Source: Anaerolineales bacterium
GTDB lineage: Bacteria; Chloroflexota; Anaerolineae; Anaerolineales; UBA4823
NCBI GenBank assembly: GCA_025057645.1
Contig: JANXBJ010000001.1
Span: forward strand, 368,357 to 432,356
Direction of reading: 5' to 3'
Length of the DNA stretch: 64,000 nt
Shown: positions 1-64,000 of the stretch, piece after piece
How the letters are laid out: each line of letters starts with the position of its first letter
How positions within the stretch are numbered: position 1 is the first letter of the stretch
The notes under the pieces: generated by a model
The model's input: only the letters and a program-made list of their open reading frames with translations
The model's database searches: none
What the model was told of the DNA's origin: nothing
Position numbers and translations under genes: made by a program

Positions 1-600
1 GTTCAGGAACTTAAGACATTCCTTGAACCGAGGCATCAGCCTGCTCTGATCTCCTATCGTGTAAACGCAGGGTATCTTCCTCGTTCTCACTGGGTGCATG
101 ATCCTCAGCAGGGGGGAGGTCGCTTGATCGGCGAGGTGTGTCATTTTCTGGACACGGTGGTCTTCTTATTGGGGGAACTGCCACTCACGGTTGAGGCTAG
201 AGCACTGCCAGATGAAAACTGGTATCGGGAGGATAACCTTCTCCTGCGCTTTGGGTTTCCCGACGGTTCGATTGGAGTGATTACCTACCTTGCTAACGGA
301 GACCGAGCCTTCCCCAAAGAGCGGCTGGAGCTCTTCTGTGGAGGAAAAGTAGCTGTGCTCGAGGATTTCCGGCGCTTAGAGTTAGTATGTCAGGGACGAC
401 GTCGGGTGAAGTGGAGTTGGTTGAGACAGGATAAGGGTCACGTTGCTGAGGTCCGTGCATTTCTGAGAGCGATCTCGGAGACCGGGATCCCGCCTATCCC
501 TTACCCGCATATTTTTGGGGTTACAAGGGCGATTTTAGCTGCTCGCCGGGCTTTGCATTCAGGGAAAGAAGAGCCCATTGGTTATAGCGATCTAGGATGA
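1..600 (+). CDS. Bi-domain oxidoreductase, C-terminal Gfo/Idh/MocA part (5' truncated by window)
   Basis: The frame is open from base 1, so the gene begins outside the window and only its last 199 codons are visible. The stretch RVNAGYLPRSHWVHDPQQGG followed by GGRLIGEVCHF is typical of the Gfo/Idh/MocA substrate domain at the C-terminal end of bi-domain oxidoreductases found in surface-polysaccharide clusters. Such enzymes pair an alcohol-dehydrogenase-like half with an NAD(P)-dependent sugar oxidoreductase half; the first half cannot be checked here. A GTG at 94 would give a shorter product but would cut through the conserved domain, so I do not treat it as the start. The stop overlaps the next start (ATGA), which implies translational coupling with the heparinase-like gene. 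Substrate unknown. Confidence 0.8.
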   Translation, partial: VQELKTFLEPRHQPALISYRVNAGYLPRSHWVHDPQQGGGRLIGEVCHFLDTVVFLLGELPLTVEARALPDENWYREDNLLLRFGFPDGSIGVITYLANGDRAFPKERLELFCGGKVAVLEDFRRLELVCQGRRRVKWSWLRQDKGHVAEVRAFLRAISETGIPPIPYPHIFGVTRAILAARRALHSGKEEPIGYSDLG

Positions 601-2612
601 GTTCACTTGTAGAAACAGCTTGGCTCGTCTTTCAAGCGACAAAGGAGCTGGGAATTGCCCGGATTGGCTACTATGCACTCTATACCCTTGGCATCCGCAG
701 CGGGGTTGTCGAACGCCTCAGTAGGCGGGCGCTCAAGAAAGCCTTACGAGGGGCAGGTGGATTGGAATTTCGGCCGCTGTTTGAACCGCCTGTCTCGAGT
801 CGGCTGCTCTCTGTGCTGGGAGACCAAGCTCAGTGTGTTCTCGAAGAGGCTGGGGAAATCTGTCATGGTAGGATTCGCGTCTTTGGTCATCAGGTAGTTA
901 GGTTAGAGTATGACTTGGGAAAGTCACAGGATTGGTTTACCAGGGTGGAGCAGGAGCTGCGCCGGGATCAAGGTGGTGAGACCGATCTCAAGTTGGTCTG
1001 GGAGCCAGCTCGGTTCGGGTGGGTCTATACCTTGGCAAGAGCCTATTGTATTCAACCCGAGGAGAGGTTTGCTGAAACATTTTGGGAGGCAATCGAGGCA
1101 TTTCTCGCACATCATCCCCCCTACTATGGCATTCACTGGCTTTCTGCTCAGGAGGTAGCTCTGCGTCTGATTGCCTGGGTGTTTGGCTATCATGTTTTTG
1201 CGAAAGCCTCTGCCAGTACTCCACAGCGCAAAAAACGGTTGTTTGAAGCTCTGGCCGTCCACGCAGCCCGGATTCCATGCACCCTTTATTACGCTTTAGC
1301 CCAAAACAATAATCACTTGTTGAGCGAAGCCGTAGGGTTGATGACCGCAGCCTCGGTGCTGGTGGGGCATCCGGAGTGTCGCTCCTGGTGGAAACGGGGA
1401 TCTCAATGGTTTCTATGGGGCATTCGCAACCAGATTGCTGAGGATGGAACGTATATTCAGCATAGCACGAACTATCACCGACTTGTGCTCCAACTGGCGC
1501 TCTGGGCGAGGATGCTTTTCGCGAAACAAGGGTTGTCTTTGCCTTCAGACGTTTCCCAACGCTTACTCAAAGCTACGGAGTGGTTGGTCGAATGCTGTGA
1601 GGTGAGCAACGGCTGCGTGCCCAATTTGGGACCCAATGACGGAGCTTATATCCAACCTCTATCTCAAGCCCCTTTTCAAGACTACCGTCCCGTACTTCAG
1701 GCTGCTCATCGGGCGTTTGTCGGTGGTGCGGTCTTCGGTAAAGGTATCTGGGATGAGATGAGCTTGTGGTATGGAGTTTGGGAGGGAGAGAAGGCCAATC
1801 AACAAAGCCCTAGAGAGGAGGAGACTTCCGGGAAGGAAAGGCTCTCCATCCGGCCGCATTCGTGGGTCATGCTGCGTTCGAGTGAGAAGAGAACTTGGGC
1901 CACGGTGCGTTGTCCGCGTTTCTCCTCAAGGCCTACCCATGCAGATTTGTTGCATCTTGATTTGTGGTGGGAGGGGATTAATCTCGCTTGTGATGCCGGT
2001 TCTTATCGATATACTGCACCGCCCCCTTGGAGCAATGTGCTGGCCGAGGCCTTTTATCACAACACCGTTACAGTAAATGGGCACAATCCAATGAGCAGGA
2101 TGGGAAAGTTCTTGTGGTTGAGTTGGCCGAAAACACGCCTAATTTTTGCCAGCTCGGAAGGGGCACCGCGTGTTGAACTGGAGCATGACGGGTATCGAGG
2201 TCTAGGCGTTGTGGTCAAAAGGTGCGTTACCCTTCGGGCAAATCGTATCTGGCATGTTCAGGATCGAATCGAGCCGGCGCCGCTTTGCAAATCTCGAGTT
2301 CATCGGATTCGATTGCATTGGTTAATCTGTCCTTGCAACTGGCAGATTGTGCCTGAGGATAGGGGATATCGCTTGGATCTAAGGGTCAACTCTCAGACGA
2401 GCTATCTAAGACTAAGAGCTTCGGCGCAACTTAGTTTACAGGTTGTGGAGGCGGGAAAAGTGGTTTTTGGAGCAGGGGAAAACCTTTGCACTTTTGGCTT
2501 CTGCTCACCAAGCTATAACCTGCTTGTGCCGGCACTCTCCGTCATCGCAGAGATGCACGAGGAGCTTCCGGTGACTTTAGAGACAATTTGGGAGTTGCCG
2601 GAAAGGCCATGA
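597..2612 (+). CDS. Heparinase II/III family protein (alginate-lyase-like)
   Basis: A 671-residue protein with two parts. The first is an alpha-helical toroid-type region around residues 150-390, containing the conserved stretch QIAEDGTYIQHSTNYH. The second is a beta-rich heparinase II/III C-terminal region around 420-650, containing HADLLHLDLWW and FYHNTVTVNG. Members of this family cleave or modify acidic polysaccharides by beta-elimination. Copies inside exopolysaccharide clusters, between a bi-domain oxidoreductase and a WbuB-like glycosyltransferase as here, are common and may trim or epimerise the polymer being made. No signal peptide is obvious, which argues for a role in synthesis and not in scavenging. 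Both ends overlap the neighbours by ATGA. The activity itself is inferred from family and context. Confidence 0.8.
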   Translation: MSSLVETAWLVFQATKELGIARIGYYALYTLGIRSGVVERLSRRALKKALRGAGGLEFRPLFEPPVSSRLLSVLGDQAQCVLEEAGEICHGRIRVFGHQVVRLEYDLGKSQDWFTRVEQELRRDQGGETDLKLVWEPARFGWVYTLARAYCIQPEERFAETFWEAIEAFLAHHPPYYGIHWLSAQEVALRLIAWVFGYHVFAKASASTPQRKKRLFEALAVHAARIPCTLYYALAQNNNHLLSEAVGLMTAASVLVGHPECRSWWKRGSQWFLWGIRNQIAEDGTYIQHSTNYHRLVLQLALWARMLFAKQGLSLPSDVSQRLLKATEWLVECCEVSNGCVPNLGPNDGAYIQPLSQAPFQDYRPVLQAAHRAFVGGAVFGKGIWDEMSLWYGVWEGEKANQQSPREEETSGKERLSIRPHSWVMLRSSEKRTWATVRCPRFSSRPTHADLLHLDLWWEGINLACDAGSYRYTAPPPWSNVLAEAFYHNTVTVNGHNPMSRMGKFLWLSWPKTRLIFASSEGAPRVELEHDGYRGLGVVVKRCVTLRANRIWHVQDRIEPAPLCKSRVHRIRLHWLICPCNWQIVPEDRGYRLDLRVNSQTSYLRLRASAQLSLQVVEAGKVVFGAGENLCTFGFCSPSYNLLVPALSVIAEMHEELPVTLETIWELPERP

Positions 2613-3832
2613 AGATTCTGCTGATCCATCAGGTGTTTGCGGCCTTGGATGAACCCGGGGGCACGCGTCATTATGAATTGGCTCATTTTTTTGCCGCTTG
2701 CGGGCACTGTGTCGAAATCGTTACAAGCCCCATTAACTACATGACCGGAAGCGGGAGCGGTGCTCAAAAAGTAAGGGTCACCCAGGTCGGGGAAGGGGAA
2801 ATGGTGATTTGGAGGGTACCGGTCTATTGCGCCTTTCATCGCAGCTTTGTGCATCGCACGCTGAGTTTCTTGAGTTTTATGATCACCGCTTTTTGGAAAT
2901 CCCTCAATGTCAAAGAGATAAGCGTTGTGTGGGGAACTTCTCCACCGCTCTTTCAAGGGCTCACTGCCTGGTGCGTAGCCAGGCTGAAGAGAAAGCCTTT
3001 CTTGTTTGAAGTTCGGGATCTCTGGCCTGCCTTTGCCGTACAGGTTGGGGTTTTGAAGAATCCGCTTTTGATCGCTGCTTCAGAGTGGCTGGAGCGCTTT
3101 TTGCTTCGTCGGGCCGATCTTGTGGTGGTCAATTCCCCGGGGTTTGTCGAGCATGTTCAGAAACGAGGGGCAAAGCGGGTGGAGGTAATCCCCAATGGGT
3201 CTGACCTTGAGCTCTTCGCCCAGGGAGAGGACGGAAGCGAGTTTCGCCGCCGCCACGGTTTGGAAGGAAAATTTGTGGTTCTGTATGCCGGCGCTCACGG
3301 GCTCTCCAACGACTTAGACCAAGTTCTGAAGGCGGCGGAATACCTTCGGACGCATTCCGAGATCGTGTTTGTGCTGGTAGGAGATGGGAAAGAGAAACTT
3401 CGCCTCCTTGAGGAGGCCTCTCGTAAAGGGTTATCTAACGTGCGCTTCCTTCCGCCGGTGCCTAAAAACGAGATGGCCGGCATTTTACGAGGGGCGGATG
3501 TGTGCTTGGCTATCCTAAAGCCTATCCCGCTTTACGGAACGGTTTTCCCAAACAAAGTGTTTGACTACATGGCGGCCGGAAAAGCGGTATTGTTAGCTAT
3601 ACCCGGGGTTATTCGCAGGGTGGTTGAAGAGCACCGCGCCGGCCTGGCCGTTCCGCCCGGAGACCCTAGGGCGCTAGCAGAGGCTGTGCTTTATCTAGCT
3701 CAGAACCGGGAACTAGTAAGAGAAATGGGAAGAAATGGACAAAGAGCTATCCAAACCCAGTTCGATCGGAAAAAGCTGGCTGAAGCCTTTTTAGGTCTTT
3801 TCGTAGAGCTTGCACAGAGAGATTCTTCCTAG
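2609..3832 (+). CDS. Glycosyltransferase family 4 (WbuB-like)
   Basis: A 407-residue GT-B fold glycosyltransferase. The N-terminal domain opens with MKILLIHQVF and carries GGTRHYELAHFF and RDLWP (residues 136-140). The C-terminal domain has VIPNGSD and the donor-binding stretch KVFDYMAAGKAVLLA. This pattern matches the WbuB/GT4 group that transfers amino- or deoxy-sugars in O-antigen and capsule assembly; donor and acceptor cannot be read from sequence. The ATG at 2609 was chosen because it overlaps the heparinase stop as ATGA; an upstream TTG at 2588 would overlap further and adds no conserved residues. It is the last gene of the polysaccharide cluster that enters from the left. Confidence 0.88.
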   Translation: MKILLIHQVFAALDEPGGTRHYELAHFFAACGHCVEIVTSPINYMTGSGSGAQKVRVTQVGEGEMVIWRVPVYCAFHRSFVHRTLSFLSFMITAFWKSLNVKEISVVWGTSPPLFQGLTAWCVARLKRKPFLFEVRDLWPAFAVQVGVLKNPLLIAASEWLERFLLRRADLVVVNSPGFVEHVQKRGAKRVEVIPNGSDLELFAQGEDGSEFRRRHGLEGKFVVLYAGAHGLSNDLDQVLKAAEYLRTHSEIVFVLVGDGKEKLRLLEEASRKGLSNVRFLPPVPKNEMAGILRGADVCLAILKPIPLYGTVFPNKVFDYMAAGKAVLLAIPGVIRRVVEEHRAGLAVPPGDPRALAEAVLYLAQNRELVREMGRNGQRAIQTQFDRKKLAEAFLGLFVELAQRDSS

Positions 3833-3869
3833 GTTGGTTTTGCTTTTTTGCCGGAGGGGCATGTTCTGA

Positions 3870-3887
3870 CGGCCTGTTCCGAGGCCG
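3870..3887 (+). terminator. Possible weak terminator hairpin after the polysaccharide cluster
   Basis: A perfect 6-bp inverted repeat (CGGCCT / AGGCCG) with a 6-nt loop lies 38 bases after the glycosyltransferase stop. It is followed only by AGTTTG and not by a real U-tract, so intrinsic termination is uncertain. The rest of the 3833-4079 gap holds no convincing gene. Confidence 0.3.
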
Positions 3888-4079
3888 AGTTTGCTGCAAC
3901 TTCGAGGATGGCAAGAACTCGCACCGACGCTTGGCTAGGATGCGAAATGGGTCTGAAACTTCAGAAAAACTTTGCACTGCGGTAAAGTCAAGGTTATGGG
4001 GTATGTTTTCATCTGTCCGACAGGGTAACCTTGAAGTATGATTGGGGTTGTATTCGGAGGAGAACTGGAGGCGAATTCT

Positions 4080-4979
4080 ATGAAGCGAGCAGTTAGCATC
4101 AGTATAGGCTCATCGAAGCGCAACAAGAGTGTCCAGGTGCAGCTTTTGGGGGAAACCGTACTCATCGAGCGTATCGGCACGGACGGCGATATGGAAAGAG
4201 CAGCGCAACTCTATCGGGAATTGGACGGCAAAGTGGATGCATTTGGCGTCGGCGGGGCTGATTTGGGTGTCATGGTTGACCGAAAGTGGTATCCGTTATA
4301 CACAGTGCAATCGATGGTGCGCTTTGTTGAGAAGACCCCGATCGTAGACGGTGCTGGCTTGAAAAACACCTTAGAATATCGCTTGGCGCCGTTTATCAAT
4401 GAGCGGCTCGGAGAGTATGTGAGGGAGCGTAAGGCTTTTATCACTCTAGGCGTTGACCGCTGGGGGATGGCTTGTTCGTTTGCCGATCATGGCTATGAAT
4501 GCATCTTCGGGGACATGATGTTTGCTTTAGGCCTGCCAATTCCGATTCGGAAGACCTCTACGCTGAAAATCTTGGCAGCGGTCCTGATGCCGATTGTGGG
4601 ACGGCTACCTTTCGAGTGGCTCTATCCCACGGGCGAAAAGCAGGAGGAAAGGCTGCCTAAATGGGAGAAGTATTATCTCTGGGCGACAGTGATTGCCGGG
4701 GATTGTCATTACGTCAAGCGGCACATGCCTGAGCGATTAGATGGGAAGGTGATAGCTACGAACACTACTACATCCTCGGATGTAGAGCTGTTTCGCCGGG
4801 CAGGGGTAAAGTATTTGGTCACTTCAACCCCTGTAATTGAGGGTCGTTCTTTTGGCACCAATATGATCGAGGCAGCCTTAATTGCAGCTAGTGGGAAGGG
4901 AAGAAAGCTGACCCTCGAAGAATTGAGCGAGCTTATTGACCAAATCGGGTTGCAACCTCACCTTCAGGAGTTAAATTGA
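4080..4979 (+). CDS. Conserved Rossmann-like protein of the type often labelled quinate 5-dehydrogenase
   Basis: A 299-residue soluble protein that I associate with the family commonly labelled quinate 5-dehydrogenase; I know of no biochemical proof for that label. Visible conserved stretches include GVGGADLGV, VDGAGLKNTLEYR, TLGVDRWGMACSFADHG and VIATNTTTSSDVELFR. The ATG at 4080 is preferred because GGAGG sits 8 bases upstream (4067-4071); the in-frame ATG at 4038 lacks a good ribosome binding site. Its stop overlaps the next start (TGATG), and the third gene follows with another overlap, so the three products are probably made together. The function of the set is open: a dehydrogenase-like protein, a nucleotidyltransferase and a phosphatase would suit a small-molecule or sugar pathway. 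Confidence 0.65.
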   Translation: MKRAVSISIGSSKRNKSVQVQLLGETVLIERIGTDGDMERAAQLYRELDGKVDAFGVGGADLGVMVDRKWYPLYTVQSMVRFVEKTPIVDGAGLKNTLEYRLAPFINERLGEYVRERKAFITLGVDRWGMACSFADHGYECIFGDMMFALGLPIPIRKTSTLKILAAVLMPIVGRLPFEWLYPTGEKQEERLPKWEKYYLWATVIAGDCHYVKRHMPERLDGKVIATNTTTSSDVELFRRAGVKYLVTSTPVIEGRSFGTNMIEAALIAASGKGRKLTLEELSELIDQIGLQPHLQELN

Positions 4980-5773
4980 TGCTTCCCGCAATCGTGATCG
5001 CTGGAGGGATTCCTAAGGAGGGAGAGCCCTTATATCCCCTATCTCAAGGGAAACCTAAAGCCTTGCTTCCGATTGCCGGCAAGCCCATGATTCAGTGGGT
5101 TTTGGAAGCCCTGGAGAGCGCCTCCAAAATCGGAGCAATAGTTGTGGTCGGTGCTCCTTTACCCGCGAGCGCCCAGGTCACCAAAGTGAGGGAAGTTATC
5201 CCAAATCAAGGCGAAATGTTGTCAAACGTTCTACAAGGTATGAGGAAGGTATTGGAGTTAGAACCCGCAGCCCATCATGTGGTTTTGGTCTCTTCTGATA
5301 TTCCAGCGATCACTGCAGAGATGGTAGACTGGCTGGTTGACACCACTATGCAATCGGATGAAGATGTGTACTATACCGTGATTGATCGCCGGGTGATGGA
5401 GGCGAAGTATCCTCACTCCCGACGTTCCTATACCCGTTTGAAGGATATCGAGGTGTGTGGTGGGGATATGAACGTGGTGCGAGCAACGCTCACCGTTGGG
5501 ACGAATGAGGAACTGTGGAGAAGGATTCTTGCCGCACGAAAGAATGTCCTAAAGCAAGCAGCGCTTCTCGGTCTCGATACCTTGATCCTTCTCCTCTTGA
5601 GACGGCTCACGCTCGAACAAGCTGTGCGTATAGTGGCGTCGAGGATGAAGCTTAGCGGAAGAGCGATCGTTTCCCCCTACGCAGAAGTAGGGATGGATGT
5701 GGACAAGCCGCACCAGCTTGAGATTGTCGAGGCCGATCTGCTGCAGCGCCAAAAGGAGAGGAAAGCAGGATGA
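4979..5773 (+). CDS. MobA-like nucleotidyltransferase (NTP_transf_3 fold)
   Basis: A 264-residue protein. The N-terminus carries an NTP-binding pattern (AIVIAGGIPKEGEP, then KPKALLPIAGKPMIQWVLEA), as in MobA-like and sugar-phosphate nucleotidyltransferases. SSDIPAI and a late GMDVDKPHQLEIVEADL stretch supply the acidic residues expected to bind metal. Such enzymes transfer NMP from an NTP to a phosphorylated acceptor; the acceptor is unknown. The C-terminal third (RRLTLEQAVRIVASRMK) is not typical of MobA itself, so molybdenum cofactor work is not implied. The ATG at 4979 overlaps the previous stop, and the stop overlaps the PAP2 gene by ATGA. A TTG three bases upstream is an equivalent start. 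Confidence 0.72.
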   Translation: MLPAIVIAGGIPKEGEPLYPLSQGKPKALLPIAGKPMIQWVLEALESASKIGAIVVVGAPLPASAQVTKVREVIPNQGEMLSNVLQGMRKVLELEPAAHHVVLVSSDIPAITAEMVDWLVDTTMQSDEDVYYTVIDRRVMEAKYPHSRRSYTRLKDIEVCGGDMNVVRATLTVGTNEELWRRILAARKNVLKQAALLGLDTLILLLLRRLTLEQAVRIVASRMKLSGRAIVSPYAEVGMDVDKPHQLEIVEADLLQRQKERKAG

Positions 5774-6276
5774 CCAGACTAAAGGAATGGGATCAAAGAT
5801 TAAGCGATAGCTTGCGCATAGACAAATCGCAGACACGTCTAAAGCGCTTCGTCGCCCTTCTTGCCCATTCAGGTGACTCTTGGTTTTGGTTGCTTGGCCT
5901 CGGGATAATAAGCGTGTTCTTTCCGGCCCTGAGGCCTACGGCATTTCAATACGCAACCTCGATTTTTGCCCTCGCTCTTCTGGTTTTTGCTATCAAGCTC
6001 TTAGTAAAGCGCCGGAGGCCTCGGGGGGAATGGGGGGCAGTTTATCGCCGCACCGATCCCCATTCTTTTCCATCTGGACACGCCGCTCGGGCGGTCCTTC
6101 TTGCGGTCTTAGGACTGGGTTTGGGACCTTTGCCTTGGGGGTTGAGTTTGGCAATTTGGGCACCCATGGCTAGCTTATCCCGCGTTGCGCTTGGTCTCCA
6201 TTATGTATCAGATGTCATTGCGGGTGGCATCTTGGGCGCGCTCATCGGTCTTGTGGTCTTGTGGTGGACCGGGTAG
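5770..6276 (+). CDS. PAP2 family membrane phosphatase
   Basis: A 168-residue membrane protein with all three PAP2 motifs: K-x6-RP in KLLVKRRRP, PSGH in HSFPSGHAAR, and S-R-x5-H-x3-D in SRVALGLHYVSDV. These residues form the phosphohistidine site of enzymes that dephosphorylate lipid phosphates such as undecaprenyl pyrophosphate or phosphatidic acid. Hydrophobic segments flank the motifs. It is coupled by ATGA to the nucleotidyltransferase upstream. Its last 35 bases overlap the 3' end of the convergent isomerase gene. The substrate may be a product of the preceding two enzymes, but that is inference. Confidence 0.88.
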   Translation: MTRLKEWDQRLSDSLRIDKSQTRLKRFVALLAHSGDSWFWLLGLGIISVFFPALRPTAFQYATSIFALALLVFAIKLLVKRRRPRGEWGAVYRRTDPHSFPSGHAARAVLLAVLGLGLGPLPWGLSLAIWAPMASLSRVALGLHYVSDVIAGGILGALIGLVVLWWTG

Positions 6277-7342
6277 AAGAGAAGGGAATTTTTGCCAGAT
6301 CGCGCTTAAAGTTTTCTAGGATGTCGATCGGAGTCGGGTCGACTCCATAGGCAATGGCTAAATAGTAAGCGATGTAATCCCCTATGAGCAGGCAGGTCCA
6401 CAAGTGGGCGAGGGGAGTCTCACCTTCGGCATCGATAAAGTCCGTGCCTAATCCCTGGATCATGAATTCGCGCTGGGTCATTTCCAGTCTTTGCTGATGA
6501 CGGGGATGGAGGAACCGAGAGCGGAGGAAAAGAGCAACAATTTGAGGCATTAGGGCTTCCGGGTTTTGGGTGCCTGTAAGGGTATTATGGTTGGCTTCTG
6601 GGATCTCTTCGAATTGTGCCCACGCCTTAGCTAGCTCGTTAATCTGGGTTTTCCAGCGGCGGGCGACTGGTGCGAGAAAGCCGGCTCCATAGATACTGAC
6701 CCATCTGCCGATTAGCTGCCCAGCCATCCTTTTGGCAAGATTTTGAACCGTGGGGACCTGTGGGGAGAGCTTGGGTTGCAATGCAGAGATGGCCTGAACG
6801 GCGCTTTGGAGTTCTGCGCTCGGATTGGGTATGACTTTTAGGCGATACAATAAGGCAAGGAGGAGGCTAAATGAATACCCCACAGCAGCGCGGGGTTGTC
6901 CTTGGTATTCGTATCTCCAATGAGGAAAGTTCAGCCTGCGTGCTAAGTCGGCCAGTTTTCCGCCTGTTGAGATCCCGATTAGAGAGCACTTACGTCGATG
7001 ACTCAATTCCAAGGCGTATAACACTTCCTCGGTGTTCCCGGAATGGGAAGAGCCCACGACAAAGACTGAAGGCCCGCTTGCCCAAGCTGGCAGTTCGTAG
7101 TCTCGAACTAGGATTAGGGGGATCGATAATTGAGGTGCAGCGTAATGGAGAACCAGGTCTGCGCCAATTGCTGACCCCCCAACTCCCACGATCACGATTT
7201 GTTGGGGAGGGTTGCTCGTGGGCAGGTCATGACCCATACCCAGCTCCCATCCTTGCCACAACTGGTCGGCTACATGCTGAATATGCCAGAGCATGTCTTG
7301 CTGATCGTAGCGGGGATAGATTGACAGGTCGTCCAGATTCAT
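6242..7342 (-). CDS. Bifunctional phosphoglucose/phosphomannose isomerase (SIS domain)
   Basis: A 366-residue SIS protein. The first SIS half shows GVGGSAIG (53-60) and SSHSGNTEE (98-106), the sugar-phosphate loops. The C-terminal half has the EIPEANHNTLTG segment, whose Glu and His are typical of PGI/PMI enzymes of archaea and some bacteria. These interconvert glucose-6-P or mannose-6-P with fructose-6-P and so feed glycolysis and GDP-mannose supply. The ATG at 7342 is preferred over one at 7358-7360 because GGGAGAAGG lies just upstream. The gene faces the PAP2 gene and overlaps it by 35 bases at the 3' ends. Confidence 0.85.
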   Translation of the reverse strand: MNLDDLSIYPRYDQQDMLWHIQHVADQLWQGWELGMGHDLPTSNPPQQIVIVGVGGSAIGADLVLHYAAPQLSIPLILVRDYELPAWASGPSVFVVGSSHSGNTEEVLYALELSHRRKCSLIGISTGGKLADLARRLNFPHWRYEYQGQPRAAVGYSFSLLLALLYRLKVIPNPSAELQSAVQAISALQPKLSPQVPTVQNLAKRMAGQLIGRWVSIYGAGFLAPVARRWKTQINELAKAWAQFEEIPEANHNTLTGTQNPEALMPQIVALFLRSRFLHPRHQQRLEMTQREFMIQGLGTDFIDAEGETPLAHLWTCLLIGDYIAYYLAIAYGVDPTPIDILENFKRDLAKIPFSSTRSTTRPQDR

Positions 7343-7439
7343 GGCCTTCTCCCGATCCATGAGGTAGGAATCGATGCCATCGGAATTTGGTCTGTTGACT
7401 TGACTATCGGCGTGGTGGCTAACTGCAAGCCGGCGTGAC

Positions 7440-8273
7440 CTAAAATTGGCGTGGCTTCAGGCTCAGGGCCTTTTGGTAAATTTCTTTACTCTGCCATCCA
7501 GAAACTTTGGCTAGTTCTTGAGCGAGTTCTTTGGTCCCTAGACCTTTTTCGAGGGCTTCCTGAATTGCTTGGAGGAGGTGGTCTTCGCTCCATTTTTGAG
7601 GGGGTTGAGAGGCTCCTTCGATGACTAGAGTGATCTCCCCGCGCTGTTCGGAGCTTGAGAAGACCGCCACAGCTTGTGAAAGAGTCCCGCGCCAGAACTC
7701 TTCGTGGAGTTTTGTCATTTCTCGAGCGATGACGATTTGTCGGTCGCCTAAAACCTGGCTGAGAAGCTCAAGGCTCTTTGCTAGGCGATGGGGGGTCTCT
7801 AAGGCAAGCAGGGTATAGGGCAGGGAGGAAATTGCTTCCAAGACTTGTTTAAGCTCTGTCGACTTGCGGGGTAAGAAGCCTAAGTATAGGAAGCGATCTG
7901 TAGGTAACCCAGAGGCCACCAGAGCAGCGATAGGTGCGCAGGGGCCTGGAATCGGGCTTACCCTATGTCCGGCCCGGATTGCAGCGTTCACCAGTTTGAA
8001 ACCAGGGTCATTCAGCGCAGGAGTGCCACTGTCGGAGACCAGTGCGACATCTCCCTGTTGCAATGCCTCTAACACGAGGGGGATACGCCGGGCTTCGTTC
8101 TGGTCGTATAAGCTGATCATCCGATTGTGAATCTGGTAGTGGGTGAGCAATTTTTGGGTGATGCGCGTGTCTTCCGCTGCGATCAGGGTGACGCTTTTGA
8201 GAGTCTCTATAGCCCGTAGAGTAATATCGGCTAGATTCCCGATGGGGGTTGCTACGAGGTAGAGCGTGCTCAT
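7440..8273 (-). CDS. rsmI: 16S rRNA (cytidine1402-2'-O)-methyltransferase
   Basis: A 277-residue tetrapyrrole-methylase-fold protein. The RsmI signatures are LYLVATPIGNLADITLRA at the N-terminus, AEDTRITQKLL, SDSGTPALNDPG and PIPGPCAPIAALVASGL. RsmI uses S-adenosylmethionine to methylate the ribose of C1402 in 16S rRNA, tuning the decoding centre. The length is normal for the family. It overlaps the upstream glycosyltransferase gene by 4 bases and is the second-to-last gene of a minus-strand run that starts with DUF951. Confidence 0.93.
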   Translation of the reverse strand: MSTLYLVATPIGNLADITLRAIETLKSVTLIAAEDTRITQKLLTHYQIHNRMISLYDQNEARRIPLVLEALQQGDVALVSDSGTPALNDPGFKLVNAAIRAGHRVSPIPGPCAPIAALVASGLPTDRFLYLGFLPRKSTELKQVLEAISSLPYTLLALETPHRLAKSLELLSQVLGDRQIVIAREMTKLHEEFWRGTLSQAVAVFSSSEQRGEITLVIEGASQPPQKWSEDHLLQAIQEALEKGLGTKELAQELAKVSGWQSKEIYQKALSLKPRQF

Positions 8274-9439
8274 ACTTGGGAAGCAGGATATACCAGAGGT
8301 TTTGAAGGCAAGCGTTCAAAAAGGATGCGTGCAATGTCCATGGCCGCAGTGGGGCGGGCGATTCTCTTGCAGGCTTCGACAGCCCTTTGATAGCTTTCCG
8401 GGTTATCGAGCCAAGTGTGGAGGGCTTGTGTAAGGCTTTCGTCGGTTGGTGTCCAGAATCCGGCCCCACGTGAGACAACATAGGAAACATTGCCATCTTC
8501 CTGGCCGGGAAGACGAGAGTATAACAGCATGGGTAAGCCGGCATTGATGGCTTCGGTGATTGTGCTCGGCCCGGCCTTGGTGACGAGAATGTCTGCGCCT
8601 TGCATGAATTCGGGCATCTCGTGCACGAAGCCGTAAATCTTAGTCATTTGATTCCATGCCTTAGCTTCCAGAGCGTTCTTCAGTTTTTGATTTCTCCCAC
8701 ACACGATGACTAAGCATAGAGGCAGTGGAAAGCGGTCAATGGCGCGCGCCACTCTCTCCATAGGTCCCATCCCTTCACCACCGCCAACCAGCATCACAAT
8801 CGGACGATCCTGAGGCCAGCCCAACTTTTCTCGAAGGAGGCGCTTATCTCCTGGCGGTTGGCAAAAACGTTGGGAAACCGGCAGCCCGACTACCATAACT
8901 TGATCTTCTCTTAACCCACAGAGAAAAGCCCTTTGGCGCGCTTCTTCAGTAGGTACGATACACAAGTCTACGCGACGGTGATACCAAAATGCATGCGTAG
9001 TTACCAAATCCGTGACTACGGTGATGAAAGGGGGTCTCCGTTCACCTAGGGCGCGCAGCAGGGGCGCATTGGCTATCGGGTGGACCGAAACGATGAGATC
9101 GCTCGGGTGGGACTTGACGAGCTTGCGAATATTTTTACGGATTAGCGGCCATGCGCTGTCGGCAATCAGCTTAGCCCGACGCGAGTCATTACTGATGTAG
9201 TATCCCCAACCCCAGGCTTGGGGGATACGCACCATGATCGGATAAAGTTCAGGCAATAGGTCGAAGGGCTTAGGAGCATATTGCTTGAAGATATCCACCA
9301 TTTCGGTTTGAATGGCCTCCCCATATTGAAGCTTGAGCGCTTCAATAATGGCCTCGGCAGCACTGCGGTGTCCTCCACCGGTGTCGGAAAACAGGAAGAG
9401 GATACGAGCAGGCTCAGGATGGACTGGTTGAGCTGCCAT
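8270..9439 (-). CDS. MGDG-synthase/UgtP-type glycosyltransferase (MurG-like)
   Basis: A 389-residue GT-B protein. The N-terminal [15 protein letters not shown] is the hallmark of monogalactosyldiacylglycerol synthase and processive diacylglycerol glucosyltransferases. The C-terminal donor site shows [20 protein letters not shown]. Enzymes of this family add a sugar to diacylglycerol on the cytoplasmic face of the membrane, giving glycolipids. The DLVTTH segment and the conserved His after it also fit. Its start region overlaps the DUF951 gene by 26 bases, and its end overlaps rsmI by 4. The exact sugar cannot be told. Confidence 0.85.
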
Positions 9440-9623
9440 GGGAAAGGATTACCTTTTTGAGTCGATAGGCAAGTTTGCGTCGTGGAAGGAGTACGCGCCG
9501 GCCACAAACTAAACATTCCAGGCCGATATCTGCTCCTAGGCGGACGATTCGCCACTCATAGCCGCCACAAGGGTGAGGCTTGCGTAAACGCACGATGTCG
9601 TTAAGGTGGATATCGGGTAACAT
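9414..9623 (-). CDS. DUF951 domain protein
   Basis: A 69-residue protein with the DUF951 signature: [14 protein letters not shown] followed by RVGADI-like and C-x2-C elements (Cys19, Cys37, Cys40). The Cys spacing suggests a small metal-binding knuckle. No function is established; the family usually sits near ribosome or translation genes, and here it heads an operon with a glycosyltransferase and rsmI. The start ATG has GGAG only two bases before it, an unusually close spacing. The stop lies inside the next gene. Confidence 0.85.
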
Positions 9624-9679
9624 TCTCCGGTTATCCGCAGTCGATATGCTTCCTTGCTCCTTCAGAAAAGCCGCTCTAG

Positions 9680-9688
9680 ATTATATCA
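9680..9688 (-). promoter_or_regulatory. Extended -10 promoter for the DUF951 operon
   Basis: Read on the minus strand the bases are TGATATAAT, a perfect extended -10 (TGn-TATAAT). It lies 57 bases upstream of the DUF951 start. No good -35 is seen at the usual distance, which is tolerated with an extended -10. Confidence 0.5.
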
Positions 9689-9735
9689 TGGGGTTTCCCG
9701 TCAAATTTGCTAAAACCCTCTGCTAGTGGTAAGGA

Positions 9736-9744
9736 TGGTATAAT
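9736..9744 (+). promoter_or_regulatory. Extended -10 promoter for the site-2 protease operon
   Basis: TGGTATAAT is a perfect extended -10. Transcription would start near 9751, which fits an ATG at 9771 and argues against the TTG at 9750. It is divergent from the DUF951 promoter. Confidence 0.55.
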
Positions 9745-9770
9745 CGGGTTTGGAACGAGGACCGATTTTT

Positions 9771-10418
9771 ATGCTGTCAAATCTTGACCTTTCTACCCTG
9801 ATTGCTCACTTGTTTGTCTTGCTTACCGCCTTTTCGGTGCATGAGTTTGCACATGCCTGGATGGCAAATTATTTTGGCGATCCAACGCCTAGAATGAACG
9901 GCCGCCTGACCTTAAACCCGCTGGCTCACCTCGATCCGATTGGCTCTCTTCTGCTTCTTATAGCGGGGTTTGGTTGGGCAAAACCGGTGCCGGTTAACCC
10001 CTACGCATTGCGGCGCAGATCTTCTTCGGCGATGATGTTGGTAGCCCTGGCCGGTCCTCTCTCGAATTTTGTCATGGCACTGATTGCCGCTATTCCATTC
10101 CGCATAGGGTGGATTTCTCTCGAAGAAGCGATCCTTGCCATTCAAACGCGCTCAAATCATCTGCTGCCTACCCTTCCGCAGTTGTTGTTTGTGTTTATCC
10201 AAATCAATCTGTTGTTGATGCTGTTTAACTTATTGCCGGTTGCCCCCTTGGACGGAGAGAAGATTGCAGAGTATTTCTTCCCCCCTCGTTGGGTTCAATT
10301 CTTAGAGGCGATCCGGCCCTATGGGCCGCTCATTCTAATGGCGATCGTCTTTTTTGGCGTGTTAGGATATCTCATTAGCCCGCCTCTCTGGTTTCTCATT
10401 CGCATTTTAGTTGGGTAG
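9771..10418 (+). CDS. Site-2 protease family zinc metalloprotease (M50, SREBP-like)
   Basis: A 215-residue membrane protein. The zinc motif HEFAH is at residues 24-28, inside the first hydrophobic helix, and the third zinc ligand lies in the NLLPVAPLDGEKI segment near residue 165. Both are the standard M50 arrangement. This short subtype, with no PDZ domain, is widespread and mostly uncharacterised; members cleave substrates within the membrane. The ATG at 9771 is preferred over TTG at 9750 because the -10 box at 9739-9744 would put the transcript start at about 9751. GAGG lies 10 bases before the ATG. Three genes follow closely and may be co-transcribed. Confidence 0.88.
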   Translation: MLSNLDLSTLIAHLFVLLTAFSVHEFAHAWMANYFGDPTPRMNGRLTLNPLAHLDPIGSLLLLIAGFGWAKPVPVNPYALRRRSSSAMMLVALAGPLSNFVMALIAAIPFRIGWISLEEAILAIQTRSNHLLPTLPQLLFVFIQINLLLMLFNLLPVAPLDGEKIAEYFFPPRWVQFLEAIRPYGPLILMAIVFFGVLGYLISPPLWFLIRILVG

Positions 10419-10421
10419 TCT

Positions 10422-10955
10422 GTGGGTTGGAGGTATCGCCTCTGGCAGTTTTGGGCTACTTGTTGGTCGGCTCCAAGTGCGGAAGATAGAGAGCTGTTGG
10501 CACAGATTCTCTCCGCCGAGCAAATCCGGTTGTTTGCCGAACTCGATCGATCGGAACAGGCTCATGCATTAAGGGTATGTCGTAAGCTGCTCAGCGAAGG
10601 CGAAAGCGACCCTGTTTTACTCGCTGCGGCTCTGTTGCACGACATCGGAAAGATTCGCTATCGCTTGCGCCTGTGGGAGAGAGCATGGATTGTCCTTTTT
10701 CGCTGGATAGGCAGAAAGTTTAGAATAAGGCTTGAGCTGAACGGTCGGGGTTTAGAGGAAGCGCAGTGGTGGAAACGTGCTCTGTTGGTAGGAGAGTGCC
10801 ATCCTTTGTGGGGAGCAGAATTGTTGCGCCATCAAGGTGTGGATGAACAGGTTATCTGGTTGGTTGAGCACCATCAAGATTGGGAAATAGCAGAGAGGAG
10901 GGATATTAAGGGGGTTTTGTTGAAGAAGTTGTTGCAAGCGGATCAGGCGTGTTAG
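10422..10955 (+). CDS. HD domain phosphohydrolase
   Basis: A 177-residue protein with LLHDIGK, the HD doublet at residues 73-74, a preceding His in QAHALRV, and later His residues in GECHPLWGAELL and LVEHHQDW. Together these make a complete HD metal site. HD proteins cleave phosphoester bonds in nucleotides or cyclic nucleotides; the substrate is unknown. It starts with GTG four bases after the protease stop, without a clear ribosome binding site, suggesting translational coupling. A segment of Trp- and Arg-rich sequence (residues 80-110) lies between the HD doublet and the later histidines. Confidence 0.78.
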   Translation: MGWRYRLWQFWATCWSAPSAEDRELLAQILSAEQIRLFAELDRSEQAHALRVCRKLLSEGESDPVLLAAALLHDIGKIRYRLRLWERAWIVLFRWIGRKFRIRLELNGRGLEEAQWWKRALLVGECHPLWGAELLRHQGVDEQVIWLVEHHQDWEIAERRDIKGVLLKKLLQADQAC

Positions 10956-10965
10956 GGTGAGAAGC

Positions 10966-11958
10966 ATGATCGTGACAATCGTTGGTTTGGGTAGGACCGG
11001 GTGCTCTTTGGGGTTAGCTCTAGGCGGAGAAGGAAAAGGACTGCGACGTGTTGGACACGATCGAGAGTTTAGTAAAACAAAAGAAGCTCGGAAGGTTGGA
11101 GCGATTGATGATTGGGCTCTCAATATTCACCAAGCCGTCCGAGAGGCGGATGTGGTCTTTCTAACAATTCCATTTGATCAGATGCGGACAACGTTGCAGG
11201 AGATCGCCGAAGACTTGAAAGAGGGTGCTGTTCTAATTGAGCTGAGTCCAGCAAAGCAGCAAGTCTCCGGATGGGCGAGTGAGGTTCTTCCTGCGGGACG
11301 GTACTACGTTGGGTGGAATCCGGCGATCAATCCGGCATACCTTCAAATTCGAGAGAGGGATCACAGGGCGGCGCGCAAGGATTATTTTCATCGAGGTGTT
11401 GTTGCCATAACAGCAGCGCAAGGGACACCCCGTTGGGTGATCGATCGAGTGAGCAGCTTAGCTAGGAAGATCGGGGCAGAGCCGTTGTTTGCCGATAAGA
11501 CTGAGATGGATGGAGTGCTGGCTGAAGCGCAAACCATCCCCCAGTTGCTTTCGGCTCTGATGGTCTACACCCTAACCCGTCAGTCCGGTTGGCGAGAGGC
11601 ACGGAAATTTGCTGCCCAAGAATTCTGGGAAATGGGTCTTCCCACTGTGTACTCTATCTCTCCAACGGAGCTCTCGCATTTGCTACTTGCCAACCGGGCG
11701 TTGGTTGGGCGGCTGCTCGATGAGTTATTGAACGTGCTGGTCGAGTGGCGGCAGAAGATTGAAGATGGAGCCATTGAAGAGCTGAGGCAATGCCTCTCGG
11801 AGTCTCAGCGTTGCTTCGAGCAATGGCAAGAAGAACGCATGGCAGCGGATTGGCTGGCGGGGGAAAGTGGCTTGCCTTATAAGGATTTGCCCACATCCAA
11901 GGATGTTTTAGGACAAATCGTGGGATTGAGGAACTGGCCGTGGCATCGAAAGCGGTGA
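10966..11958 (+). CDS. Prephenate-dehydrogenase-like NAD(P)-dependent oxidoreductase
   Basis: A 330-residue protein with an N-terminal Rossmann domain ([16 protein letters not shown]) and an all-helical C-terminal domain resembling prephenate dehydrogenase, including [15 protein letters not shown]. TyrA-type enzymes decarboxylate prephenate in tyrosine synthesis. The usual prephenate-site residues are not all recognisable here, so another 3-hydroxyacid-type substrate is possible. The ATG at 10966 is chosen because GGTGAG lies a few bases upstream; a GTG at 10957 is the alternative. There is no neighbouring aromatic amino acid gene. Confidence 0.65.
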
Positions 11959-11980
11959 GAGAAGAGAAGGGAGGTCGCAC

Positions 11981-13162
11981 ATGACGCTGCCTCTATCTTG
12001 GATTCAAGAAGAGATTGAAAACTTAAGAGCATCGGGTTTGTACAATTCCATCCGTACCCTCAGCTCTCCTCAGGGGGCCTGGTTGATCGTGGACGGCAAG
12101 AAGGTGCTCAATTTTTGCTCAAATAATTACCTGGGGTTGGCCAACCACCCAAAAGTTGTGCAGGCAGCTCAACTGGCGATGGAGAAATACGGAGTCGGGC
12201 CTGCGGCTGTGCGGACGATTGCCGGGACTATGGACTTACATGTCGAGCTGGAACGACGCCTAGCTGCTTTCAAAGGGGTGGAAGCGGTGATCACCTTCCA
12301 ATCCGGCTTTAATGCCAATCTGGCGACAATTCCGGCTCTTGTCGGAAAGGAAGATGTGATCTTTTCAGATGAACTTAACCATGCCAGCATCATCGATGGT
12401 TGCCGTCTCTCGGGTGCAAAAATTGTGCGTTACAGTCACTGCGACCCACAGGACCTGCAAAGAGCTTTGGCTGAAGAGCGACGCAACTATCGCCGTGCTC
12501 TGGTGGTCACGGATGGCGTTTTTAGTATGGATGGAGATATTGCCCCGTTGGATCAGATCTACGAAATAACGAAGAACCACAAAGCGATCCTGATGGTGGA
12601 CGATGCACATGGCGAAGGGGTTCTCGGCAGGGGTGGGCGAGGGATTGTCGACCACTATGACTTGCATGGAAAAGTAGACATTGAGGTCGGGACTCTTTCC
12701 AAGGCGTTTGGTGTGGTCGGAGGCGTAGTAGCGGGGAATAGTTTGGTCGTAGAATGGCTAAGGCAGCGCGGTCGACCGTTTTTGTTCTCTTCGGCCATGA
12801 CGGTTCCGGATACGGCGGCCTGCTTAGCCAGCTTGGAGATCCTCGAGAATTCGACGGAATTGGTCGATCGGCTTTGGGAGAATACGCAATACTTTAAGGC
12901 AGAAATGCGCAGAGCCGGATTCGACTTGGGAAGAAGCGTAACGCCCATCACGCCGGTGATGTTAGGCGATGCTTCCTTGGCTCAAGAATTCAGTAGACAC
13001 CTATTTGAAGAGGGGGTGTTTGCGATGGCTATTGGCTATCCCACGGTGCCGCGCGGAAAAGCCCGCATTCGCGTAATGATCTCAGCGACTCACCAAAAGG
13101 AAGATTTGGAACGGGGTATGGAGATCTTCGCCCGAGTCGGGAAAAGACTGGGGGTGATTTAG
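11981..13162 (+). CDS. kbl: Glycine C-acetyltransferase / 8-amino-7-oxononanoate synthase family
   Basis: A 393-residue PLP-dependent alpha-oxoamine synthase. It shows [12 protein letters not shown] near the N-terminus, the [14 protein letters not shown] segment, [16 protein letters not shown], and the PLP lysine in [12 protein letters not shown]. The family condenses an acyl-CoA with an amino acid. Kbl (glycine plus acetyl-CoA, threonine breakdown) and BioF (alanine plus pimeloyl-CoA, biotin) are hard to separate by eye; the N-terminal pattern looks closer to Kbl and no biotin gene is adjacent. A strong GGGAGGT precedes the ATG. Confidence 0.82.
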
Positions 13163-13163
13163 C

Positions 13164-13394
13164 CTAGCCGTGCTCTGCAAATGGGTCGACTAGGGGGTTT
13201 GTTCCGGACCAGAAGCATCCGACGCGGTCTAGGGCATTACAAAAGATTCCATGGGAACAGCGGTGGGCCACGATCCGCGGGGGTGTCTCGGGAAGCCATT
13301 CGGCTGGATACACCACTTCAGCTTCAAGACGCACATCACAGCCGATGTGTTGACAGAAACGGGTTTTATAGGTCTCCCAAACGCGAATCGCCAT
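13164..13394 (-). CDS. Small Cys-rich protein of unknown function
   Basis: A 76-residue protein I cannot assign to a named family. It contains five cysteines (C14, C19, C46, C52, C60) and four histidines. The stretches CQHIGCDVRLE and VAHRCSHGIFCN look like metal-binding knuckles. GGAGGTAAAGC directly precedes the ATG on the minus strand, an excellent ribosome binding site, so it is very likely a real gene. It is convergent with and almost abuts the Kbl-type gene (1 base apart). It may bind zinc or iron, but that is inference from residue content only. Confidence 0.7.
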   Translation of the reverse strand: MAIRVWETYKTRFCQHIGCDVRLEAEVVYPAEWLPETPPRIVAHRCSHGIFCNALDRVGCFWSGTNPLVDPFAEHG

Positions 13395-13758
13395 GCTTTA
13401 CCTCCGTAATAGGTAGTAGATAGTATACTCACTATATCCCATTAGGCAGGCACTGCAAAGTGTCGTGTGTCATCTTAAAATCTTGACAAATTACGTCTGT
13501 TTCGTTCGCTTAATGAAGCGAGAAATCCGAGACATAGTTTTTGGACGTCTGGAGTTCAGTTTATGATTTATAATAGAGAATTGTGAAAGGTGTGGAGGTG
13601 GGATCCTCTCGAGAATAGGTATAAACTCGACCGGGTCAGATTTCTCCCCTTCACGGCCGTGAACTAGACCGAAAATCTTAAGGAGGTGGAAGAGAAAAAT
13701 ATGCACTCTAAAAAAAGTGAACCTTCTATTACCCAAAGATTCTTACGGAGGAGAAAGG
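13395..13758. other. Divergent intergenic region upstream of the peptide transporter
   Basis: This 364-base gap separates the small Cys-rich gene (minus) from the peptide-binding protein (plus). It is AT-richer than its surroundings. It holds a TATAAT at 13569-13574 and a lone TTGACA at 13483-13488 that has no matching -10. I see no gene, repeat family or clear terminator in it. Confidence 0.5.
13569..13574 (+). promoter_or_regulatory. Candidate -10 for the peptide ABC transporter operon
   Basis: A consensus TATAAT lies 185 bases before the binding protein start, leaving a long leader. A TTGGAC at 13541-13546 is too far (22 bases) for a standard -35, so the call rests on the -10 alone. Confidence 0.35.
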
Positions 13759-15537
13759 ATGAACCGGAAATTGCTAGCTCTTTTAGCGACCAGTCTGTTG
13801 GTGCTTAGCCTTGTCCTGGCTGCGTGTGCCCAACCGACAGCTACTCCCACACCCGAACAACCCGCCGCTACAGAGATTCCCGAAACGCCTGAACCACCCG
13901 CTGTGACCGAGATGCCGACCCCCACCCAAGCCCCAGCCGAGGAGACGCCACCTCCAAAAGTGCCAATAGCGACTTACGATGGGAGGTCACTCTCTGTGCC
14001 GGATTGTGATTACGGTGGTTACATCAAGTCGATCGAGGCTACTGATGATTACACTGTGACATTTACTCTGTGTAAACCGGATCCGGCTTTTGAAGTTAAG
14101 TTGGCCTTCGGTGTTTTTTCAATCTATCCTAAAGAGTGGATTGAGGCAACGACCGGTCCGACGACCCGTACCAGCGAAGGTTTGGAGAAGCCGGTCGGGA
14201 CTGGGCCCTATATACTGCAAGAGTGGCGTCGGGGTGAAAGTGTCGTTTTGGTCAAGAATCCAAATTATTGGAATCAGGAGCTGATCAAAAACGCCCCAGA
14301 GACGCTGGTGTTCCGCTGGTCTACCGAGTCGGCCGCTCGTCTGCTTGAGTTGCAGGCTGGGACGATCGATGGCTTCGATAATGTAGGACCAGAGGACTTC
14401 GAAGTGGTTAAGAACGACCCCAATCTCCAATTGGTTATCCGCCCGGCTTTGAACGTCTTCTATATCGGCATGACCAATACCTACCCGCCCTTTGATAACA
14501 TCAAAGTGCGTCAGGCCATTGCGATGGGGATTGACCGCCAGAGAATCGTGGATACGTTTTATCCACCCGGGTCTGAAGTGGCTTCCCATTTCACTCCTTG
14601 CGCTATTCCTAATGGCTGCGCAGGGGAGCCCTGGTATGAGTTCAATCCCGAGGCGGCGCGTGCTTTGCTCGCCGAGGCCGGTTATCCTAATGGGTTCAAG
14701 ACAAAGCTTTACTATCGTGATGTTGTGCGTGGGTATTTGCCGCAAGTTGCCAACGTAGCCCAGGATATTCAGGCGCAACTGAAAGAGAACTTAAACATCG
14801 AGGCTGAAATCGTAGTCATGGAGTCGGGTGCCTTCCTCGAGGCTTCGGCCTCCGGGAAACTCGACGGCTTCCATCTCCTAGGTTGGACCGGCGATTACCC
14901 CCATATTACGAACTTCCTGGATTACCACTTTGGAAAGGAGACTCAGCAGTTTGGCAAGATACCGCCCGAAATCTATGAGCCTTTGATCGAGGGTGGGCAA
15001 ATCGCAGATGTTGAGAAGGCTGCACCAGTATACGAGAGGGCTAACAATGCGATTCGAGAATTCGTGCCCATGGTGCCCGTTGCTCATGGAGCCTCAGCGG
15101 CTGCCTATCGGGCAGATGTGGTCAATCCTCAGGCAAGTCCTTTAGGAAACGAGCGCTTCGTCTTTTCGAAGGGTGGTGACCGGGACACCTTTATCTTTAT
15201 GCAAAACGCAGAGCCGATCAGTCTTTTCTGTGCAGATGAAACTGATGGTGAAACGCTGCGCGTGTGCGAGCAGATCACCGAAGCTTTGTTTGCATTCAAA
15301 ATTAACAGCACAGAGTTAGAACCCGCTTTAGCGGAGAGTTGCGAGCCCAATGCCAATCTGACCCAATGGGTCTGCACGCTGCGTCGGGGCGTCAAGTTCC
15401 ACGATGGAAGCGACTTTACCGCTGAAGATGTGGTGGCGACGTTTAACATGGGGTTGAATCCCGGTTCACCAACTCATGTTGGAAATACCAATCTTTGGGA
15501 ATACTACGACTATCTGTGGGGACTGATGTGGAAGTAG
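13759..15537 (+). CDS. Peptide ABC transporter substrate-binding lipoprotein, apparently circularly permuted
   Basis: A 592-residue lipoprotein: the signal peptide ends in LAAC with Cys23 as the lipid site, followed by a Pro/Thr-rich linker to about residue 70. The body is a SBP_bac_5 (DppA/OppA) protein, but its parts are out of order. Residues 71-468 match the usual middle and end of the fold (IKSIEATDDYTVTFTL, PVGTGPYILQEW, and near the end ASPLGNERFVF). Residues 474-592 match the usual start (NAEPISLFCADETDGETL, LEPALAESC, LRRGVKFHDGSDFTAEDVVA). The usual N-terminal segment is therefore appended after the usual C-terminus, with no second copy in front. Cysteines come in pairs (83/105, 281/287, 491/503, 528/539), suggesting disulfides. 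The ATG at 13759 follows GGAGGAGAAAGG. It heads an operon with two permeases and one ATPase. Confidence 0.85.
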   Translation: MNRKLLALLATSLLVLSLVLAACAQPTATPTPEQPAATEIPETPEPPAVTEMPTPTQAPAEETPPPKVPIATYDGRSLSVPDCDYGGYIKSIEATDDYTVTFTLCKPDPAFEVKLAFGVFSIYPKEWIEATTGPTTRTSEGLEKPVGTGPYILQEWRRGESVVLVKNPNYWNQELIKNAPETLVFRWSTESAARLLELQAGTIDGFDNVGPEDFEVVKNDPNLQLVIRPALNVFYIGMTNTYPPFDNIKVRQAIAMGIDRQRIVDTFYPPGSEVASHFTPCAIPNGCAGEPWYEFNPEAARALLAEAGYPNGFKTKLYYRDVVRGYLPQVANVAQDIQAQLKENLNIEAEIVVMESGAFLEASASGKLDGFHLLGWTGDYPHITNFLDYHFGKETQQFGKIPPEIYEPLIEGGQIADVEKAAPVYERANNAIREFVPMVPVAHGASAAAYRADVVNPQASPLGNERFVFSKGGDRDTFIFMQNAEPISLFCADETDGETLRVCEQITEALFAFKINSTELEPALAESCEPNANLTQWVCTLRRGVKFHDGSDFTAEDVVATFNMGLNPGSPTHVGNTNLWEYYDYLWGLMWK

Positions 15538-15556
15538 GACTGAGAAGTTGAACAGT

Positions 15557-15583
15557 ACGGGATGGCGCAGACCGCCATCCCGT
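15557..15583 (+). repeat. Stem-loop between binding protein and first permease gene
   Basis: A perfect 11-bp inverted repeat (ACGGGATGGCG / CGCCATCCCGT) with a 5-base loop. No U-tract follows, so it is unlikely to end transcription fully. Hairpins in this position are known to stabilise the upstream mRNA and raise the amount of binding protein relative to the membrane subunits; that role is inferred. Confidence 0.6.
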
Positions 15584-15605
15584 CTCCTATCGGTGGCAAT
15601 AGACC

Positions 15606-16688
15606 ATGTTGGCTCAATATATTTTTCGTCGGCTCCTCTCCGCTATTCCTGTCCTGTTTGGAATTCTTTTGGTCACTTTTACCTTAGCTAGGGTTATCCC
15701 GGGAGATCCCTGCCGGGCAATCTTGGGGGAAAAGGCAACTCAGGAGGTGTGTGAGCGTTTCATCCGTGAAAAAGGGCTGGACAAGCCTATTCCGGTTCAA
15801 TTTTGGGTTTACCTAAAGGAAATCGCCCGTGGTGATTTCGGACAATCCTTCCGTTATGGCATGCCGGTGACCCGTCTTTTGGTTGAACGATTGCCGACCA
15901 CTGTCGAATTGAGCTTTGCTGCGTTAGCCATCAGTGTCGTCATTGGCATCCCATTGGGTCTCATTTCTGCGATCAAGCATAATTCGTGGATTGATGTGCT
16001 TACGATGATCTGGGCGAATATCGGCGTTTCAATGCCGGTTTTTTGGTTGGGTTTGATGCTAGCTTATGTGTTCTCGTTGACTCTGAAAGGCACACCGTTT
16101 TGGTTGCCTCCCTCCGGCCGGCTGAGTGCGGGCATGAGCGCAGATCCCTTCTACGTGGTGTGGGGATTGGCTCTGCCGGAGTCAGGTCTTCTACTCGCCT
16201 TAGCGCAGTTTATCAGTCGTCTCAACATTTTGAATGCGATTTTGACGGCAAATTGGCCTTTGCTTAAGGACGCAGTTACTCATCTCATTCTCCCCTCTGT
16301 TGCGCTGGCGACAATCCCAATGGCTCTGATTGCGCGGATTACCCGTTCAAGCATGTTGGAGGTATTGGGGCAAGACTATATCCGCACAGCTCGCGCTAAG
16401 GGGTTGCCTTTCTTGAAAATTGTCTTGAAACACGCTTTTCGTAATTCCCTTTTACCCCTAGTCACGGTCATCGGGCTATCCCTAGGAAGTTTGTTAGGCG
16501 GAGCTGTGTTAACTGAGACGATCTTCGGGCTTTCTGGAGTGGGACGCACGCTTTATGATGCAATCACGGCTCGGGATTATGGCATTGTCCAAGCGTTCAC
16601 TGTCGTTATTGCAATTTTCTTTGTGATTCTAAATTTGATGGTTGACATTTCGTATGCCTACTTGGACCCACGGATTCGCCTGGAGTAG
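15606..16688 (+). CDS. Peptide ABC transporter permease (DppB/OppB type)
   Basis: A 360-residue membrane protein. The N-terminal helix begins LAQYIFRRLLSAIPVLFG, and the GDFGQSFRYGMPVT segment is typical of DppB. The EAA loop near the C-terminal third is recognisable as ARAKGLPFLKIVLKHAFRN; it docks on the ATPase. About six membrane helices are expected. It forms one half of the transmembrane channel with the next gene product. It is somewhat longer than the typical 310-340 residues because of an extended loop around residues 155-220. Confidence 0.9.
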   Translation: MLAQYIFRRLLSAIPVLFGILLVTFTLARVIPGDPCRAILGEKATQEVCERFIREKGLDKPIPVQFWVYLKEIARGDFGQSFRYGMPVTRLLVERLPTTVELSFAALAISVVIGIPLGLISAIKHNSWIDVLTMIWANIGVSMPVFWLGLMLAYVFSLTLKGTPFWLPPSGRLSAGMSADPFYVVWGLALPESGLLLALAQFISRLNILNAILTANWPLLKDAVTHLILPSVALATIPMALIARITRSSMLEVLGQDYIRTARAKGLPFLKIVLKHAFRNSLLPLVTVIGLSLGSLLGGAVLTETIFGLSGVGRTLYDAITARDYGIVQAFTVVIAIFFVILNLMVDISYAYLDPRIRLE

Positions 16689-16694
16689 AGTGGA

Positions 16695-17651
16695 ATGAAA
16701 GAGCGACACGGCAGGGCACGGATTTCCTCTTTGGATGTCGAAGGGCTTACTTACCGATCGGCAAGCCTGTGGCAGATTACGTGGCGGAGGTTTTTCCGCC
16801 GCAAGTCCGCTCTTGTAGGCTTAGGGATTCTAGCGGTCTTGGTCTTTATCGCTCTTACAGCCCACTGGATTGCTCCGTATGATCCCTACAAACCGCTGAT
16901 CGGGATTGAGAATGTCCAACGGCGCGAAAAACCCTGCATCCATCTCCTTGGATGTCCCAAGGATCGGCCTCAGCACATTATGGGAATTGATGGGAATGTG
17001 CGTGATCAATTCAGTCGTTTGCTATATGGGGCTCGCTTGAGCTTGGTGATTGGGATTTCAACGGTTAGCTTTGCGATTATCATTGGCACAATTTTGGGGG
17101 CTGTTAGCGGATATTTTGGGGGTTGGGTCGACAATGTGATTATGCGATTTATGGATGTGCTTCTGGCTTTCCCTTCTTTGCTGTTGGCTATCACAATCGT
17201 GACGGTTCTAGGGCCAGGGCTGATCAATGCCTTGATTGCGATCAGTATTGTGTCCATTCCTGCCTATGCGCGTGTAGTCCGTGCGGGTGTTCTCTCGGTG
17301 CGGGAGATGGATTATGTTGCAGCTTCGCGCGCTCTAGGGGGCTCGCATTTCCACTTGATTTTTCAGCGCATTCTTCCCAACGCTCTTACGCCGCTAGTAG
17401 TGCAAGGGACTCTGGGGATTGCTACGGCAATTTTGGAGTCTGCTGCGTTGTCTTTTCTAGGTTTGGGAGCTCAACCCCCTACACCTGAATGGGGTTCAAT
17501 GCTCGGCGCTGAGCGCAATCAGGTTTTTACGGCACCCCACTTGGTTTTCTTTCCAGGCTTTGCTATCATGCTTACAGTCCTGGCCTTTAACCTCCTAGGT
17601 GATGGGCTAAGGGATGCGTTAGATCCGAGATTAGCCCACATTAGCGAATGA
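16695..17651 (+). CDS. Peptide ABC transporter permease (DppC/OppC type)
   Basis: A 318-residue permease of the DppC group. It has the N-terminal OppC-type segment (WRRFFRRKSALVGLGIL), the long periplasmic stretch typical of the group, and an EAA loop with ASRALGGSHFHLIFQRILPN. QPPTPEWGSMLGAERN is the conserved pre-terminal motif. It starts 6 bases after the dppB-type gene and pairs with it. A cysteine pair in the periplasmic loop (KPCIHLLGCPKD) may be oxidised, in line with the many paired cysteines in the binding protein. Confidence 0.9.
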   Translation: MKERHGRARISSLDVEGLTYRSASLWQITWRRFFRRKSALVGLGILAVLVFIALTAHWIAPYDPYKPLIGIENVQRREKPCIHLLGCPKDRPQHIMGIDGNVRDQFSRLLYGARLSLVIGISTVSFAIIIGTILGAVSGYFGGWVDNVIMRFMDVLLAFPSLLLAITIVTVLGPGLINALIAISIVSIPAYARVVRAGVLSVREMDYVAASRALGGSHFHLIFQRILPNALTPLVVQGTLGIATAILESAALSFLGLGAQPPTPEWGSMLGAERNQVFTAPHLVFFPGFAIMLTVLAFNLLGDGLRDALDPRLAHISE

Positions 17652-17676
17652 GGAGAATCTCTCTTGGAGTTAAGTT

Positions 17677-18681
17677 GTGGAAGAGAGTTCGAAGCCGCTT
17701 TTGAAGATTAAGGGACTCTCCACCTACTTCTATACCGAGGACGGGGTTGTCCGAGCCGTAGATGGGGTTGACTTAGAGGTGTACTCGGGCGAGGTTCTGG
17801 GGATTGTTGGCGAGTCCGGGTGTGGCAAAAGTGTCACTTCGCTCTCAATTATGCGCCTCATCGCTCCGCCCGGGAGGATTGTCAAAGGGGAAATTTGGTT
17901 TGAGGGCGAGAATTTAGTGCAGCTCCCTGAAAGCCGGATGAGGAAGATTCGGGGCGACCGGATCTCGATGATCTTTCAACAGCCCCAGACGAGTCTCAAT
18001 CCGGTGCTTATGACTGGTGTCCAAGTCGGAGAGGTGTTCACGATTCATGAAAAGCTGAAAGAGAACGAGGCTTGGAAGAGGGCAGTGGAACTTTTTCGTT
18101 TGGTGGGGATTCCCGATCCCGAACGGAGGGCTAAGTCCTATCCCCATGAAATGTCTGGCGGGATGGCTCAGCGAGTGATGATCGCTATGGCTTTAGCTCT
18201 AAGACCGGCGTTACTTATCGCCGATGAGCCTACAACGGCTTTGGATGTTACTATACAAGCACAGATCTTGGATCTCATGCGAGAGCTGCGCTCGAAGTTC
18301 GGTGCTTCCGTGATCCTGATCACCCATGACTTGGGGGTGATAGCGGAAATGGCAGAGCGGGTGGCCGTGATGTATGCAGGGCAAATTGTCGAACAAACCG
18401 ATGTAGTGAGGTTGTTTGAGCGCCCTCTTCACCCCTACACGGTAGGCTTATTGAATTCCATTCCCATTTTGGGGAGGTATCGGGAGCGATTAGAGGTAAT
18501 ACCGGGGTCGGTGCCAAACTTGGTTGATTTGCCTCCGGGTTGTCGCTTTGCACCGCGGTGTAGTGCAAGGGTGAAATACAAGCTGGAAATCTGCGAGTTT
18601 CAAAACCCGGAGCTCATTGAGGTGGAAAAAGGGCACGCAGTCCGCTGCTGGCTCTACCACCCCACCGGCGATTTAGTTTGA
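17677..18681 (+). CDS. Peptide ABC transporter ATP-binding protein (DppD/OppD type)
   Basis: A 334-residue ATPase. Walker A is GESGCGKSVTS, the signature loop is SGGMAQRVMIAMAL, and Walker B ends LLIADEPTTALD. The C-terminal oligopeptide extension carries a Cys cluster (PPGCRFAPRC, later C and C), as in OppD/DppD. The GTG start has GGAG 7 bases upstream. Dpp and Opp systems normally have two different ATPases; only the D-type is present here and the next gene is coaE. Either a partner is encoded elsewhere or this protein works as a homodimer. Confidence 0.9.
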   Translation: MEESSKPLLKIKGLSTYFYTEDGVVRAVDGVDLEVYSGEVLGIVGESGCGKSVTSLSIMRLIAPPGRIVKGEIWFEGENLVQLPESRMRKIRGDRISMIFQQPQTSLNPVLMTGVQVGEVFTIHEKLKENEAWKRAVELFRLVGIPDPERRAKSYPHEMSGGMAQRVMIAMALALRPALLIADEPTTALDVTIQAQILDLMRELRSKFGASVILITHDLGVIAEMAERVAVMYAGQIVEQTDVVRLFERPLHPYTVGLLNSIPILGRYRERLEVIPGSVPNLVDLPPGCRFAPRCSARVKYKLEICEFQNPELIEVEKGHAVRCWLYHPTGDLV

Positions 18682-18726
18682 CAATCTCTGACCACGGGGC
18701 TAAAATGGGGGGAGAGGGCATAAGCG

Positions 18727-19851
18727 ATGAGCGCTTGGACCGGAAAAACGGTAATCGGCCTGACTGGTAATATTGCCACCGGAAAAAGCGTGGTGCGCAA
18801 GATGCTCGAGCACTTGGGTGCCTACGGAATTGACGCGGATGCGCTCAGCCATCGGGCGATTGCCATTGGTGCGCCGGGCTATCAGCCGGTAGTGGAGACC
18901 TTCGGGAAGTGGATTCTCGCTCCAGATGGCCAGATTGATCGCAGTAAGCTGGCGAAGATTGTTTTCTCTGACCCAGTGGCGCTGAAGAAGTTGGAAAATA
19001 TCATCCATCCCTTAGTCCGTCAGGCGGAAGACCTTCTCATCCGGCGCACGGACAAGCCGGTGGTGGTGGTTGAGGCGATTAAGTTGATCGAATCGGGGTT
19101 TGACCGCCTTTGCGATCAGGTTTGGGTGACTTATGCTCCAGAGGACGTTCAGCTCCGCCGCTTGATGACCAAACGGGGGATGAGCCGGGAGGCTGCCTTG
19201 CAACGCATCCTCGCCCAGCCCCCTCAAGAGGAAAAATTGCAACGCGCCGATGTGGTCATTCGTAATGATCGAGCGCTCAGCGAGACGTGGCAACAGGTCC
19301 TAAGCGCATGGAAGAATCTGCTTCTTGCCAAGGGAGTGGAATGGGAAGAGGAGAAAGCCGCCCCGGGCGGAATTTTAGTGGAGCGGGCCAAACCGAGCCA
19401 GGCCGGTGAGATCGCTGCATTCCTACAAGCTGTACTAGGGAAAAATCTATCCCCTAATGAAGTCATGGAAGCCTTTGGAGAGAAAGCTTTTCTGCTCCTT
19501 CGCAGGGATGGTGTGTTGCGAGGTATTTTGGGATGGAGGGTTGAGAACCTGATCGCTCGAGTAGATGATGTCTTCATCTCTGATCATACACCGCTTGAAG
19601 AAGCTGTGACGCTGTTGATTCGAGAAGTAGAGCGCGCTTCCAAGGAACTTCAATGCGAAGCGGCACTCTTGTTTCTGGCAGAGGAGTTGAAATCGCAGCA
19701 AGAGCTGTGGCGTAAACTCGGCTATCAGGAGATAAAAGCCGGAAATATCGGCGTGCGGGCTTGGCAAGAGGCTGCGCTGGAAGTGGTCCAAGCAGAAGAT
19801 ACGTTGTGGCTTAAGCGCTTGCGAGAAGACCTGGTATTGAAACCGGTGTGA
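18727..19851 (+). CDS. coaE: Dephospho-CoA kinase fused to a GNAT-like domain
   Basis: A 374-residue protein, against about 200 for a usual CoaE. Residues 1-200 form a dephospho-CoA kinase: P-loop GNIATGKS (14-21), GIDADALSHRAI, and the lid region MTKRGMSREAALQRI. This enzyme phosphorylates dephospho-CoA in the last step of CoA synthesis. Residues 216-345 resemble a GNAT acetyltransferase, with DDVFISDHTPLEEAVTLLI and the late LWRKLGYQEI (327-336). The acetyl-CoA pyrophosphate loop (R/Q-x2-G-x-G/A) is not visible, so the second domain may be regulatory and not catalytic. It begins a run coaE-cdaA-cdaR-der with very small gaps. Confidence 0.88.
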   Translation: MSAWTGKTVIGLTGNIATGKSVVRKMLEHLGAYGIDADALSHRAIAIGAPGYQPVVETFGKWILAPDGQIDRSKLAKIVFSDPVALKKLENIIHPLVRQAEDLLIRRTDKPVVVVEAIKLIESGFDRLCDQVWVTYAPEDVQLRRLMTKRGMSREAALQRILAQPPQEEKLQRADVVIRNDRALSETWQQVLSAWKNLLLAKGVEWEEEKAAPGGILVERAKPSQAGEIAAFLQAVLGKNLSPNEVMEAFGEKAFLLLRRDGVLRGILGWRVENLIARVDDVFISDHTPLEEAVTLLIREVERASKELQCEAALLFLAEELKSQQELWRKLGYQEIKAGNIGVRAWQEAALEVVQAEDTLWLKRLREDLVLKPV

Positions 19852-19852
19852 A

Positions 19853-20737
19853 TTGCCTGTGGCTGATTTGCTTTCTAACTTTATCGATAATATCCTTTTC
19901 GTCCTGCAACGTATCACATGGCTAAGCATCATCGATCTTCTGTTGGTGACAATCATCTTCTTTCTGGTGCTGAGATTGATCCAAGATACGCAAGGGATTA
20001 TTCTGATTCGTGGGGCTATTTTCCTGATTGTGATCGTTGCACTATTGAGTAGTCTGGAGGTTCTGCCGGCTTTCTCGTGGATGGTCAGAAACACATTGCC
20101 TGCAATGCTCATTGCCATCCCGGTGATTTTTGCCCCGGAGATCCGGCGCACACTGGAGAGGTTGGGGAGGGCTAGCACTCTGATTGCTGCGAGTCAGGCT
20201 AAATCCGGCACGTCCCAAGTGATCAAATCGGTCGTCAATGCTTGCGCACGCTTGTCGGAACGGAGGCACGGAGCGCTGATTGTGTTTCAACGTTTGGATC
20301 GGTTAGATGAGTATATTGAAAGCGGGGTTCGTTTGAACGCTAAGGTGAGTCCGGAATTGCTTTTACAGATTTTCTATCCTAACACCCCTCTTCACGACGG
20401 GGCAGTCATCATCACAAACGAAACATTGCTAGCGGCGGCGTGTGTTTTGCCCTTGTCTTCCAGCGGTGTGTTGAGTGAATCCCCGGAGCGACAAATGGGT
20501 TTGCGCCATCGAGCTGCGCTGGGGGTTAGCGAGATTTCGGATGCGGTGGCAGTGGTGGTCTCTGAGGAGACGGGATCGATCTCGATTGCCGACAGCGGGC
20601 GTATGATCCGAAGGATCAACCCGAATCGCCTTGAGTTGATTCTCAAGGCTCTGCTTTATATCCCCAGCACCGAAAATCGTCTCATAGCTTTGCTGAGGCG
20701 ATTCACTGGTGTTGGGCAGTCAGAGGAAAGACTATAG
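19853..20737 (+). CDS. cdaA: Diadenylate cyclase
   Basis: A 294-residue membrane protein with three N-terminal helices (about 21-44, 50-70, 78-95) and a cytoplasmic DAC (DisA_N) domain. The catalytic pairs are present: HDGA at 181-184 and RHR at 218-220. It makes the second messenger c-di-AMP from two ATP. The start is a TTG two bases after the coaE stop, with a GTG at 19859 as an alternative and no clear ribosome binding site, so it likely depends on coupling to coaE. The partner regulator cdaR follows with a 1-base overlap. Confidence 0.92.
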   Translation: MPVADLLSNFIDNILFVLQRITWLSIIDLLLVTIIFFLVLRLIQDTQGIILIRGAIFLIVIVALLSSLEVLPAFSWMVRNTLPAMLIAIPVIFAPEIRRTLERLGRASTLIAASQAKSGTSQVIKSVVNACARLSERRHGALIVFQRLDRLDEYIESGVRLNAKVSPELLLQIFYPNTPLHDGAVIITNETLLAAACVLPLSSSGVLSESPERQMGLRHRAALGVSEISDAVAVVVSEETGSISIADSGRMIRRINPNRLELILKALLYIPSTENRLIALLRRFTGVGQSEERL

Positions 20738-22071
20738 TGATCCGAGGCCTTTTGCGTTGGCTGAGAGAATCTTTTAGCTCTCTAAGCTTAGCCTTTTTTC
20801 TCTCATTGATTGTCTGGGTCTCGGCCGTTCTCTCCAGCGATCCCACGGTAACACGCCCGCTGCCTCAACCTGTGACCCTTGAATTAGAAGGCCTAAGCAG
20901 CGAAGTGACCTTCCTAGAGCCTCTTCCTAGTTCGGTAAATGTAACACTGCGTGCACCGCAGTCGGTTTGGGAGCGCATTCTAATCCAGCCAAATCTGGTT
21001 CATGCTTGGCTTGACCTTACGAACTTGTCCGAAGGAGAACATGAGTTGGAAGTGAAAGTACGAGTAGGGGTGACCCCTTATCATGTGGTCAAAGTCATCC
21101 CGGAAGAAGTTAGCGTTCGATTGGAGAGGGTAGAGACCAAGTGGTTTCCTGTTAGCATCAGCATCCTTGGAGAGCCCGCCCTGGGCTACCAAAAAGGGCA
21201 GCTTTCTATTTCACCCGGTCTGGTTCAAGTGAGTGGGGCTAGGTCAATTGTCGAGCGAGTCAAAAGCGTTCAGGGTGAGCTAGATATTAACGGAGCTGCG
21301 GAGACTCAACGGCGCCCGGTCAGAGTTAGGGCACTGGATCAGAACGGAGCAGTTGTGGATGGGGTGAGATTAGTCCCGGATACTGTCTCGGTCAATCAAG
21401 TGATCACTCTGTTAGGGGGCTATCGCAATGTCGTTATTAAGGTGGTGACGATAGGGGAGCCTGCCGAGGGTTATTGGCTTACCAACATTTCGGTCTCTCC
21501 ACCCAACGTGGTGGTTTTTTCCGCCGATCCTCAGATTGTGGATGCTCTTCCGGGATATGTCGAAACCGAAGCGGTTGACTTGACAGGTCTCAGCGATGAT
21601 GTGGATTTGCGCGTTCCCCTCAACTTGCCCTCAGGAGTAGAGCTGGCTGGGGAGGAGAGTGTATTGGTGCGCTTGAATATCGCTGCTCTCGAGGGTAGTT
21701 TACCGATGACGTTACCGCTTGATATTGTTGGATTATCGCCCGGGTTGGGGGCAACCCTTTCCCCTGATCAAGTCGATGTGTTACTTAGCGGCCCAATCCC
21801 GGTTTTGAAGAACCTCAAAGCCAGCAATCTGCGAGTGATTGTGGACCTAAGCGGCCTAGGTGCCGGCGAGTATCAGATTTCTCCCAGGGTGGATTTGGTG
21901 CCCGAGTCAGTGAAAGTGGCCTCGATCCTTCCGGAGAATGTTTCGGTGGTCCTTGCTCCTGTTCCCAGCGGCACAGCCACCCCTTCTCCGACTCCGGGGT
22001 TGCCACCCACTCTTACGCCCGGTCCGACGCCGACAAGAGCGATCTTTCCGGTGGCGACACCCACCCCCTAG
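20737..22071 (+). CDS. cdaR: YbbR-repeat protein, CdaA regulator
   Basis: A 444-residue protein with one N-terminal membrane helix (about 13-30) and several YbbR-like beta domains outside the membrane. Repeats are recognisable as phrases such as FPVSISILGEPALGY and VVIKVVTIGEPAEGYW. In Firmicutes CdaR binds CdaA and modulates c-di-AMP synthesis. The C-terminal 35 residues are Pro/Thr-rich (PSPTPGLPPTLTPGPTPT), a flexible tail that could reach into the cell wall. GTG start overlapping the cdaA stop by one base. The usual third gene glmM is absent; der follows instead. Confidence 0.85.
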   Translation: MIRGLLRWLRESFSSLSLAFFLSLIVWVSAVLSSDPTVTRPLPQPVTLELEGLSSEVTFLEPLPSSVNVTLRAPQSVWERILIQPNLVHAWLDLTNLSEGEHELEVKVRVGVTPYHVVKVIPEEVSVRLERVETKWFPVSISILGEPALGYQKGQLSISPGLVQVSGARSIVERVKSVQGELDINGAAETQRRPVRVRALDQNGAVVDGVRLVPDTVSVNQVITLLGGYRNVVIKVVTIGEPAEGYWLTNISVSPPNVVVFSADPQIVDALPGYVETEAVDLTGLSDDVDLRVPLNLPSGVELAGEESVLVRLNIAALEGSLPMTLPLDIVGLSPGLGATLSPDQVDVLLSGPIPVLKNLKASNLRVIVDLSGLGAGEYQISPRVDLVPESVKVASILPENVSVVLAPVPSGTATPSPTPGLPPTLTPGPTPTRAIFPVATPTP

Positions 22072-22088
22072 CCTCGTGGGAGTAGGTA

Positions 22089-23468
22089 ATGAAAAAACCG
22101 CTCGTGGCCTTGGTCGGTCGTCCAAACGTCGGCAAGAGCACCCTGTTTAACCGCTTGGTTGCAAAGCGGTTGGCGGTTGTGGATGATGTGCCGGGGACTA
22201 CTCGCGACCGATTGATCGCCGAGGCGGAGTGGGCAGGGCAGTTCTTCGATGTGGTGGACACCGGAGGGATTGATCCGAGTGGGCCCGGTTCAGAGCTCCG
22301 AGGTCAACCGCTATCTATAGGTTCGGCTGAATACGTGGAGCAAATTCGTCAGCAAGCGGAAATGGCAATTCGAGAGGCCGATGCGGTTTTGTTCCTCACA
22401 GATGCCGAGAGCGGTGTCACCCCGGCTGACCGGGAAGTGGCACAGATTTTGCGCAGACTTCAACGGCAGGAAAACGGGGTGCTCGTGCCGCCGGTCTTTC
22501 TTGTCGTTAATAAAGCGGACAATCCCGAAAGAAGAGCCGCAGCAGTAGAGTTTTATGAGTTGGGGCTGGGTGAGCCGTATCCGATCTCTGCCCTTCATGG
22601 GACGGGTACCGGGGATTTATTGGATGCTCTTGTGGCTGTCTTGCCTAAATTCACCGAAGAGGAGCCGGAAGAGTCGGTAAAGGTGGCGATTGTTGGCAGA
22701 CCCAACGTAGGAAAATCTTCCCTCTTGAATCGCTTGCTCGGTCAAGAAAGGGTGATCGTCAGTCCGATCCCGGGGACAACTCGTGATGCAGTTGACACTT
22801 ACCTTACCTACGGGGAGATCCCTGTGACACTGATCGATACGGCCGGGATTCGCCGCCGCGGGCGCATCGAGGTTGGGGTCGAAAAGTATAGTGTGCTGCG
22901 TACTTTGAAGGCGATCGAGCGCAGCGATGTTGCTCTATTAGTTTTGGATGCCACTAGCGGGATCACGGCTCAAGATGCTCATATTGCCGGGTATATTCTG
23001 GATGCTTGGAAGAGTGTTGTAATCGTGGTCAACAAATGGGATACGGTCGAAAAAAAGCGCTCGACGATGCAAGAGTACACTCAAAATATTCGCCAAGCTC
23101 TGCAATTTCTGGACTATGCGCCGATTTTATTTGTCTCGGCGAGGACGGGTTTCCAGGTGGAGCAGGTTCTGCCGACCGCAATTCGTGTTCAAGAGGAGCG
23201 GTTAGTGCGTCTGCAGACCTCAAAGCTGAACCAGATTTTGCAGGATGCGATAGAGCGTCATGCACCACCGACTCATGCAGGAAAGGCGCTGAAGATATAT
23301 TACGCAACTCAAGTGCGGAGTGATCCACCGACTTTTTTGCTTTACGTAAATGACTATCGATTGGCGCATTTTACTTACTTAAGATACCTGGAGAATTGCC
23401 TGAGGGAAGAGTATCCCTATGAAGGCACTCCGATCCGCTTTGTGCTAAAAAACCGGCGGCCTAAGTGA
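22089..23468 (+). CDS. der: Ribosome biogenesis GTPase Der
   Basis: A 459-residue protein with two tandem GTPase domains, a feature unique to Der/EngA. The first begins VALVGRPNVGKSTLFNRL with DTGGI and NKAD. The second has VAIVGRPNVGKSSLLNRLL, DTAGIRRRG and NKWD. A KH-like domain follows (KIYYATQVRSDPPTF). Der is needed for assembly of the 50S subunit. GGAGTAGGTA precedes the ATG. Compared with standard Der the first G domain carries a longer switch region (GPGSELRGQPLSIGSAEY). Confidence 0.95.
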   Translation: MKKPLVALVGRPNVGKSTLFNRLVAKRLAVVDDVPGTTRDRLIAEAEWAGQFFDVVDTGGIDPSGPGSELRGQPLSIGSAEYVEQIRQQAEMAIREADAVLFLTDAESGVTPADREVAQILRRLQRQENGVLVPPVFLVVNKADNPERRAAAVEFYELGLGEPYPISALHGTGTGDLLDALVAVLPKFTEEEPEESVKVAIVGRPNVGKSSLLNRLLGQERVIVSPIPGTTRDAVDTYLTYGEIPVTLIDTAGIRRRGRIEVGVEKYSVLRTLKAIERSDVALLVLDATSGITAQDAHIAGYILDAWKSVVIVVNKWDTVEKKRSTMQEYTQNIRQALQFLDYAPILFVSARTGFQVEQVLPTAIRVQEERLVRLQTSKLNQILQDAIERHAPPTHAGKALKIYYATQVRSDPPTFLLYVNDYRLAHFTYLRYLENCLREEYPYEGTPIRFVLKNRRPK

Positions 23469-23469
23469 C

Positions 23470-23498
23470 TTGTCGGTATTCGCCGGGGAGCGTATAAT
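23470..23498 (+). promoter_or_regulatory. Promoter of deoC
   Basis: TTGTCG (23470-23475), a 17-base spacer and TATAAT (23493-23498), ending 19 bases before the deoC ATG. The -10 is perfect and the -35 matches at four of six positions. Confidence 0.6.
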
Positions 23499-23516
23499 TG
23501 CATCAGGAAAGAGTAT

Positions 23517-24278
23517 ATGAGCGATATTCAGGAAATTTTACACCGCGCAAGGGCCTACCTTGAGAGACTCCCCGATGTCCCTCCTCCTTCCATCGTGCCG
23601 AACGGAGCAGTTCTCTCTCAATGGATCGACCATACTTTGCTTAAGCCTGAAACAACAGCTCAGCAGATTAGGGCCCTTTGTGAGGAAGCTGTCGAATACG
23701 GATTTTATTCCGTTTGTGTCAATCCGGTCTATGTACCTCTGGCAAAGGGGTTGCTCTATCATCACCCAGTAAAAGTATGTAGTGTGGTCGGGTTTCCGCT
23801 AGGGGCTTCCTCCGCCACTATTAAGGCCATTGAGACATTGGACTGCATCGAGAAGGGCGCTGAAGAAATTGATATGGTGATGAACATTGGGGCTCTGAAG
23901 GGACAAGCATATGGACAGGTTTTGAATGACATCTGGATGGTGAGAGAAATTACCAAGCAGCATCGGGTGGTCTTAAAAGTAATTCTGGAAATGGGGCTGC
24001 TGAGCAAAGAGGAAAAGATTATCGCTTGTTTGCTGGCAGAGGCTGCCGGAGTGGATTTTGTAAAAACTTCTACCGGTTTTTTCGGAAGTGGCGCTACCGT
24101 AGAAGATGTTGAGCTAATGTACCGTCTGATAGGGGAACGGGTTAAGATCAAAGCTGCCGGAGGAATCCGCACTTACTCAGAAGCCATACGAATGATCGAA
24201 GCAGGAGCTTCGCGTCTTGGCACAAGTGCGGGTGTTAGCATCATGCGGAGTATACAGCCGGAGGGACTGCAACGATGA
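23517..24278 (+). CDS. deoC: Deoxyribose-phosphate aldolase
   Basis: A 253-residue TIM-barrel class I aldolase. The active-site lysine lies in DFVKTSTGF, and the other conserved parts are IDHTLLKPETT, EIDMVMNIGALK and KAAGGIRTYSEA. It splits 2-deoxyribose-5-phosphate into glyceraldehyde-3-phosphate and acetaldehyde in deoxynucleoside breakdown. It carries an extra N-terminal segment of about 30 residues. It has its own promoter and is coupled by ATGA overlap to a small zinc-finger gene. Confidence 0.94.
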   Translation: MSDIQEILHRARAYLERLPDVPPPSIVPNGAVLSQWIDHTLLKPETTAQQIRALCEEAVEYGFYSVCVNPVYVPLAKGLLYHHPVKVCSVVGFPLGASSATIKAIETLDCIEKGAEEIDMVMNIGALKGQAYGQVLNDIWMVREITKQHRVVLKVILEMGLLSKEEKIIACLLAEAAGVDFVKTSTGFFGSGATVEDVELMYRLIGERVKIKAAGGIRTYSEAIRMIEAGASRLGTSAGVSIMRSIQPEGLQR

Positions 24279-24580
24279 ATGGAAGGAAGCCATCTGAAGG
24301 ACGCGAGGTTCAAGTCGCTCATTGCCCCGAGTGTATTTCGGGCATCCTTCGTCTGAAATACATTACATATTTTACTTGGCTTAATGATGAATTGATCACC
24401 GTTCCGAATTTCCCGGCTTGGGTTTGCGACCTATGTGGGCGAAGAGAATATGATCAGCGTGCAATAAGTTGGCTCAACACGCTCTTAAACCCCGAAGCCG
24501 GAAAGCGGGTGAGGCGGAAGAGACGGGTTGCCTCGGAAAAAGACTCTCAAATGCCTAAAAAGCCCTTTATTCAGGAATGA
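24275..24580 (+). CDS. YgiT-type zinc finger protein
   Basis: A 101-residue protein with two CxxC knuckles (C17/C20 and C51/C54) in the YgiT/MqsA N-terminal arrangement, including the VPNFPAWVCDLCGRREYD segment. In MqsA this domain pairs with an MqsR-type toxin and a helix-turn-helix, but here there is no HTH and no toxin gene beside it. A basic stretch (RVRRKRR) follows the finger. It overlaps deoC by ATGA, and its last 10 bases overlap the convergent NUDIX gene. The role is unknown. Confidence 0.75.
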   Translation: MNGRKPSEGREVQVAHCPECISGILRLKYITYFTWLNDELITVPNFPAWVCDLCGRREYDQRAISWLNTLLNPEAGKRVRRKRRVASEKDSQMPKKPFIQE

Positions 24581-25113
24581 GAGGCCATCTTAATTAGGGT
24601 AGGTTTGGCGAGCAGGAGAGCTGCGAGGGTTTTTGCGTCTCGGATTTTTTTCTCGGGTACCCACTGAAATACTTGGTTAATTGGGACTTTGACTATTTGC
24701 AGCATTTCATCTTCATCTTGGGGGAGAGGGGCAGGGGTCAGACCTTCTGCGAGGTAAACGTGAAGGTATTCGGTAGAGTAACCAGGGGCAATATAGAATT
24801 CCCCCAAGTGAATTAGTCTGGAAGCGGCCATTCCAGTTTCTTCCCGCAGTTCCCTCTGTGCGCTAGAGAGCGGGTCTTCCGCAGCCTCAAGCGTGCCGGC
24901 GGGCAGCTCTAGTAAAGTTTCGCCCGCTGCGTGACGATATTGCTCCACGAACCAAACGTTGCCCTCGGAGTCGACAGGGACCATCACGATAGCCCCGTTA
25001 TGCTGAACGATATCGAGCTTAGTTATCTTTCCTGGGGCAAGCTCTACCTGGTCAATACGCACATTGAAAACTTTTCCGCGGTAAATAACTTCGGAATGAA
25101 GCGTGCGGGGCAT
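24571..25113 (-). CDS. NUDIX hydrolase, ADP-ribose pyrophosphatase type
   Basis: A 180-residue protein. The full 23-residue Nudix box spans Gly73 to Met95 with the catalytic core RELREETG. Upstream, VEQYRHAAGETLLELPAG is characteristic of the ADP-ribose/sugar-nucleotide branch (NudF-like). It would hydrolyse ADP-ribose to AMP and ribose-5-phosphate, which sits well beside deoC in ribose-phosphate turnover, although it is on the opposite strand. Length is normal. Confidence 0.88.
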   Translation of the reverse strand: MPRTLHSEVIYRGKVFNVRIDQVELAPGKITKLDIVQHNGAIVMVPVDSEGNVWFVEQYRHAAGETLLELPAGTLEAAEDPLSSAQRELREETGMAASRLIHLGEFYIAPGYSTEYLHVYLAEGLTPAPLPQDEDEMLQIVKVPINQVFQWVPEKKIRDAKTLAALLLAKPTLIKMASHS

Positions 25114-25140
25114 AGTTTTTCACCCTAGCGCTTAGAAGAG

Positions 25141-25176
25141 CAAAAGAAGTAATCTCGTCTGGACTACTTGCTTTTG
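25141..25176 (-). terminator. Probable terminator of the LysM lipoprotein gene
   Basis: CAAAAGAAGTA and TACTTGCTTTTG pair as an 11-bp stem with one bulged base and a 13-base loop, 35 bases downstream of the LysM gene stop on the minus strand. The 3' arm ends in CTTTTG, then CTCTTCT. It is only moderately typical because no clean U-tract follows. Confidence 0.45.
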
Positions 25177-25210
25177 GCGATTACAGAAAAAGCTAACTAT
25201 ATCCTCTTGT

Positions 25211-25876
25211 TTAGGGGATATAGAGTTCTTGTCCTACCTTGAGGTTTGCATTTAGTTTGAGCCCATTGGCTTCTGCAATGTCTTCAGGCCAGACATCCCC
25301 AAATTGACATGCGATAGTGAAGATTGTGTCTCCAGATTGGACAGTGTAGGTGGTGGGGTGCTTTTTCAGTGAACGCTCCCCTGGGAACGAACCGGACCGC
25401 GGGATGGTTAGCACAGTGCCGGTGGGGTAGGTCCCGCTTGTTGAAAGCCCGCTCAATTGAAGCATCGTGATTGGGTTGACATCAAATCTTCGGGCTATAC
25501 AATAGGGATGTTCCCCTTTACGCAGGGTGTAAGTTTTGGGGATCGGACGTTCCTTACGGGTGAACTGAGGTGTGGGCTGCGGTTCCGGCGAGGAGGGCAC
25601 CACAACAGGTTCAGAAGGGGGTTGGGTAGGTTGCGGTGAGGGAGACTCCAGGGGAGGTTCAATCGGCTCCGGGGTTGCAGCCGAACTGTTCAGGGCAATT
25701 GCCGTCTGGGTGGCGAATGCAGAAAGTTGGCCCAAGATATCTTCAGTAGAACCCGGAAGGGGAAATTCCGTAGTCGGGGTTGCTTCAGGGGCTCTTGACG
25801 CAGAACGGACGCAGGCCGATAGACTCAGGAGCGCCAGCGGCACAATCATAGCAAAAACGAGAGGTTTCCTCAGCAT
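25211..25876 (-). CDS. LysM-repeat lipoprotein
   Basis: A 221-residue lipoprotein: the signal peptide ends LSAC with Cys22 as lipid anchor, followed by a long Pro/Ser/Glu-rich spacer to about residue 110. Two LysM domains follow, YTLRKGEHPYCIARRF... and YTVQSGDTIFTIACQF..., which bind N-acetylglucosamine polymers. Each LysM holds one cysteine, which could form a bridge between or within the repeats. It is probably surface-anchored and attached to the cell wall glycan. GAAGGAGAT precedes the ATG. A well-spaced promoter and a palindromic candidate operator lie upstream. Confidence 0.86.
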   Translation of the reverse strand: MLRKPLVFAMIVPLALLSLSACVRSASRAPEATPTTEFPLPGSTEDILGQLSAFATQTAIALNSSAATPEPIEPPLESPSPQPTQPPSEPVVVPSSPEPQPTPQFTRKERPIPKTYTLRKGEHPYCIARRFDVNPITMLQLSGLSTSGTYPTGTVLTIPRSGSFPGERSLKKHPTTYTVQSGDTIFTIACQFGDVWPEDIAEANGLKLNANLKVGQELYIP

Positions 25877-25920
25877 TCCAGATCTCCTTCTGGCATTGCC
25901 ATAACAAAAGTTGCTTGCAT

Positions 25921-25936
25921 TAGCTACATGTAGTTA
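25921..25936 (-). promoter_or_regulatory. Candidate operator palindrome at the LysM gene promoter
   Basis: TAGCTACATGTAGTTA is a 16-base near-perfect palindrome (14 of 16 positions, perfect core CTACATGTAG). It covers the expected transcription start of the LysM gene, where a bound dimeric repressor would block initiation. The regulator is not in the window. Confidence 0.4.
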
Positions 25937-25937
25937 C

Positions 25938-25966
25938 ATACTAGCACATTCTATACGAGGCGTCAA
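25938..25966 (-). promoter_or_regulatory. Promoter of the LysM lipoprotein gene
   Basis: On the minus strand TTGACG is followed by exactly 17 bases and TAGTAT. The -35 matches five of six consensus positions and the -10 four of six. Confidence 0.6.
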
Positions 25967-26024
25967 GCGGAATGCATAAAATAATGCGAGTAAAGGTAGA
26001 AATTTCTGTCGTTTTTGTTTTGCC

Positions 26025-26030
26025 TATAAT
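26025..26030 (+). promoter_or_regulatory. Candidate -10 for the 2-oxoacid oxidoreductase operon
   Basis: A consensus TATAAT preceded by TGCC lies 158 bases before the ferredoxin subunit start. No clear -35 is present. Confidence 0.35.
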
Positions 26031-26187
26031 CCCCCTGACCGCAACCGAGCAAAATCGGGTTGATTATCGATCTAATTTTCACAAAGGTTCTTTTTGTACC
26101 CCGAAGAATAGGAGTTTTGTCGCTTTCTTTTCTGGCGATGAGTTCTAAAATAGAGAAGAATTGTCTAATAATAGATTGAGAGGTGGT

Positions 26188-26445
26188 ATGGATACCGACC
26201 AGAAAGCCATTCTCGAGCGTTGGGCCACTAAGCAAGGTCAAAATCGCCCGCGTGGGCGAGTAATTATCTTTGCAAAGTGGTGCAAGGGATGTCGGCTTTG
26301 CGTTGAGTTCTGCCCAAGAGGGGTTTTGGCAATTGGTGAAGATGAAATACCCTACGTTGCCCTTCCGGAGAATTGTAGCGCATGCCGGTGGTGTGAAACT
26401 CACTGTCCGGATTTGGCTATTGTTGTAAAGTCGAGTGCAGATTAG
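26188..26445 (+). CDS. korD: 2-oxoacid:ferredoxin oxidoreductase, ferredoxin (delta) subunit
   Basis: An 85-residue two-cluster ferredoxin. The first 4Fe-4S motif uses C32, C35, C38 and C42 (CKGCRLCVEFCP), the second C63, C66, C69 and C73 (CSACRWCETHCP). It passes electrons from the catalytic subunits to free ferredoxin. The ATG at 26188 lies behind GAGAGGTGG; a TTG at 26161 is in frame but adds only a short non-conserved lead. It is the first gene of a D-A-B-C operon, 23 bases from the alpha subunit. Confidence 0.88.
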   Translation: MDTDQKAILERWATKQGQNRPRGRVIIFAKWCKGCRLCVEFCPRGVLAIGEDEIPYVALPENCSACRWCETHCPDLAIVVKSSAD

Positions 26446-26468
26446 GCTTAGGAGGGGAAAGAGGGGGG

Positions 26469-27590
26469 ATGGTTGTACGTTTAATGCAGGGTAATGAAGC
26501 TGTCGGTTGGGGAGCCATTGCTGCTGGCTGCCGCTTCTATGCTGGATATCCTATTACTCCCTCCACAGAAATTGCCGAGATGCTCGCTCGCGAGCTACCT
26601 AAATTGGGGGGGATTTTTATTCAGATGGAGGATGAAATTGCCAGTCTAGCCGCTTGTATTGGAGCCTCGGTGGGTGGGATGAAAGCGATGACTGCAACCA
26701 GCGGCCCTGGATTCTCCCTGATGCAAGAACATATCGGTTACGCAGCTATGGCCGAAATCCCCTGTGTTATTGTTAATGTGCAACGCCTCGGACCGAGCAC
26801 CGGGCAGCCAACCAGTCCGTCGCAGGGGGATATAATGCAGGCCCGCTGGGGAACTCATGGAGACCATCCGATCATCGTGTTGTACCCTACCTCGGTCCCG
26901 GAAGCCTTTGACCTGACCGTGACCGCGTTTAACATGGCGGAGAAATACCGCACGCCAGTGATCCTGCTGATGGACGAAGTGGTTGCTCATATGCGAGAGC
27001 GCTTCGAAACTCCACCAAGCGAGGCAATTCGAGTTATTGATCGGATGGGGACAAGCGTTCCTCCGGAGTGGTATAAACCGTTTGGAGATACTGTTGGGGA
27101 TGTGCCTCCGATGCCCAGTTTTGGTTCAGGGTATCGCTACCATATCACTGGCCTATACCATGATCTAATGGGCTATCCCACTCAAAGATTGGACGAAATC
27201 AACCCATGGATTGAACGAGTCCACCGTAAGATTAGTGCTCACTTAGAGGATATTCTTCTCTACCGGGAAGAGAATACGGAAGATGCCAAGGTTGTGATTG
27301 TTGCCTACGGGATCACTGCGCGCAGCGCACGTCATGCAATGAAGATAGCGCGCCAGCATCGTCATCGGGTCGGTTTGGTGACGCTCTACACGATTTGGCC
27401 GTTTCCCGAGGAGGTGATTCTACGCGTAGGGCGGACGGCGCGTCGGGTCGTTGTGCCCGAGATGAATCTGGGACAGTTAGCCTTGGAAGTAGAGCGAGTA
27501 GTTGGTCGGCATAAAGTCGTTCGAGTCAACCGTGCTGATGGGACGATGATCGCTCCTCAGATGATTTTGGATGCTATAGAAGGGAGATAA
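26469..27590 (+). CDS. korA: 2-oxoacid:ferredoxin oxidoreductase alpha subunit
   Basis: A 373-residue subunit with the pyrimidine-binding domain first (CRFYAGYPITPSTEIAEML, TATSGPGFSLM, and the conserved Glu in MEDEIAS) and a transketolase C-terminal-like domain later (VVIVAYGITARSARHAM). With the beta subunit it holds thiamine diphosphate and oxidatively decarboxylates a 2-oxoacid to acyl-CoA. The four-gene arrangement and the short alpha subunit suit 2-oxoglutarate or branched-chain oxoacid enzymes more than pyruvate, but the substrate cannot be fixed from sequence. Confidence 0.9.
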   Translation: MVVRLMQGNEAVGWGAIAAGCRFYAGYPITPSTEIAEMLARELPKLGGIFIQMEDEIASLAACIGASVGGMKAMTATSGPGFSLMQEHIGYAAMAEIPCVIVNVQRLGPSTGQPTSPSQGDIMQARWGTHGDHPIIVLYPTSVPEAFDLTVTAFNMAEKYRTPVILLMDEVVAHMRERFETPPSEAIRVIDRMGTSVPPEWYKPFGDTVGDVPPMPSFGSGYRYHITGLYHDLMGYPTQRLDEINPWIERVHRKISAHLEDILLYREENTEDAKVVIVAYGITARSARHAMKIARQHRHRVGLVTLYTIWPFPEEVILRVGRTARRVVVPEMNLGQLALEVERVVGRHKVVRVNRADGTMIAPQMILDAIEGR

Positions 27591-27592
27591 GC

Positions 27593-28465
27593 ATGGCAAA
27601 GGACGATCATACTGCCTATGCATACCTGAGGACGACAAAAAAGTTTCCCAATATTTGGTGTGCGGGGTGTGGCATTGGGATTGTGATGGGGGCTTTGATT
27701 CGGGCCATCGACCGGATCGGTCTGGACAAAGACGAAGTGGCCGTGGTTTCCGGCATCGGTTGTTCGGGGAGAATGCCGGTTTATTTGGATTTCAACACGA
27801 TGCATACCACTCATGGGCGCGCCTTAGCGTTCGCAACAGGCCTGAAGCTGGCTCAGCCTAACCTGAAAGTCATCGTGGTCATGGGAGATGGCGATGCACT
27901 GGCCATCGGCGGCAACCATTTTATTCATGCTGCGCGGCGGAATATTGATCTCACGGCAATTATCATTAATAACTTGATTTACGGCATGACAGGAGGACAA
28001 TACAGCCCTACAACCCCTCTAGATATGCGCGCTTCCACGGCCCCTTATGGCCATGTTGAGCCGCCTTTCCCGATCTGTGAGCTCTCTATCGCTGCCGGCG
28101 CAACTTTCGTAGCCCGTAGTACGGTCTACCACGCTGTCGAGCTGGATAGGCTGATTGAGAAAGCGATTCGCAAAGTGGGGTTTAGTGTGGTTGAGGCAGT
28201 CAGTTACTGCCATACTACTTATGGACGGTTGAATAGGATGGGAAGTTCAGTAGAGATGATGCGCATGTTGAAAGAGAATAGCATTTCCCTAGCAGCAGCG
28301 GAAAACCTGAAGCCGGAAGAGCGGGCGACGAAGATCATCCGCGGTGTCTTACATGAGGTGGAGAAGCCGGATTACCTAACGCTTTACCAAAAGGTGATCG
28401 AGCACGCGAAAGCTGCAGTCGATGGAAAAGAGTTTTTGCGCGCCGGCCCGGGGGGACTAGAATGA
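27593..28465 (+). CDS. korB: 2-oxoacid:ferredoxin oxidoreductase beta subunit
   Basis: A 290-residue thiamine diphosphate subunit. CAGCGIGIVMG gives cluster-type cysteines, and the Mg-ThDP motif starts at VMGDGDALAIGGNH and ends near IIINNLIYGMTGGQYSPTT. GIGCSGRMPVYLDF is typical of KorB. It starts 2 bases after korA and overlaps korC by ATGA. It is the catalytic partner of the alpha subunit and receives the ferredoxin subunit encoded first. Confidence 0.92.
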   Translation: MAKDDHTAYAYLRTTKKFPNIWCAGCGIGIVMGALIRAIDRIGLDKDEVAVVSGIGCSGRMPVYLDFNTMHTTHGRALAFATGLKLAQPNLKVIVVMGDGDALAIGGNHFIHAARRNIDLTAIIINNLIYGMTGGQYSPTTPLDMRASTAPYGHVEPPFPICELSIAAGATFVARSTVYHAVELDRLIEKAIRKVGFSVVEAVSYCHTTYGRLNRMGSSVEMMRMLKENSISLAAAENLKPEERATKIIRGVLHEVEKPDYLTLYQKVIEHAKAAVDGKEFLRAGPGGLE

Positions 28466-29070
28466 AGGGAAAGGAACAGAGTAAGCGATTTGAAATTCGG
28501 CTGGCCGGTGAAGGGGGACAAGGGATGATCCTGGCAGGGGTGATTTTGGCAGAGGCGGCAGCGATCTATGAGGGGAAGTATGTGGTCCAGACCCAAAGTT
28601 ATGGCCCTGAAGCACGAGGCGGGGCAAGTAAAGCCGAAGTCGTAATCAGTGACGAGCCAATTGATTACCCGGAAGTCCTCTCTGCAGATGTTCTTGTAGC
28701 AATGAGCCAAGAGGCTTGCGATAGGTATGCTTCAAACCTGAAGAAAGAGGGCTTATTAATTGTGGATGTGGATAAAGTAAAGCGAGTCCCCTTGACTACA
28801 GCGGTGAAGATCCCCATTACGCGGGCAGCGATTGAGGCCTCGGGGAAAGCGATTACCGCCAATGTGGTTGCTTTGGGAGTTTTAGTTGGGCTCATCGGCG
28901 TGGTTAGTCGAGAAGCAATCGAGAAGGCTATTCTGGCGCGCGCCCCTAAGGGCAGTGAAGAGATGAACTGCAAAGCCTTAGCGCGCGGGTTTGCAGAAGC
29001 AGAGGCCTTACTGGCAGTGAAGCAAAAGGCCCAAAAAGGGCTCGCCATCGGTACTTGGGACACCGGCTAA
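28462..29070 (+). CDS. korC: 2-oxoacid:ferredoxin oxidoreductase gamma subunit
   Basis: A 202-residue CoA-binding gamma subunit. Visible are GEGGQGMILAGVILAEAA near the N-terminus and QTQSYGPEARGGASKAEVV, the family signature, then SADVLVAMSQEA. It completes the D-A-B-C operon. The ATG overlaps the korB stop. A strong hairpin in the following gap ends the convergent minus-strand operon and may also stop this transcript in part. Confidence 0.92.
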   Translation: MKGKEQSKRFEIRLAGEGGQGMILAGVILAEAAAIYEGKYVVQTQSYGPEARGGASKAEVVISDEPIDYPEVLSADVLVAMSQEACDRYASNLKKEGLLIVDVDKVKRVPLTTAVKIPITRAAIEASGKAITANVVALGVLVGLIGVVSREAIEKAILARAPKGSEEMNCKALARGFAEAEALLAVKQKAQKGLAIGTWDTG

Positions 29071-29150
29071 CTCATCGTACTGGACGTCAGGAATGGGGTG
29101 GCGATAAGTCAATGTCCCCGGAGTTTTAGGGGGTAGGAATGGAGAAAAAT

Positions 29151-29185
29151 TTTCGAGTGCAAAAGCAGATCTTTTGCACTCGAAA
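29151..29185 (-). terminator. Rho-independent terminator of the mevalonate operon
   Basis: A perfect 15-bp stem (TTTCGAGTGCAAAAG / its complement) with a 5-base loop. On the minus strand the stem is followed by ATTTTTCTCC, giving a U-tract. It lies 45 bases after the DUF35 gene stop. On the plus strand no U-tract follows, so it mainly serves the minus-strand genes. Confidence 0.82.
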
Positions 29186-29230
29186 GGGAGAAAGCTGCGC
29201 TTCTGTTACTATACGGTCTCACTAAGAAAC

Positions 29231-29635
29231 TTAGCTTTTTTGGAGTACCGGTCGAAACTTGTAGCCGTAGATAATCATTCCTCGTTCGTCGCCATCTGTG
29301 CGGATCTTGCGTGTTACCATTTCCACCGGCATACCGATTTTCACATCCTTGCTATTGACATCGGTCAACTGAGCAGTCACCATCGGCCCTTCTTCGAGTT
29401 TCACAAGCGCAACAGTGTAGGGTGCGTACTCCTCGAAGCCAGTCGGAGGCTCATAAACGGTGGTAAATGAATACACTTCGCCACGTCCGCTGAATTGATA
29501 GGGCTCGCGTGCATCTTTTCCGCACTCGGGGCAAACGTCACGAGGTGGGAAGAGTTTCGACTCGCAGTGTGGACATGCTTCTCCAACCAGCCCATATCTT
29601 TGTTTGCGCAATCTCCAATGGCGTGGAACTTCCAT
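29231..29635 (-). CDS. DUF35 OB-fold protein with zinc ribbon (acyl-CoA binding)
   Basis: A 134-residue protein: N-terminal helix, rubredoxin-like zinc ribbon (C21/C24 and C35/C38), then an OB fold (GRGEVYSFTTVYEPPTGFE and the PVEMV region). In archaea the DUF35 protein bridges acetoacetyl-CoA thiolase and HMG-CoA synthase, channelling the intermediate in the mevalonate route. Here it follows HMG-CoA synthase on the same strand, which supports the same scaffold role, though no thiolase gene is beside it. A terminator follows. Start ATG is preceded by AGGAGAATCAG. Confidence 0.85.
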   Translation of the reverse strand: MEVPRHWRLRKQRYGLVGEACPHCESKLFPPRDVCPECGKDAREPYQFSGRGEVYSFTTVYEPPTGFEEYAPYTVALVKLEEGPMVTAQLTDVNSKDVKIGMPVEMVTRKIRTDGDERGMIIYGYKFRPVLQKS

Positions 29636-29721
29636 ATCTGATTCTCCTAAAATTCGCTAGCAGCACTTTGTTCGCTTTTTCACGGAATATAGCGAAAATG
29701 AACTATCAAGAACTATCATCT

Positions 29722-30804
29722 TCATTTCATGGTTAACTTGCCCCGTTGTCGTACATATTGAGCATAGTCGATTGGCACGCGTCGAGCGATATAGTCCTTG
29801 GTTTTTGGGGCAAGATTGCGTCTTTCGCGAATAGCTTCGGTGACTACGATGGAAAAAGCATCCGAACCTGCGCCGGACCCGAAGGAGACCACCAGAATCC
29901 GATCGCCGGGTTCAGCAATGTCCAGAATAGCCGTAAGCCCAATAATGGCAGCTCCTGCGTAGGTGTTCCCGATCTCCCCGACCAGCAAGCCGGGTGCAAT
30001 TTGTTCTCTAGTGAAGCCAAGTTGAGCAGCTACCTTTTGGGGGAACTTGAGGTTAGGCTGGTGAAAGACTGCATAGCGATAGTCGGAAGGTTTAGTCTCT
30101 GAAGCTTCCATAAGCGTCTGAGCGGCGTGGGTAATATGTTTGAAGTAAGCTGGGTCGCCGGTGAACCTCTGGGCGTGTTCCGGGTACTTTTGATATTGAC
30201 GACGGAAGAAATCCGGGGTATCGGTTACGTAAGAGTAAGTGTACTCCACAATAGCTAGAGAGAATTGCGCTGGACCGAAGATGAATGCTGCACCTCCTGC
30301 CCCGGCAGTGTATTCAAGAGCGTCCCCAGGCCGTCCTTGAGCCGTGTCCATCCCGATTGCCATGGCATAATCTGCCATGCCCGAACCCACAAAGGCTACG
30401 GCAGCGACCATCGCCTCGGTGCCCGCTTTGCAGGCGAATTCCCAGTCTCCAGCCTGGATGTGAGGAGCGGCTCCGATGGCTTCGGCAACGATGGTTGAGG
30501 TGGGCTTAACGGCATAGGGATGGGACTCGGAACCGACCCAAATGGCACGCAATTGCTCTGGAGAGATTTGTGCTCTCTTCATCGCATTGCGCGCCGCTTC
30601 AATGGACATTGTGGCTACATCTTCATCAAGCCCTGGGACGGATTTTTCCTTGACCGGCAAAGCCGCCTGGCCATTTGTCCAAATTCGGGCCACTTCGGCG
30701 GCAGGCAAGCGGTACTGAGGCACATAGGCGCCGTAGCCAACGATGCCGACAGCGCGATTCGGCTTCAGAAGCAAATTGTTGTGTTCCTCATTCATTGGAC
30801 TCAT
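29722..30804 (-). CDS. Hydroxymethylglutaryl-CoA synthase (archaeal type)
   Basis: A 360-residue thiolase-fold enzyme. The catalytic triad is visible: Glu93 ([14 protein letters not shown]), Cys125 ([10 protein letters not shown]) and His248 ([11 protein letters not shown]). It condenses acetyl-CoA with acetoacetyl-CoA, the first committed step of mevalonate synthesis. The closest-looking relatives by motif are archaeal and not the MvaS of Gram-positive cocci. The ATG at 30804 has GGAG 8 bases upstream and lets the gene overlap the reductase by 17 bases; longer in-frame extensions would run deep into the reductase gene and were rejected. Confidence 0.88.
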
Positions 30805-32095
30805 GTTTGTTTCTCCACGACTGCAGGATGTTTTGGGCGTGATCGATGCGGATGGTCTGAGAAGCAACCAGCTCGTTGGCGAGTCGTTCAATCTCCTCTC
30901 CTCGAGCACCGGCTGCAAGCGCAACCTGGCGAGCATGAAGTGCCATGTGGCCTCGTTGGATGCCTTCCGTAGCCAGGGCGCGCAGCGCAGCTAGGTTTTG
31001 AGCTAGTCCAACGCAGACGATGATCTCTGCTAATTCGCGGGCAGTTTGGACGCCCATGATCCTGAGGGCCAGCTTGGCGAGAGGATGCACTCTTGTCGCT
31101 CCACCGACAACGCCAACGGCTAGGGGAAGCTCGAGTGTGCCCACTAGGTTGCCTTGTTCGTCCTTTCCCCATTGACTTAGGGGGGAGTATCGTCCCGATC
31201 GTGCTGCGTAGGCGTGCGCCCCGGCCTCAACAGCGCGCCAATCGTTTCCTGTGGCGATCAGGACAGCATCGATGCCGTTCATGATGCCTTTATTGTGAGT
31301 GGCTGCCCGGTAGGGATCGCTGGCGGCAAAGGCCCAGGCAGCAATAATGCCATCCCGGACTTCTTCACCGCGCAAGTTGCCCTGCTGGAGTTGTTCGACC
31401 GGGATCACGCAAGCGGCGCGCGCTAGGCGTTTGTCTGCTAAATTGCTCAGGATGCGTAGGTGAACTTTCCCACCGCTGATCGACTCAACTAGGGGAGCAA
31501 TTCTTTCCACAGTGGTGTTTACGACGTTTGCGCCCATAGCATCGCAGACATCGATGATGAGATGTAACACTAAGTATGCTCCGATCGGAGAGTTTTCGAT
31601 AATGCGCACTTCGATGTCTTTTGGCCCTCCGCCGAGGCTGTTGAGCACGGGGTCAACCTTGGCAGCTTCTGCAAGGAGAGCTTGTTTTTCGGCGAGCAAG
31701 CGATGGCGGGCGAAATAAGGGTTCTTTAATTCGATGATTTGCATTTGCCCGATCATTAAGGGCGGATCGGCTTGGGCTTGGAATCCGCCTGTGCTGCGGG
31801 CAAGCTTTGCCATATACGAGGCACCAGCCACGACCGAAGGTTCTTCAATCGCCATGGGCACAAGCACTTCTCTTCCGTTGATGATGAAATTTGTGGCAAT
31901 GCCCAACGGCAGCGGATGCACCCCGACCACGTTTTCGATCATATGGTCAGCAAGCTCTAGCGACAAGCCGGCATGATCGGTGAGAATACCTAGATCATCT
32001 TCCTCTAGCCAGCCTTGTTGAAACAATTGTTGCTGCCGTTCGGGTACTGATAAGTTATAGAATCCAACCAACCGAGAGGACCTTAGGGTATCCAT
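30788..32095 (-). CDS. Hydroxymethylglutaryl-CoA reductase, class II
   Basis: A 435-residue enzyme starting with [20 protein letters not shown], the class II signature. [17 protein letters not shown] and [10 protein letters not shown] (catalytic Glu pair at 84-85) follow, then [10 protein letters not shown] and a late [15 protein letters not shown] with the catalytic His. Class II enzymes work in either direction; beside HMG-CoA synthase the synthetic direction to mevalonate is likely. The ATG at 32095 is chosen over a TTG at 32125 since the conserved sequence begins right after it. It is the first gene of the reductase-synthase-DUF35 operon. Confidence 0.88.
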
Positions 32096-32160
32096 GCCCT
32101 TTATTTTCCCTGTCCTCTCTTGCAAAAACTATCAGGATGCCTACCTGTGCTTGACTAACG

Positions 32161-32271
32161 GCTCGCTGCGAAACTCGAATGGGACTGAACCACGGACTTC
32201 TCGGTTTCTTAATTCACAAGGGCTTGGGGAAGAGGAGGTGCAAATACTAACTTTGAATTCGAGTGGCGAGC
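32161..32271. repeat. Two-part inverted repeat enclosing about 76 bases
   Basis: GCTCGC (32161-32166) and CTCGAAT (32174-32180) are matched in reverse complement by ATTCGAG (32257-32263) and GCGAGC (32266-32271). The 13 paired bases are interrupted by an asymmetric internal loop (7 against 2 bases). As RNA this would close a domain of about 111 nt. Function and strand are unknown. Confidence 0.45.
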
Positions 32272-32404
32272 GGTAGAGGTTATGACCGGTTTTGGGTCTG
32301 GAGGCTACATTTCGAGGAGCAAGCGAATTGCTCATGATAATCGAATCGGGCAGGCTACGGGCTGTCTACGGGGGGACTTTTCTTTCTGCCACCGGTTTAG
32401 ATGG

Positions 32405-32434
32405 TTGGGAAAGCCCTAAAAAATAGTGTAAAAT
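32405..32434 (+). promoter_or_regulatory. Promoter of the GAF sensor kinase gene
   Basis: TTGGGA (32405-32410), an 18-base spacer and TAAAAT (32429-32434), 22 bases before the kinase ATG. Four and five of six positions match consensus. Confidence 0.5.
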
Positions 32435-32455
32435 TACGTTAAGGAACAGAAGGAT

Positions 32456-34129
32456 ATGTCCTTGTTAACGCGTGAGCAACTTGAAGAAAGGTTGAGTTCT
32501 TTACATCGTGCCAGCTTGGAGCTAGTGAGTGAGTTATCCTTGGCAACACTCTTAGAGAGAATCGTAAAGCTGGCGAAGCAGGAAGTCGGAGCAAAATACG
32601 CAGCTCTGGGGGTTTTTGACGAATCGGGAAGTTTGGTGCAGTTTATTCCGGTTGGCATGAGCGAAGATGAGATTAAGAAAGTGCCTCATTACCCAAAGGG
32701 ATTGGGGCTATTGGGCGCCTTGAAACAGGAGCGCAAGACCCTGCGGATAGCAGATATTCAAAAAGACCCGCGCAGCGTAGGGTTCCCTTCTGGGCATCCA
32801 GTCATGCGCACTTTCTTGGGAGTGCCGATTCTGTTGGGCGAGCAACTTCTCGGACAGATCTACTTGACCGATAAGGTGGAGGCAGAAGAGTTCACAGAAC
32901 AGGATGAACGGGTGATTGAAACGCTCGCTGCTTACGCAGCGGTGGCGATTCACAATGCGCGACTCATCCAGGCTCTAACCGAGCGCGACCGGATCCTAAC
33001 CCAGAAAAATCAGGATTTGACCTTAATTAATACCATAGCAAGCGCACTCACCCGTTCCCTCGATCTCAACGAGATTCTTCAGAAAACCCTTACCAGTGTG
33101 ATGGAGTACTTGAAGGTTGAGAACGGGGAAATCTACTTGAAAGACGAAAATGGAATGGATTTTCGCCTTGTGCTCCACCAAGGGAAGTTTGATGAGAGTT
33201 TATTCACTCGAGATGTTTTCCGCCTTGGAGAGGGTATTGTCGGAGAGGTTGCTGAAAGCGGCCGCCCTTATGTAAGCAAGAACGTCGGCAAAGAAGTACA
33301 TTACTTACGTCAAAAGGTGTTCGAGGAAGGGTGCCGCTGGGTTGCGGCATTTCCTCTTGTAGCTCGGGGTTCGGTTATTGGGGTGATGGTTGTTGCCCAT
33401 AATCGGGAAATGAATATTGAGATGCCTCAAATGGAGTTGCTCGAGGCGATAACCTCTTGGGCAGGGATTACGATTGAAAATGTGGTGTTGCAACAACAGG
33501 CACAAAGGTTAGCCGTTTTGGAAGAGCGTGAGCGGATCGGTATGGATCTTCATGACGGCATTATTCAGTCCATTTATGCTGTCGGCCTTGCGTTAGATTA
33601 CGCACGAGTTGCCCTTGAGGAAGACCCTCAGCAAGCCAAATACAAGATCGAACAGGCTATCGATGGACTCAATAAGACGATCCGGGATATTCGTGCTTAT
33701 ATCCTCGATCTGAGACCCCGGGAACTTTATGGGAACAACTTGATTCAAAACCTGAACCGTTTGGTCGATGAATATCGCGTTAACACTCTCTCGGAAGCGA
33801 CGCTGATTGCTCCTGAGGATGGTATCGTCGGTTTACCGGTTTCTCATGCCACCGCTCTATTTCACATTTGTCAAGAAGCGCTGGCGAACGTTGCCAAGCA
33901 TGCCCATGCCCGCCGCGTCGAGGTGCGGTTGTGGTCTACGCGGGATCGAGTTTTGTTAGAAGTCAGCGATGACGGAAAAGGTTTTGACCTGCGGAAAATG
34001 AGTGTGACTTTGGGGCACGGTTTATCCAACATGCATATACGTGCTCGAAAGGTCGGGGGAGACGTGGAGATTACTTCTGCGCCCGGTGAGGGAACGACGG
34101 TGCTAGCGTGGGTTCCAAAGCGGAAATAA
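32456..34129 (+). CDS. Double-GAF sensor histidine kinase (HisKA_3 / NarL-type)
   Basis: A 557-residue soluble kinase. Two GAF domains (about 20-170 and 190-345) are followed by a HisKA_3 dimerisation domain with the phospho-acceptor His366 in GMDLHDGIIQSIYAV, then a HATPase_c domain (N box from 470, DDGKGF 505-510, GHGLSNM 521-527). There is no membrane helix, so the signal is cytoplasmic: a ligand, redox or light cue through GAF. The first GAF resembles DevS/DosS-type domains in its HPVMRTFLGVPIL part. HisKA_3 kinases usually act on LuxR-type regulators, but none is adjacent, so it is an orphan here. Confidence 0.88.
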   Translation: MSLLTREQLEERLSSLHRASLELVSELSLATLLERIVKLAKQEVGAKYAALGVFDESGSLVQFIPVGMSEDEIKKVPHYPKGLGLLGALKQERKTLRIADIQKDPRSVGFPSGHPVMRTFLGVPILLGEQLLGQIYLTDKVEAEEFTEQDERVIETLAAYAAVAIHNARLIQALTERDRILTQKNQDLTLINTIASALTRSLDLNEILQKTLTSVMEYLKVENGEIYLKDENGMDFRLVLHQGKFDESLFTRDVFRLGEGIVGEVAESGRPYVSKNVGKEVHYLRQKVFEEGCRWVAAFPLVARGSVIGVMVVAHNREMNIEMPQMELLEAITSWAGITIENVVLQQQAQRLAVLEERERIGMDLHDGIIQSIYAVGLALDYARVALEEDPQQAKYKIEQAIDGLNKTIRDIRAYILDLRPRELYGNNLIQNLNRLVDEYRVNTLSEATLIAPEDGIVGLPVSHATALFHICQEALANVAKHAHARRVEVRLWSTRDRVLLEVSDDGKGFDLRKMSVTLGHGLSNMHIRARKVGGDVEITSAPGEGTTVLAWVPKRK

Positions 34130-34136
34130 GCTAAGG

Positions 34137-34949
34137 ATGGAGTTTATTTCCAGCCGCAATAATCCCAAGATTAAAGAGGTGCGTTTGCTCAAGCAATCTA
34201 AAATCCGCCGCCGCGGTGGATTTTGTATCGTTGAAGGGATTTGGCATTTTATTGAGGCGGTCGAGTCCTGGAAGCAAGGGGGATATGCTTCCTTGGTTCG
34301 TGTGTTCTATGCTCCAAAGCTCCTAAAGAGCGAAATTGCGCTCCAGACCATCGAAGAGGTGAGTCGGAGAGGCGTCCCTTGCTTCAGTGTTGAGGAAGTT
34401 GTGTTTCGCTCCATTGCGGAGAAAGAGAATCCTCAGGGTGTGCTAGCGATCGTGCGACTGCGTCAGCCCTCGTTGGAAGAGTTGAATTTACAAGAAAGCG
34501 GGTGGTTGGTCGGTCTTGTTGAACCTCAGGATCCAGGTAATGTTGGCACCATTCTGCGCACTATGGACGCAGTGGGTGCCTGTGGTTTATTCCTTCTTGA
34601 CGGCGGTGTCGACCCATTCCATCCTGAAGTTATTCGTGCGAGCATGGGAGCCATATTTTGGATCCCCGTTTGGCGGCTCTCGTTTCAGGAAATGGTGGAG
34701 TGGGCAGCGTATAACGATGTAAGGATTTATGGAACTTCTGCTCATGCAACCAAGCTCTATACGGAGATCGAATCCTACGAGAGGCCTTGTTTGCTATTAT
34801 TGGGTAGTGAGCGAGAGGGACTAACTACACCCCAACGCCAGGCCTGTCATGAACTCCTAAGGCTACCTATGTGCGGGCGAGTGTCTTCTCTAAACCTAGC
34901 CGTAGCTGCGGGGGTCATGCTTTACCACATGCACCGGAAAATAGGTTAA
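34137..34949 (+). CDS. TrmH/SpoU family RNA 2'-O-methyltransferase
   Basis: A 270-residue protein. The N-terminal substrate-binding part (SSRNNPKIKEVRLLKQSKIR) precedes a trefoil-knot SpoU domain with its three motifs: NVGTILRTMDAVG, LLLGSEREGL and PMCGRVSSLNLAVAAGVML. It methylates ribose in rRNA or tRNA using S-adenosylmethionine; 23S rRNA is the usual target for this layout (RlmB/TsnR-like), but the site is unknown. It starts 7 bases after the sensor kinase and precedes rarA by 15 bases. Confidence 0.88.
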   Translation: MEFISSRNNPKIKEVRLLKQSKIRRRGGFCIVEGIWHFIEAVESWKQGGYASLVRVFYAPKLLKSEIALQTIEEVSRRGVPCFSVEEVVFRSIAEKENPQGVLAIVRLRQPSLEELNLQESGWLVGLVEPQDPGNVGTILRTMDAVGACGLFLLDGGVDPFHPEVIRASMGAIFWIPVWRLSFQEMVEWAAYNDVRIYGTSAHATKLYTEIESYERPCLLLLGSEREGLTTPQRQACHELLRLPMCGRVSSLNLAVAAGVMLYHMHRKIG

Positions 34950-34964
34950 GGAAGTGCTAAGGAA

Positions 34965-36383
34965 ATGAATCTGTTCGATCAAGTGATGCAGAAGGCTTTG
35001 AGTTCAGAAGCTCCGCTGGCGGCGCGAATGCGACCGCGCACGCTAGATGAGTTTGTCGGTCAAGAGGAGATTGTTGGGCCGGGGCGATTGCTGCGGCGCT
35101 TAATTGAAACCGATCGACTCTTTTCCTCGATTATCCTCTGGGGACCGCCGGGAAGCGGTAAAACCTCTCTTGCCATGGTAATTGCTAATCGGACCGAATC
35201 CTACTTTCAAACTCTATCAGCGGTTTTGGCGGGGAAAACCGAACTGAAAGAAGTGATCGATCAGGCGATCGAGCGGCGCAAGCTTTATCGTCGACGCACA
35301 ATCTTATTCGTTGACGAAGTTCACCGCTGGAACAAAGCGCAACAAGATGCTCTTTTACCCCACGTTGAAAACGGAACTATTGTTTTCATCGGGGCGACTA
35401 CTGAGAACCCCTACTTTGAGGTAATCAGCCCCTTGGTTTCGCGCTCGCGCATCTTTCAATTGCTTCCCCTCGAAGATCACCACATCCGAATGATCCTTGA
35501 GCGGGCGCTAAAAGACCCAGAACGCGGCTACGGTAAGCGTAACATCGTGCTCACTGAAGAGGCTCTCGATCACCTTGTCCGGTTTGCTGGAGGGGATGCC
35601 CGGAATGCACTGAATGCCTTAGAATTGGCCGTGGAAAGCACTCCACCGGATGAGGAGGGAAAGGCAGTGATTGATCTCGCCATTGCCCAAGAGTCTATCC
35701 AGCGACGGGCAGTGCTTTATGATCAAGAAGGAGATGCACACTACGATACCATTTCCGCTTTTATCAAGTCGGTGCGGGGTTCGGACCCAGATGCAGCGTT
35801 ATATTGGTTGGCTAAGATGCTCTATGCCGGGGAGGATCCGCGCTTCATCTTGCGTCGTCTGATCATCCTGGCTGGCGAAGACATCGGCTTGGCAGATCCA
35901 CTTGGCCTTGTCATTGCCACAGCAGCAGCTCAGGCTTTTGACTACGTTGGTTTACCCGAGGGAATCTACCCATTGGTTGAGGCGACCTTGTATCTGGCAA
36001 CGGCGCCAAAGTCTAACAGCGCAACGGCGTATTTTAAGGCTTTTGAGCTCCTCGAGCGCGAAGGGGCTGGGCCTGTTCCACGCCATTTACAAGATAGTAA
36101 CCGCGACCGGAGGGCCTTAGGGCATGGGGTAGATTATCTTTACCCTCATGAACATCCTGATCACTTCCTTCCCCAGCAGTACTTGCCACAGCCGCTGCTT
36201 GGAATGGTTTTTTACTCCCCTTCCGAGCAAGGGTATGAAGCAGTGGTTAAGGAACGTCTGGAGCGCTGGAGGAAGGCCCAACGGGAGGCATTAGGAATAA
36301 CAGAGTCCAAAGAAGTGCCCCCGCTTTCCCCTGAGCAGATGCAGGAAATCAAGCGCAAGCACCATAGTGCGCGAGGCATCTAA
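34965..36383 (+). CDS. rarA: Replication-associated recombination protein A
   Basis: A 472-residue AAA+ ATPase of the RarA/MgsA/WRNIP1 family. Walker A is WGPPGSGKTSL, Walker B is LFVDEVHRWNKAQQDAL, and sensor residues lie in GATTENPYFEV. The C-terminal tetramerisation part has YAGEDPRFILRRLIILAGE and ATAPKSNSA. It acts at stalled replication forks together with single-strand binding protein. Its C-terminus is slightly longer than in E. coli RarA. Confidence 0.93.
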   Translation: MNLFDQVMQKALSSEAPLAARMRPRTLDEFVGQEEIVGPGRLLRRLIETDRLFSSIILWGPPGSGKTSLAMVIANRTESYFQTLSAVLAGKTELKEVIDQAIERRKLYRRRTILFVDEVHRWNKAQQDALLPHVENGTIVFIGATTENPYFEVISPLVSRSRIFQLLPLEDHHIRMILERALKDPERGYGKRNIVLTEEALDHLVRFAGGDARNALNALELAVESTPPDEEGKAVIDLAIAQESIQRRAVLYDQEGDAHYDTISAFIKSVRGSDPDAALYWLAKMLYAGEDPRFILRRLIILAGEDIGLADPLGLVIATAAAQAFDYVGLPEGIYPLVEATLYLATAPKSNSATAYFKAFELLEREGAGPVPRHLQDSNRDRRALGHGVDYLYPHEHPDHFLPQQYLPQPLLGMVFYSPSEQGYEAVVKERLERWRKAQREALGITESKEVPPLSPEQMQEIKRKHHSARGI

Positions 36384-36390
36384 TCTAAAG

Positions 36391-37014
36391 ATGCCCTTCC
36401 TTTTGCTAATTCGTCATGCTGAGAACGACTACACCCGAAAAGGGCGTTTGGCGGGTCGACTGCCTCGCATTCACCTAAACCGGCAGGGGCGTGAGCAGGC
36501 AGAGATGTTAGCTAAACTTCTGGAAAGAGTGCCTCTCAAAGCTGTTTATAGCAGCCCGCTCGAGCGCGCATTGGAAACGGCCGAGCCCCTCGCCAAAATG
36601 CATCACTTGGAGGTAGTGCGCGAGGAAGGGTTGATCGAACTGGATTATGGAGAATGGCAAGGGAAATCCCTAAGGGGATTGCGCCGCTTAAAAAGCTGGA
36701 GAACCGTGCAGTCCTCCCCATCTCTGACGCAGTTTCCTCAAGGTGAGAGAATCTCGGAGGCGCAGCATCGGGTCGTGCAAGCCCTATATCGAATAGCGGA
36801 GAAGCATGCAGATGAAGATTGGATAGCGTGTATCTCTCACGCAGACCCGATCAAGCTAGCAGTTGCCTATTTTTTGGGTATACCTCTGGACCTCTATCAA
36901 CGTATTAGTATCAGTTTGGCCTCAATTACTGCTCTCTATCTCGGCCGTGAGAGTGTGCGCTTGGTTGCTGTGAATTATGCCTCAGGTTTATTCGAGGGCT
37001 TAGAGAAAAAGTGA
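36391..37014 (+). CDS. Histidine phosphatase / probable phosphomutase (MSMEG_4193-like)
   Basis: A 207-residue histidine phosphatase-fold protein. The phospho-histidine motif is RHAEN (residues 8-12), followed by GRLAGRLPRIHLNRQGREQA, and a second histidine occurs in CISHADPIKLAVAYFLG. The last segment matches the subgroup that in Actinobacteria forms a three-gene system with DUF3090 and an SCO1664-type kinase-like protein. Both of these lie just downstream here, past one inserted gene. The ATG at 36391 was chosen; a GTG at 36367 would overlap rarA. The substrate is unknown. Confidence 0.8.
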   Translation: MPFLLLIRHAENDYTRKGRLAGRLPRIHLNRQGREQAEMLAKLLERVPLKAVYSSPLERALETAEPLAKMHHLEVVREEGLIELDYGEWQGKSLRGLRRLKSWRTVQSSPSLTQFPQGERISEAQHRVVQALYRIAEKHADEDWIACISHADPIKLAVAYFLGIPLDLYQRISISLASITALYLGRESVRLVAVNYASGLFEGLEKK

Positions 37015-37020
37015 GCTTTC

Positions 37021-37902
37021 CTAAATGTCGATCCCAAAAGCTTGGCGGACGACTAAGCCCAGCAAGAAGGAAACCGTTGCTACTCCGAGGCTGATAGCAG
37101 TCATTTCTAGGAAGCGTTTTGAGAAAGGAAAGTCCTTTGCAACCGAGAGATAGTAGTTGAAAACCGCTATGATAGAGATTGCGATTAACAGAGCAACCCC
37201 TAAGGCTACGATGTAGTTCGGAAAGAGCAGATATGGAAGCACCAGCAAAACCACGGTTAGAATGTAAGCAAAGCCTGTGTAGAGGGCAGACCTCCTAGGG
37301 TCCTGTTCGCCAGCTTCGGCTTTGGTAGACAAGTATTCTGAGGCTGCCATAGAGAAGGAGGCGGAAATACCTGTGATGAGTGCCGCCAAAGCAATAAGTG
37401 AGGTGTTTTGAAAGGCAAAGGTAAACCCTGCTAGTGCACCGGTTAGTTCAACCAGAGCGTCGTTTAGGCCCAGCACAACGGAGCCGGCATATCTTAAGCT
37501 TTCCTCGTTGATCATGTTGAGTAGTTGGTTTTCGTGGACTTCTTCCTCCTCAAGAACCTTTTCGATCTCTGGGATTTGGTTAAGATGATGCCGGTAGTCA
37601 TCCTGGGCTTTCTCTTCGCTTTTTTCCATGAGCTTAACGCCAAATGTTAGCCCGAAGAGCCGGGCAATCCAATAGTAGAAGTGAACTTTCAGCCAGTTGG
37701 GCTGGACATCCACTAGGGTGTACCGTTTCCAGGTGTTGTAGTGCACAATCTCCTGGTGAGCGATCTTTTGGAGCAACTTGCGGTTGTTTTCGTCCGGAGT
37801 AATTGAGGCTAGGCGAAGGTATGTGTGATAACTGTCGATTTCGTCCTGCTGGAGAATTTGCAAGTCTTTGATTAGCTGTGGACTCAGGCTGATTGTCTCC
37901 AT
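37021..37902 (-). CDS. Membrane-bound ferritin-like protein with VIT1/CCC1 domain (MbfA-like)
   Basis: A 293-residue protein. Residues 1-130 form a rubrerythrin/ferritin-like bundle with metal ligands such as Glu21, Glu51-x2-His54, Glu residues near 93-97, and Glu/His near 118-123. The C-terminal part is a VIT1/CCC1 transporter domain with about five membrane helices, including the conserved GLNDALVELTGALAG. MbfA-type proteins sense iron through the ferritin domain and export iron or manganese. The ATG at 37902 follows AAGGAACAG; upstream codons to 37956 look untranslated. It lies on the opposite strand inside the phosphatase/DUF3090/kinase trio. Confidence 0.86.
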   Translation of the reverse strand: METISLSPQLIKDLQILQQDEIDSYHTYLRLASITPDENNRKLLQKIAHQEIVHYNTWKRYTLVDVQPNWLKVHFYYWIARLFGLTFGVKLMEKSEEKAQDDYRHHLNQIPEIEKVLEEEEVHENQLLNMINEESLRYAGSVVLGLNDALVELTGALAGFTFAFQNTSLIALAALITGISASFSMAASEYLSTKAEAGEQDPRRSALYTGFAYILTVVLLVLPYLLFPNYIVALGVALLIAISIIAVFNYYLSVAKDFPFSKRFLEMTAISLGVATVSFLLGLVVRQAFGIDI

Positions 37903-38063
37903 AATCTGTTCCTTATAACTGCTTTCTGCATGATAGTGTGTCAAATTATACAACAATGAGGGTGTTTATCCGAAATTTATAGGGATTCAATTTAGTGTGT
38001 TCGATCTGGTATACTAAAAACTTAGAAAGTAAAAAGAGTTTTGCTCCTTTTGAGGAGAACTTC

Positions 38064-38591
38064 ATGCCTGCGAAAGAAATTGATTTGCGTCCCGTAACTC
38101 ATATTACGACCGATGCCATCGGCAAGCCCGGTCAGCGGGTGTTCTACATTCAAGCCACTCAAGGCGAAAAGCGAATTACCCTGATTGTGGAAAAAATTCA
38201 AATCCAAAGTCTGGCAATTGGGTTCGAGCAGTTCCTAGAGGAAATTTATCGCAAGTTTCCCCATTTACCCCAGACCCCGGCGGAGTATGACGAGAGTCAA
38301 ATGCACATTCAACCGCCAGTAGACCCTTTGTTTCGCGTAGGCGAAATGGGATTAGGCTATGACGCCGAGAATGACCTCGTAGTTCTGGTTGTGCGTGAGT
38401 TAGTCCCTGAAGATGCTGGGGACGTTGAGCCGACAGTGGTCCGGTTTTGGTGCACGCGCGCTCAGATGAGAGCAATGTGTCGATGGGGCATCGAAGTGGC
38501 CTCTCGGGGGAGGCCGATCTGTCCTCAATGTGGTCAACCGATAGACCCTGAGGGACACTTCTGCCCAAAGAAGAATGGGCACCAGCATTAA
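38064..38591 (+). CDS. DUF3090 family protein
   Basis: A 175-residue protein matching DUF3090 by pattern: GQRVFYIQATQGEKRITLIV near the start, FRVGEMGLGYD in the middle, and a C-terminal zinc-ribbon-like end with CPQCG and a further Cys in GHFCPKKNGH. No activity is established for DUF3090. It is the middle member of the three-gene set with a phosphomutase-like protein and a kinase-like protein. The ATG at 38064 has GAGGAG 8 bases upstream. The kinase-like gene starts 5 bases after its stop. Confidence 0.85.
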   Translation: MPAKEIDLRPVTHITTDAIGKPGQRVFYIQATQGEKRITLIVEKIQIQSLAIGFEQFLEEIYRKFPHLPQTPAEYDESQMHIQPPVDPLFRVGEMGLGYDAENDLVVLVVRELVPEDAGDVEPTVVRFWCTRAQMRAMCRWGIEVASRGRPICPQCGQPIDPEGHFCPKKNGHQH

Positions 38592-38596
38592 GGAGC

Positions 38597-39328
38597 ATGG
38601 GCTTCTCTCTCGATCATGCGCATTTATTGCATGTTCTCCAGGTGGGCGAGATCCGGTTAGAAGGGGAATTTTTGTGGGGCTCGAATTCCACCTTTTACGT
38701 CAGTGTGTATATGGGGGGAAAGGTTTGGAAAGCGGTGTATAAACCGGTACGTGGTGAACGTCCTCTGTGGGATTTTCCACCTCGGACTCTCGCCAAGCGG
38801 GAAACCGCTGCTTATATTGTCAGCCAAGCTTTGGGGTGGGAATTGGTGCCTCCAACCGTTTTCCGTAGCGGTGCACCTTTTGGCGCCGGCTCGGTTCAAC
38901 TCTATATTGAACATGACCCGGAATACCATTATTTTACCTTTACGCAACGCGATCGAGAACGCCTGCGTCCAGTTGTGACCTTTGATCTAGTTGTGAATAA
39001 TGCGGATCGGAAGGGCAGCCACGTCTTAGTCGATAGGCATGGACACATTTGGTGTATTGACCATGGTATCTGCTTTCACGAGCAGGAGAAACTTCGCACT
39101 GTGCTGTGGGATTTTGCAGGGGAGCCGATCCCAGAGGAGCTGGTGGAGGACTTGAGACGCGTCAGTGAGGACTTGAAGAGAGGGACGGAATGGGTTGCTC
39201 AGCTAGGAACGTACTTGTCATTGGCCGAGATCTCGGCCTTCCAACGGCGCGTGGAGGCCCTAATTCGCAAGCCGGTCTTCCCATCGCCCCCTGAGGAGCG
39301 CCGACCTTACCCTTGGCCGCCCATTTAG
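38597..39328 (+). CDS. SCO1664-like protein, PI3/PI4-kinase-related
   Basis: A 243-residue protein with kinase-like features. Lys49 lies in WKAVYKPVRGE, Asp137 and the preceding Asn pair in VVNNADRKGSH resemble a catalytic loop, and Asp155 in CIDHGICF resembles a metal-binding DFG-type motif. This is the PI-kinase-related family that forms a trio with DUF3090 and an MSMEG_4193-type phosphomutase. It is likely to phosphorylate a small molecule or protein; the substrate is unknown. It is close to DUF3090 and the next gene, hom, begins 11 bases after it. Confidence 0.82.
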   Translation: MGFSLDHAHLLHVLQVGEIRLEGEFLWGSNSTFYVSVYMGGKVWKAVYKPVRGERPLWDFPPRTLAKRETAAYIVSQALGWELVPPTVFRSGAPFGAGSVQLYIEHDPEYHYFTFTQRDRERLRPVVTFDLVVNNADRKGSHVLVDRHGHIWCIDHGICFHEQEKLRTVLWDFAGEPIPEELVEDLRRVSEDLKRGTEWVAQLGTYLSLAEISAFQRRVEALIRKPVFPSPPEERRPYPWPPI

Positions 39329-39339
39329 AGGACGAGGTT

Positions 39340-40374
39340 ATGGAAGCACGAATTGTCAAAGTTGCCTTCGTTGGGTTCGGAAATGTGGGACAGGCCCTGG
39401 CGCGACTCTTGCTCAGCAAAGAGGAGGAATTGCAGCAACAGTATGGTGTATGGGTTAGGGTTACAGGGATCGCTACTGGGCGACACGGAATCGCTCTAGA
39501 TTTGGATGGGATTGATCTGAAGCAAGCGATCCGGGTTGTTCAACAAGGGAGGTCGCTAGAGGGGCTTTCTGCGCAGCGTTGCTCGGAAACGGACGAGTTT
39601 TTGAAAAGCTCTCAGGCCGAAGTGTTGTTTGAGAGTATACCGGTCAATTATCAGAATGGCCAGCCTGCATTAGATATCCTAAGGCAAGCGCTTTTCTATG
39701 GCATGCATGCGATCACGGCCAATAAGGGCCCTGTGGTTCACGGGTATACCGAGCTGGTGCAAATAGCCGAAAAGAACAATCGCCGATTTCTGTTTGAGGC
39801 CACTGTGATGGACGGCGCTCCCGTTTTTTCGTTATTTCGTCATTGTTTGCCGGCGATAAGACTCCAGAGGGTCTCGGGCATTCTCAATTCCACCACCAAC
39901 TTCATCCTAACGCGTATGGAGCAGGGTGAACGATTTGAGCAAGCCGTGAGAGCGGCTCAGGCGATCGGAATTGCGGAAACTGATCCCAGCGGCGATATCG
40001 ATGGATGGGACTCTGCGATCAAACTTGCCGCCCTAGCAACTGTACTTATGGGTTTTCCCTTGAAGCCGCAGGAGGTAGAGCGCGTTGGGATAAGAGGCTT
40101 GACCGAGGACGAAGTTCAAGGAGCGTTCAACCGAGGTCAACGTTGGAAGCTGGTTTGCCGAGCTTGGCGAGATGGTCCTAGGGTTTATGCAAAGGTTGCC
40201 CCTGAACTCGTCGGACCTGACTCGCCGATGTATAATGTCGAGGGGACATCCAGCATAGTCCAATTTGAAACAGATACGCTAGGACAGTTGACTCTCCTTG
40301 AGCATAACCCTTCGCCAAATACCACCGCTTACGGACTATTTGCCGATTTTATTCAAGCTATCTGTTCTGGATAA
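39340..40374 (+). CDS. hom: Homoserine dehydrogenase
   Basis: A 344-residue enzyme. The NAD(P) domain starts VKVAFVGFGNVGQALARLL, ANKGPVVHGYTEL is the conserved loop after the cofactor site, and SGILNSTTNFILTRME and ETDPSGDIDGWDSAIKLA carry the active-site residues. It reduces aspartate semialdehyde to homoserine for threonine and methionine. The C-terminal ACT regulatory domain is absent, so threonine feedback is not expected. The ATG at 39340 follows GAGGACGAGG. Confidence 0.9.
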   Translation: MEARIVKVAFVGFGNVGQALARLLLSKEEELQQQYGVWVRVTGIATGRHGIALDLDGIDLKQAIRVVQQGRSLEGLSAQRCSETDEFLKSSQAEVLFESIPVNYQNGQPALDILRQALFYGMHAITANKGPVVHGYTELVQIAEKNNRRFLFEATVMDGAPVFSLFRHCLPAIRLQRVSGILNSTTNFILTRMEQGERFEQAVRAAQAIGIAETDPSGDIDGWDSAIKLAALATVLMGFPLKPQEVERVGIRGLTEDEVQGAFNRGQRWKLVCRAWRDGPRVYAKVAPELVGPDSPMYNVEGTSSIVQFETDTLGQLTLLEHNPSPNTTAYGLFADFIQAICSG

Positions 40375-40584
40375 GATTCCGTCCTTATGGCAGCGAAAGT
40401 AATCGATCCTGCCGGTGGCGATTGATTAGGAGAAACTGCGTTGCCCGAGGGGGAGAGGAAGACTATTGAGTGAGATCAGAATATCTGCAAAGAAAGCGAT
40501 TAGTGAGTGGACTTCCTCAGTGCGGGGTTGATGCTAAAAAGGGGTGTATAGCTCCGTGGATAAGGGCGCGCAGCCGAGAAAGGA

Positions 40585-41562
40585 TCACAACTCCAGCAGA
40601 ACTCCCAAACCCATTTCTTTTGCCCGTTGGTAGATTGTGGGCGCAACGGCCATATCGTCCAAGGCTAGTCCCAAGTTCATTGCCATGGTTCGCTCTGTTG
40701 GAGATTGGCGACCTGGTTTTCGCCCAGTGACGATCTCTCCGAGGTCTGCGTAGGGCCAGGGGGTTTCCTTGAAATAACCGAGTGTGCGATAGTATTCCAT
40801 TTGGGCTAGATCGTCGGTTGCCAGTTTGTCAATCTGTTGTAGGGCTTCGCCTTTCCAATAGGAATCGAAGTCGACTGCACTTGCGAATGCCCCGGGCTGA
40901 AGCCAATCCTTTTCGATTGTCGGGTTGGGATTTTTGAGGATTGGCCCTGCGGTGATGACAATTTCGCTTTGGGTTACGACCTCTTTCGGACCGGCTGCCC
41001 CCTTGAACTTGATGCTGGGGAATTTCCTTTGCATTTCCGCAAGGAATTTCTCTTGAGCCGAGAGCAGAATGTCATAGGCATAAACGCATTGAATTGGGAA
41101 TAGGGTGGTCATGGCTTCGGTGTGCGTGCGCCCCTGCACACCGCATCCAATAATTCCAAGGGTGTAAGAGTCGGGGCGGGCGAGGTATTTTGCCGACAGG
41201 GCCGAAGCCGCTCCGGTGCGGTAGGCTGTAATCCAAGTGCAGTCCATCACTGCATAGGGTATCCCGGTTTCTTCGTCATTGAGAATGATCAAGCCCGAGA
41301 TATAGGGAAGACCTCTTTTAGGGTTCTCAGGATATCCGCTTACCCATTTGATTCCTGCGGCGTGGAGCAGGGGGATGTAGGCAGGCATAGCGTGGATAAA
41401 AGCGTTTGGCAGGGTATGAATGCCCGGCTTTGGGGGGAGTTCTACTCTACCTTCCCCTTTCTCACGGAAAGCTTTTTCTAGCAACTCGATGATCGTAGGT
41501 AAATCTAGAGCCACCCTTTCCACGTCCTGACGGGATAGGTAAAGAAGGGAGAGAGTTCTCAT
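40585..41562 (-). CDS. Ornithine cyclodeaminase / mu-crystallin family protein
   Basis: A 325-residue protein with an N-terminal dimerisation domain and a Rossmann domain (YTLGIIGCGVQGRTHTEAM). KWVSGYPENPKRGLPY and TAYRTGAASALSAKYLA are typical. Members act as ornithine cyclodeaminase, alanine dehydrogenase or imine reductase, and the specific reaction is not clear. The ATG at 41562 has GGAGAAG 6 bases upstream; an ATG at 41589 would overlap the thiolase stop. It is the last gene of a minus-strand run ABC-ABC-ABC-ogt-thiolase-OCD. Confidence 0.82.
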   Translation of the reverse strand: MRTLSLLYLSRQDVERVALDLPTIIELLEKAFREKGEGRVELPPKPGIHTLPNAFIHAMPAYIPLLHAAGIKWVSGYPENPKRGLPYISGLIILNDEETGIPYAVMDCTWITAYRTGAASALSAKYLARPDSYTLGIIGCGVQGRTHTEAMTTLFPIQCVYAYDILLSAQEKFLAEMQRKFPSIKFKGAAGPKEVVTQSEIVITAGPILKNPNPTIEKDWLQPGAFASAVDFDSYWKGEALQQIDKLATDDLAQMEYYRTLGYFKETPWPYADLGEIVTGRKPGRQSPTERTMAMNLGLALDDMAVAPTIYQRAKEMGLGVLLEL

Positions 41563-41581
41563 GGTTTCTTCTCCAAAACAG

Positions 41582-42805
41582 TCATTCATAGAGCCATTCT
41601 ATGATTGTCGCTTCGCCTTGTCCAACCCCCACGCACAACGTTGCCAATCCATAGAAAGGTTTCTTGACGTAAGGGGCACGACGGCGCATCTCATGGAGTA
41701 AGGTGGTCATAATTCGGGCTCCGGAACAGCCAAGAGGATGACCCAGGGCGATGGCTCCTCCATTGACGTTCGTAATCTCGTGGGACAAGCCTAGCTCCTG
41801 CATGACCACAAGGGCCTGGATTGCGAAGGCTTCGTTGAGTTCGACAAGTTGGATGTCCGGGAGGGATAGTCCGGCACGCGCGAGCGCCTTTTGGGTAGCG
41901 GGAACCGGGCCAATACCCATAATACGCGGTGGGACGCCAACGGCTGCGGAAGCGACAACACGAGCCATCGGTCTTAGTCCTAGCTTGGCCGCCCTTTCGC
42001 GGCTCGTGATCAAGAGCGCCGCTGCTCCATCATTCAAGCCGGAAGAGTTCCCTGCGGTGACCGTTCCCCCCGGCCGGAAGGCCGGCTTGAGTCGGGCAAG
42101 AGACTCCATGGAGGCGTCTCTGCGAGGGCGTTCATCGGTGTCGGCCCAGACCAGGTCTCCTTTGGGCTGGGGGATCGGGACGGGCGCAATCTCCTCGGCG
42201 AACTTCCCGCTGTCGATCGCAGCTATGGCGCGCTGGTGGCTGGCCAAGGCGAAGGCATCTTGCTTCTCCCGAGTGATATGGGGGTAAAGCTCGGCCAGAT
42301 TCTCGGCAGTTTCACCCATGGACTCGATGCCATAGAGCTCTTGCATCTTGGGGTTCGGATACCGCCATCCCAGTGCTGTGTCCCAAGCGGTCAGGTTACC
42401 GAAGGCGAAGGGCTTTTCGGCTTTGGGGAGAGAGTAGGGTGCGCGGGACATACTTTCTACCCCGCCAGCGATGAAGACTTCCCCTTCACCGCTCTTGATG
42501 GCTCGGGCAGCGAGGTTGATTGCGGTTAAGCCGCTTGCGCAAAGCCGGTTTACCGTTACACCGGCTACCTCGACCGGAAAGCCGGCCAGCAAAAGGGCCA
42601 TACGAGCCACATTGCGATTATCCTCCCCGGCTTGGTTAGCACAGCCGAAATAAACTTCGTCAATAAAAGCGGGGTCGATGCCGGTTCGTTCGAGGAGCGC
42701 TTTTAGGATATGGGCTGCAAGGTCGTCGGGGCGCACGGAAGCCAAGATTCCGCCCAGTGCACCGATCGGCGTCCGTACGGCATCAACGATGACAGCTTCC
42801 GGCAT
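41582..42805 (-). CDS. Acetyl-CoA C-acyltransferase (thiolase)
   Basis: A 407-residue thiolase. The nucleophile Cys is in [12 protein letters not shown], the base His in [17 protein letters not shown] and the second Cys in [10 protein letters not shown]. The HPLGCSGAR form resembles 3-oxoadipyl- and beta-ketoacyl-CoA thiolases more than the strict biosynthetic acetoacetyl-CoA enzyme. It cleaves or forms 3-oxoacyl-CoA. No other beta-oxidation gene is adjacent, so its role here is unclear. Confidence 0.9.
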
Positions 42806-42824
42806 GGGAGAATTCTCCTTCCTG

Positions 42825-43367
42825 CTAAATGAGCGTCAGACCTTCGAGCCTGAGCAAGCGCGCTTTGGTCTCAATTCCGCCGGGAGCGCTATAGCCCCGC
42901 AGTGAGCCTCTGCTACTGATCACCCGGTGGCAGGGAATCACGATGGGAAGGGGATTATGTGCTTCTGCTCGCCCGACTGCCCGAGTCGCACGAGGGTTTC
43001 CAATCTCTTGAGCTATCTCCGCATAGGTCTTTACCTGGCCATACGGGATGGCGAGCGTTGCCCGAAGCACTCGCTCCTGAAAAGGTGTAAACCTTTGCCA
43101 GTCGATGGGTAAGTCGAAAATCTTTCGTGAACGGCTAAAGTAAGCTTGGAGTTGCTCCATTGCTTGGAGTAAGATGAAAGATTCTCCTCTTTGGAGCGTG
43201 AAACCCTGCGCATGGAGCTTAGCTTCAAATTCTTTGGGATCGGCATGGAGGTCGAGAAAGGCCAGATCGGTTTCGGAGGCTGCGAGGCCGATCGTTCCAA
43301 AAGGTGTTTGGGGTAGATAGGCAACAAAGAGAGCCTTGCGGCGATTCTCGGTTTTTGAACTCGTCAT
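42825..43367 (-). CDS. ogt: Methylated-DNA-protein cysteine methyltransferase
   Basis: A 180-residue protein with the alkyl acceptor Cys146 in [16 protein letters not shown], and the DNA-binding helix in [18 protein letters not shown]. It repairs O6-methylguanine by moving the methyl group to itself in a one-time reaction. The length suits the Ogt/MGMT class with a small N-terminal domain. It is 19 bases from the thiolase and 9 from an ABC-2 permease on the same strand. Confidence 0.92.
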
Positions 43368-43376
43368 CCGGAGCTC

Positions 43377-44249
43377 CTAGTAGTTTGTGACCGTGTCAAT
43401 TAGACCGAGTTCTCTGGCTCGGTTTTCACAGGCTCGGAAAGTGAGAATTGAGAACGCTGCAAAGAAAACCGTTAGGACAACGAGGATGAAATAGAGTTGC
43501 ACGTTTGTCAAAGTCTGTAAGGTCGGGAAGCTGGAGGCAACATCGCCGACGAGGAGGCGCCGAAGCAACTCGAGCCAGTAGGTGATGGGCATTAGGAAAC
43601 CAATCGGGCGCAGAAAGGAGGGCAAGACTTCCAAGGGGAAGATTGCGCCGCTGAAAAGGTATAGCGCTCCCGCCACGGCTTCGCCAACGCCGAACATGTG
43701 ATGGACCAGTAAGAGCATTACCCCTGCTAGAGTCAAGCCCATCAGGGCGAGCATCACCACCCCGGTGAAAAGGGTGATCAAGAAGAAGGCCCAGTTGACC
43801 TGAGTCACTTCAATGTTGATTTCAAGGAAGAGCACCCCGAAGACAATGGTAACAAGGACCGAGATAGAGGCGATGATAAAACGAGCTACACCCCGGCCCA
43901 GTAAGTATGCAGGAAAGTGGACGGGTGCAGTATAAATGTACTTCATGGTCTTGTAGTGCTCTCGGTCATCAATCACTGCCCATGAAATGCCCGTCATCAC
44001 TTGGCCAACATACATGTAAAAAGCATTGCCAAGGTAGATGTAAGGGAAAATCGGAGCTGTAAAGTCAGCTCGGGTGATCACGCTATACATAACTACCAGG
44101 ATCGCTGCACTGGAGATGGGCTTGATAAGTGAATAGACGGTAAAAAGAAAAGGATCGGCCCAGTTGGATTCGATTTGCCAGCCAAGCCAGGTTGCCAGGC
44201 GAAACGAACGCCAAAAGGCCAAGAAAGGACTTATTTGGGAGGTGTGCAT
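43377..44249 (-). CDS. ABC-2 type transporter permease
   Basis: A 290-residue membrane protein with six hydrophobic segments and the ABC2_membrane arrangement, including YIYLGNAFYMYVGQVMTG and FSGAIFPLEVLPSFLRPIG. It forms an export channel with the next permease and the ATPase encoded upstream on the minus strand. The substrate may be a drug, lipid or polysaccharide and cannot be told. The ATG at 44249 was chosen for its AAAAGGAT site; a GTG at 44267 is in frame. Confidence 0.82.
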   Translation of the reverse strand: MHTSQISPFLAFWRSFRLATWLGWQIESNWADPFLFTVYSLIKPISSAAILVVMYSVITRADFTAPIFPYIYLGNAFYMYVGQVMTGISWAVIDDREHYKTMKYIYTAPVHFPAYLLGRGVARFIIASISVLVTIVFGVLFLEINIEVTQVNWAFFLITLFTGVVMLALMGLTLAGVMLLLVHHMFGVGEAVAGALYLFSGAIFPLEVLPSFLRPIGFLMPITYWLELLRRLLVGDVASSFPTLQTLTNVQLYFILVVLTVFFAAFSILTFRACENRARELGLIDTVTNY

Positions 44250-44270
44250 TGGCGATCCTTTTCTCACTCT

Positions 44271-45116
44271 CTAGCGGCGAGACTCGGTCAAACGTCCTTC
44301 CTGAATGGCAAGCCTTTCCATATAGTCAAGCAAAAAATGAGCCCCCACTAAGAAAAGGATGCATAGGAGGAACAAGCCTATAGCCTCAACCCGCACGTCC
44401 AAGAAGCCAAACTGAATGGCTGAGGGGAAAGCCAGTTGGCGCATGGCGTCTAGTCCCAATGTTAAGGGGATTAGCGAGGCAACGAGAGCAACCCAGAATC
44501 CGAGATTCTTAACCGGAAAGTAGAACCCGGAGAGCAGGTAGACAGGCTCTTGGGCGAGGTTGGCTAGATGCCAAGCTTCCCGCCCTAGGAGGAGAAACAG
44601 AGAAGCGGACATCATTCCCAAACCGTAGAGTGCTGTCATAGTGAGCAAAAAGACCAAAATCAATAAGCCGAGGTTGGTGATCAGAAATCGAGCTTGGAAA
44701 ACCCATCCCCCGATAACCAGAATGGCCACTGCGCGCAGGAGTGTCGCAACCATTCCACCTAGGGCCATGCCTAGCAAAATTGCCATCATGGAGTTTGGAG
44801 CCATAATGTAAAGAGCTAAGTTTCCTTGTTCTTTCTCCCAGTATAACTGGCTAGACATGCTCCATAGGACGTTTAGCCAAAATGCGGTCATAGCCCCGCC
44901 GAGGACTACGAACCCAGTATACTCCTCAGGTGCGCCGATGGCACGATAGACATAGACGTAGGCGGCAATTCCCAAAATGGGAAGGAAGATATCGAAAAAC
45001 ACCCAAGATTTTTCGCGTTGCTGACCGATTACGCGTGGATATGCGCGAGCGATAACCGTCTTGAGGAACAATTTCCATCCACTAGCTTTCGGAATGGCCG
45101 GAGCCGTTTCTTCCAC
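44271..45116 (-). CDS. ABC-2 type transporter permease
   Basis: A 281-residue ABC-2 permease, partner of the following permease. It has about six hydrophobic segments and conserved LSGFYFPVKNLGFWV. The GTG start sits behind GGAGGTGGAAA, and the start overlaps the end of the ATPase gene by 35 bases, the largest same-strand overlap in this operon. The pair forms a heterodimeric membrane domain. Confidence 0.82.
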   Translation of the reverse strand: MEETAPAIPKASGWKLFLKTVIARAYPRVIGQQREKSWVFFDIFLPILGIAAYVYVYRAIGAPEEYTGFVVLGGAMTAFWLNVLWSMSSQLYWEKEQGNLALYIMAPNSMMAILLGMALGGMVATLLRAVAILVIGGWVFQARFLITNLGLLILVFLLTMTALYGLGMMSASLFLLLGREAWHLANLAQEPVYLLSGFYFPVKNLGFWVALVASLIPLTLGLDAMRQLAFPSAIQFGFLDVRVEAIGLFLLCILFLVGAHFLLDYMERLAIQEGRLTESRR

Positions 45117-46107
45117 TTTCCACCTCCTCGATGCTTTTGCCTACTAGATCGATGAAGACTTCTTCAAGAGAAGGCTCGCGCTTTTGCAGGTTGATAATCC
45201 GCACTTGGTGAGCCGTTAGGGTGTTAACCACGGCGGCCAGGGTTTCGTCTTGGTCGAGAATCAGATCGAGCACTGCGTAACCATCGCGAGGCCGAAAGGA
45301 AAATTTACGCACCCCTTGAATTTCTTTGAAGTGCTCCGAATAGAGAATAGACGAAGAAGTGACTTCAAGATGATAGATCGCTTCGCGTTGCAGTTTGTGT
45401 TTTAGCGAGGCTGGCGTATCGCAAGCTAATACACGGCCTTGGTTGATGATCGCTACGCGGTCGCATAGTTCTTCAGCTTCTGCCATGTAGTGAGTGGTGA
45501 GCAGAATGGTGCGTTCGGGGTGCTGGTTGAGCCAGTTGCGAATAAATCTTCGCACATCCCGTGCAGCCCCGACATCAAGTCCGAGGGTGGGTTCATCGAG
45601 GAAGAGGACCTGAGGGTCGGTCAAAAAGCCACGGACGATGTTCATCTTTTGGCGCAATCCAGTGGAAAGGTCGGAAGATTTGGTGTTAATTCGGTCGGAG
45701 AGGCCAACAACTTCAAGAAGTTCGGCAATGCGTCGGTTGGCTTCCTTTGAGCTTAGCCCGTAAAATTGAGCAAACATCCATAGGTTCTCACGCACGGTGA
45801 GCAAACCGTATCCTGAGGACTCTCCACCGGAGACCATGTTGATAATTGGGCGGATTTTGGAGGCTTCTTTGACCACATCGTAGCCGCAAACTAATGCCTT
45901 TCCAGAGGTTGGAGCAAGGAGGGTGGTCAGGATCTTGATCAGCGTAGTCTTACCGGCGCCATTCGGGCCGAGCAGTCCGAAGAGTTCCCCGGGGTGCACT
46001 TCTAGGCAAACATCCTGAAGGGCAACCAATTCTTTAGTCCGGCTGTTTTTAGCGTTGCGAAGCTTGTAGGTGCGAGAGAGATGTTGGGTTTGAATGGCGA
46101 GATTCAT
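45082..46107 (-). CDS. ABC-2 type transporter ATP-binding protein
   Basis: A 341-residue ATPase. Walker A is LGPNGAGKTTLIKIL, the signature is LSTGLRQKMNIVRG (STGLR variant of SGGQ), and Walker B ends LFLDEPTLGLD. The C-terminal 100 residues form the extension common to ABC-2 exporters (LEEVFIDLVGKSIEEV). It drives the two permeases that follow. The ATG at 46107 has AGGA 6 bases upstream. It is the first gene of a six-gene minus-strand run. Confidence 0.9.
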   Translation of the reverse strand: MNLAIQTQHLSRTYKLRNAKNSRTKELVALQDVCLEVHPGELFGLLGPNGAGKTTLIKILTTLLAPTSGKALVCGYDVVKEASKIRPIINMVSGGESSGYGLLTVRENLWMFAQFYGLSSKEANRRIAELLEVVGLSDRINTKSSDLSTGLRQKMNIVRGFLTDPQVLFLDEPTLGLDVGAARDVRRFIRNWLNQHPERTILLTTHYMAEAEELCDRVAIINQGRVLACDTPASLKHKLQREAIYHLEVTSSSILYSEHFKEIQGVRKFSFRPRDGYAVLDLILDQDETLAAVVNTLTAHQVRIINLQKREPSLEEVFIDLVGKSIEEVESGRNGSGHSES

Positions 46108-46238
46108 CGTTTTCCTATACAAACCTGCAAAATTGTTGGGTTTGCGTAGGGTAATCGTAGGGGATCCGTCGAGTATATTTTCCCGTCTTCTGGTAAACTG
46201 AGCATCGAAGGGCGATTTCTCTTCTTCTCCTCCTTATA

Positions 46239-46267
46239 GAGAGCCGGAAGTGGTGTATCCGGCTCTC
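46239..46267. repeat. Perfect stem-loop in the exporter/murJ divergent region
   Basis: GAGAGCCGGA and TCCGGCTCTC form a perfect 10-bp stem with a 9-base loop. Since the flanking genes run away from it on both sides, it does not end either; no U-tract follows on either strand. It may be an operator, a transcript-end structure of an unseen RNA or part of a leader. Confidence 0.55.
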
Positions 46268-46393
46268 AATGATTTAAGAGGGGCATATCGAATTATACCC
46301 CTAATGCTAAGCTAACGTAGAAGCAGTTCTTGAGACTCTAGAGATTCAGGGGGCTTTTCTTTGGGCCTGCTGGGGTAAACCAATGTTGTCTTT

Positions 46394-46399
46394 TATAAT
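46394..46399 (+). promoter_or_regulatory. Candidate -10 of murJ
   Basis: A consensus TATAAT ends 8 bases before the murJ GTG. If used, the transcript would begin at or within two bases of the start codon, making the mRNA leaderless. Confidence 0.4.
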
Positions 46400-46407
46400 T
46401 TGGGGTA

Positions 46408-48021
46408 GTGAATAAACTACTCCCTTCGAGTTCAGCATCTCTGGCGAGGGCGGCCGCTACAGTGACGGCGGCCTTCTTGTTGAGCAATTTGAGCGGCTTG
46501 GTGCGCCAGATTCTTGTGGCGCAGGCGTTTGGCACCGGGGCGGAGATAGAGGCCTTCAATGCTGCCAATCGGGTATCAGAGACGCTGTTTAATCTAGTAG
46601 CCGGGGGAGCTCTGGCCAGTGCTTTTATCCCCACTTTCAGCGGTCTTCTGGCGAGAGACGACCAAGAAAAAGCCTGGCGTCTTGCTTCGACAATTGCTAA
46701 CCTAGTCCTGTTGGTGTTGATTTTCTTGAGCTTGGCAACCTACTTGCTAGCGCCGGAGGTGGTGCGGTATCTGCTGGCTCCCGGGTTTCGCAGCGATCCG
46801 GCTAAGGAGAACCTGACTATTTTTCTCTTGAGACTGATGTTACCCTCGGCAATCCTCTTTGCCCTTAGTGGTTTGGTGATGGGAATTTTGAACTCTCACC
46901 AGGTTTTCTTCATCCCTGCGCTTACGCCTTCGATGTATCACCTGGGAATGATCTTCGGGGTATTAGTCTTGGCGCCCACCTTAGGCATTGCGGGATTGGG
47001 GTGGGGGGTGCTTATCGGAGCGGGGCTGCACTTAGGGGTACAAATTCCCTCCCTCCTGCGCCTAAGGGGAAAGTATTTTCCTGGGTTTGCATGGGGCTTG
47101 CCAGAGGTTTATGAAGTGGTTCGCCTGTTTGCTCCGCGTTTGATTGGCGTAGCTGTGGTGCAATTAAATTTTTGGGTTAATACTCGCTTAGCTTCAAGAA
47201 TGCCAGAAGGAAGCGTAACTGGGGTTGTCTTGGCCTTTGCACTTATGCTGATGCCTCAGGCTGCAATTGCCCAATCGGTTGCAATTGTGACTTTACCTAC
47301 TCTCTCCACTCATTTTGCGCTAGCTCGTACGGGCGAGTTGCGTGTCACTCTAGTTAATGCTTTGAGGGGGGTACTCTTCCTTGCCGTTCCGGCTAGTGTT
47401 GGCCTGATCCTGCTCAGAAAGCCGATTGTTGCGACGCTCTACCAACGCGGTGCTTTTGACGAGCGGTCGACCGAGTTTGTGGCGTGGGCGTTGCTGTGGT
47501 ACGCTAGCGGTCTCGTTGGTCATAGTTTAGTGGAGGTTTTGGCTCGCTCCTTCTACGCCATGCACGATACTCGCACACCGGTCCTTATCGGATCCATAGC
47601 AATGGGCTTAAACGTAGCGCTAAGTTATCTCTTTTCAGCGATTTTTCAGCGTGTGGGATGGTTGCCTCATGGAGGGTTGGCGTTGGCCAACACCCTAGCT
47701 ACTTATCTCGAAGCGCTGGGGTTATATGGGATGATGCGCAGGAAGCTGGGTGAGTTGCGAGAGAGAGAGATTTTCTTGCTGGCCTTGCAGACGGCACTGG
47801 CAAGTTTGCTCATGGCAGGGGGGATTCAGTTGTGGATGAAGTTTCTCGCCGGAGCTCCTGTTGCTCTGATAAGCTTGGGAGGGGTTCTGGTGGGAGGTGG
47901 GTTGTTCCTGAGTTTGGCATTGCTGTTTCGGATCGAGGAGGTACGTGTTCTGTGGGGAGTGATTTTGGGGCAGGGGTTAGGAAGCCACCAACCACACCAA
48001 TTGGGCAACAACGACTCCTAG
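46408..48021 (+). CDS. murJ: Lipid II flippase MurJ (MviN family)
   Basis: A 537-residue membrane protein with about 14 helices. The N-terminal LSNLSGLVRQILVAQAFGTG and FNLVAGGALASAFIPTF are the MurJ signature, and ARSFYAMHDTRTPVLIG is the conserved loop in the second half. It flips lipid II across the membrane for peptidoglycan synthesis. The start is a GTG at 46408, since an in-frame stop lies 10 bases upstream and no other start fits. Its last 45 bases overlap the convergent divergent-PAP2 gene. Confidence 0.92.
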   Translation: MNKLLPSSSASLARAAATVTAAFLLSNLSGLVRQILVAQAFGTGAEIEAFNAANRVSETLFNLVAGGALASAFIPTFSGLLARDDQEKAWRLASTIANLVLLVLIFLSLATYLLAPEVVRYLLAPGFRSDPAKENLTIFLLRLMLPSAILFALSGLVMGILNSHQVFFIPALTPSMYHLGMIFGVLVLAPTLGIAGLGWGVLIGAGLHLGVQIPSLLRLRGKYFPGFAWGLPEVYEVVRLFAPRLIGVAVVQLNFWVNTRLASRMPEGSVTGVVLAFALMLMPQAAIAQSVAIVTLPTLSTHFALARTGELRVTLVNALRGVLFLAVPASVGLILLRKPIVATLYQRGAFDERSTEFVAWALLWYASGLVGHSLVEVLARSFYAMHDTRTPVLIGSIAMGLNVALSYLFSAIFQRVGWLPHGGLALANTLATYLEALGLYGMMRRKLGELREREIFLLALQTALASLLMAGGIQLWMKFLAGAPVALISLGGVLVGGGLFLSLALLFRIEEVRVLWGVILGQGLGSHQPHQLGNNDS

Positions 48022-48420
48022 TGCCACTCCGGCAAAGGCCTCTATAGGGGTGTGTCCCAACACCTCGCGGAGCTGTTCTTCCTTCAGCGGATGGCCGCTG
48101 GCGAGATCGTTAATGATGGCATTGATGAGTTCTGCATGCTTGCCGGCCTGGCGGCGAATTCCGGTTGCATCGTAAACCACAACCATGGCGAGCGTCAATC
48201 CGATGGCAAAGAGAGGGGAGTCAAAACCATAGAAGAGTCCTATGGCATGGGCGATGGCGGTAACTAGGGCGGAATGTGAGCTGGGCATGCCGCCTGCGCG
48301 AAAGAGGAGCGCCCAATTCCACTGCTGAGTTCTAAGGTATTCGATAGGGACTTTGACCGTCTGGGCGATCAGCCAGGCAATTGCCCCTGCGATCAGGACA
48401 TGGTTTCGAAAAATCTCCAT
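47977..48420 (-). CDS. Divergent PAP2 family protein (DUF212)
   Basis: A 147-residue membrane protein. GGMPSSHSALVTA and VVYDATGIRRQAGKHAEL are the DUF212 signatures; they are related to PAP2 motifs but the canonical KX6RP motif is absent. The family may act as a lipid phosphatase, but this is unproven. It overlaps the 3' end of murJ by 45 bases in the convergent sense. Confidence 0.88.
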   Translation of the reverse strand: MEIFRNHVLIAGAIAWLIAQTVKVPIEYLRTQQWNWALLFRAGGMPSSHSALVTAIAHAIGLFYGFDSPLFAIGLTLAMVVVYDATGIRRQAGKHAELINAIINDLASGHPLKEEQLREVLGHTPIEAFAGVALGVVVAQLVWLVAS

Positions 48421-48447
48421 TGCACCACTGGCAGAAGCTGGGTTAGA

Positions 48448-48660
48448 TTATGGCTTTCCATCGGAGAGCTTGCGCACGGTTAGCTCCGCTTGTTCAAGTA
48501 GTCGGAGGCAATATTGAACTAACGCTTGCCCTTTCTGATAAAGGAAGAGCGTTTCTTGAAGGGTTTGCTCGCCGCTTTCCAACTGAGTGACAATTTGTTC
48601 CAATTGCTGCATTGCTTCTTCAAAGGAGAGTGACTCGAGGGTGTGGCTATCGTTCTGCAT
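48448..48660 (-). CDS. xseB: Exodeoxyribonuclease VII small subunit
   Basis: A 70-residue helical protein with the XseB core LSFEEAMQQLEQIVTQLESG and ETLFLYQKGQALVQYCLRLL. It binds XseA to form exonuclease VII, which degrades single-stranded DNA from both ends. Two starts are possible: the ATG at 48660, just 2 bases after the upstream stop, or the ATG at 48684 with 8 extra residues. I use 48660. XseA is two genes upstream on the same strand. Confidence 0.88.
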   Translation of the reverse strand: MQNDSHTLESLSFEEAMQQLEQIVTQLESGEQTLQETLFLYQKGQALVQYCLRLLEQAELTVRKLSDGKP

Positions 48661-48662
48661 GG

Positions 48663-49103
48663 CTAATTCGTGCTTTCTGTCCATTCTTTCATAATATACA
48701 ATGCATCCAGTAAAGGCGCTTCGCTCGGGAGAATTTCCCTTGCTTTGTTTTCAAAGGCTTCGAAATCGATCAAGTGAGTCGCTTGATAGGCCCGAATCTG
48801 AGGGATGATTCTTTCTCGGATAGCCCGTTGAAGGGCGTTGCGCCGAGCTGTACTAGCTAAGATGGAAGTAGTGGCGGTGAAGACAAGAAAGAGGAGGATC
48901 ACAAGGAAGAAGGCTACGATAATGGTGATAAGCCTGAGTATAAGGAGCAGTGCCACTCCGGCAAGAAGTGGCAACGTTCCCAGCCAAACCGCCAGTCCAA
49001 AAGATTGTTCTGCACTCGAAGCTCCAATCGAGAGCAGTTCCTCATTAAGTTGGAAAATGAAATGGTCTAAAGGCAGTTCTTGGCTGACGGGAGGGTTATT
49101 CAT
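48663..49103 (-). CDS. Small membrane protein between xseA and xseB, function unknown
   Basis: A 146-residue protein I cannot assign. It has two hydrophobic segments around residues 40-85 (WLGTLPLLAGVALLLILRL and IIVAFFLVILLFLVF) and a charged C-terminal half with AIRERIIPQIRAYQATHLID. It overlaps xseA by ATGA and its stop lies 2 bases before the xseB start, so it is translated as part of the exonuclease operon. Whether it takes part in exonuclease VII function is unknown. Confidence 0.7.
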   Translation of the reverse strand: MNNPPVSQELPLDHFIFQLNEELLSIGASSAEQSFGLAVWLGTLPLLAGVALLLILRLITIIVAFFLVILLFLVFTATTSILASTARRNALQRAIRERIIPQIRAYQATHLIDFEAFENKAREILPSEAPLLDALYIMKEWTESTN

Positions 49104-50329
49104 AGTGAGACTTCTTGAGAAATCCCTTCCACACGGGTATAAAACTGGCCGTCTCGAAGGCGAGCTTGGATTGACTCCCCCAGACGTGCCTGCCGGATTG
49201 AGCGGATGAGTTCGCCGTCCTCTTTGGTAAGGATAGCATAGCCGCGTGATAGAAGGGTTAAGGGGTCTAGGGCCTCTAGGCGATGCAGGAAGATTTCGGT
49301 TTTTGCGTGTCGCTCTCTTATGTCGTGTATTACATTGATTTCAAGGCGCCGAGACCATTCGTCTAGACGTTGGCGAGCAACGTTTAGACGATTGAGAGGT
49401 GAACTCAGCTTTAGCCGGTGAGTTAGTTGATTGAAATGGGCGCGATAAGTATCGAGTCGCCGGAAGGCAGCATTTTGCAGCCGCTGAGATTGGTTGAGGA
49501 GATTGGCTTGGAGATCGGCGAGATTGGGGGTAACGAGTTCGGCAGCCGCTGTGGGGGTCGGGGCGCGCAGGTCGCTCGCAAAGTCCGCTAAGGTAAAATC
49601 GGTTTCATGGCCGATGCCGGTGACGACAGGGGTGTTTAATTCGGCAATTGCCCGCACTAGGGCTTCGTCATTGAAGGCCCACAGGTCCTCAATCGAGCCA
49701 CCCCCGCGCGCAAGTAGGATGACATCGGGCTTGATTTCCCGATCGAGCAGTCTTAATGCACGGATGAGAGTAGGCACAGCATCTTCACCCTGGACCGAGG
49801 CCGGGGCGATAATTACTTCTGCTAGGGGATAGCGCCGTTTGAGAGTGTTAAGCATGTCTTGCAGTGCCGCCGCTTTCTCGCTGGTCACGATCCCGATCTT
49901 TCTCGGAAAGGTCGGAATGGGCTTTTTACGTTGGGGATCAAACAACCCCTCTTGCTCCAGCTTGGCTTTGCGTTGTAAAAATTCCTGGTATAAAGCTCCA
50001 GCACCGAGGGAGATCAGATTGTCAGCGTAGAGCTGATATGCTCCTGCCGGAGGGTAGAGGTCGAGATATCCGTGAGCGACAATCAAGTCCCCATTTTGGG
50101 GGAGAAATAATTGGTAGGCCACTTGTTGCCGCCACATTACGCAACGCAGGGAAGCATTAGCGTCTTTGAGGGTAAAATAAAAGTGGCCTGAAGTAGAGCG
50201 ACTGGCGTTGGACACTTCGCCAACTACCCAAAGATTGCGAAGAGGATCTTCCTCAGCAATCAATTGCTGAAGATATGTGGTCAACCGGGAGACGGTCCAG
50301 TAGGTAGGAGACTCAAAAAGGGAGAACAT
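49100..50329 (-). CDS. xseA: Exodeoxyribonuclease VII large subunit
   Basis: A 409-residue protein with an N-terminal OB fold ([20 protein letters not shown]), the catalytic region with [16 protein letters not shown] and [13 protein letters not shown], and a C-terminal coiled coil that binds XseB. It is the nuclease core of exonuclease VII. The stop overlaps the small membrane gene by ATGA. The gene diverges from the HIT gene on the other strand. Confidence 0.94.
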
Positions 50330-50423
50330 GCTCGAGCCGGCTTCGGGATTGATTATAAATCATTCAGCTATCTTCGGGTAGAATCAGAAATAACCTACGG
50401 AGCGCTCGAAGGCCCTAAGCAGA

Positions 50424-50473
50424 AGCCGGTGAGTGGTCTTTCGGGTGCGGGTAGCAGCCGGCTACAAGTTTTT
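50424..50473 (+). terminator. Possible attenuator hairpin before the HIT gene
   Basis: AGCCGG (50424-50429) pairs with CCGGCT (50458-50463), and a run of five T at 50469-50473 follows, ending right at the HIT gene ATG. A further GAAGCCGG (50422-50429) can instead pair with CCGGCTTC at 50337-50344. The two pairings exclude each other, as in terminator/antiterminator switches. A small UUCG-loop hairpin lies between them near 50368-50381. Confidence 0.4.
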
Positions 50474-50992
50474 ATGTTGGATGGAATGGCCTTGAAACAC
50501 TTGTGGTCACCCTGGAGAATGAAGTATATCCAAAACCACCGCCGTAATGCGGCGTGCATTTTTTGTCTGGCCGCAGCCCAGGAGGATGGCGCGGAGAACT
50601 TGATTGTTAGGAGAGGGCACTCCGTCTTTGTTATTCTCAATCGATTCCCATATACGAGTGGTCATCTTATGGTGGTTCCCTATCAGCACACTGCGGAGCT
50701 TGGTGAGCTAACCCCCGCTTGCAGAGGGGAAATCATGGAAGTGGTCACAGAATGCATCGAGGTTCTTAAGCAAGTCTATCGACCGCAGGGGTTCAATTTG
50801 GGGATGAATTTGGGAGAACCGGCCGGAGCAGGCATTGCTGATCATTTGCATATGCACATTGTTCCGCGATGGAGTGGAGATACGAATTTTATGTCTACTG
50901 TGGGGCATGTAAGGGTTTTGCCGGAAGAACTAGAACAGACCTATCGGCGCTTGAGGGAGGCGTGGGAACGGATAGCGGTCGATAAGCGCTGA
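50474..50992 (+). CDS. HIT family hydrolase/phosphorylase (Ap4A-phosphorylase-like)
   Basis: A 172-residue HIT protein. The histidine triad is HLHMH (His124, His126, His128), and a CIFC zinc pair sits at residues 28-31. WSPWRMKYI at the start and the [11 protein letters not shown] strand resemble the actinobacterial Ap4A phosphorylase group. It likely degrades dinucleoside polyphosphates or related nucleotides. Starts at 50474 or 50486 both suit; neither has a clear ribosome binding site, and the ATG follows directly after a T-run. Upstream codons to 50264 overlap xseA and lack conserved sequence. Confidence 0.85.
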
Positions 50993-51073
50993 AAAATGTG
51001 CCGAGACTTGGAAAGCGTAATGTCTCCTAAGAAGAGCTTTTTCTGTTTGGGCAAAGGCAGAAGGGGGGTCTGA

Positions 51074-52282
51074 ATGGAGAGCCAAGGCTGTGAGGCGTTG
51101 ATCCTCAGCGCAGTGCGCACACCAAGCGGCAAGTTTCAGGGAAGTCTGAGTGGTTTTACCGCACCCGAATTAGGGGCGATGGTTGTCAAAGAAGCGGTTA
51201 GGAGAGCCGGGATTAATGAGCCGGGAGAAATTGACGAAGTTCTGATGGGAAATGTCGTTTCGGCCGGTTTGGGACAAAATCCTGCGCGGCAGGCGGCAAT
51301 TTTCGGAGGATTGCCCGAAACCGTCGGCGCAACCACTGTCAACAAGGTCTGTGGCTCCGGATTGAAGGCAGTTATGTTGGCAGCCCAAGCAATCCGTGCC
51401 GGGGATGGCGCTCTTTATGTCTGCGGCGGGATGGAGAGCATGAGTCGCGCCCCATTTCTGGTGAGGGGGCGGAGTGGAGAATTACGCTTTGGACACGTGC
51501 AATTGGTGGACGCTCTGTTGCACGATGGCTTATGGGATGCCTTTGAGAATTGGAGCATGGGTGATGCAGCGGAGTTTATTGCCCAAGAATGGGGAATTTC
51601 GCGCGAGGAAATGGATGAGTTCGCTCTCCAAAGTCACCAAAAGGCTTTCTGGGCTATTGACCAGGGGAAGTTCAAAGCGGAGATTGTGCCGATCGAAATT
51701 AGGTCTCCAAGGGGTGAAACTTGGCTCTTCGACACCGATGAAACGCCGCGTCGGGATACTTCATTAGAGGCCTTAGCAGCGCTCAAGCCGGCCTTCCAGC
51801 CCCATGGCAGGGTCACGGCAGGCAATTCACCAGGTCTCAATGATGGAGCTGCAGCATTGGTGGTGGCTTCCCGGGAGAAAGCTGAGCAGCTAGGAGTCAA
51901 GGGGATGGCACGGATTGTTGGCTATGCTCAGGCTGCGGTGGATCCAAAGCACTTGTTCATTGCACCTGCTAAGGCTATTCCCAAGCTCTTAGCTAGGGTG
52001 GGATGGAGCTTGGCCGAAGTGGATTTGATTGAGCTCAACGAAGCTTTTGCTGCTCAAGTCTTGGCGGATGGGAAGGCATTGGCTAGCATGGGCTGGGATT
52101 GGAAAAAGGTAAATGTGCATGGCGGTGCCATCGCCTTGGGTCATCCTATCGGAGCAAGCGGTGCCAGGATTCTAACAACCCTGCTCTATGCCCTGAAGGA
52201 TCGCGGCCTCAGACGAGGGATTGCTTGTCTTTGTTTGGGCGGTGCGGAGGCGGTAGCCATGGCCGTCGAGTTGCTCGAGTGA
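51074..52282 (+). CDS. Acetyl-CoA C-acetyltransferase (thiolase)
   Basis: A 402-residue biosynthetic-type thiolase. The nucleophile Cys is in NKVCGSGLKAV, the catalytic His in [17 protein letters not shown] and the second Cys in CLCLGGAEA. The HPIGASGAR form is typical of acetoacetyl-CoA thiolase. With the following 3-hydroxyacyl-CoA dehydrogenase it forms a beta-oxidation or reverse pathway pair. It could also supply acetoacetyl-CoA for the mevalonate genes at 29-32 kb. Confidence 0.92.
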   Translation: MESQGCEALILSAVRTPSGKFQGSLSGFTAPELGAMVVKEAVRRAGINEPGEIDEVLMGNVVSAGLGQNPARQAAIFGGLPETVGATTVNKVCGSGLKAVMLAAQAIRAGDGALYVCGGMESMSRAPFLVRGRSGELRFGHVQLVDALLHDGLWDAFENWSMGDAAEFIAQEWGISREEMDEFALQSHQKAFWAIDQGKFKAEIVPIEIRSPRGETWLFDTDETPRRDTSLEALAALKPAFQPHGRVTAGNSPGLNDGAAALVVASREKAEQLGVKGMARIVGYAQAAVDPKHLFIAPAKAIPKLLARVGWSLAEVDLIELNEAFAAQVLADGKALASMGWDWKKVNVHGGAIALGHPIGASGARILTTLLYALKDRGLRRGIACLCLGGAEAVAMAVELLE

Positions 52283-52295
52283 GAGGAGGTCCGAG

Positions 52296-53147
52296 GTGGA
52301 AATCCGCAAGGTGTATGTAATTGGAGCCGGAACGATGGGCAGCGGCATTGCGCAAGTTGCTGCTGTAGCTGGTTATCAGACAACGATTATGGATGTGGTG
52401 CCGGAACAATTGGATAAAGCCAAAGAGAATATTCAGCGTTCGATCGAAAAACTGGTGAGCAAAGGTCAATTGAGCGCCGAGGAAGCGAAGCATGTCGATA
52501 GAATCCGCTATGAAAAAGAGATGAAGTCCATTGGATGCGCCGATTTAGTGATCGAAGCGGTGGTGGAGGACCCGAGTGTAAAACAAGAAGTCTTTCGCCA
52601 GGCCGATGGATTGTGTCCAGAACGTACTATCCTCGCCTCGAATACGTCTTCGATTTCGATCACCAAGATCGCATCCTCGACGCGCCGGCCGCATAAGGTA
52701 ATCGGAATGCACTTTATGAATCCTGTGCCCTTGATGCGCTTGGTGGAAGTGGTTCGTGGGCTTTCTACCTCTGAAGAGACGACTCGGACGGCTCTTGAAG
52801 TGTGTTATCGCATGGGTAAAGAGCCAATTGAAGTTAACGACTCACCCGGCTTCATCTCGAATCGCATTTTATGTCCGATGATCAACGAGGCTATCTTCGC
52901 TGTTCAGGAGGGGGTCGGGACGCCGGAAGCTATTGATGCTGTGATGAAGCTGGGCATGAATCACCCTATGGGTCCTTTAGCGTTGGCTGACTTAATTGGG
53001 TTGGATGTTGTGTTAGCGGTCATGGAAACGCTTCATCGTGACCTTGGGGAGGACAAGTACCGCCCAGCGTATTTATTGCGTAAAATGGTGGCTGCCGGTC
53101 ATTTGGGTCGGAAGACAGGAAGAGGGTTCTATCAGTATGTTTCCTAG
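52296..53147 (+). CDS. hbd: 3-hydroxybutyryl-CoA dehydrogenase
   Basis: A 283-residue enzyme. The NAD-binding start is VIGAGTMGSGIAQVAAVAGY. The catalytic His lies in GMHFMNPVPLMRLVEVVRG and the C-terminal domain has NRILCPMINEA and GLDVVLAVMETL. It interconverts 3-hydroxyacyl-CoA and 3-oxoacyl-CoA. It follows the thiolase by 13 bases and has a GTG start behind GAGGAGGT. The next gene begins inside its last codons. Confidence 0.92.
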   Translation: MEIRKVYVIGAGTMGSGIAQVAAVAGYQTTIMDVVPEQLDKAKENIQRSIEKLVSKGQLSAEEAKHVDRIRYEKEMKSIGCADLVIEAVVEDPSVKQEVFRQADGLCPERTILASNTSSISITKIASSTRRPHKVIGMHFMNPVPLMRLVEVVRGLSTSEETTRTALEVCYRMGKEPIEVNDSPGFISNRILCPMINEAIFAVQEGVGTPEAIDAVMKLGMNHPMGPLALADLIGLDVVLAVMETLHRDLGEDKYRPAYLLRKMVAAGHLGRKTGRGFYQYVS

Positions 53148-54756
53148 CGACGAAGTATATGATTTTGTGGTGATTGGCTCCGGGTTTGGTGGAAGCGTTT
53201 CGGCAATGCGTTTGGCGGAGAAGGGCTACCGCGTTTTAGTAATCGAACGGGGTAAGCGGTATGAAGATCAGGATTTTGCCAACACGAATTGGAAGTTTTG
53301 GAAGTATCTTTGGTTACCGGCTTTACGTTGCTTCGGGATTCTGCAGCTCAGCTTCTTCAAGGATGTTTTTGTTCTGCACGGAAGCGGGGTAGGGGGCGGA
53401 AGCCTTGGGTATGCCAATGTGCTGATGGAGCCCGATGACCGACTGTTCGAGAATCCGGCTTGGCGGGAGTTGGCCGATTGGAAAACTGTTCTCAAGCCCT
53501 ACTACCAAGTGGCTAAGCGGATGCTGGGAGTCAGCCCAAATCCCAAACTTTGGCATGCCGATCAGATTCTTAAAGAAATTGCGATGGAACTCGGCAGGGA
53601 AACTACGTTTCGTCCTACGGAAGTAGGGGTCCTGTTCGGGGAGAGCATTGGTGTTGCGGAAGATCAGGAGGTGGAGGATCCCTATTTCGGGGGGGAGGGC
53701 CCGAAACGGCGCACCTGTAAGCACTGTGGAGCCTGTATGGTGGGATGTCGCCATAACGCCAAGAACACCCTAGTCAAGAACTATCTCTGGTTTGCTGAGA
53801 AGTATGGAGCTAAGGTCCTTCCAGAGAGTCAAGTTGTCGATATTCGCCCCGTGAGTGGACCGGAGCCAGCGCGATATCGCCTAACGGTGAAGTCTTCGAC
53901 GCGCTTTTGGAAGCCTCCTTGGCAGCTTCTATGCACAAACGTGGTTGTCTCGGCGGGGACGATAGGTACACTGGAGCTGCTCTTGCGGTGTCGCGAGCGC
54001 CCCAACTCCCTGCCAAACCTCTCCCCCCGACTAGGCGAGAACGTGCGCACGAATAGCGAGTCCTTGCTCGGAGCGGTGAGCCGCACTCGAGAGTTCGATT
54101 ACTCACAAGGCATTGCGATCACTTCGGTCTTTCAAGCAGACGCAGTGACAGCTATCGAACCCGTACGTTATCCGGCGGGCTCTTCTCTAATGCGTTTTCT
54201 CAGCGCTCCACTGGTGAGCGGTCAGAAATCGTTGGCCTTTCGTCTCTTGGAGAGCATCTGGCTTCTTCTTGCTCATCCGGTCGAGACTTTGCGATCCTAT
54301 GTTCTGCCGGGTTGGGCGAGACGAACTACGATTCTCCTCATTATGCAAACCGAAGATACTCGCTTGCGCCTAAAGCTGGGCAGACACCTCTTCACGGGTT
54401 TTCGCAAAGGACTTGTTTCGGACACTGCCGGAGAAAAGGTGCGAGGGGTGAGCCCCATAGGAGAATGGGTCACCCGCCGTTTTGCCGAAAAGGCAAACGC
54501 TGCGCCGGCCGGAGCCATCAACGAGAGTCTGCTCGATACTCCGATGACGGCCCACCTCTTAGGGGGAGTGCCTTTTGGCAGGGATAGCGAAGAGGGGGTA
54601 ATTGGGCTGGACTTTCAGGTTCATGGATACCCGGGGTTATACGTGGTCGATGGCTCTGTCGTACCAGCAAATCCGGGTGTGAACCCCAGCCTGACGATCG
54701 CAGCCTTAGCAGAGTACGCTATGGCACAAATTCCTCCGAAGGAAGAAGCTCATTGA
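53137..54756 (+). CDS. GMC-family FAD-dependent oxidoreductase with Cys cluster
   Basis: A 539-residue flavoprotein. FAD binding starts with DFVVIGSGFGGSVSAMRL, and GSGVGGGSLGYANVL is the second conserved loop. The C-terminal part ends VVDGSVVPANPGVNPSLTI, the GMC catalytic region. Cys194, Cys197, Cys200 and Cys204 form a C-x2-C-x2-C-x3-C pattern in RTCKHCGACMVGCRHNAKN, as in the cholesterol-oxidase-like group; whether this holds an iron-sulfur cluster is open. It would oxidise an alcohol or sterol-like substrate. The ATG at 53137 overlaps the dehydrogenase stop; the longer frame from 53038 lies inside hbd. Confidence 0.85.
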   Translation: MFPSDEVYDFVVIGSGFGGSVSAMRLAEKGYRVLVIERGKRYEDQDFANTNWKFWKYLWLPALRCFGILQLSFFKDVFVLHGSGVGGGSLGYANVLMEPDDRLFENPAWRELADWKTVLKPYYQVAKRMLGVSPNPKLWHADQILKEIAMELGRETTFRPTEVGVLFGESIGVAEDQEVEDPYFGGEGPKRRTCKHCGACMVGCRHNAKNTLVKNYLWFAEKYGAKVLPESQVVDIRPVSGPEPARYRLTVKSSTRFWKPPWQLLCTNVVVSAGTIGTLELLLRCRERPNSLPNLSPRLGENVRTNSESLLGAVSRTREFDYSQGIAITSVFQADAVTAIEPVRYPAGSSLMRFLSAPLVSGQKSLAFRLLESIWLLLAHPVETLRSYVLPGWARRTTILLIMQTEDTRLRLKLGRHLFTGFRKGLVSDTAGEKVRGVSPIGEWVTRRFAEKANAAPAGAINESLLDTPMTAHLLGGVPFGRDSEEGVIGLDFQVHGYPGLYVVDGSVVPANPGVNPSLTIAALAEYAMAQIPPKEEAH

Positions 54757-54926
54757 TAGGGGTAGTGTGGTAGGTGGGCGTGCTCATCGACCAATCTCGG
54801 CCGTTAGAAACACGTAAGGCTTCCAAAAGAGCCTAGTCGGAGATGCCTCCGGCTGCGTGATAAGCAGGATGGCAGACGTCCCATCGGTCCTGCCAGAAGA
54901 GGGAGATGTCAGCGCCCTTTAGTAGC

Positions 54927-55373
54927 CTAGCCTTGGAAACCGCTGCTAAGAATGTAATTCTCCAACCCGCGAATTTCACTTTCTCGGCTGCGTATTGCGG
55001 CTTCCATCACATCCCTCAATGAGATGAGCCCCACCATTTGGTTGTTTTCGACCACGGGTAGATGGCGAATGTGAAACTGTTTCATCAGCGCCATGCACTG
55101 GTCAACAGTTGTTTCCGGCGTAACGGTGACCATTTTCTGGACCATGACCTCGCGAATTGGGGTGTCTTTGGCGCATCGGCCTTGGAGTTCTCCCTTGCGG
55201 GCGTAATCGCGCTCAGTGAAGATACCCACCACTCTGTCGTCTTCCATGACCATGACTGCACCAACGTTGGCCTCTGCCATTACCCTGAGCGCATCGAGGA
55301 CTGTGGCGTTGGATGCGACGCTGTGATGAGGACGCTTTCCAATTGACTCGAGCAGGGCTTTTACAGTGTTCAT
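54927..55373 (-). CDS. CBS domain pair protein
   Basis: A 148-residue protein made of two CBS domains. The first holds VGIFTERDYARKG and the second TVDQCMALMKQFHIRHLPVV followed by GLISLRDVMEA. CBS pairs bind adenine nucleotides and report energy state. There is no attached enzyme domain, so it may regulate a partner. The ATG at 55373 has AGGAG 8 bases upstream; a GTG at 55379 is in frame. It follows gatB on the same strand by 30 bases. Confidence 0.88.
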   Translation of the reverse strand: MNTVKALLESIGKRPHHSVASNATVLDALRVMAEANVGAVMVMEDDRVVGIFTERDYARKGELQGRCAKDTPIREVMVQKMVTVTPETTVDQCMALMKQFHIRHLPVVENNQMVGLISLRDVMEAAIRSRESEIRGLENYILSSGFQG

Positions 55374-55403
55374 GGGCACATCTCCTGGCTTGCGTTTTGA
55401 AAT

Positions 55404-56846
55404 TCACTTTTGGTTTAGGTATTTCTCCAAAATCGAACGCGTCAGTTGTGCGTCTGCTTTGCCCTGAGTTTGTTTCATCACTTGGCCGACGAACCAGCCC
55501 AACAAACCGCTTTTCCCCTTGCGATAGCTTTCTACTTGGACGGGATTCTCCACAAGGAGTTGCTGAATGAGTGTCTCTAGCATGTCGGCATCGTTCATTT
55601 TGGCCAAGCCCTCTTCGGACACAATAGCTGCCGGTTCTTTTCCGCAGTTCTGTACTTTATCTAGCAGGGCTTTCCCGGTAGAAATGTTTATGACGCTCTC
55701 ATCAACCATGCGGATAATCTGGGCCAAATAGGGGGGTGTGATCTTTAGTTCTGCTGCAGAGACGCCGAGCTCGTTGATTATGCGCAGCACGTCATTGATG
55801 ATCCAATTGGAGACGCGCTTCGGGTCTCCTTGATATGCTTGAAGTGTTGCTTCGTAGTATTCAGATAGCGAACGCTCGGAGGTGAGGATATCTGCATCGT
55901 AGATCGGCAATCCGTATTCCTTGACGAAGCGAGCGCGTCGCTGAAGGGGGAGTTCTGGCAGGGTGCTCAACACAGCCGCTTTCCACGCCTCATCGATCTG
56001 GAGTGAGAGCAGGTCGGGTTCACGAAAATAACGATAATCGGCCTCGGTTTCTTTCGAGCGCATTTTGCGCAAGATGCTGCGGTCTTCGTCCCATTCTAGA
56101 GTCCAGGCTTCGATAGGGTTGCCTGCCTCGACCTCGCGGATTTGGCGTTGAATTTCCGTTTGGATGGCCTCGCGAATGGCGACAATCGAATTTAGGTTTT
56201 TGATTTCGGTCTTGGGATTCAGCACCTCGGCACCTTTGGGCCGAATCGAGACGTTTGCATCGCAGCGCAGGTGACCCTTTTCCATGTCTGCTTCGGAGAT
56301 GCCGATCCAGCGCAGCAATTGGCGCAGGCGGATGATGTACTGGGCGGCTTCGTCTGCGGAGTGCAGGTCGGGTCCGGTGACCATTTCCACTAGAGGGACG
56401 CCACAGCGGTTAAAGTCGATGAGCCGCCGCCCAAAGTCGTGTTTGGTTTTCCCAGCGTCTTCCTCCAGATGAAGTTTCTGAATGGTGACCTTGCGCTCCG
56501 AACCGTCCGGCATAGGAAAGACAAGATAGCCACCGCGAGCAATCGGCATGTTGTACTGACTGATTTGGTAACCTTTGGGGAGATCGGGGTAGAAGTAGTT
56601 CTTCCGATCGAAATAGGAAATCGGCTGAATTTCGGCATTCATAGCTGCAGCGAGGAGCATGGCTTTTTCCACGGCGGCCTTATTTAGAACGGGTAGGACT
56701 CCGGGCATACCGGTACAGACCGGGCAAATGTTGGTATTCGGCGGGTCGTTCCACGAATCCGCTTTGCAGGGACAAAAGATTTTGGTCTGTGTGTTGAGTT
56801 GGATGTGCGTTTCCAGTCCGATTACCGCTTCGTATTCTGGAGACAT
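55404..56846 (-). CDS. gatB: Asp-tRNA(Asn)/Glu-tRNA(Gln) amidotransferase subunit B
   Basis: A 480-residue subunit. The N-terminal kinase part has GLETHIQLNTQTKIFC and ICPVCTGMPGVLPVLN with zinc-binding cysteines. The C-terminal YqeY-like tail includes GWFVGQVMKQTQGKADAQL. GatB activates the misacylated tRNA by phosphorylation before amidation. It lies downstream of gatC and gatA on the minus strand. Confidence 0.95.
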   Translation of the reverse strand: MSPEYEAVIGLETHIQLNTQTKIFCPCKADSWNDPPNTNICPVCTGMPGVLPVLNKAAVEKAMLLAAAMNAEIQPISYFDRKNYFYPDLPKGYQISQYNMPIARGGYLVFPMPDGSERKVTIQKLHLEEDAGKTKHDFGRRLIDFNRCGVPLVEMVTGPDLHSADEAAQYIIRLRQLLRWIGISEADMEKGHLRCDANVSIRPKGAEVLNPKTEIKNLNSIVAIREAIQTEIQRQIREVEAGNPIEAWTLEWDEDRSILRKMRSKETEADYRYFREPDLLSLQIDEAWKAAVLSTLPELPLQRRARFVKEYGLPIYDADILTSERSLSEYYEATLQAYQGDPKRVSNWIINDVLRIINELGVSAAELKITPPYLAQIIRMVDESVINISTGKALLDKVQNCGKEPAAIVSEEGLAKMNDADMLETLIQQLLVENPVQVESYRKGKSGLLGWFVGQVMKQTQGKADAQLTRSILEKYLNQK

Positions 56847-56876
56847 TCTTCTTCCCTCTCTATTGGGAAGACTTGC

Positions 56877-58463
56877 TCACGTACTCCGAAGGATAGGTGG
56901 AATGCGCTTGCGCCACTGATCGGTTTCGGTGGCAATTTCGTAGTTACGTGCCAAACGCAAGAGCAAGGCCTCGGAAAAGTCCGACCCGATTAGTTGCGCG
57001 CCGTAGGGCAATCCCTCGGGGTCAAAGCCACAAGGGAAAGAGATTGCAGGGATGCCGGCATGGTTGGCAGCGACCGTGAGCTGATCGGCAAATTGCATTA
57101 AGACCGAGTCGCCGTAAACTTGGGCGATGGGAAAGGCGGTGGTGGGTGTGGTTGGGGTTAGGAGGGCGTGGAGCCTATATCTGCCCTCGGGGTTGAAAAT
57201 TGTCTCGAAATCGCGGCGGATCAGACTGCGCACGCGCAGCGCCCTCATGTAATATTGCTCGCTATATTGAGCGGCGCTGACATACATCCCCATCAGAATG
57301 CGCAGTTTGGGCTGCAAGCCAAACCCTTCGCCGCGCGTCTTGCGATACATCTCATGCAGGTCATGCACCGGTTGCTGAGTGCGATAGCCATATTTGACAC
57401 CGTCATAGCGGTGCAGGTTGGAGGCTGCTTCCACCCGTGAGATGACAAAATAGGCCGGTATGCCATATTTGGTATGGGGCATCGGGACGTCTTCAATGAT
57501 ATCGGCGCCCATTTCCGCCAATCTGCCGGCAACGCGGTAGATGGCTTGCTTGTAATCCTCTGGGATTGGCTGTTGCTCTAACTCGCCGCTTTCGGCAGCG
57601 ACATAGGTGAGGCGAAAATAATCCGGCGATAAGCCAACGCGCAAACCTTTGATGGGCTTTTCCAAATCGGCGACATAGTCGGGGACGGGGAGGTTAGCTG
57701 CGGTTGAGTCATGGGGGTCGGCGCCGCTCATCACTTGCAACAATAGCGCAGCATCGCTGACGTTGCGCGCTAGGGGTCCGGGGCAATCCAGGGAGGAGCC
57801 AAAGGCGATCAAGCCATAGCGTGAGACGCGCCCGTAGGTCGGTTTGACACCGACCACGCCACAGAAGGCGGCTGGCTGGCGGATTGATCCAGCCGTGTCA
57901 GTGCCGATCGAGAGACAGCCTTCGCCGGCGGCGACTGCGGCTGCGCTGCCGCCCGAAGAACCGCCCGGCACTCTGGATGTGTTCCACGGGTTGCGCGGGC
58001 TGGGTTGGTAGGCACTGGATTCGTTGGATGAGCCAAAGGTAAACTCATCGAGATTGACTTTCCCTAACATGATTCCGCCAGCCTGCTCTGCGCGTGCCAC
58101 CGGCGTGGCAGTATAGGGGGCGACAAAGTTGGAGAGGATTTTGGAGCCCGCCGTCGAGAGAGTGCCTTCGACACAAAAAATGTCTTTGACGGTGAAGGGA
58201 ACACCAGCTAAGGGTCCGACTTCTTCACCGGCTTGGATAGCTCGGTCGATCTGTTGGGCTTGGCGGCGGGCGCGTTCAGCAGTTAGGGTGATAAAGGCGT
58301 GCACTTTATTGGGTTCGGCGTCTCTGTCGCCGTCTAATTGCCCGGGGAGACCATCCACGGCAGCAATGCGCTTCAGCGTGCTTTCTAGGACCTCGCAAGC
58401 GGAAACCTGCTTGCACTTAATCATCCGCACGAGTTGATAAGCAGCGTAGTCGCACAAGTCCAT
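56877..58463 (-). CDS. gatA: Asp-tRNA(Asn)/Glu-tRNA(Gln) amidotransferase subunit A
   Basis: A 528-residue amidase. The catalytic Ser-cisSer-Lys set is seen in VPFTVKDIF (Lys), GGSSGGSAAAVAAG and GTDTAGSIRQPAAFCGVVG. It releases ammonia from glutamine for GatB. It is about 40 residues longer than the usual GatA, with an insert around residues 60-75 of the N-terminal helical part and another near the YVAAESGELEQQPIPED stretch. It follows gatC by 3 bases. Confidence 0.95.
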   Translation of the reverse strand: MDLCDYAAYQLVRMIKCKQVSACEVLESTLKRIAAVDGLPGQLDGDRDAEPNKVHAFITLTAERARRQAQQIDRAIQAGEEVGPLAGVPFTVKDIFCVEGTLSTAGSKILSNFVAPYTATPVARAEQAGGIMLGKVNLDEFTFGSSNESSAYQPSPRNPWNTSRVPGGSSGGSAAAVAAGEGCLSIGTDTAGSIRQPAAFCGVVGVKPTYGRVSRYGLIAFGSSLDCPGPLARNVSDAALLLQVMSGADPHDSTAANLPVPDYVADLEKPIKGLRVGLSPDYFRLTYVAAESGELEQQPIPEDYKQAIYRVAGRLAEMGADIIEDVPMPHTKYGIPAYFVISRVEAASNLHRYDGVKYGYRTQQPVHDLHEMYRKTRGEGFGLQPKLRILMGMYVSAAQYSEQYYMRALRVRSLIRRDFETIFNPEGRYRLHALLTPTTPTTAFPIAQVYGDSVLMQFADQLTVAANHAGIPAISFPCGFDPEGLPYGAQLIGSDFSEALLLRLARNYEIATETDQWRKRIPPILRST

Positions 58464-58466
58464 AAC

Positions 58467-58778
58467 TCATTCCAAGTCTTGATGGGGAATCTCGGGCACC
58501 ACCACGTATCGCTCTTCGAGTTCCGGTGCTTGTTTGAGGATTGTTTCGACATGGGAGCTGGGAATCCACTCATCGTTGCGGAGGGGAGGGCGGATTTCGC
58601 GTGGGTAATTGATGCCATGGAGTGCAGGTGGAATGTCCGGGTCTAGTGGCACGGCTACCAATTCCTGCAAGGCTCTAAGTTGGTTGTTGAGTTCCCGGCG
58701 CAGGTACTCGGCTTCGTGAGGGGAAAGCTCCAGAGCAGCCAATTCGACAAGGTGGTCGAACAATTCGGGCGTGATCAT
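58467..58778 (-). CDS. gatC: Asp-tRNA(Asn)/Glu-tRNA(Gln) amidotransferase subunit C
   Basis: A 103-residue subunit that wraps around GatA and GatB. LVELAALELSPHEAEYLRRE at the N-terminus and IREIRPPLRNDEW-type sequence later (PREIRPPLRNDEW) are typical. It is the first gene of the gatCAB operon. The genome therefore uses the indirect route for Gln-tRNA and/or Asn-tRNA. Confidence 0.92.
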   Translation of the reverse strand: MITPELFDHLVELAALELSPHEAEYLRRELNNQLRALQELVAVPLDPDIPPALHGINYPREIRPPLRNDEWIPSSHVETILKQAPELEERYVVVPEIPHQDLE

Positions 58779-58929
58779 GCGCAGGGCCTCTCCTTTCCTG
58801 AGAAGAGTATATCCTAGTTTTTAATCCTGTCAATGCATAGGGTCTGTATCATCAGCAATCGAGCTCAATATGGGTTCTATAGACCGCTTCTTGGGTGACT
58901 TGCCTTATCCAAGCCGATCGAAGTATCCG

Positions 58930-58938
58930 TGCTATAAT
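58930..58938 (+). promoter_or_regulatory. Extended -10 promoter of the acyl-CoA dehydrogenase gene
   Basis: TGCTATAAT is a perfect extended -10, 42 bases before the ATG. GAGGAGG precedes the start. No clear -35. It is divergent from gatC. Confidence 0.6.
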
Positions 58939-58980
58939 CCTTTCCATGGGAATTGCCTCTAGCTGTTCGAGGAGGACGAG

Positions 58981-60150
58981 ATGTTGGAGAGTTTGCTTTT
59001 CCCATTTACAGAGGAACACGAAATGATTCGTCAGACGGCGCGCGATTTCGCTCAAAACGAGATTGCTCCCATCGCTTCCGAGTTTGATGAAAGCGGCGAA
59101 TTTCCTATGGAGACAATTCGTAAGATGGGGGAATTAGGATTCATGGGGATCGAAGTACCTGAAGAATACGGCGGGGCGGGGATGGACACTCTGGCTTACG
59201 TATTAGCTCTGGAAGAAATCTGTAAAGTCGACGCAGCCCACGGGACAATTATGTCGGTCAATAACTCCTTGTTCTGTTATGGGATTCTCAGGTACGGCAC
59301 CGAAGAACAAAAGCAGCGCTTTGTGAAACCGGTTGCCTCAGGCAAGGCGATCGGAGCCTATGCACTTACCGAGCCGACTTCTGGGTCGGATGCTAGCAAC
59401 ATGCGTACTCGCGCCGTCCGCCGAGGAGATAGATATTTTCTTAATGGGCGCAAATCGTGGGTGACTAGTGGGCCGGTAGCGGATTATGTTGTGGTATTTG
59501 CAATGACCGATCCTGAGAAAAAGCACCACGGCATTACTGCTTTCTTAGTCGATGCGAAGGCGCCGGGCTTGATTCGAGGCAAGAAGGAACCTAAATTGGG
59601 CATCCGCGCTTCGGCCACCAGCGAGCTGCTGTTTGAGAACTGTGAAGTGCCTGTCGAGAACCGCCTCGGAGAAGAGGGCGAAGGCTTTAAGATTGCTATG
59701 TCTGTTTTGGATGCCGGGCGTATTGGCATCGCAGCACAAGCCTTGGGGATCGCTGAGGCGGCTTATGAAGCGAGCTTGAAGTATGCTACGGAGCGTGAAG
59801 CCTTTGGACAGAAAATCGCTGCCTTTCAAGGGATTTCCTTCAAACTGGCGGACATGAAGACGCGTATTGAGGCTTCACGCCTGTTGACCTATCATGCTGC
59901 GCTAGCCAAAGAGCGCTCGAAGAGCACTGGGGAACGTTTTACCCTAGAGGCTTCAATGGCCAAGTTGTTTTCTTCGGAAACTGCTATGTTTGTCACCCAT
60001 GCGGCGGTGCAGATTCACGGCGGCATGGGCTATAGTCGCGAGCTGCCCATCGAACGCTATTTTCGAGATGCAAAGATTACCGAAATCTATGAAGGGACTA
60101 GCGAAATCCAACGGCTGGTGATCGCTCGATTGGAGAGTGGCTTACACTAA
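58981..60150 (+). CDS. Acyl-CoA dehydrogenase
   Basis: A 389-residue flavoprotein. YALTEPTSGSDASNM binds the flavin and substrate, and AVQIHGGMGYSRELPIER and KITEIYEGTSEIQRLVIA hold the C-terminal signatures, the latter with the catalytic Glu in IYEGTSE. It oxidises acyl-CoA to enoyl-CoA and passes electrons to an electron-transfer flavoprotein. Butyryl-CoA or other short to medium chains are likely given the catalytic Glu position. A strong GGAGG-type site and an extended -10 precede it. Confidence 0.93.
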   Translation: MLESLLFPFTEEHEMIRQTARDFAQNEIAPIASEFDESGEFPMETIRKMGELGFMGIEVPEEYGGAGMDTLAYVLALEEICKVDAAHGTIMSVNNSLFCYGILRYGTEEQKQRFVKPVASGKAIGAYALTEPTSGSDASNMRTRAVRRGDRYFLNGRKSWVTSGPVADYVVVFAMTDPEKKHHGITAFLVDAKAPGLIRGKKEPKLGIRASATSELLFENCEVPVENRLGEEGEGFKIAMSVLDAGRIGIAAQALGIAEAAYEASLKYATEREAFGQKIAAFQGISFKLADMKTRIEASRLLTYHAALAKERSKSTGERFTLEASMAKLFSSETAMFVTHAAVQIHGGMGYSRELPIERYFRDAKITEIYEGTSEIQRLVIARLESGLH

Positions 60151-60181
60151 GCAACCGATCTCATTGCATTCGGCAGGGGAG

Positions 60182-63100
60182 ATGGCTTCTGTTGTTAATG
60201 TATGGCTCTTAACCCTCTTGGCGCTTGTTCTGGCGATCGGAATTGACCTATACCTGATGAAAGTCTTGGGGGCTTGGATTCAAAAAAGGCTCAAGGAGAG
60301 TGGAGCACCCAAGGAGGCTGTATATATCTTCGGCGCTTATTCGCCACTCTTGACCTGGTTGAAGTCCTTTTGGAGTCTTTCTGCTCGGACAGAGATCGTT
60401 TCTTCTCCTCGGGAAGAGATCGAAAAGCAACCTAGTGCTGGGGAGTCTCCACCCGTGGCAGCAGAGCATGCTCTTAGCTGGAGTCCTTTGTCCTGGTTGG
60501 AACAGCGTGGAGAGGGATTCCAAGTGTTTCTGTTGCTACTCGGAGTGCTTCTCTTTTGTCGGGGGATTTTGAGCTTTCGTACCGACCTGCAGTTGCCTGG
60601 CAATGAGAGTGAATACTTTCAATACATAGTCCAATTTTTCATCCAAAGCCTTCTTTGGGATCACCAGTTTCCGGTATGGAATCCGTACCTGCACACCGGA
60701 TTACCTTATTTGGCGGATCCGTTTCTGCATATCTACAATCCGGTCGTAACCATTCCTTGCTTGTTGTTAGGCGTGCGGGTGGGTTATCGCATCGCACTCG
60801 TGTTGAGTTATTTCCTTGCTGCAGTTGGAATGATGAAGCTGGGGAGGGCTTTTGGGTTTGGCAAAGTGGTCAGCCTTTGGTTGGGATTCATGTATGCCTT
60901 TGCCGGGCAACCGACAGCCCATTTTTTTCAGGGGCAATACGTTTTTATCTTCAGTTTTGCTTGGATCCCGTGGGTATTTTATTACCTAGTGCGATTTACA
61001 CAAACAAGAAGGATTGAGAAGTTAGTCTATTTTGCCTTAGCGTATGCATTGCTTTACTACAGCGGGAATGCCTACTATACTTTCTTGATTTCCTGGTTGA
61101 TCTTGATCTTCTTCCTTTTCTTCCTTTTTGGTGTCTCTCTTCGGCCTCTTAGAATTAAGGTGGATGGTAAGTTTGCCGTTGCGCTCCTAGCGGCGTTGGC
61201 TTTATGGGGGGGGTTGATTGCGGTTCATTTTTTGCCAATGCTTCAATTTCGTCCCTATATTAGTAAAGGACTAGATGTCTTGGGTTCCCACACCCCTCTC
61301 CAGATTTGGTTGGATTACACCTCAAAGGATACTTTTCGTCAGGACGCTTATTCGGTTTTGCCTGCGAGGGAGGAATATTATGCCTATATAGGATATGTAC
61401 CCTTTGCAGCGCTGCTATTGCTCCCCTTCGGTTGGAAAAGAGGGAGACGCCGTTGGATTTTTTACTGGGTGATGGTGCTTATTTTTGTGGTTCTGTGGAT
61501 CGATCTCGATCGGATGCCCTGGCGTGATGCCTACTACAGAACTTATCTCTGGAGTCAGTTCCGTTACGTTATCCGTCCGTTAATTTTTGGGAGTCTGGCA
61601 ATCTTGCTGCTCGGTGCATTTGGTATCGATGCGGTTTGGAAGGGGTTTGTCTATGAGATGCAATGTGATGGAGCACAGGGCAGTAATAAGCTAAAAAGGC
61701 TGATAAGTTCCTTCGGGGTTTTGGGACTGAGCGCTTTGATGTTCCTTGGAGTTTTCGACACTCTTTGGACAAATAGCAAGCATCTCCTTTTACAGGAAGA
61801 TAACCTCACTGCCTATCGGATCGTCAGATGGATGCGCGAGCACGACTCTTCTGAGTATTACGTGCGCCATAATCCTGTTGGTAGTTGGCATTTGGCGATG
61901 CTCAGCTCACAAGTGAGGTTTATCGATGCTTGGTATCACTGGATGGATATCCGGCGGATCGATGCTGCTGAACGACTAAACCGGAGACCGGTTCAAGCAA
62001 GGCCGCATTACGTGATCCAGTCCGTTGATGCCCCCCCTCCAGAGGGGAGACTTCAGTTAATCTATCAGATGGACGGAACGGTCATCTATAAAGTTCTCGA
62101 CAGCCTGCCTATAGCCTTTAAGGTTAATGAACAGACTCTTCTGGCGAATTCAGATGCGGAATTGAGCAAGGAGGAGGTTGAGCCCCTGACGCCCCTTTTT
62201 GTGAAAACCGATGCTGTCGAAATCATCGCTCACGGCAGCGCAAAGGATGTCCTCGTTGTTCTGGTCACTCATTATCCCGGGTGGCAAGTCCAGGTTGATG
62301 GGCGGAAGGCTAAATTGGAGAGCGTAAGCGGTTACTTGGCAGTGAGAATGCGAGAGGGCATTCATAAGTACCGCTTTGAGTTTCGGCCCACCGTATTCTA
62401 CTTAGGGCTTTTAATCAGCCTGATGAGTTTTGGAATCGGTTTGTTTGTCATCCGCTCCGAGGTTGCGGCGTGGCTGTGGAAGGTAAAGAGCCTAATGTTT
62501 GAACTGCGAGACTTCTGGGGTAGGATCAAGGATCAGGCTAACCGGTGGGGACAAACCCAATCCGTTTTCAATCCTGCGGTTTTTCACCGAGGGGCGTTCT
62601 TGCTGAGAAGCAATGCGACCTTTGAGGAGGGATACGAAGCGGACTTGGTGGTCCTGCCAAAGCGGGATAACAAGACTCAGGTTCCTGTGTTATGGGCTGC
62701 TTGGAAGCAGGTGACCTGGCTGTTGATCCGTAGCTCACTTAGCGAGGTCTCCTTACCCTCGATCCTTTTTGCCTTCGCTCTTCTAATTTACTTAGGCATG
62801 CGGACAGTTCGCTTGGCAGACTTTCCCATCTACTTTTTCACCGACGAAGCGATCCAAACTGCCTCTGCAGCAGAACTGGTTCGAGATGGATTTTACGGGC
62901 CTGGGAGAGTCTTCTTGCCCACTTATTTTCCCAATGGTTCATACTGGAATCTCAGTGTGAGTGTCTATGTGCAAGTTATCCCCTATCTGTTGTTTGGGAA
63001 ATCGGTGTTTGTAACGCGATTCACCTCGCTGTTGTTGTCGGGATTATTGATTTTGATTTTAGTTAGTGCTTTACGACAAACGATCTGCCCAAGGGCTTGG

Positions 63101-64000
63101 TGGAGCTTGCTCTTGTTCCTCGCGGTGACTCCAACTTGGTTCTTGCATTCGCGCACTGCGTTTGAGACGGTTTTGTTTTGCGGGTTTTACGCTGGGTTCT
63201 TAGGTGCATATTTGCTCTACATACAACGATCTCCGAAATATCTCTACCTGGCTATTCTCATGGCCGCCTTAGGGTTTTACACCTACAGCCCGGGTCAAGT
63301 GATCCTCGCTGTAACTGCAGTTGCTTTATTTGCTCTTGATTTTCGTTACCATTGGCAAAACCGCTCTTACTTGGGAAAAGGTTTTTGGCTGATTCTTCTT
63401 CTGGCGATCCCCTATTTCCGCTTTTTATCCTACCATCAAGAAGCTCCATTCCAACATCTGCGCAATCTGGATTCCTACTGGTTCTATGATCTCCCTCTAG
63501 TAGCCAAAATTTGGCGCTATGTTAGAGAGTATTTGATGGGCTTAAACCCCTATTATTGGTTCTGGCCGCATTCGATTGACCTGAATCGCCATACTATGAA
63601 GGGCTACGGACACCTAGGGCTGTGGAACTTGCCTCTTATTGTGTTAGGTTTGACTGTGGTGCTTCGCCAGCGGCGCAACCCACCCTATCGGGTCTTTCTG
63701 GTGGCTCTGCTTGCAGTCCCTAGCGGGGCCGCTCTGGTAGGGGTGGGGGTAACCCGCTTATTAGCAATGGCTATTCCTGCAGCGGTTCTGGCTGCTTTGG
63801 GCTGGGAGTGGGTACTTTCCGCTATTCAAGTGACGCGTTGGCAAAAACTGGCGCAGACGGTGTTGTTCGTTCTCCTGAGTGGTGTTTCCTTGACCATGAC
63901 AGTGGACAGTTTGCGCAACGGGCCGACTTGGTATCAGGATTATGGGTTGTATGGGATGCAGTATGGGGCTCGCCAGATTTTTGAGCAAAAAGTTCCTCAA
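60182..64000 (+). CDS. Giant membrane protein: YfhO-like plus PMT-like GT-C modules (3' truncated by window)
   Basis: One uninterrupted frame of 1273 codons from ATG 60182 to the window end, with no stop. Residues 1-35 form a helix and 35-115 a soluble linker. Residues about 116-765 resemble YfhO: NESEYFQYIVQFF near residue 140, HTGLPYLADPFLHIYNP, many hydrophobic segments, and the ending YPGWQVQVDGRKAK with FEFRPTVFYLG. A linker of about 110 residues follows. From about 870 a second GT-C module of PMT/ArnT type begins, with an acidic motif at Asp888-Glu889 (YFFTDEAIQ) and many helices, including FYTYSPGQVILAV. Both modules are lipid-linked-sugar glycosyltransferase types. ATG choice is tentative; TTG at 60164 is in frame. 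It starts 32 bases after the acyl-CoA dehydrogenase. Substrate unknown. Confidence 0.82.
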   Translation, partial: MASVVNVWLLTLLALVLAIGIDLYLMKVLGAWIQKRLKESGAPKEAVYIFGAYSPLLTWLKSFWSLSARTEIVSSPREEIEKQPSAGESPPVAAEHALSWSPLSWLEQRGEGFQVFLLLLGVLLFCRGILSFRTDLQLPGNESEYFQYIVQFFIQSLLWDHQFPVWNPYLHTGLPYLADPFLHIYNPVVTIPCLLLGVRVGYRIALVLSYFLAAVGMMKLGRAFGFGKVVSLWLGFMYAFAGQPTAHFFQGQYVFIFSFAWIPWVFYYLVRFTQTRRIEKLVYFALAYALLYYSGNAYYTFLISWLILIFFLFFLFGVSLRPLRIKVDGKFAVALLAALALWGGLIAVHFLPMLQFRPYISKGLDVLGSHTPLQIWLDYTSKDTFRQDAYSVLPAREEYYAYIGYVPFAALLLLPFGWKRGRRRWIFYWVMVLIFVVLWIDLDRMPWRDAYYRTYLWSQFRYVIRPLIFGSLAILLLGAFGIDAVWKGFVYEMQCDGAQGSNKLKRLISSFGVLGLSALMFLGVFDTLWTNSKHLLLQEDNLTAYRIVRWMREHDSSEYYVRHNPVGSWHLAMLSSQVRFIDAWYHWMDIRRIDAAERLNRRPVQARPHYVIQSVDAPPPEGRLQLIYQMDGTVIYKVLDSLPIAFKVNEQTLLANSDAELSKEEVEPLTPLFVKTDAVEIIAHGSAKDVLVVLVTHYPGWQVQVDGRKAKLESVSGYLAVRMREGIHKYRFEFRPTVFYLGLLISLMSFGIGLFVIRSEVAAWLWKVKSLMFELRDFWGRIKDQANRWGQTQSVFNPAVFHRGAFLLRSNATFEEGYEADLVVLPKRDNKTQVPVLWAAWKQVTWLLIRSSLSEVSLPSILFAFALLIYLGMRTVRLADFPIYFFTDEAIQTASAAELVRDGFYGPGRVFLPTYFPNGSYWNLSVSVYVQVIPYLLFGKSVFVTRFTSLLLSGLLILILVSALRQTICPRAWWSLLLFLAVTPTWFLHSRTAFETVLFCGFYAGFLGAYLLYIQRSPKYLYLAILMAALGFYTYSPGQVILAVTAVALFALDFRYHWQNRSYLGKGFWLILLLAIPYFRFLSYHQEAPFQHLRNLDSYWFYDLPLVAKIWRYVREYLMGLNPYYWFWPHSIDLNRHTMKGYGHLGLWNLPLIVLGLTVVLRQRRNPPYRVFLVALLAVPSGAALVGVGVTRLLAMAIPAAVLAALGWEWVLSAIQVTRWQKLAQTVLFVLLSGVSLTMTVDSLRNGPTWYQDYGLYGMQYGARQIFEQKVPQ

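Follow-up and report, generated by a model that had tools for sequence, protein, structure and literature searches.

The open reading frame at positions 13759 to 15537 of the window, by which we mean the entire 64,000-nucleotide stretch of Anaerolineales DNA that was analysed, encodes a lipoprotein of 592 amino acids that is very probably a genuine and conserved natural circular permutant of the DppA-like binding lipoproteins of cluster C, and also the receptor for the dppBCD importer whose genes follow downstream. The N-to-C order of the SBP_bac_5 fold is not canonical in this protein but rotated.

Gene and operon structure

The coordinates of the gene were confirmed: the frame contains no internal stop, a GGAGG ribosome-binding site is located just 5' of the ATG at position 13759, and the stop codon ends at position 15537. 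The gene and all features described below are encoded on the forward (+) strand. The deduced protein starts with a predicted lipoprotein signal peptide (13759..13827; MNRKLLALLATSLLVLSLVLAAC) including the lipobox LAAC with the lipidated cysteine C23, and continues with a Pro/Thr/Glu-rich linker comprising residues 24 to 74 (13828..13980), both recognised from the sequence.

The genes dppB, dppC and dppD follow directly downstream. The deduced product of the dppB permease gene (15606..16688) matched DppB of E. coli with an E-value of 3.5e-75 and 250 bits, and its residues E42-K43 align with the scoop-loop pair E41-R42 of the E. coli protein. The adjacent open reading frame represents the dppC permease gene (16695..17651), which is located 3' of the permuted receptor gene in most relatives as well, the pair dppB-dppC being found there in nearly all of them, and the dppD gene (17677..18681) encodes an ATPase with ABC_tran and oligo_HPY domain matches. 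The operon of the window has no dppF gene between dppD and coaE (17677-18727), a position at which several relatives have dppF. A dppF-type ATPase gene that is 73% identical to the one of locus L044 is located elsewhere in the genome (G000:C22:102701-103675), and we assume that the importer is complete, with a dppF-type ATPase supplied from outside the operon. The dephospho-CoA kinase gene of the window (18727-19851) carries a C-terminal extension of ~190 residues that has no Pfam match and appears acetyltransferase-like (GNAT) by eye.

Rotated order of the SBP_bac_5 fold

The first-pass annotation of this DNA had claimed a rotated fold order with one copy of each part, and this claim was borne out by the matches to Pfam, HbpA and DppA. 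The SBP_bac_5 model (PF00496) matched the protein in two stretches in rotated order with 280.8 bits against a cut-off of 32.4, the main stretch linking residues 88-395 to model positions 64-365 of 368. In the comparison with the solved structure of HbpA, residues 86-467 aligned with positions 123-502 and, separately, residues 477-583/585 with positions 4-117 (i-E 2e-8). Likewise, residues 89-467 aligned with positions 124-501 of DppA (1dpp) and residues 507-585 with positions 33-117. According to the matches to solved structures, both parts of the fold are present in single copy and none is missing. On the basis of these alignments, the protein is filed as a member of a circularly permuted SBP_bac_5 branch rather than as a canonical member.

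The permuted protein can thus be divided into residues 88-467 (14020..15159), which represent the ordinary SBP_bac_5 middle and end from DppA position 124 to the C-terminal end, as deduced from Pfam, structure matches and superposition, a junction at which the two original chain ends are joined (residues 468-476; 15160..15186; defined by alignment), and residues 477-592 (15187..15534), which represent the ordinary N-terminal part according to structure matches and the order of helices and strands. The proposed location of the ordinary N-terminal part at the C-terminal end was accordingly retained; its start was moved from residue 474 to about residues 475-477. Residues 71-180, checked as a possible complete N-terminal domain, do not represent one, residue 89 already aligning with DppA position 124. 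The new ends come from a single surface loop that connects a helix with a strand (DppA about 117-124), and the last part ends at this cut in the loop after WEYYDYLWGLMWK, that is, between the ordinary residues ~112 and 124 in the loop after the FEYY helix.

A structure of the mature protein was predicted by AlphaFold2 together with 27 permuted relatives, and the resulting model is compact and DppA-like (pLDDT 90.5, pTM 0.87). VIA-align placed model residues 4-406 on DppA (1dpp) residues 99-507 with a Z score of 29.1, an rmsd of 2.8 and 388 aligned residues. The last eight elements of the model (E410, H430, E444, E453, E458, E469, H488 and H515) match, in order, the initial elements in the model of the ordinary-order relative L070 (E5, H25, E39, E48, E53, E64, H83 and H99-112), and the start of the permuted model (E22, E32 and H44) corresponds to E124, E134 and H146 of L070, where the latter continues; since the control model of L070 is of moderate quality (pLDDT 72), this comparison is limited to element order. 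The aligners are sequential, and therefore the seating of the last 116 residues is judged from pTM, homology and element order, which together suggest that residues 477-592 occupy the position of the DppA N-terminal segment in the fold.

Ligand clamp and predicted function

In DppA, the carboxyl end of the dipeptide is held by R383 and its amino end by D436, and both residues meet E41/R42 in the scoop loop of DppB (PMC12136057). The alignment assigned R324 (14728..14730) and D379 (14893..14895) of the window protein as their equivalents, with roles transferred from the same study. Of 96 permuted proteins, 92 have the conserved arginine at the first position and 93 the conserved aspartate at the second; L085 and the trio L127-L129 deviate. 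The members of this trio are very divergent permuted receptors without the dipeptide clamp, and each is divergently paired with a gene for an ordinary-order substrate-binding protein.

The most likely and best-supported role of the permuted protein is that of an ordinary peptide receptor for the adjoining dpp importer, and the clamp suggests a specificity for short peptides. In the manner of a Venus flytrap, the protein would close around a short peptide and pass it on to DppBC. The DppA equivalog of NCBIfam (NF043070) matched with 183.4 bits, below its cut-off of 1005, and the NCBIfam collection contains no dedicated model for the permuted family.

Cysteine pairs

Besides the lipobox cysteine C23, the window protein contains the cysteines C83, C105, C281, C287, C491, C503, C528 and C539. 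The new N-terminal fold edge (14005..14073) carries the pair C83...C105, and a cysteine pair is present at this edge in 96/96 non-redundant permuted proteins, the spacing being 22 in 75 cases. Cys occupies the C105 column in all 96 permuted proteins versus 0/17 ordinary relatives, and C491 and C503 occur together in 91/96. Strict pairing was also observed for C281-C287 (both in 72 permuted proteins, neither in 24) and for C528-C539 (64 both, 32 neither), the latter pair being found in 4/17 ordinary relatives as well. Moreover, the number of cysteines is even in 110 of 112 permuted modules. These patterns are as disulfides would predict and support such bonds. The earlier suggestion that disulfides stabilise the new topology is supported for C83-C105 and C491-C503, which alone among the four pairs are tied to the permutation; C281-C287 and C528-C539 have no tie to it. 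The C83-C105 bond would be specific to the permuted family and probably holds the new N-terminus, which bears the lipid anchor, against the strand beside it. The tether would then enter the fold elsewhere than in an ordinary DppA-type protein, in which both chain ends lie together in domain I.

Distribution of the permuted family

A search for relatives with the same order revealed it, colinear, in >30 records from Anaerolineae and Caldilineales, and 96 non-redundant proteins in all share both order and cut. Judged from these sequences, the conservation of the permuted order is far beyond chance. The first-pass annotation had overlooked that the protein belongs to so large a family, whose members often have additional receptor domains at the N-terminus. 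The order is found in several groups of Chloroflexota, and the single-contig genomes G047 and G070 are among those that have it. Within the class Anaerolineae, a permuted receptor is encoded in roughly 40% of the 396 genomes sampled. The tally of 186/396 is an upper limit, since the threshold of 1e-75 let through some ordinary receptors, with values of about 1e-76 to 1e-100; by hand count, about 165/396 genomes are clearly above this zone. Further Chloroflexota families with the permuted order are f78, f82, f90 and f98, for which the tally of 72/400 is an upper limit for the same reason. The closest ordinary-order relatives are proteins of Chloroflexota and Bacillota, with some of their genes a few kilobases away from one for a permuted receptor. 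At L078 and L079, the gene order is ordinary SBP-B-C-D-F-permuted SBP-coaE. Besides intact copies, one genome carries a second, broken permuted-receptor copy with several stops (L071 4971-6334; G802:C1:540553-541910).

Complete permuted-receptor-B-C-D-F operons, 63-75% identical, were detected in three genomes from the phylum of Sinomonas (Actinomycetota; L189, L190 and L191), and these operons are nested within the Anaerolineae clade of the tree. Horizontal transfer of the cassette is the probable and simplest explanation. Matches were found in 37/249 genomes of Bacillota, all of them stopping at position 415-432 and representing the ordinary order, none permuted; the cyanobacterial sample contained the ordinary order alone, and a search of Pseudomonadota that was run without a positive control yielded no match at E 1e-85. 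The best apparent full-cover match to a plasmid-borne protein, from Deinococcus, turned out to have the ordinary order when read through and was rejected, and phage records gave partial cover at most and no permuted member. Among solved structures, no permuted chain was detected: for each of the 60 best matches to the family profile, the best stretch ends at or before position 435 of 553.

Fused relatives

Of 120 distinct permuted modules (long frames are over-represented in this collection), 28 are preceded by a recognised receptor or kinase domain, namely SBP_bac_3 in 21, Peripla_BP_6 in six and a Ser/Thr kinase in one. Further single fusions involve SBP_bac_1 (L084), a fasciclin domain (L068) and a caspase-HEAT-FHA arrangement (L116), and a domain of haem-binding type precedes SBP_bac_3 in L110/L111. 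According to a quick tree, the state of SBP_bac_3 fusion changed at least seven times. The kinase (L083 2290-5115) and the caspase-HEAT-FHA part (L116 1409-4666) are fused ahead of the permuted module, and the respective proteins are candidate peptide-sensing receptors.

Fusions of SBP_bac_3 to permuted SBP_bac_5 are encoded in DppB-DppC-GlnP(-GlnQ) operons at L067, L063, L140, L144, L152, L154, L156 and other loci, and a branched-chain amino-acid operon is often located 5' of them. By hand count, a Gln-type permease together with DppB-DppC was found in 13 of the 17 SBP_bac_3-fused loci with enough flanking sequence, usually along with a GlnQ ATPase, versus a Gln-type permease in none of 20 unfused loci. 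At L142, L158 and L159, receptors carrying Peripla_BP_6 have a Gln-type permease and a double SBP_bac_3 receptor as neighbours; here (L142 8556-10451), a lipoprotein with a tandem SBP_bac_3 pair adjoins a receptor in which one or two Peripla_BP_6 domains precede the permuted SBP_bac_5. From the permease pattern, it may be speculated that a single lipoprotein works for two importers. With rather less than even confidence, we propose that the permutation made the peptide receptor a C-terminal plug-in and thereby allowed composite lipoproteins with an amino-acid, branched-chain or sugar receptor in front, in which one anchored protein would feed two ABC transporters of the same operon.

Origin of the permutation and alternative explanations

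Phylogenetic trees were constructed with the permuted sequences rotated back. The 83 permuted rows of the joint tree form one clade (SH-aLRT 99), as do 86/86 in a second set (SH-aLRT 100). Trees of the separate halves each contain one permuted clade with moderate support (bootstrap/SH-aLRT 93/74 for the main part and 85/90 for the N-terminal part), and L117/L121 is the first-branching permuted lineage in both, which argues that the halves travelled together. The simplest reading of these trees is one permutation event with joint inheritance of both halves, followed by inheritance and transfer. Convergent or repeated permutation is not supported, as one permuted clade was obtained in every alignment tried. 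Most likely, the event occurred a single time, in a receptor of the DppA/HbpA-like branch and during the early history of Chloroflexota or before it; the original chain ends would have been linked to each other and a single surface loop (DppA about 117-124) opened to give the new ones. A likely route would be tandem gene duplication and fusion with subsequent loss of the outer parts; a full-length tandem intermediate was not found among the relatives collected.

It is hardly credible that the rotated order stems from faulty sequencing or assembly, or from two partial genes that became fused by chance in a single genome. The window does derive from a fragmented draft genome of 63 contigs, but the same order recurs in dozens of independent records and in the single-contig genomes G047 and G070, which excludes such an error, and the frame has no in-frame stop and both halves give the same clade. 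A domain replacement is very unlikely; here, the N-terminal part of an ordinary receptor would have been lost and its counterpart from a different substrate-binding protein added at the C-terminus. This possibility was raised for TpMglB-2 by the authors who described that protein (PMC4990184), and the two half-trees differ in the nearest ordinary sister (L130/L132 for the N-terminal part, not resolved for the main part), so that a donor inside the DppA-like branch is possible. However, both halves fall into this same branch and share the first split within the permuted clade, and the cut falls cleanly into a loop, every element being present exactly once.

With regard to function, a protein that retained the fold as a sensor or adhesion module and no longer imports would be in line with the fusions to a Ser/Thr kinase, caspase-HEAT-FHA and fasciclin domains and with the loss of the clamp in L127-L129 and L085. 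The window protein, in contrast, is unfused, has the clamp and is encoded directly 5' of dppB-dppC-dppD like most relatives, and such a change of role is unlikely. A single circular permutation that left a functional peptide receptor accordingly remains the preferred interpretation.

Comparison with known systems and implications

All strong sequence and fold matches of the window protein are of DppA/OppA type. The permuted family shares with DppA of E. coli and HbpA of H. parasuis the predicted fold elements (26-32% identity over 380-390 residues), the clamp (R383/D436 equivalents) and the downstream dppB-dppC genes; it differs in the order, which is rotated by about 118 residues with new ends in one loop, and in being a lipoprotein with a Pro/Thr linker and a permutation-specific cysteine pair. 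Natural circular permutation of a membrane-tethered ABC substrate-binding lipoprotein was described for TpMglB-2 (Tp0684) of Treponema pallidum, for which a 'cluster Bc' was proposed and which still binds its ligand and changes shape (PMC4990184). Compared by this description, TpMglB-2 is a type I, cluster B sugar binder with another cut site, and the sequence match of its permuted part is poor (13%). Glycine-betaine-binding proteins are likewise related by circular permutation, which was detected from structure alone at <24% identity (PMC2395249), although they represent other clusters and another family. The fused relatives resemble GlnPQ (PMC8025302) in having several binding domains in series that serve a transporter, whereas the two domains of GlnPQ are linked to the transmembrane domain of their own transporter and the fused relatives combine different receptor types in one lipoprotein with the permuted SBP_bac_5 last. 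No report of a permuted OppA/DppA protein, of a case in SBP_bac_5/cluster C or of one in Chloroflexi was found in the open-licence literature; within this scope, which does not prove priority, the family is apparently undescribed, natural permutation being already known in other receptor classes.

Receptors of the SBP_bac_5 family are very common parts of bacterial importers, and the best-matching solved ones all share one order. An old, widespread and transferable permuted branch that is still coupled to the usual permeases represents a natural test of the roles of chain order and tether position in folding, closing and docking, and it offers natural end-positions for the design of peptide biosensors. 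Moreover, the family exposes multi-receptor lipoproteins that are otherwise hidden under the label 'substrate-binding protein'.
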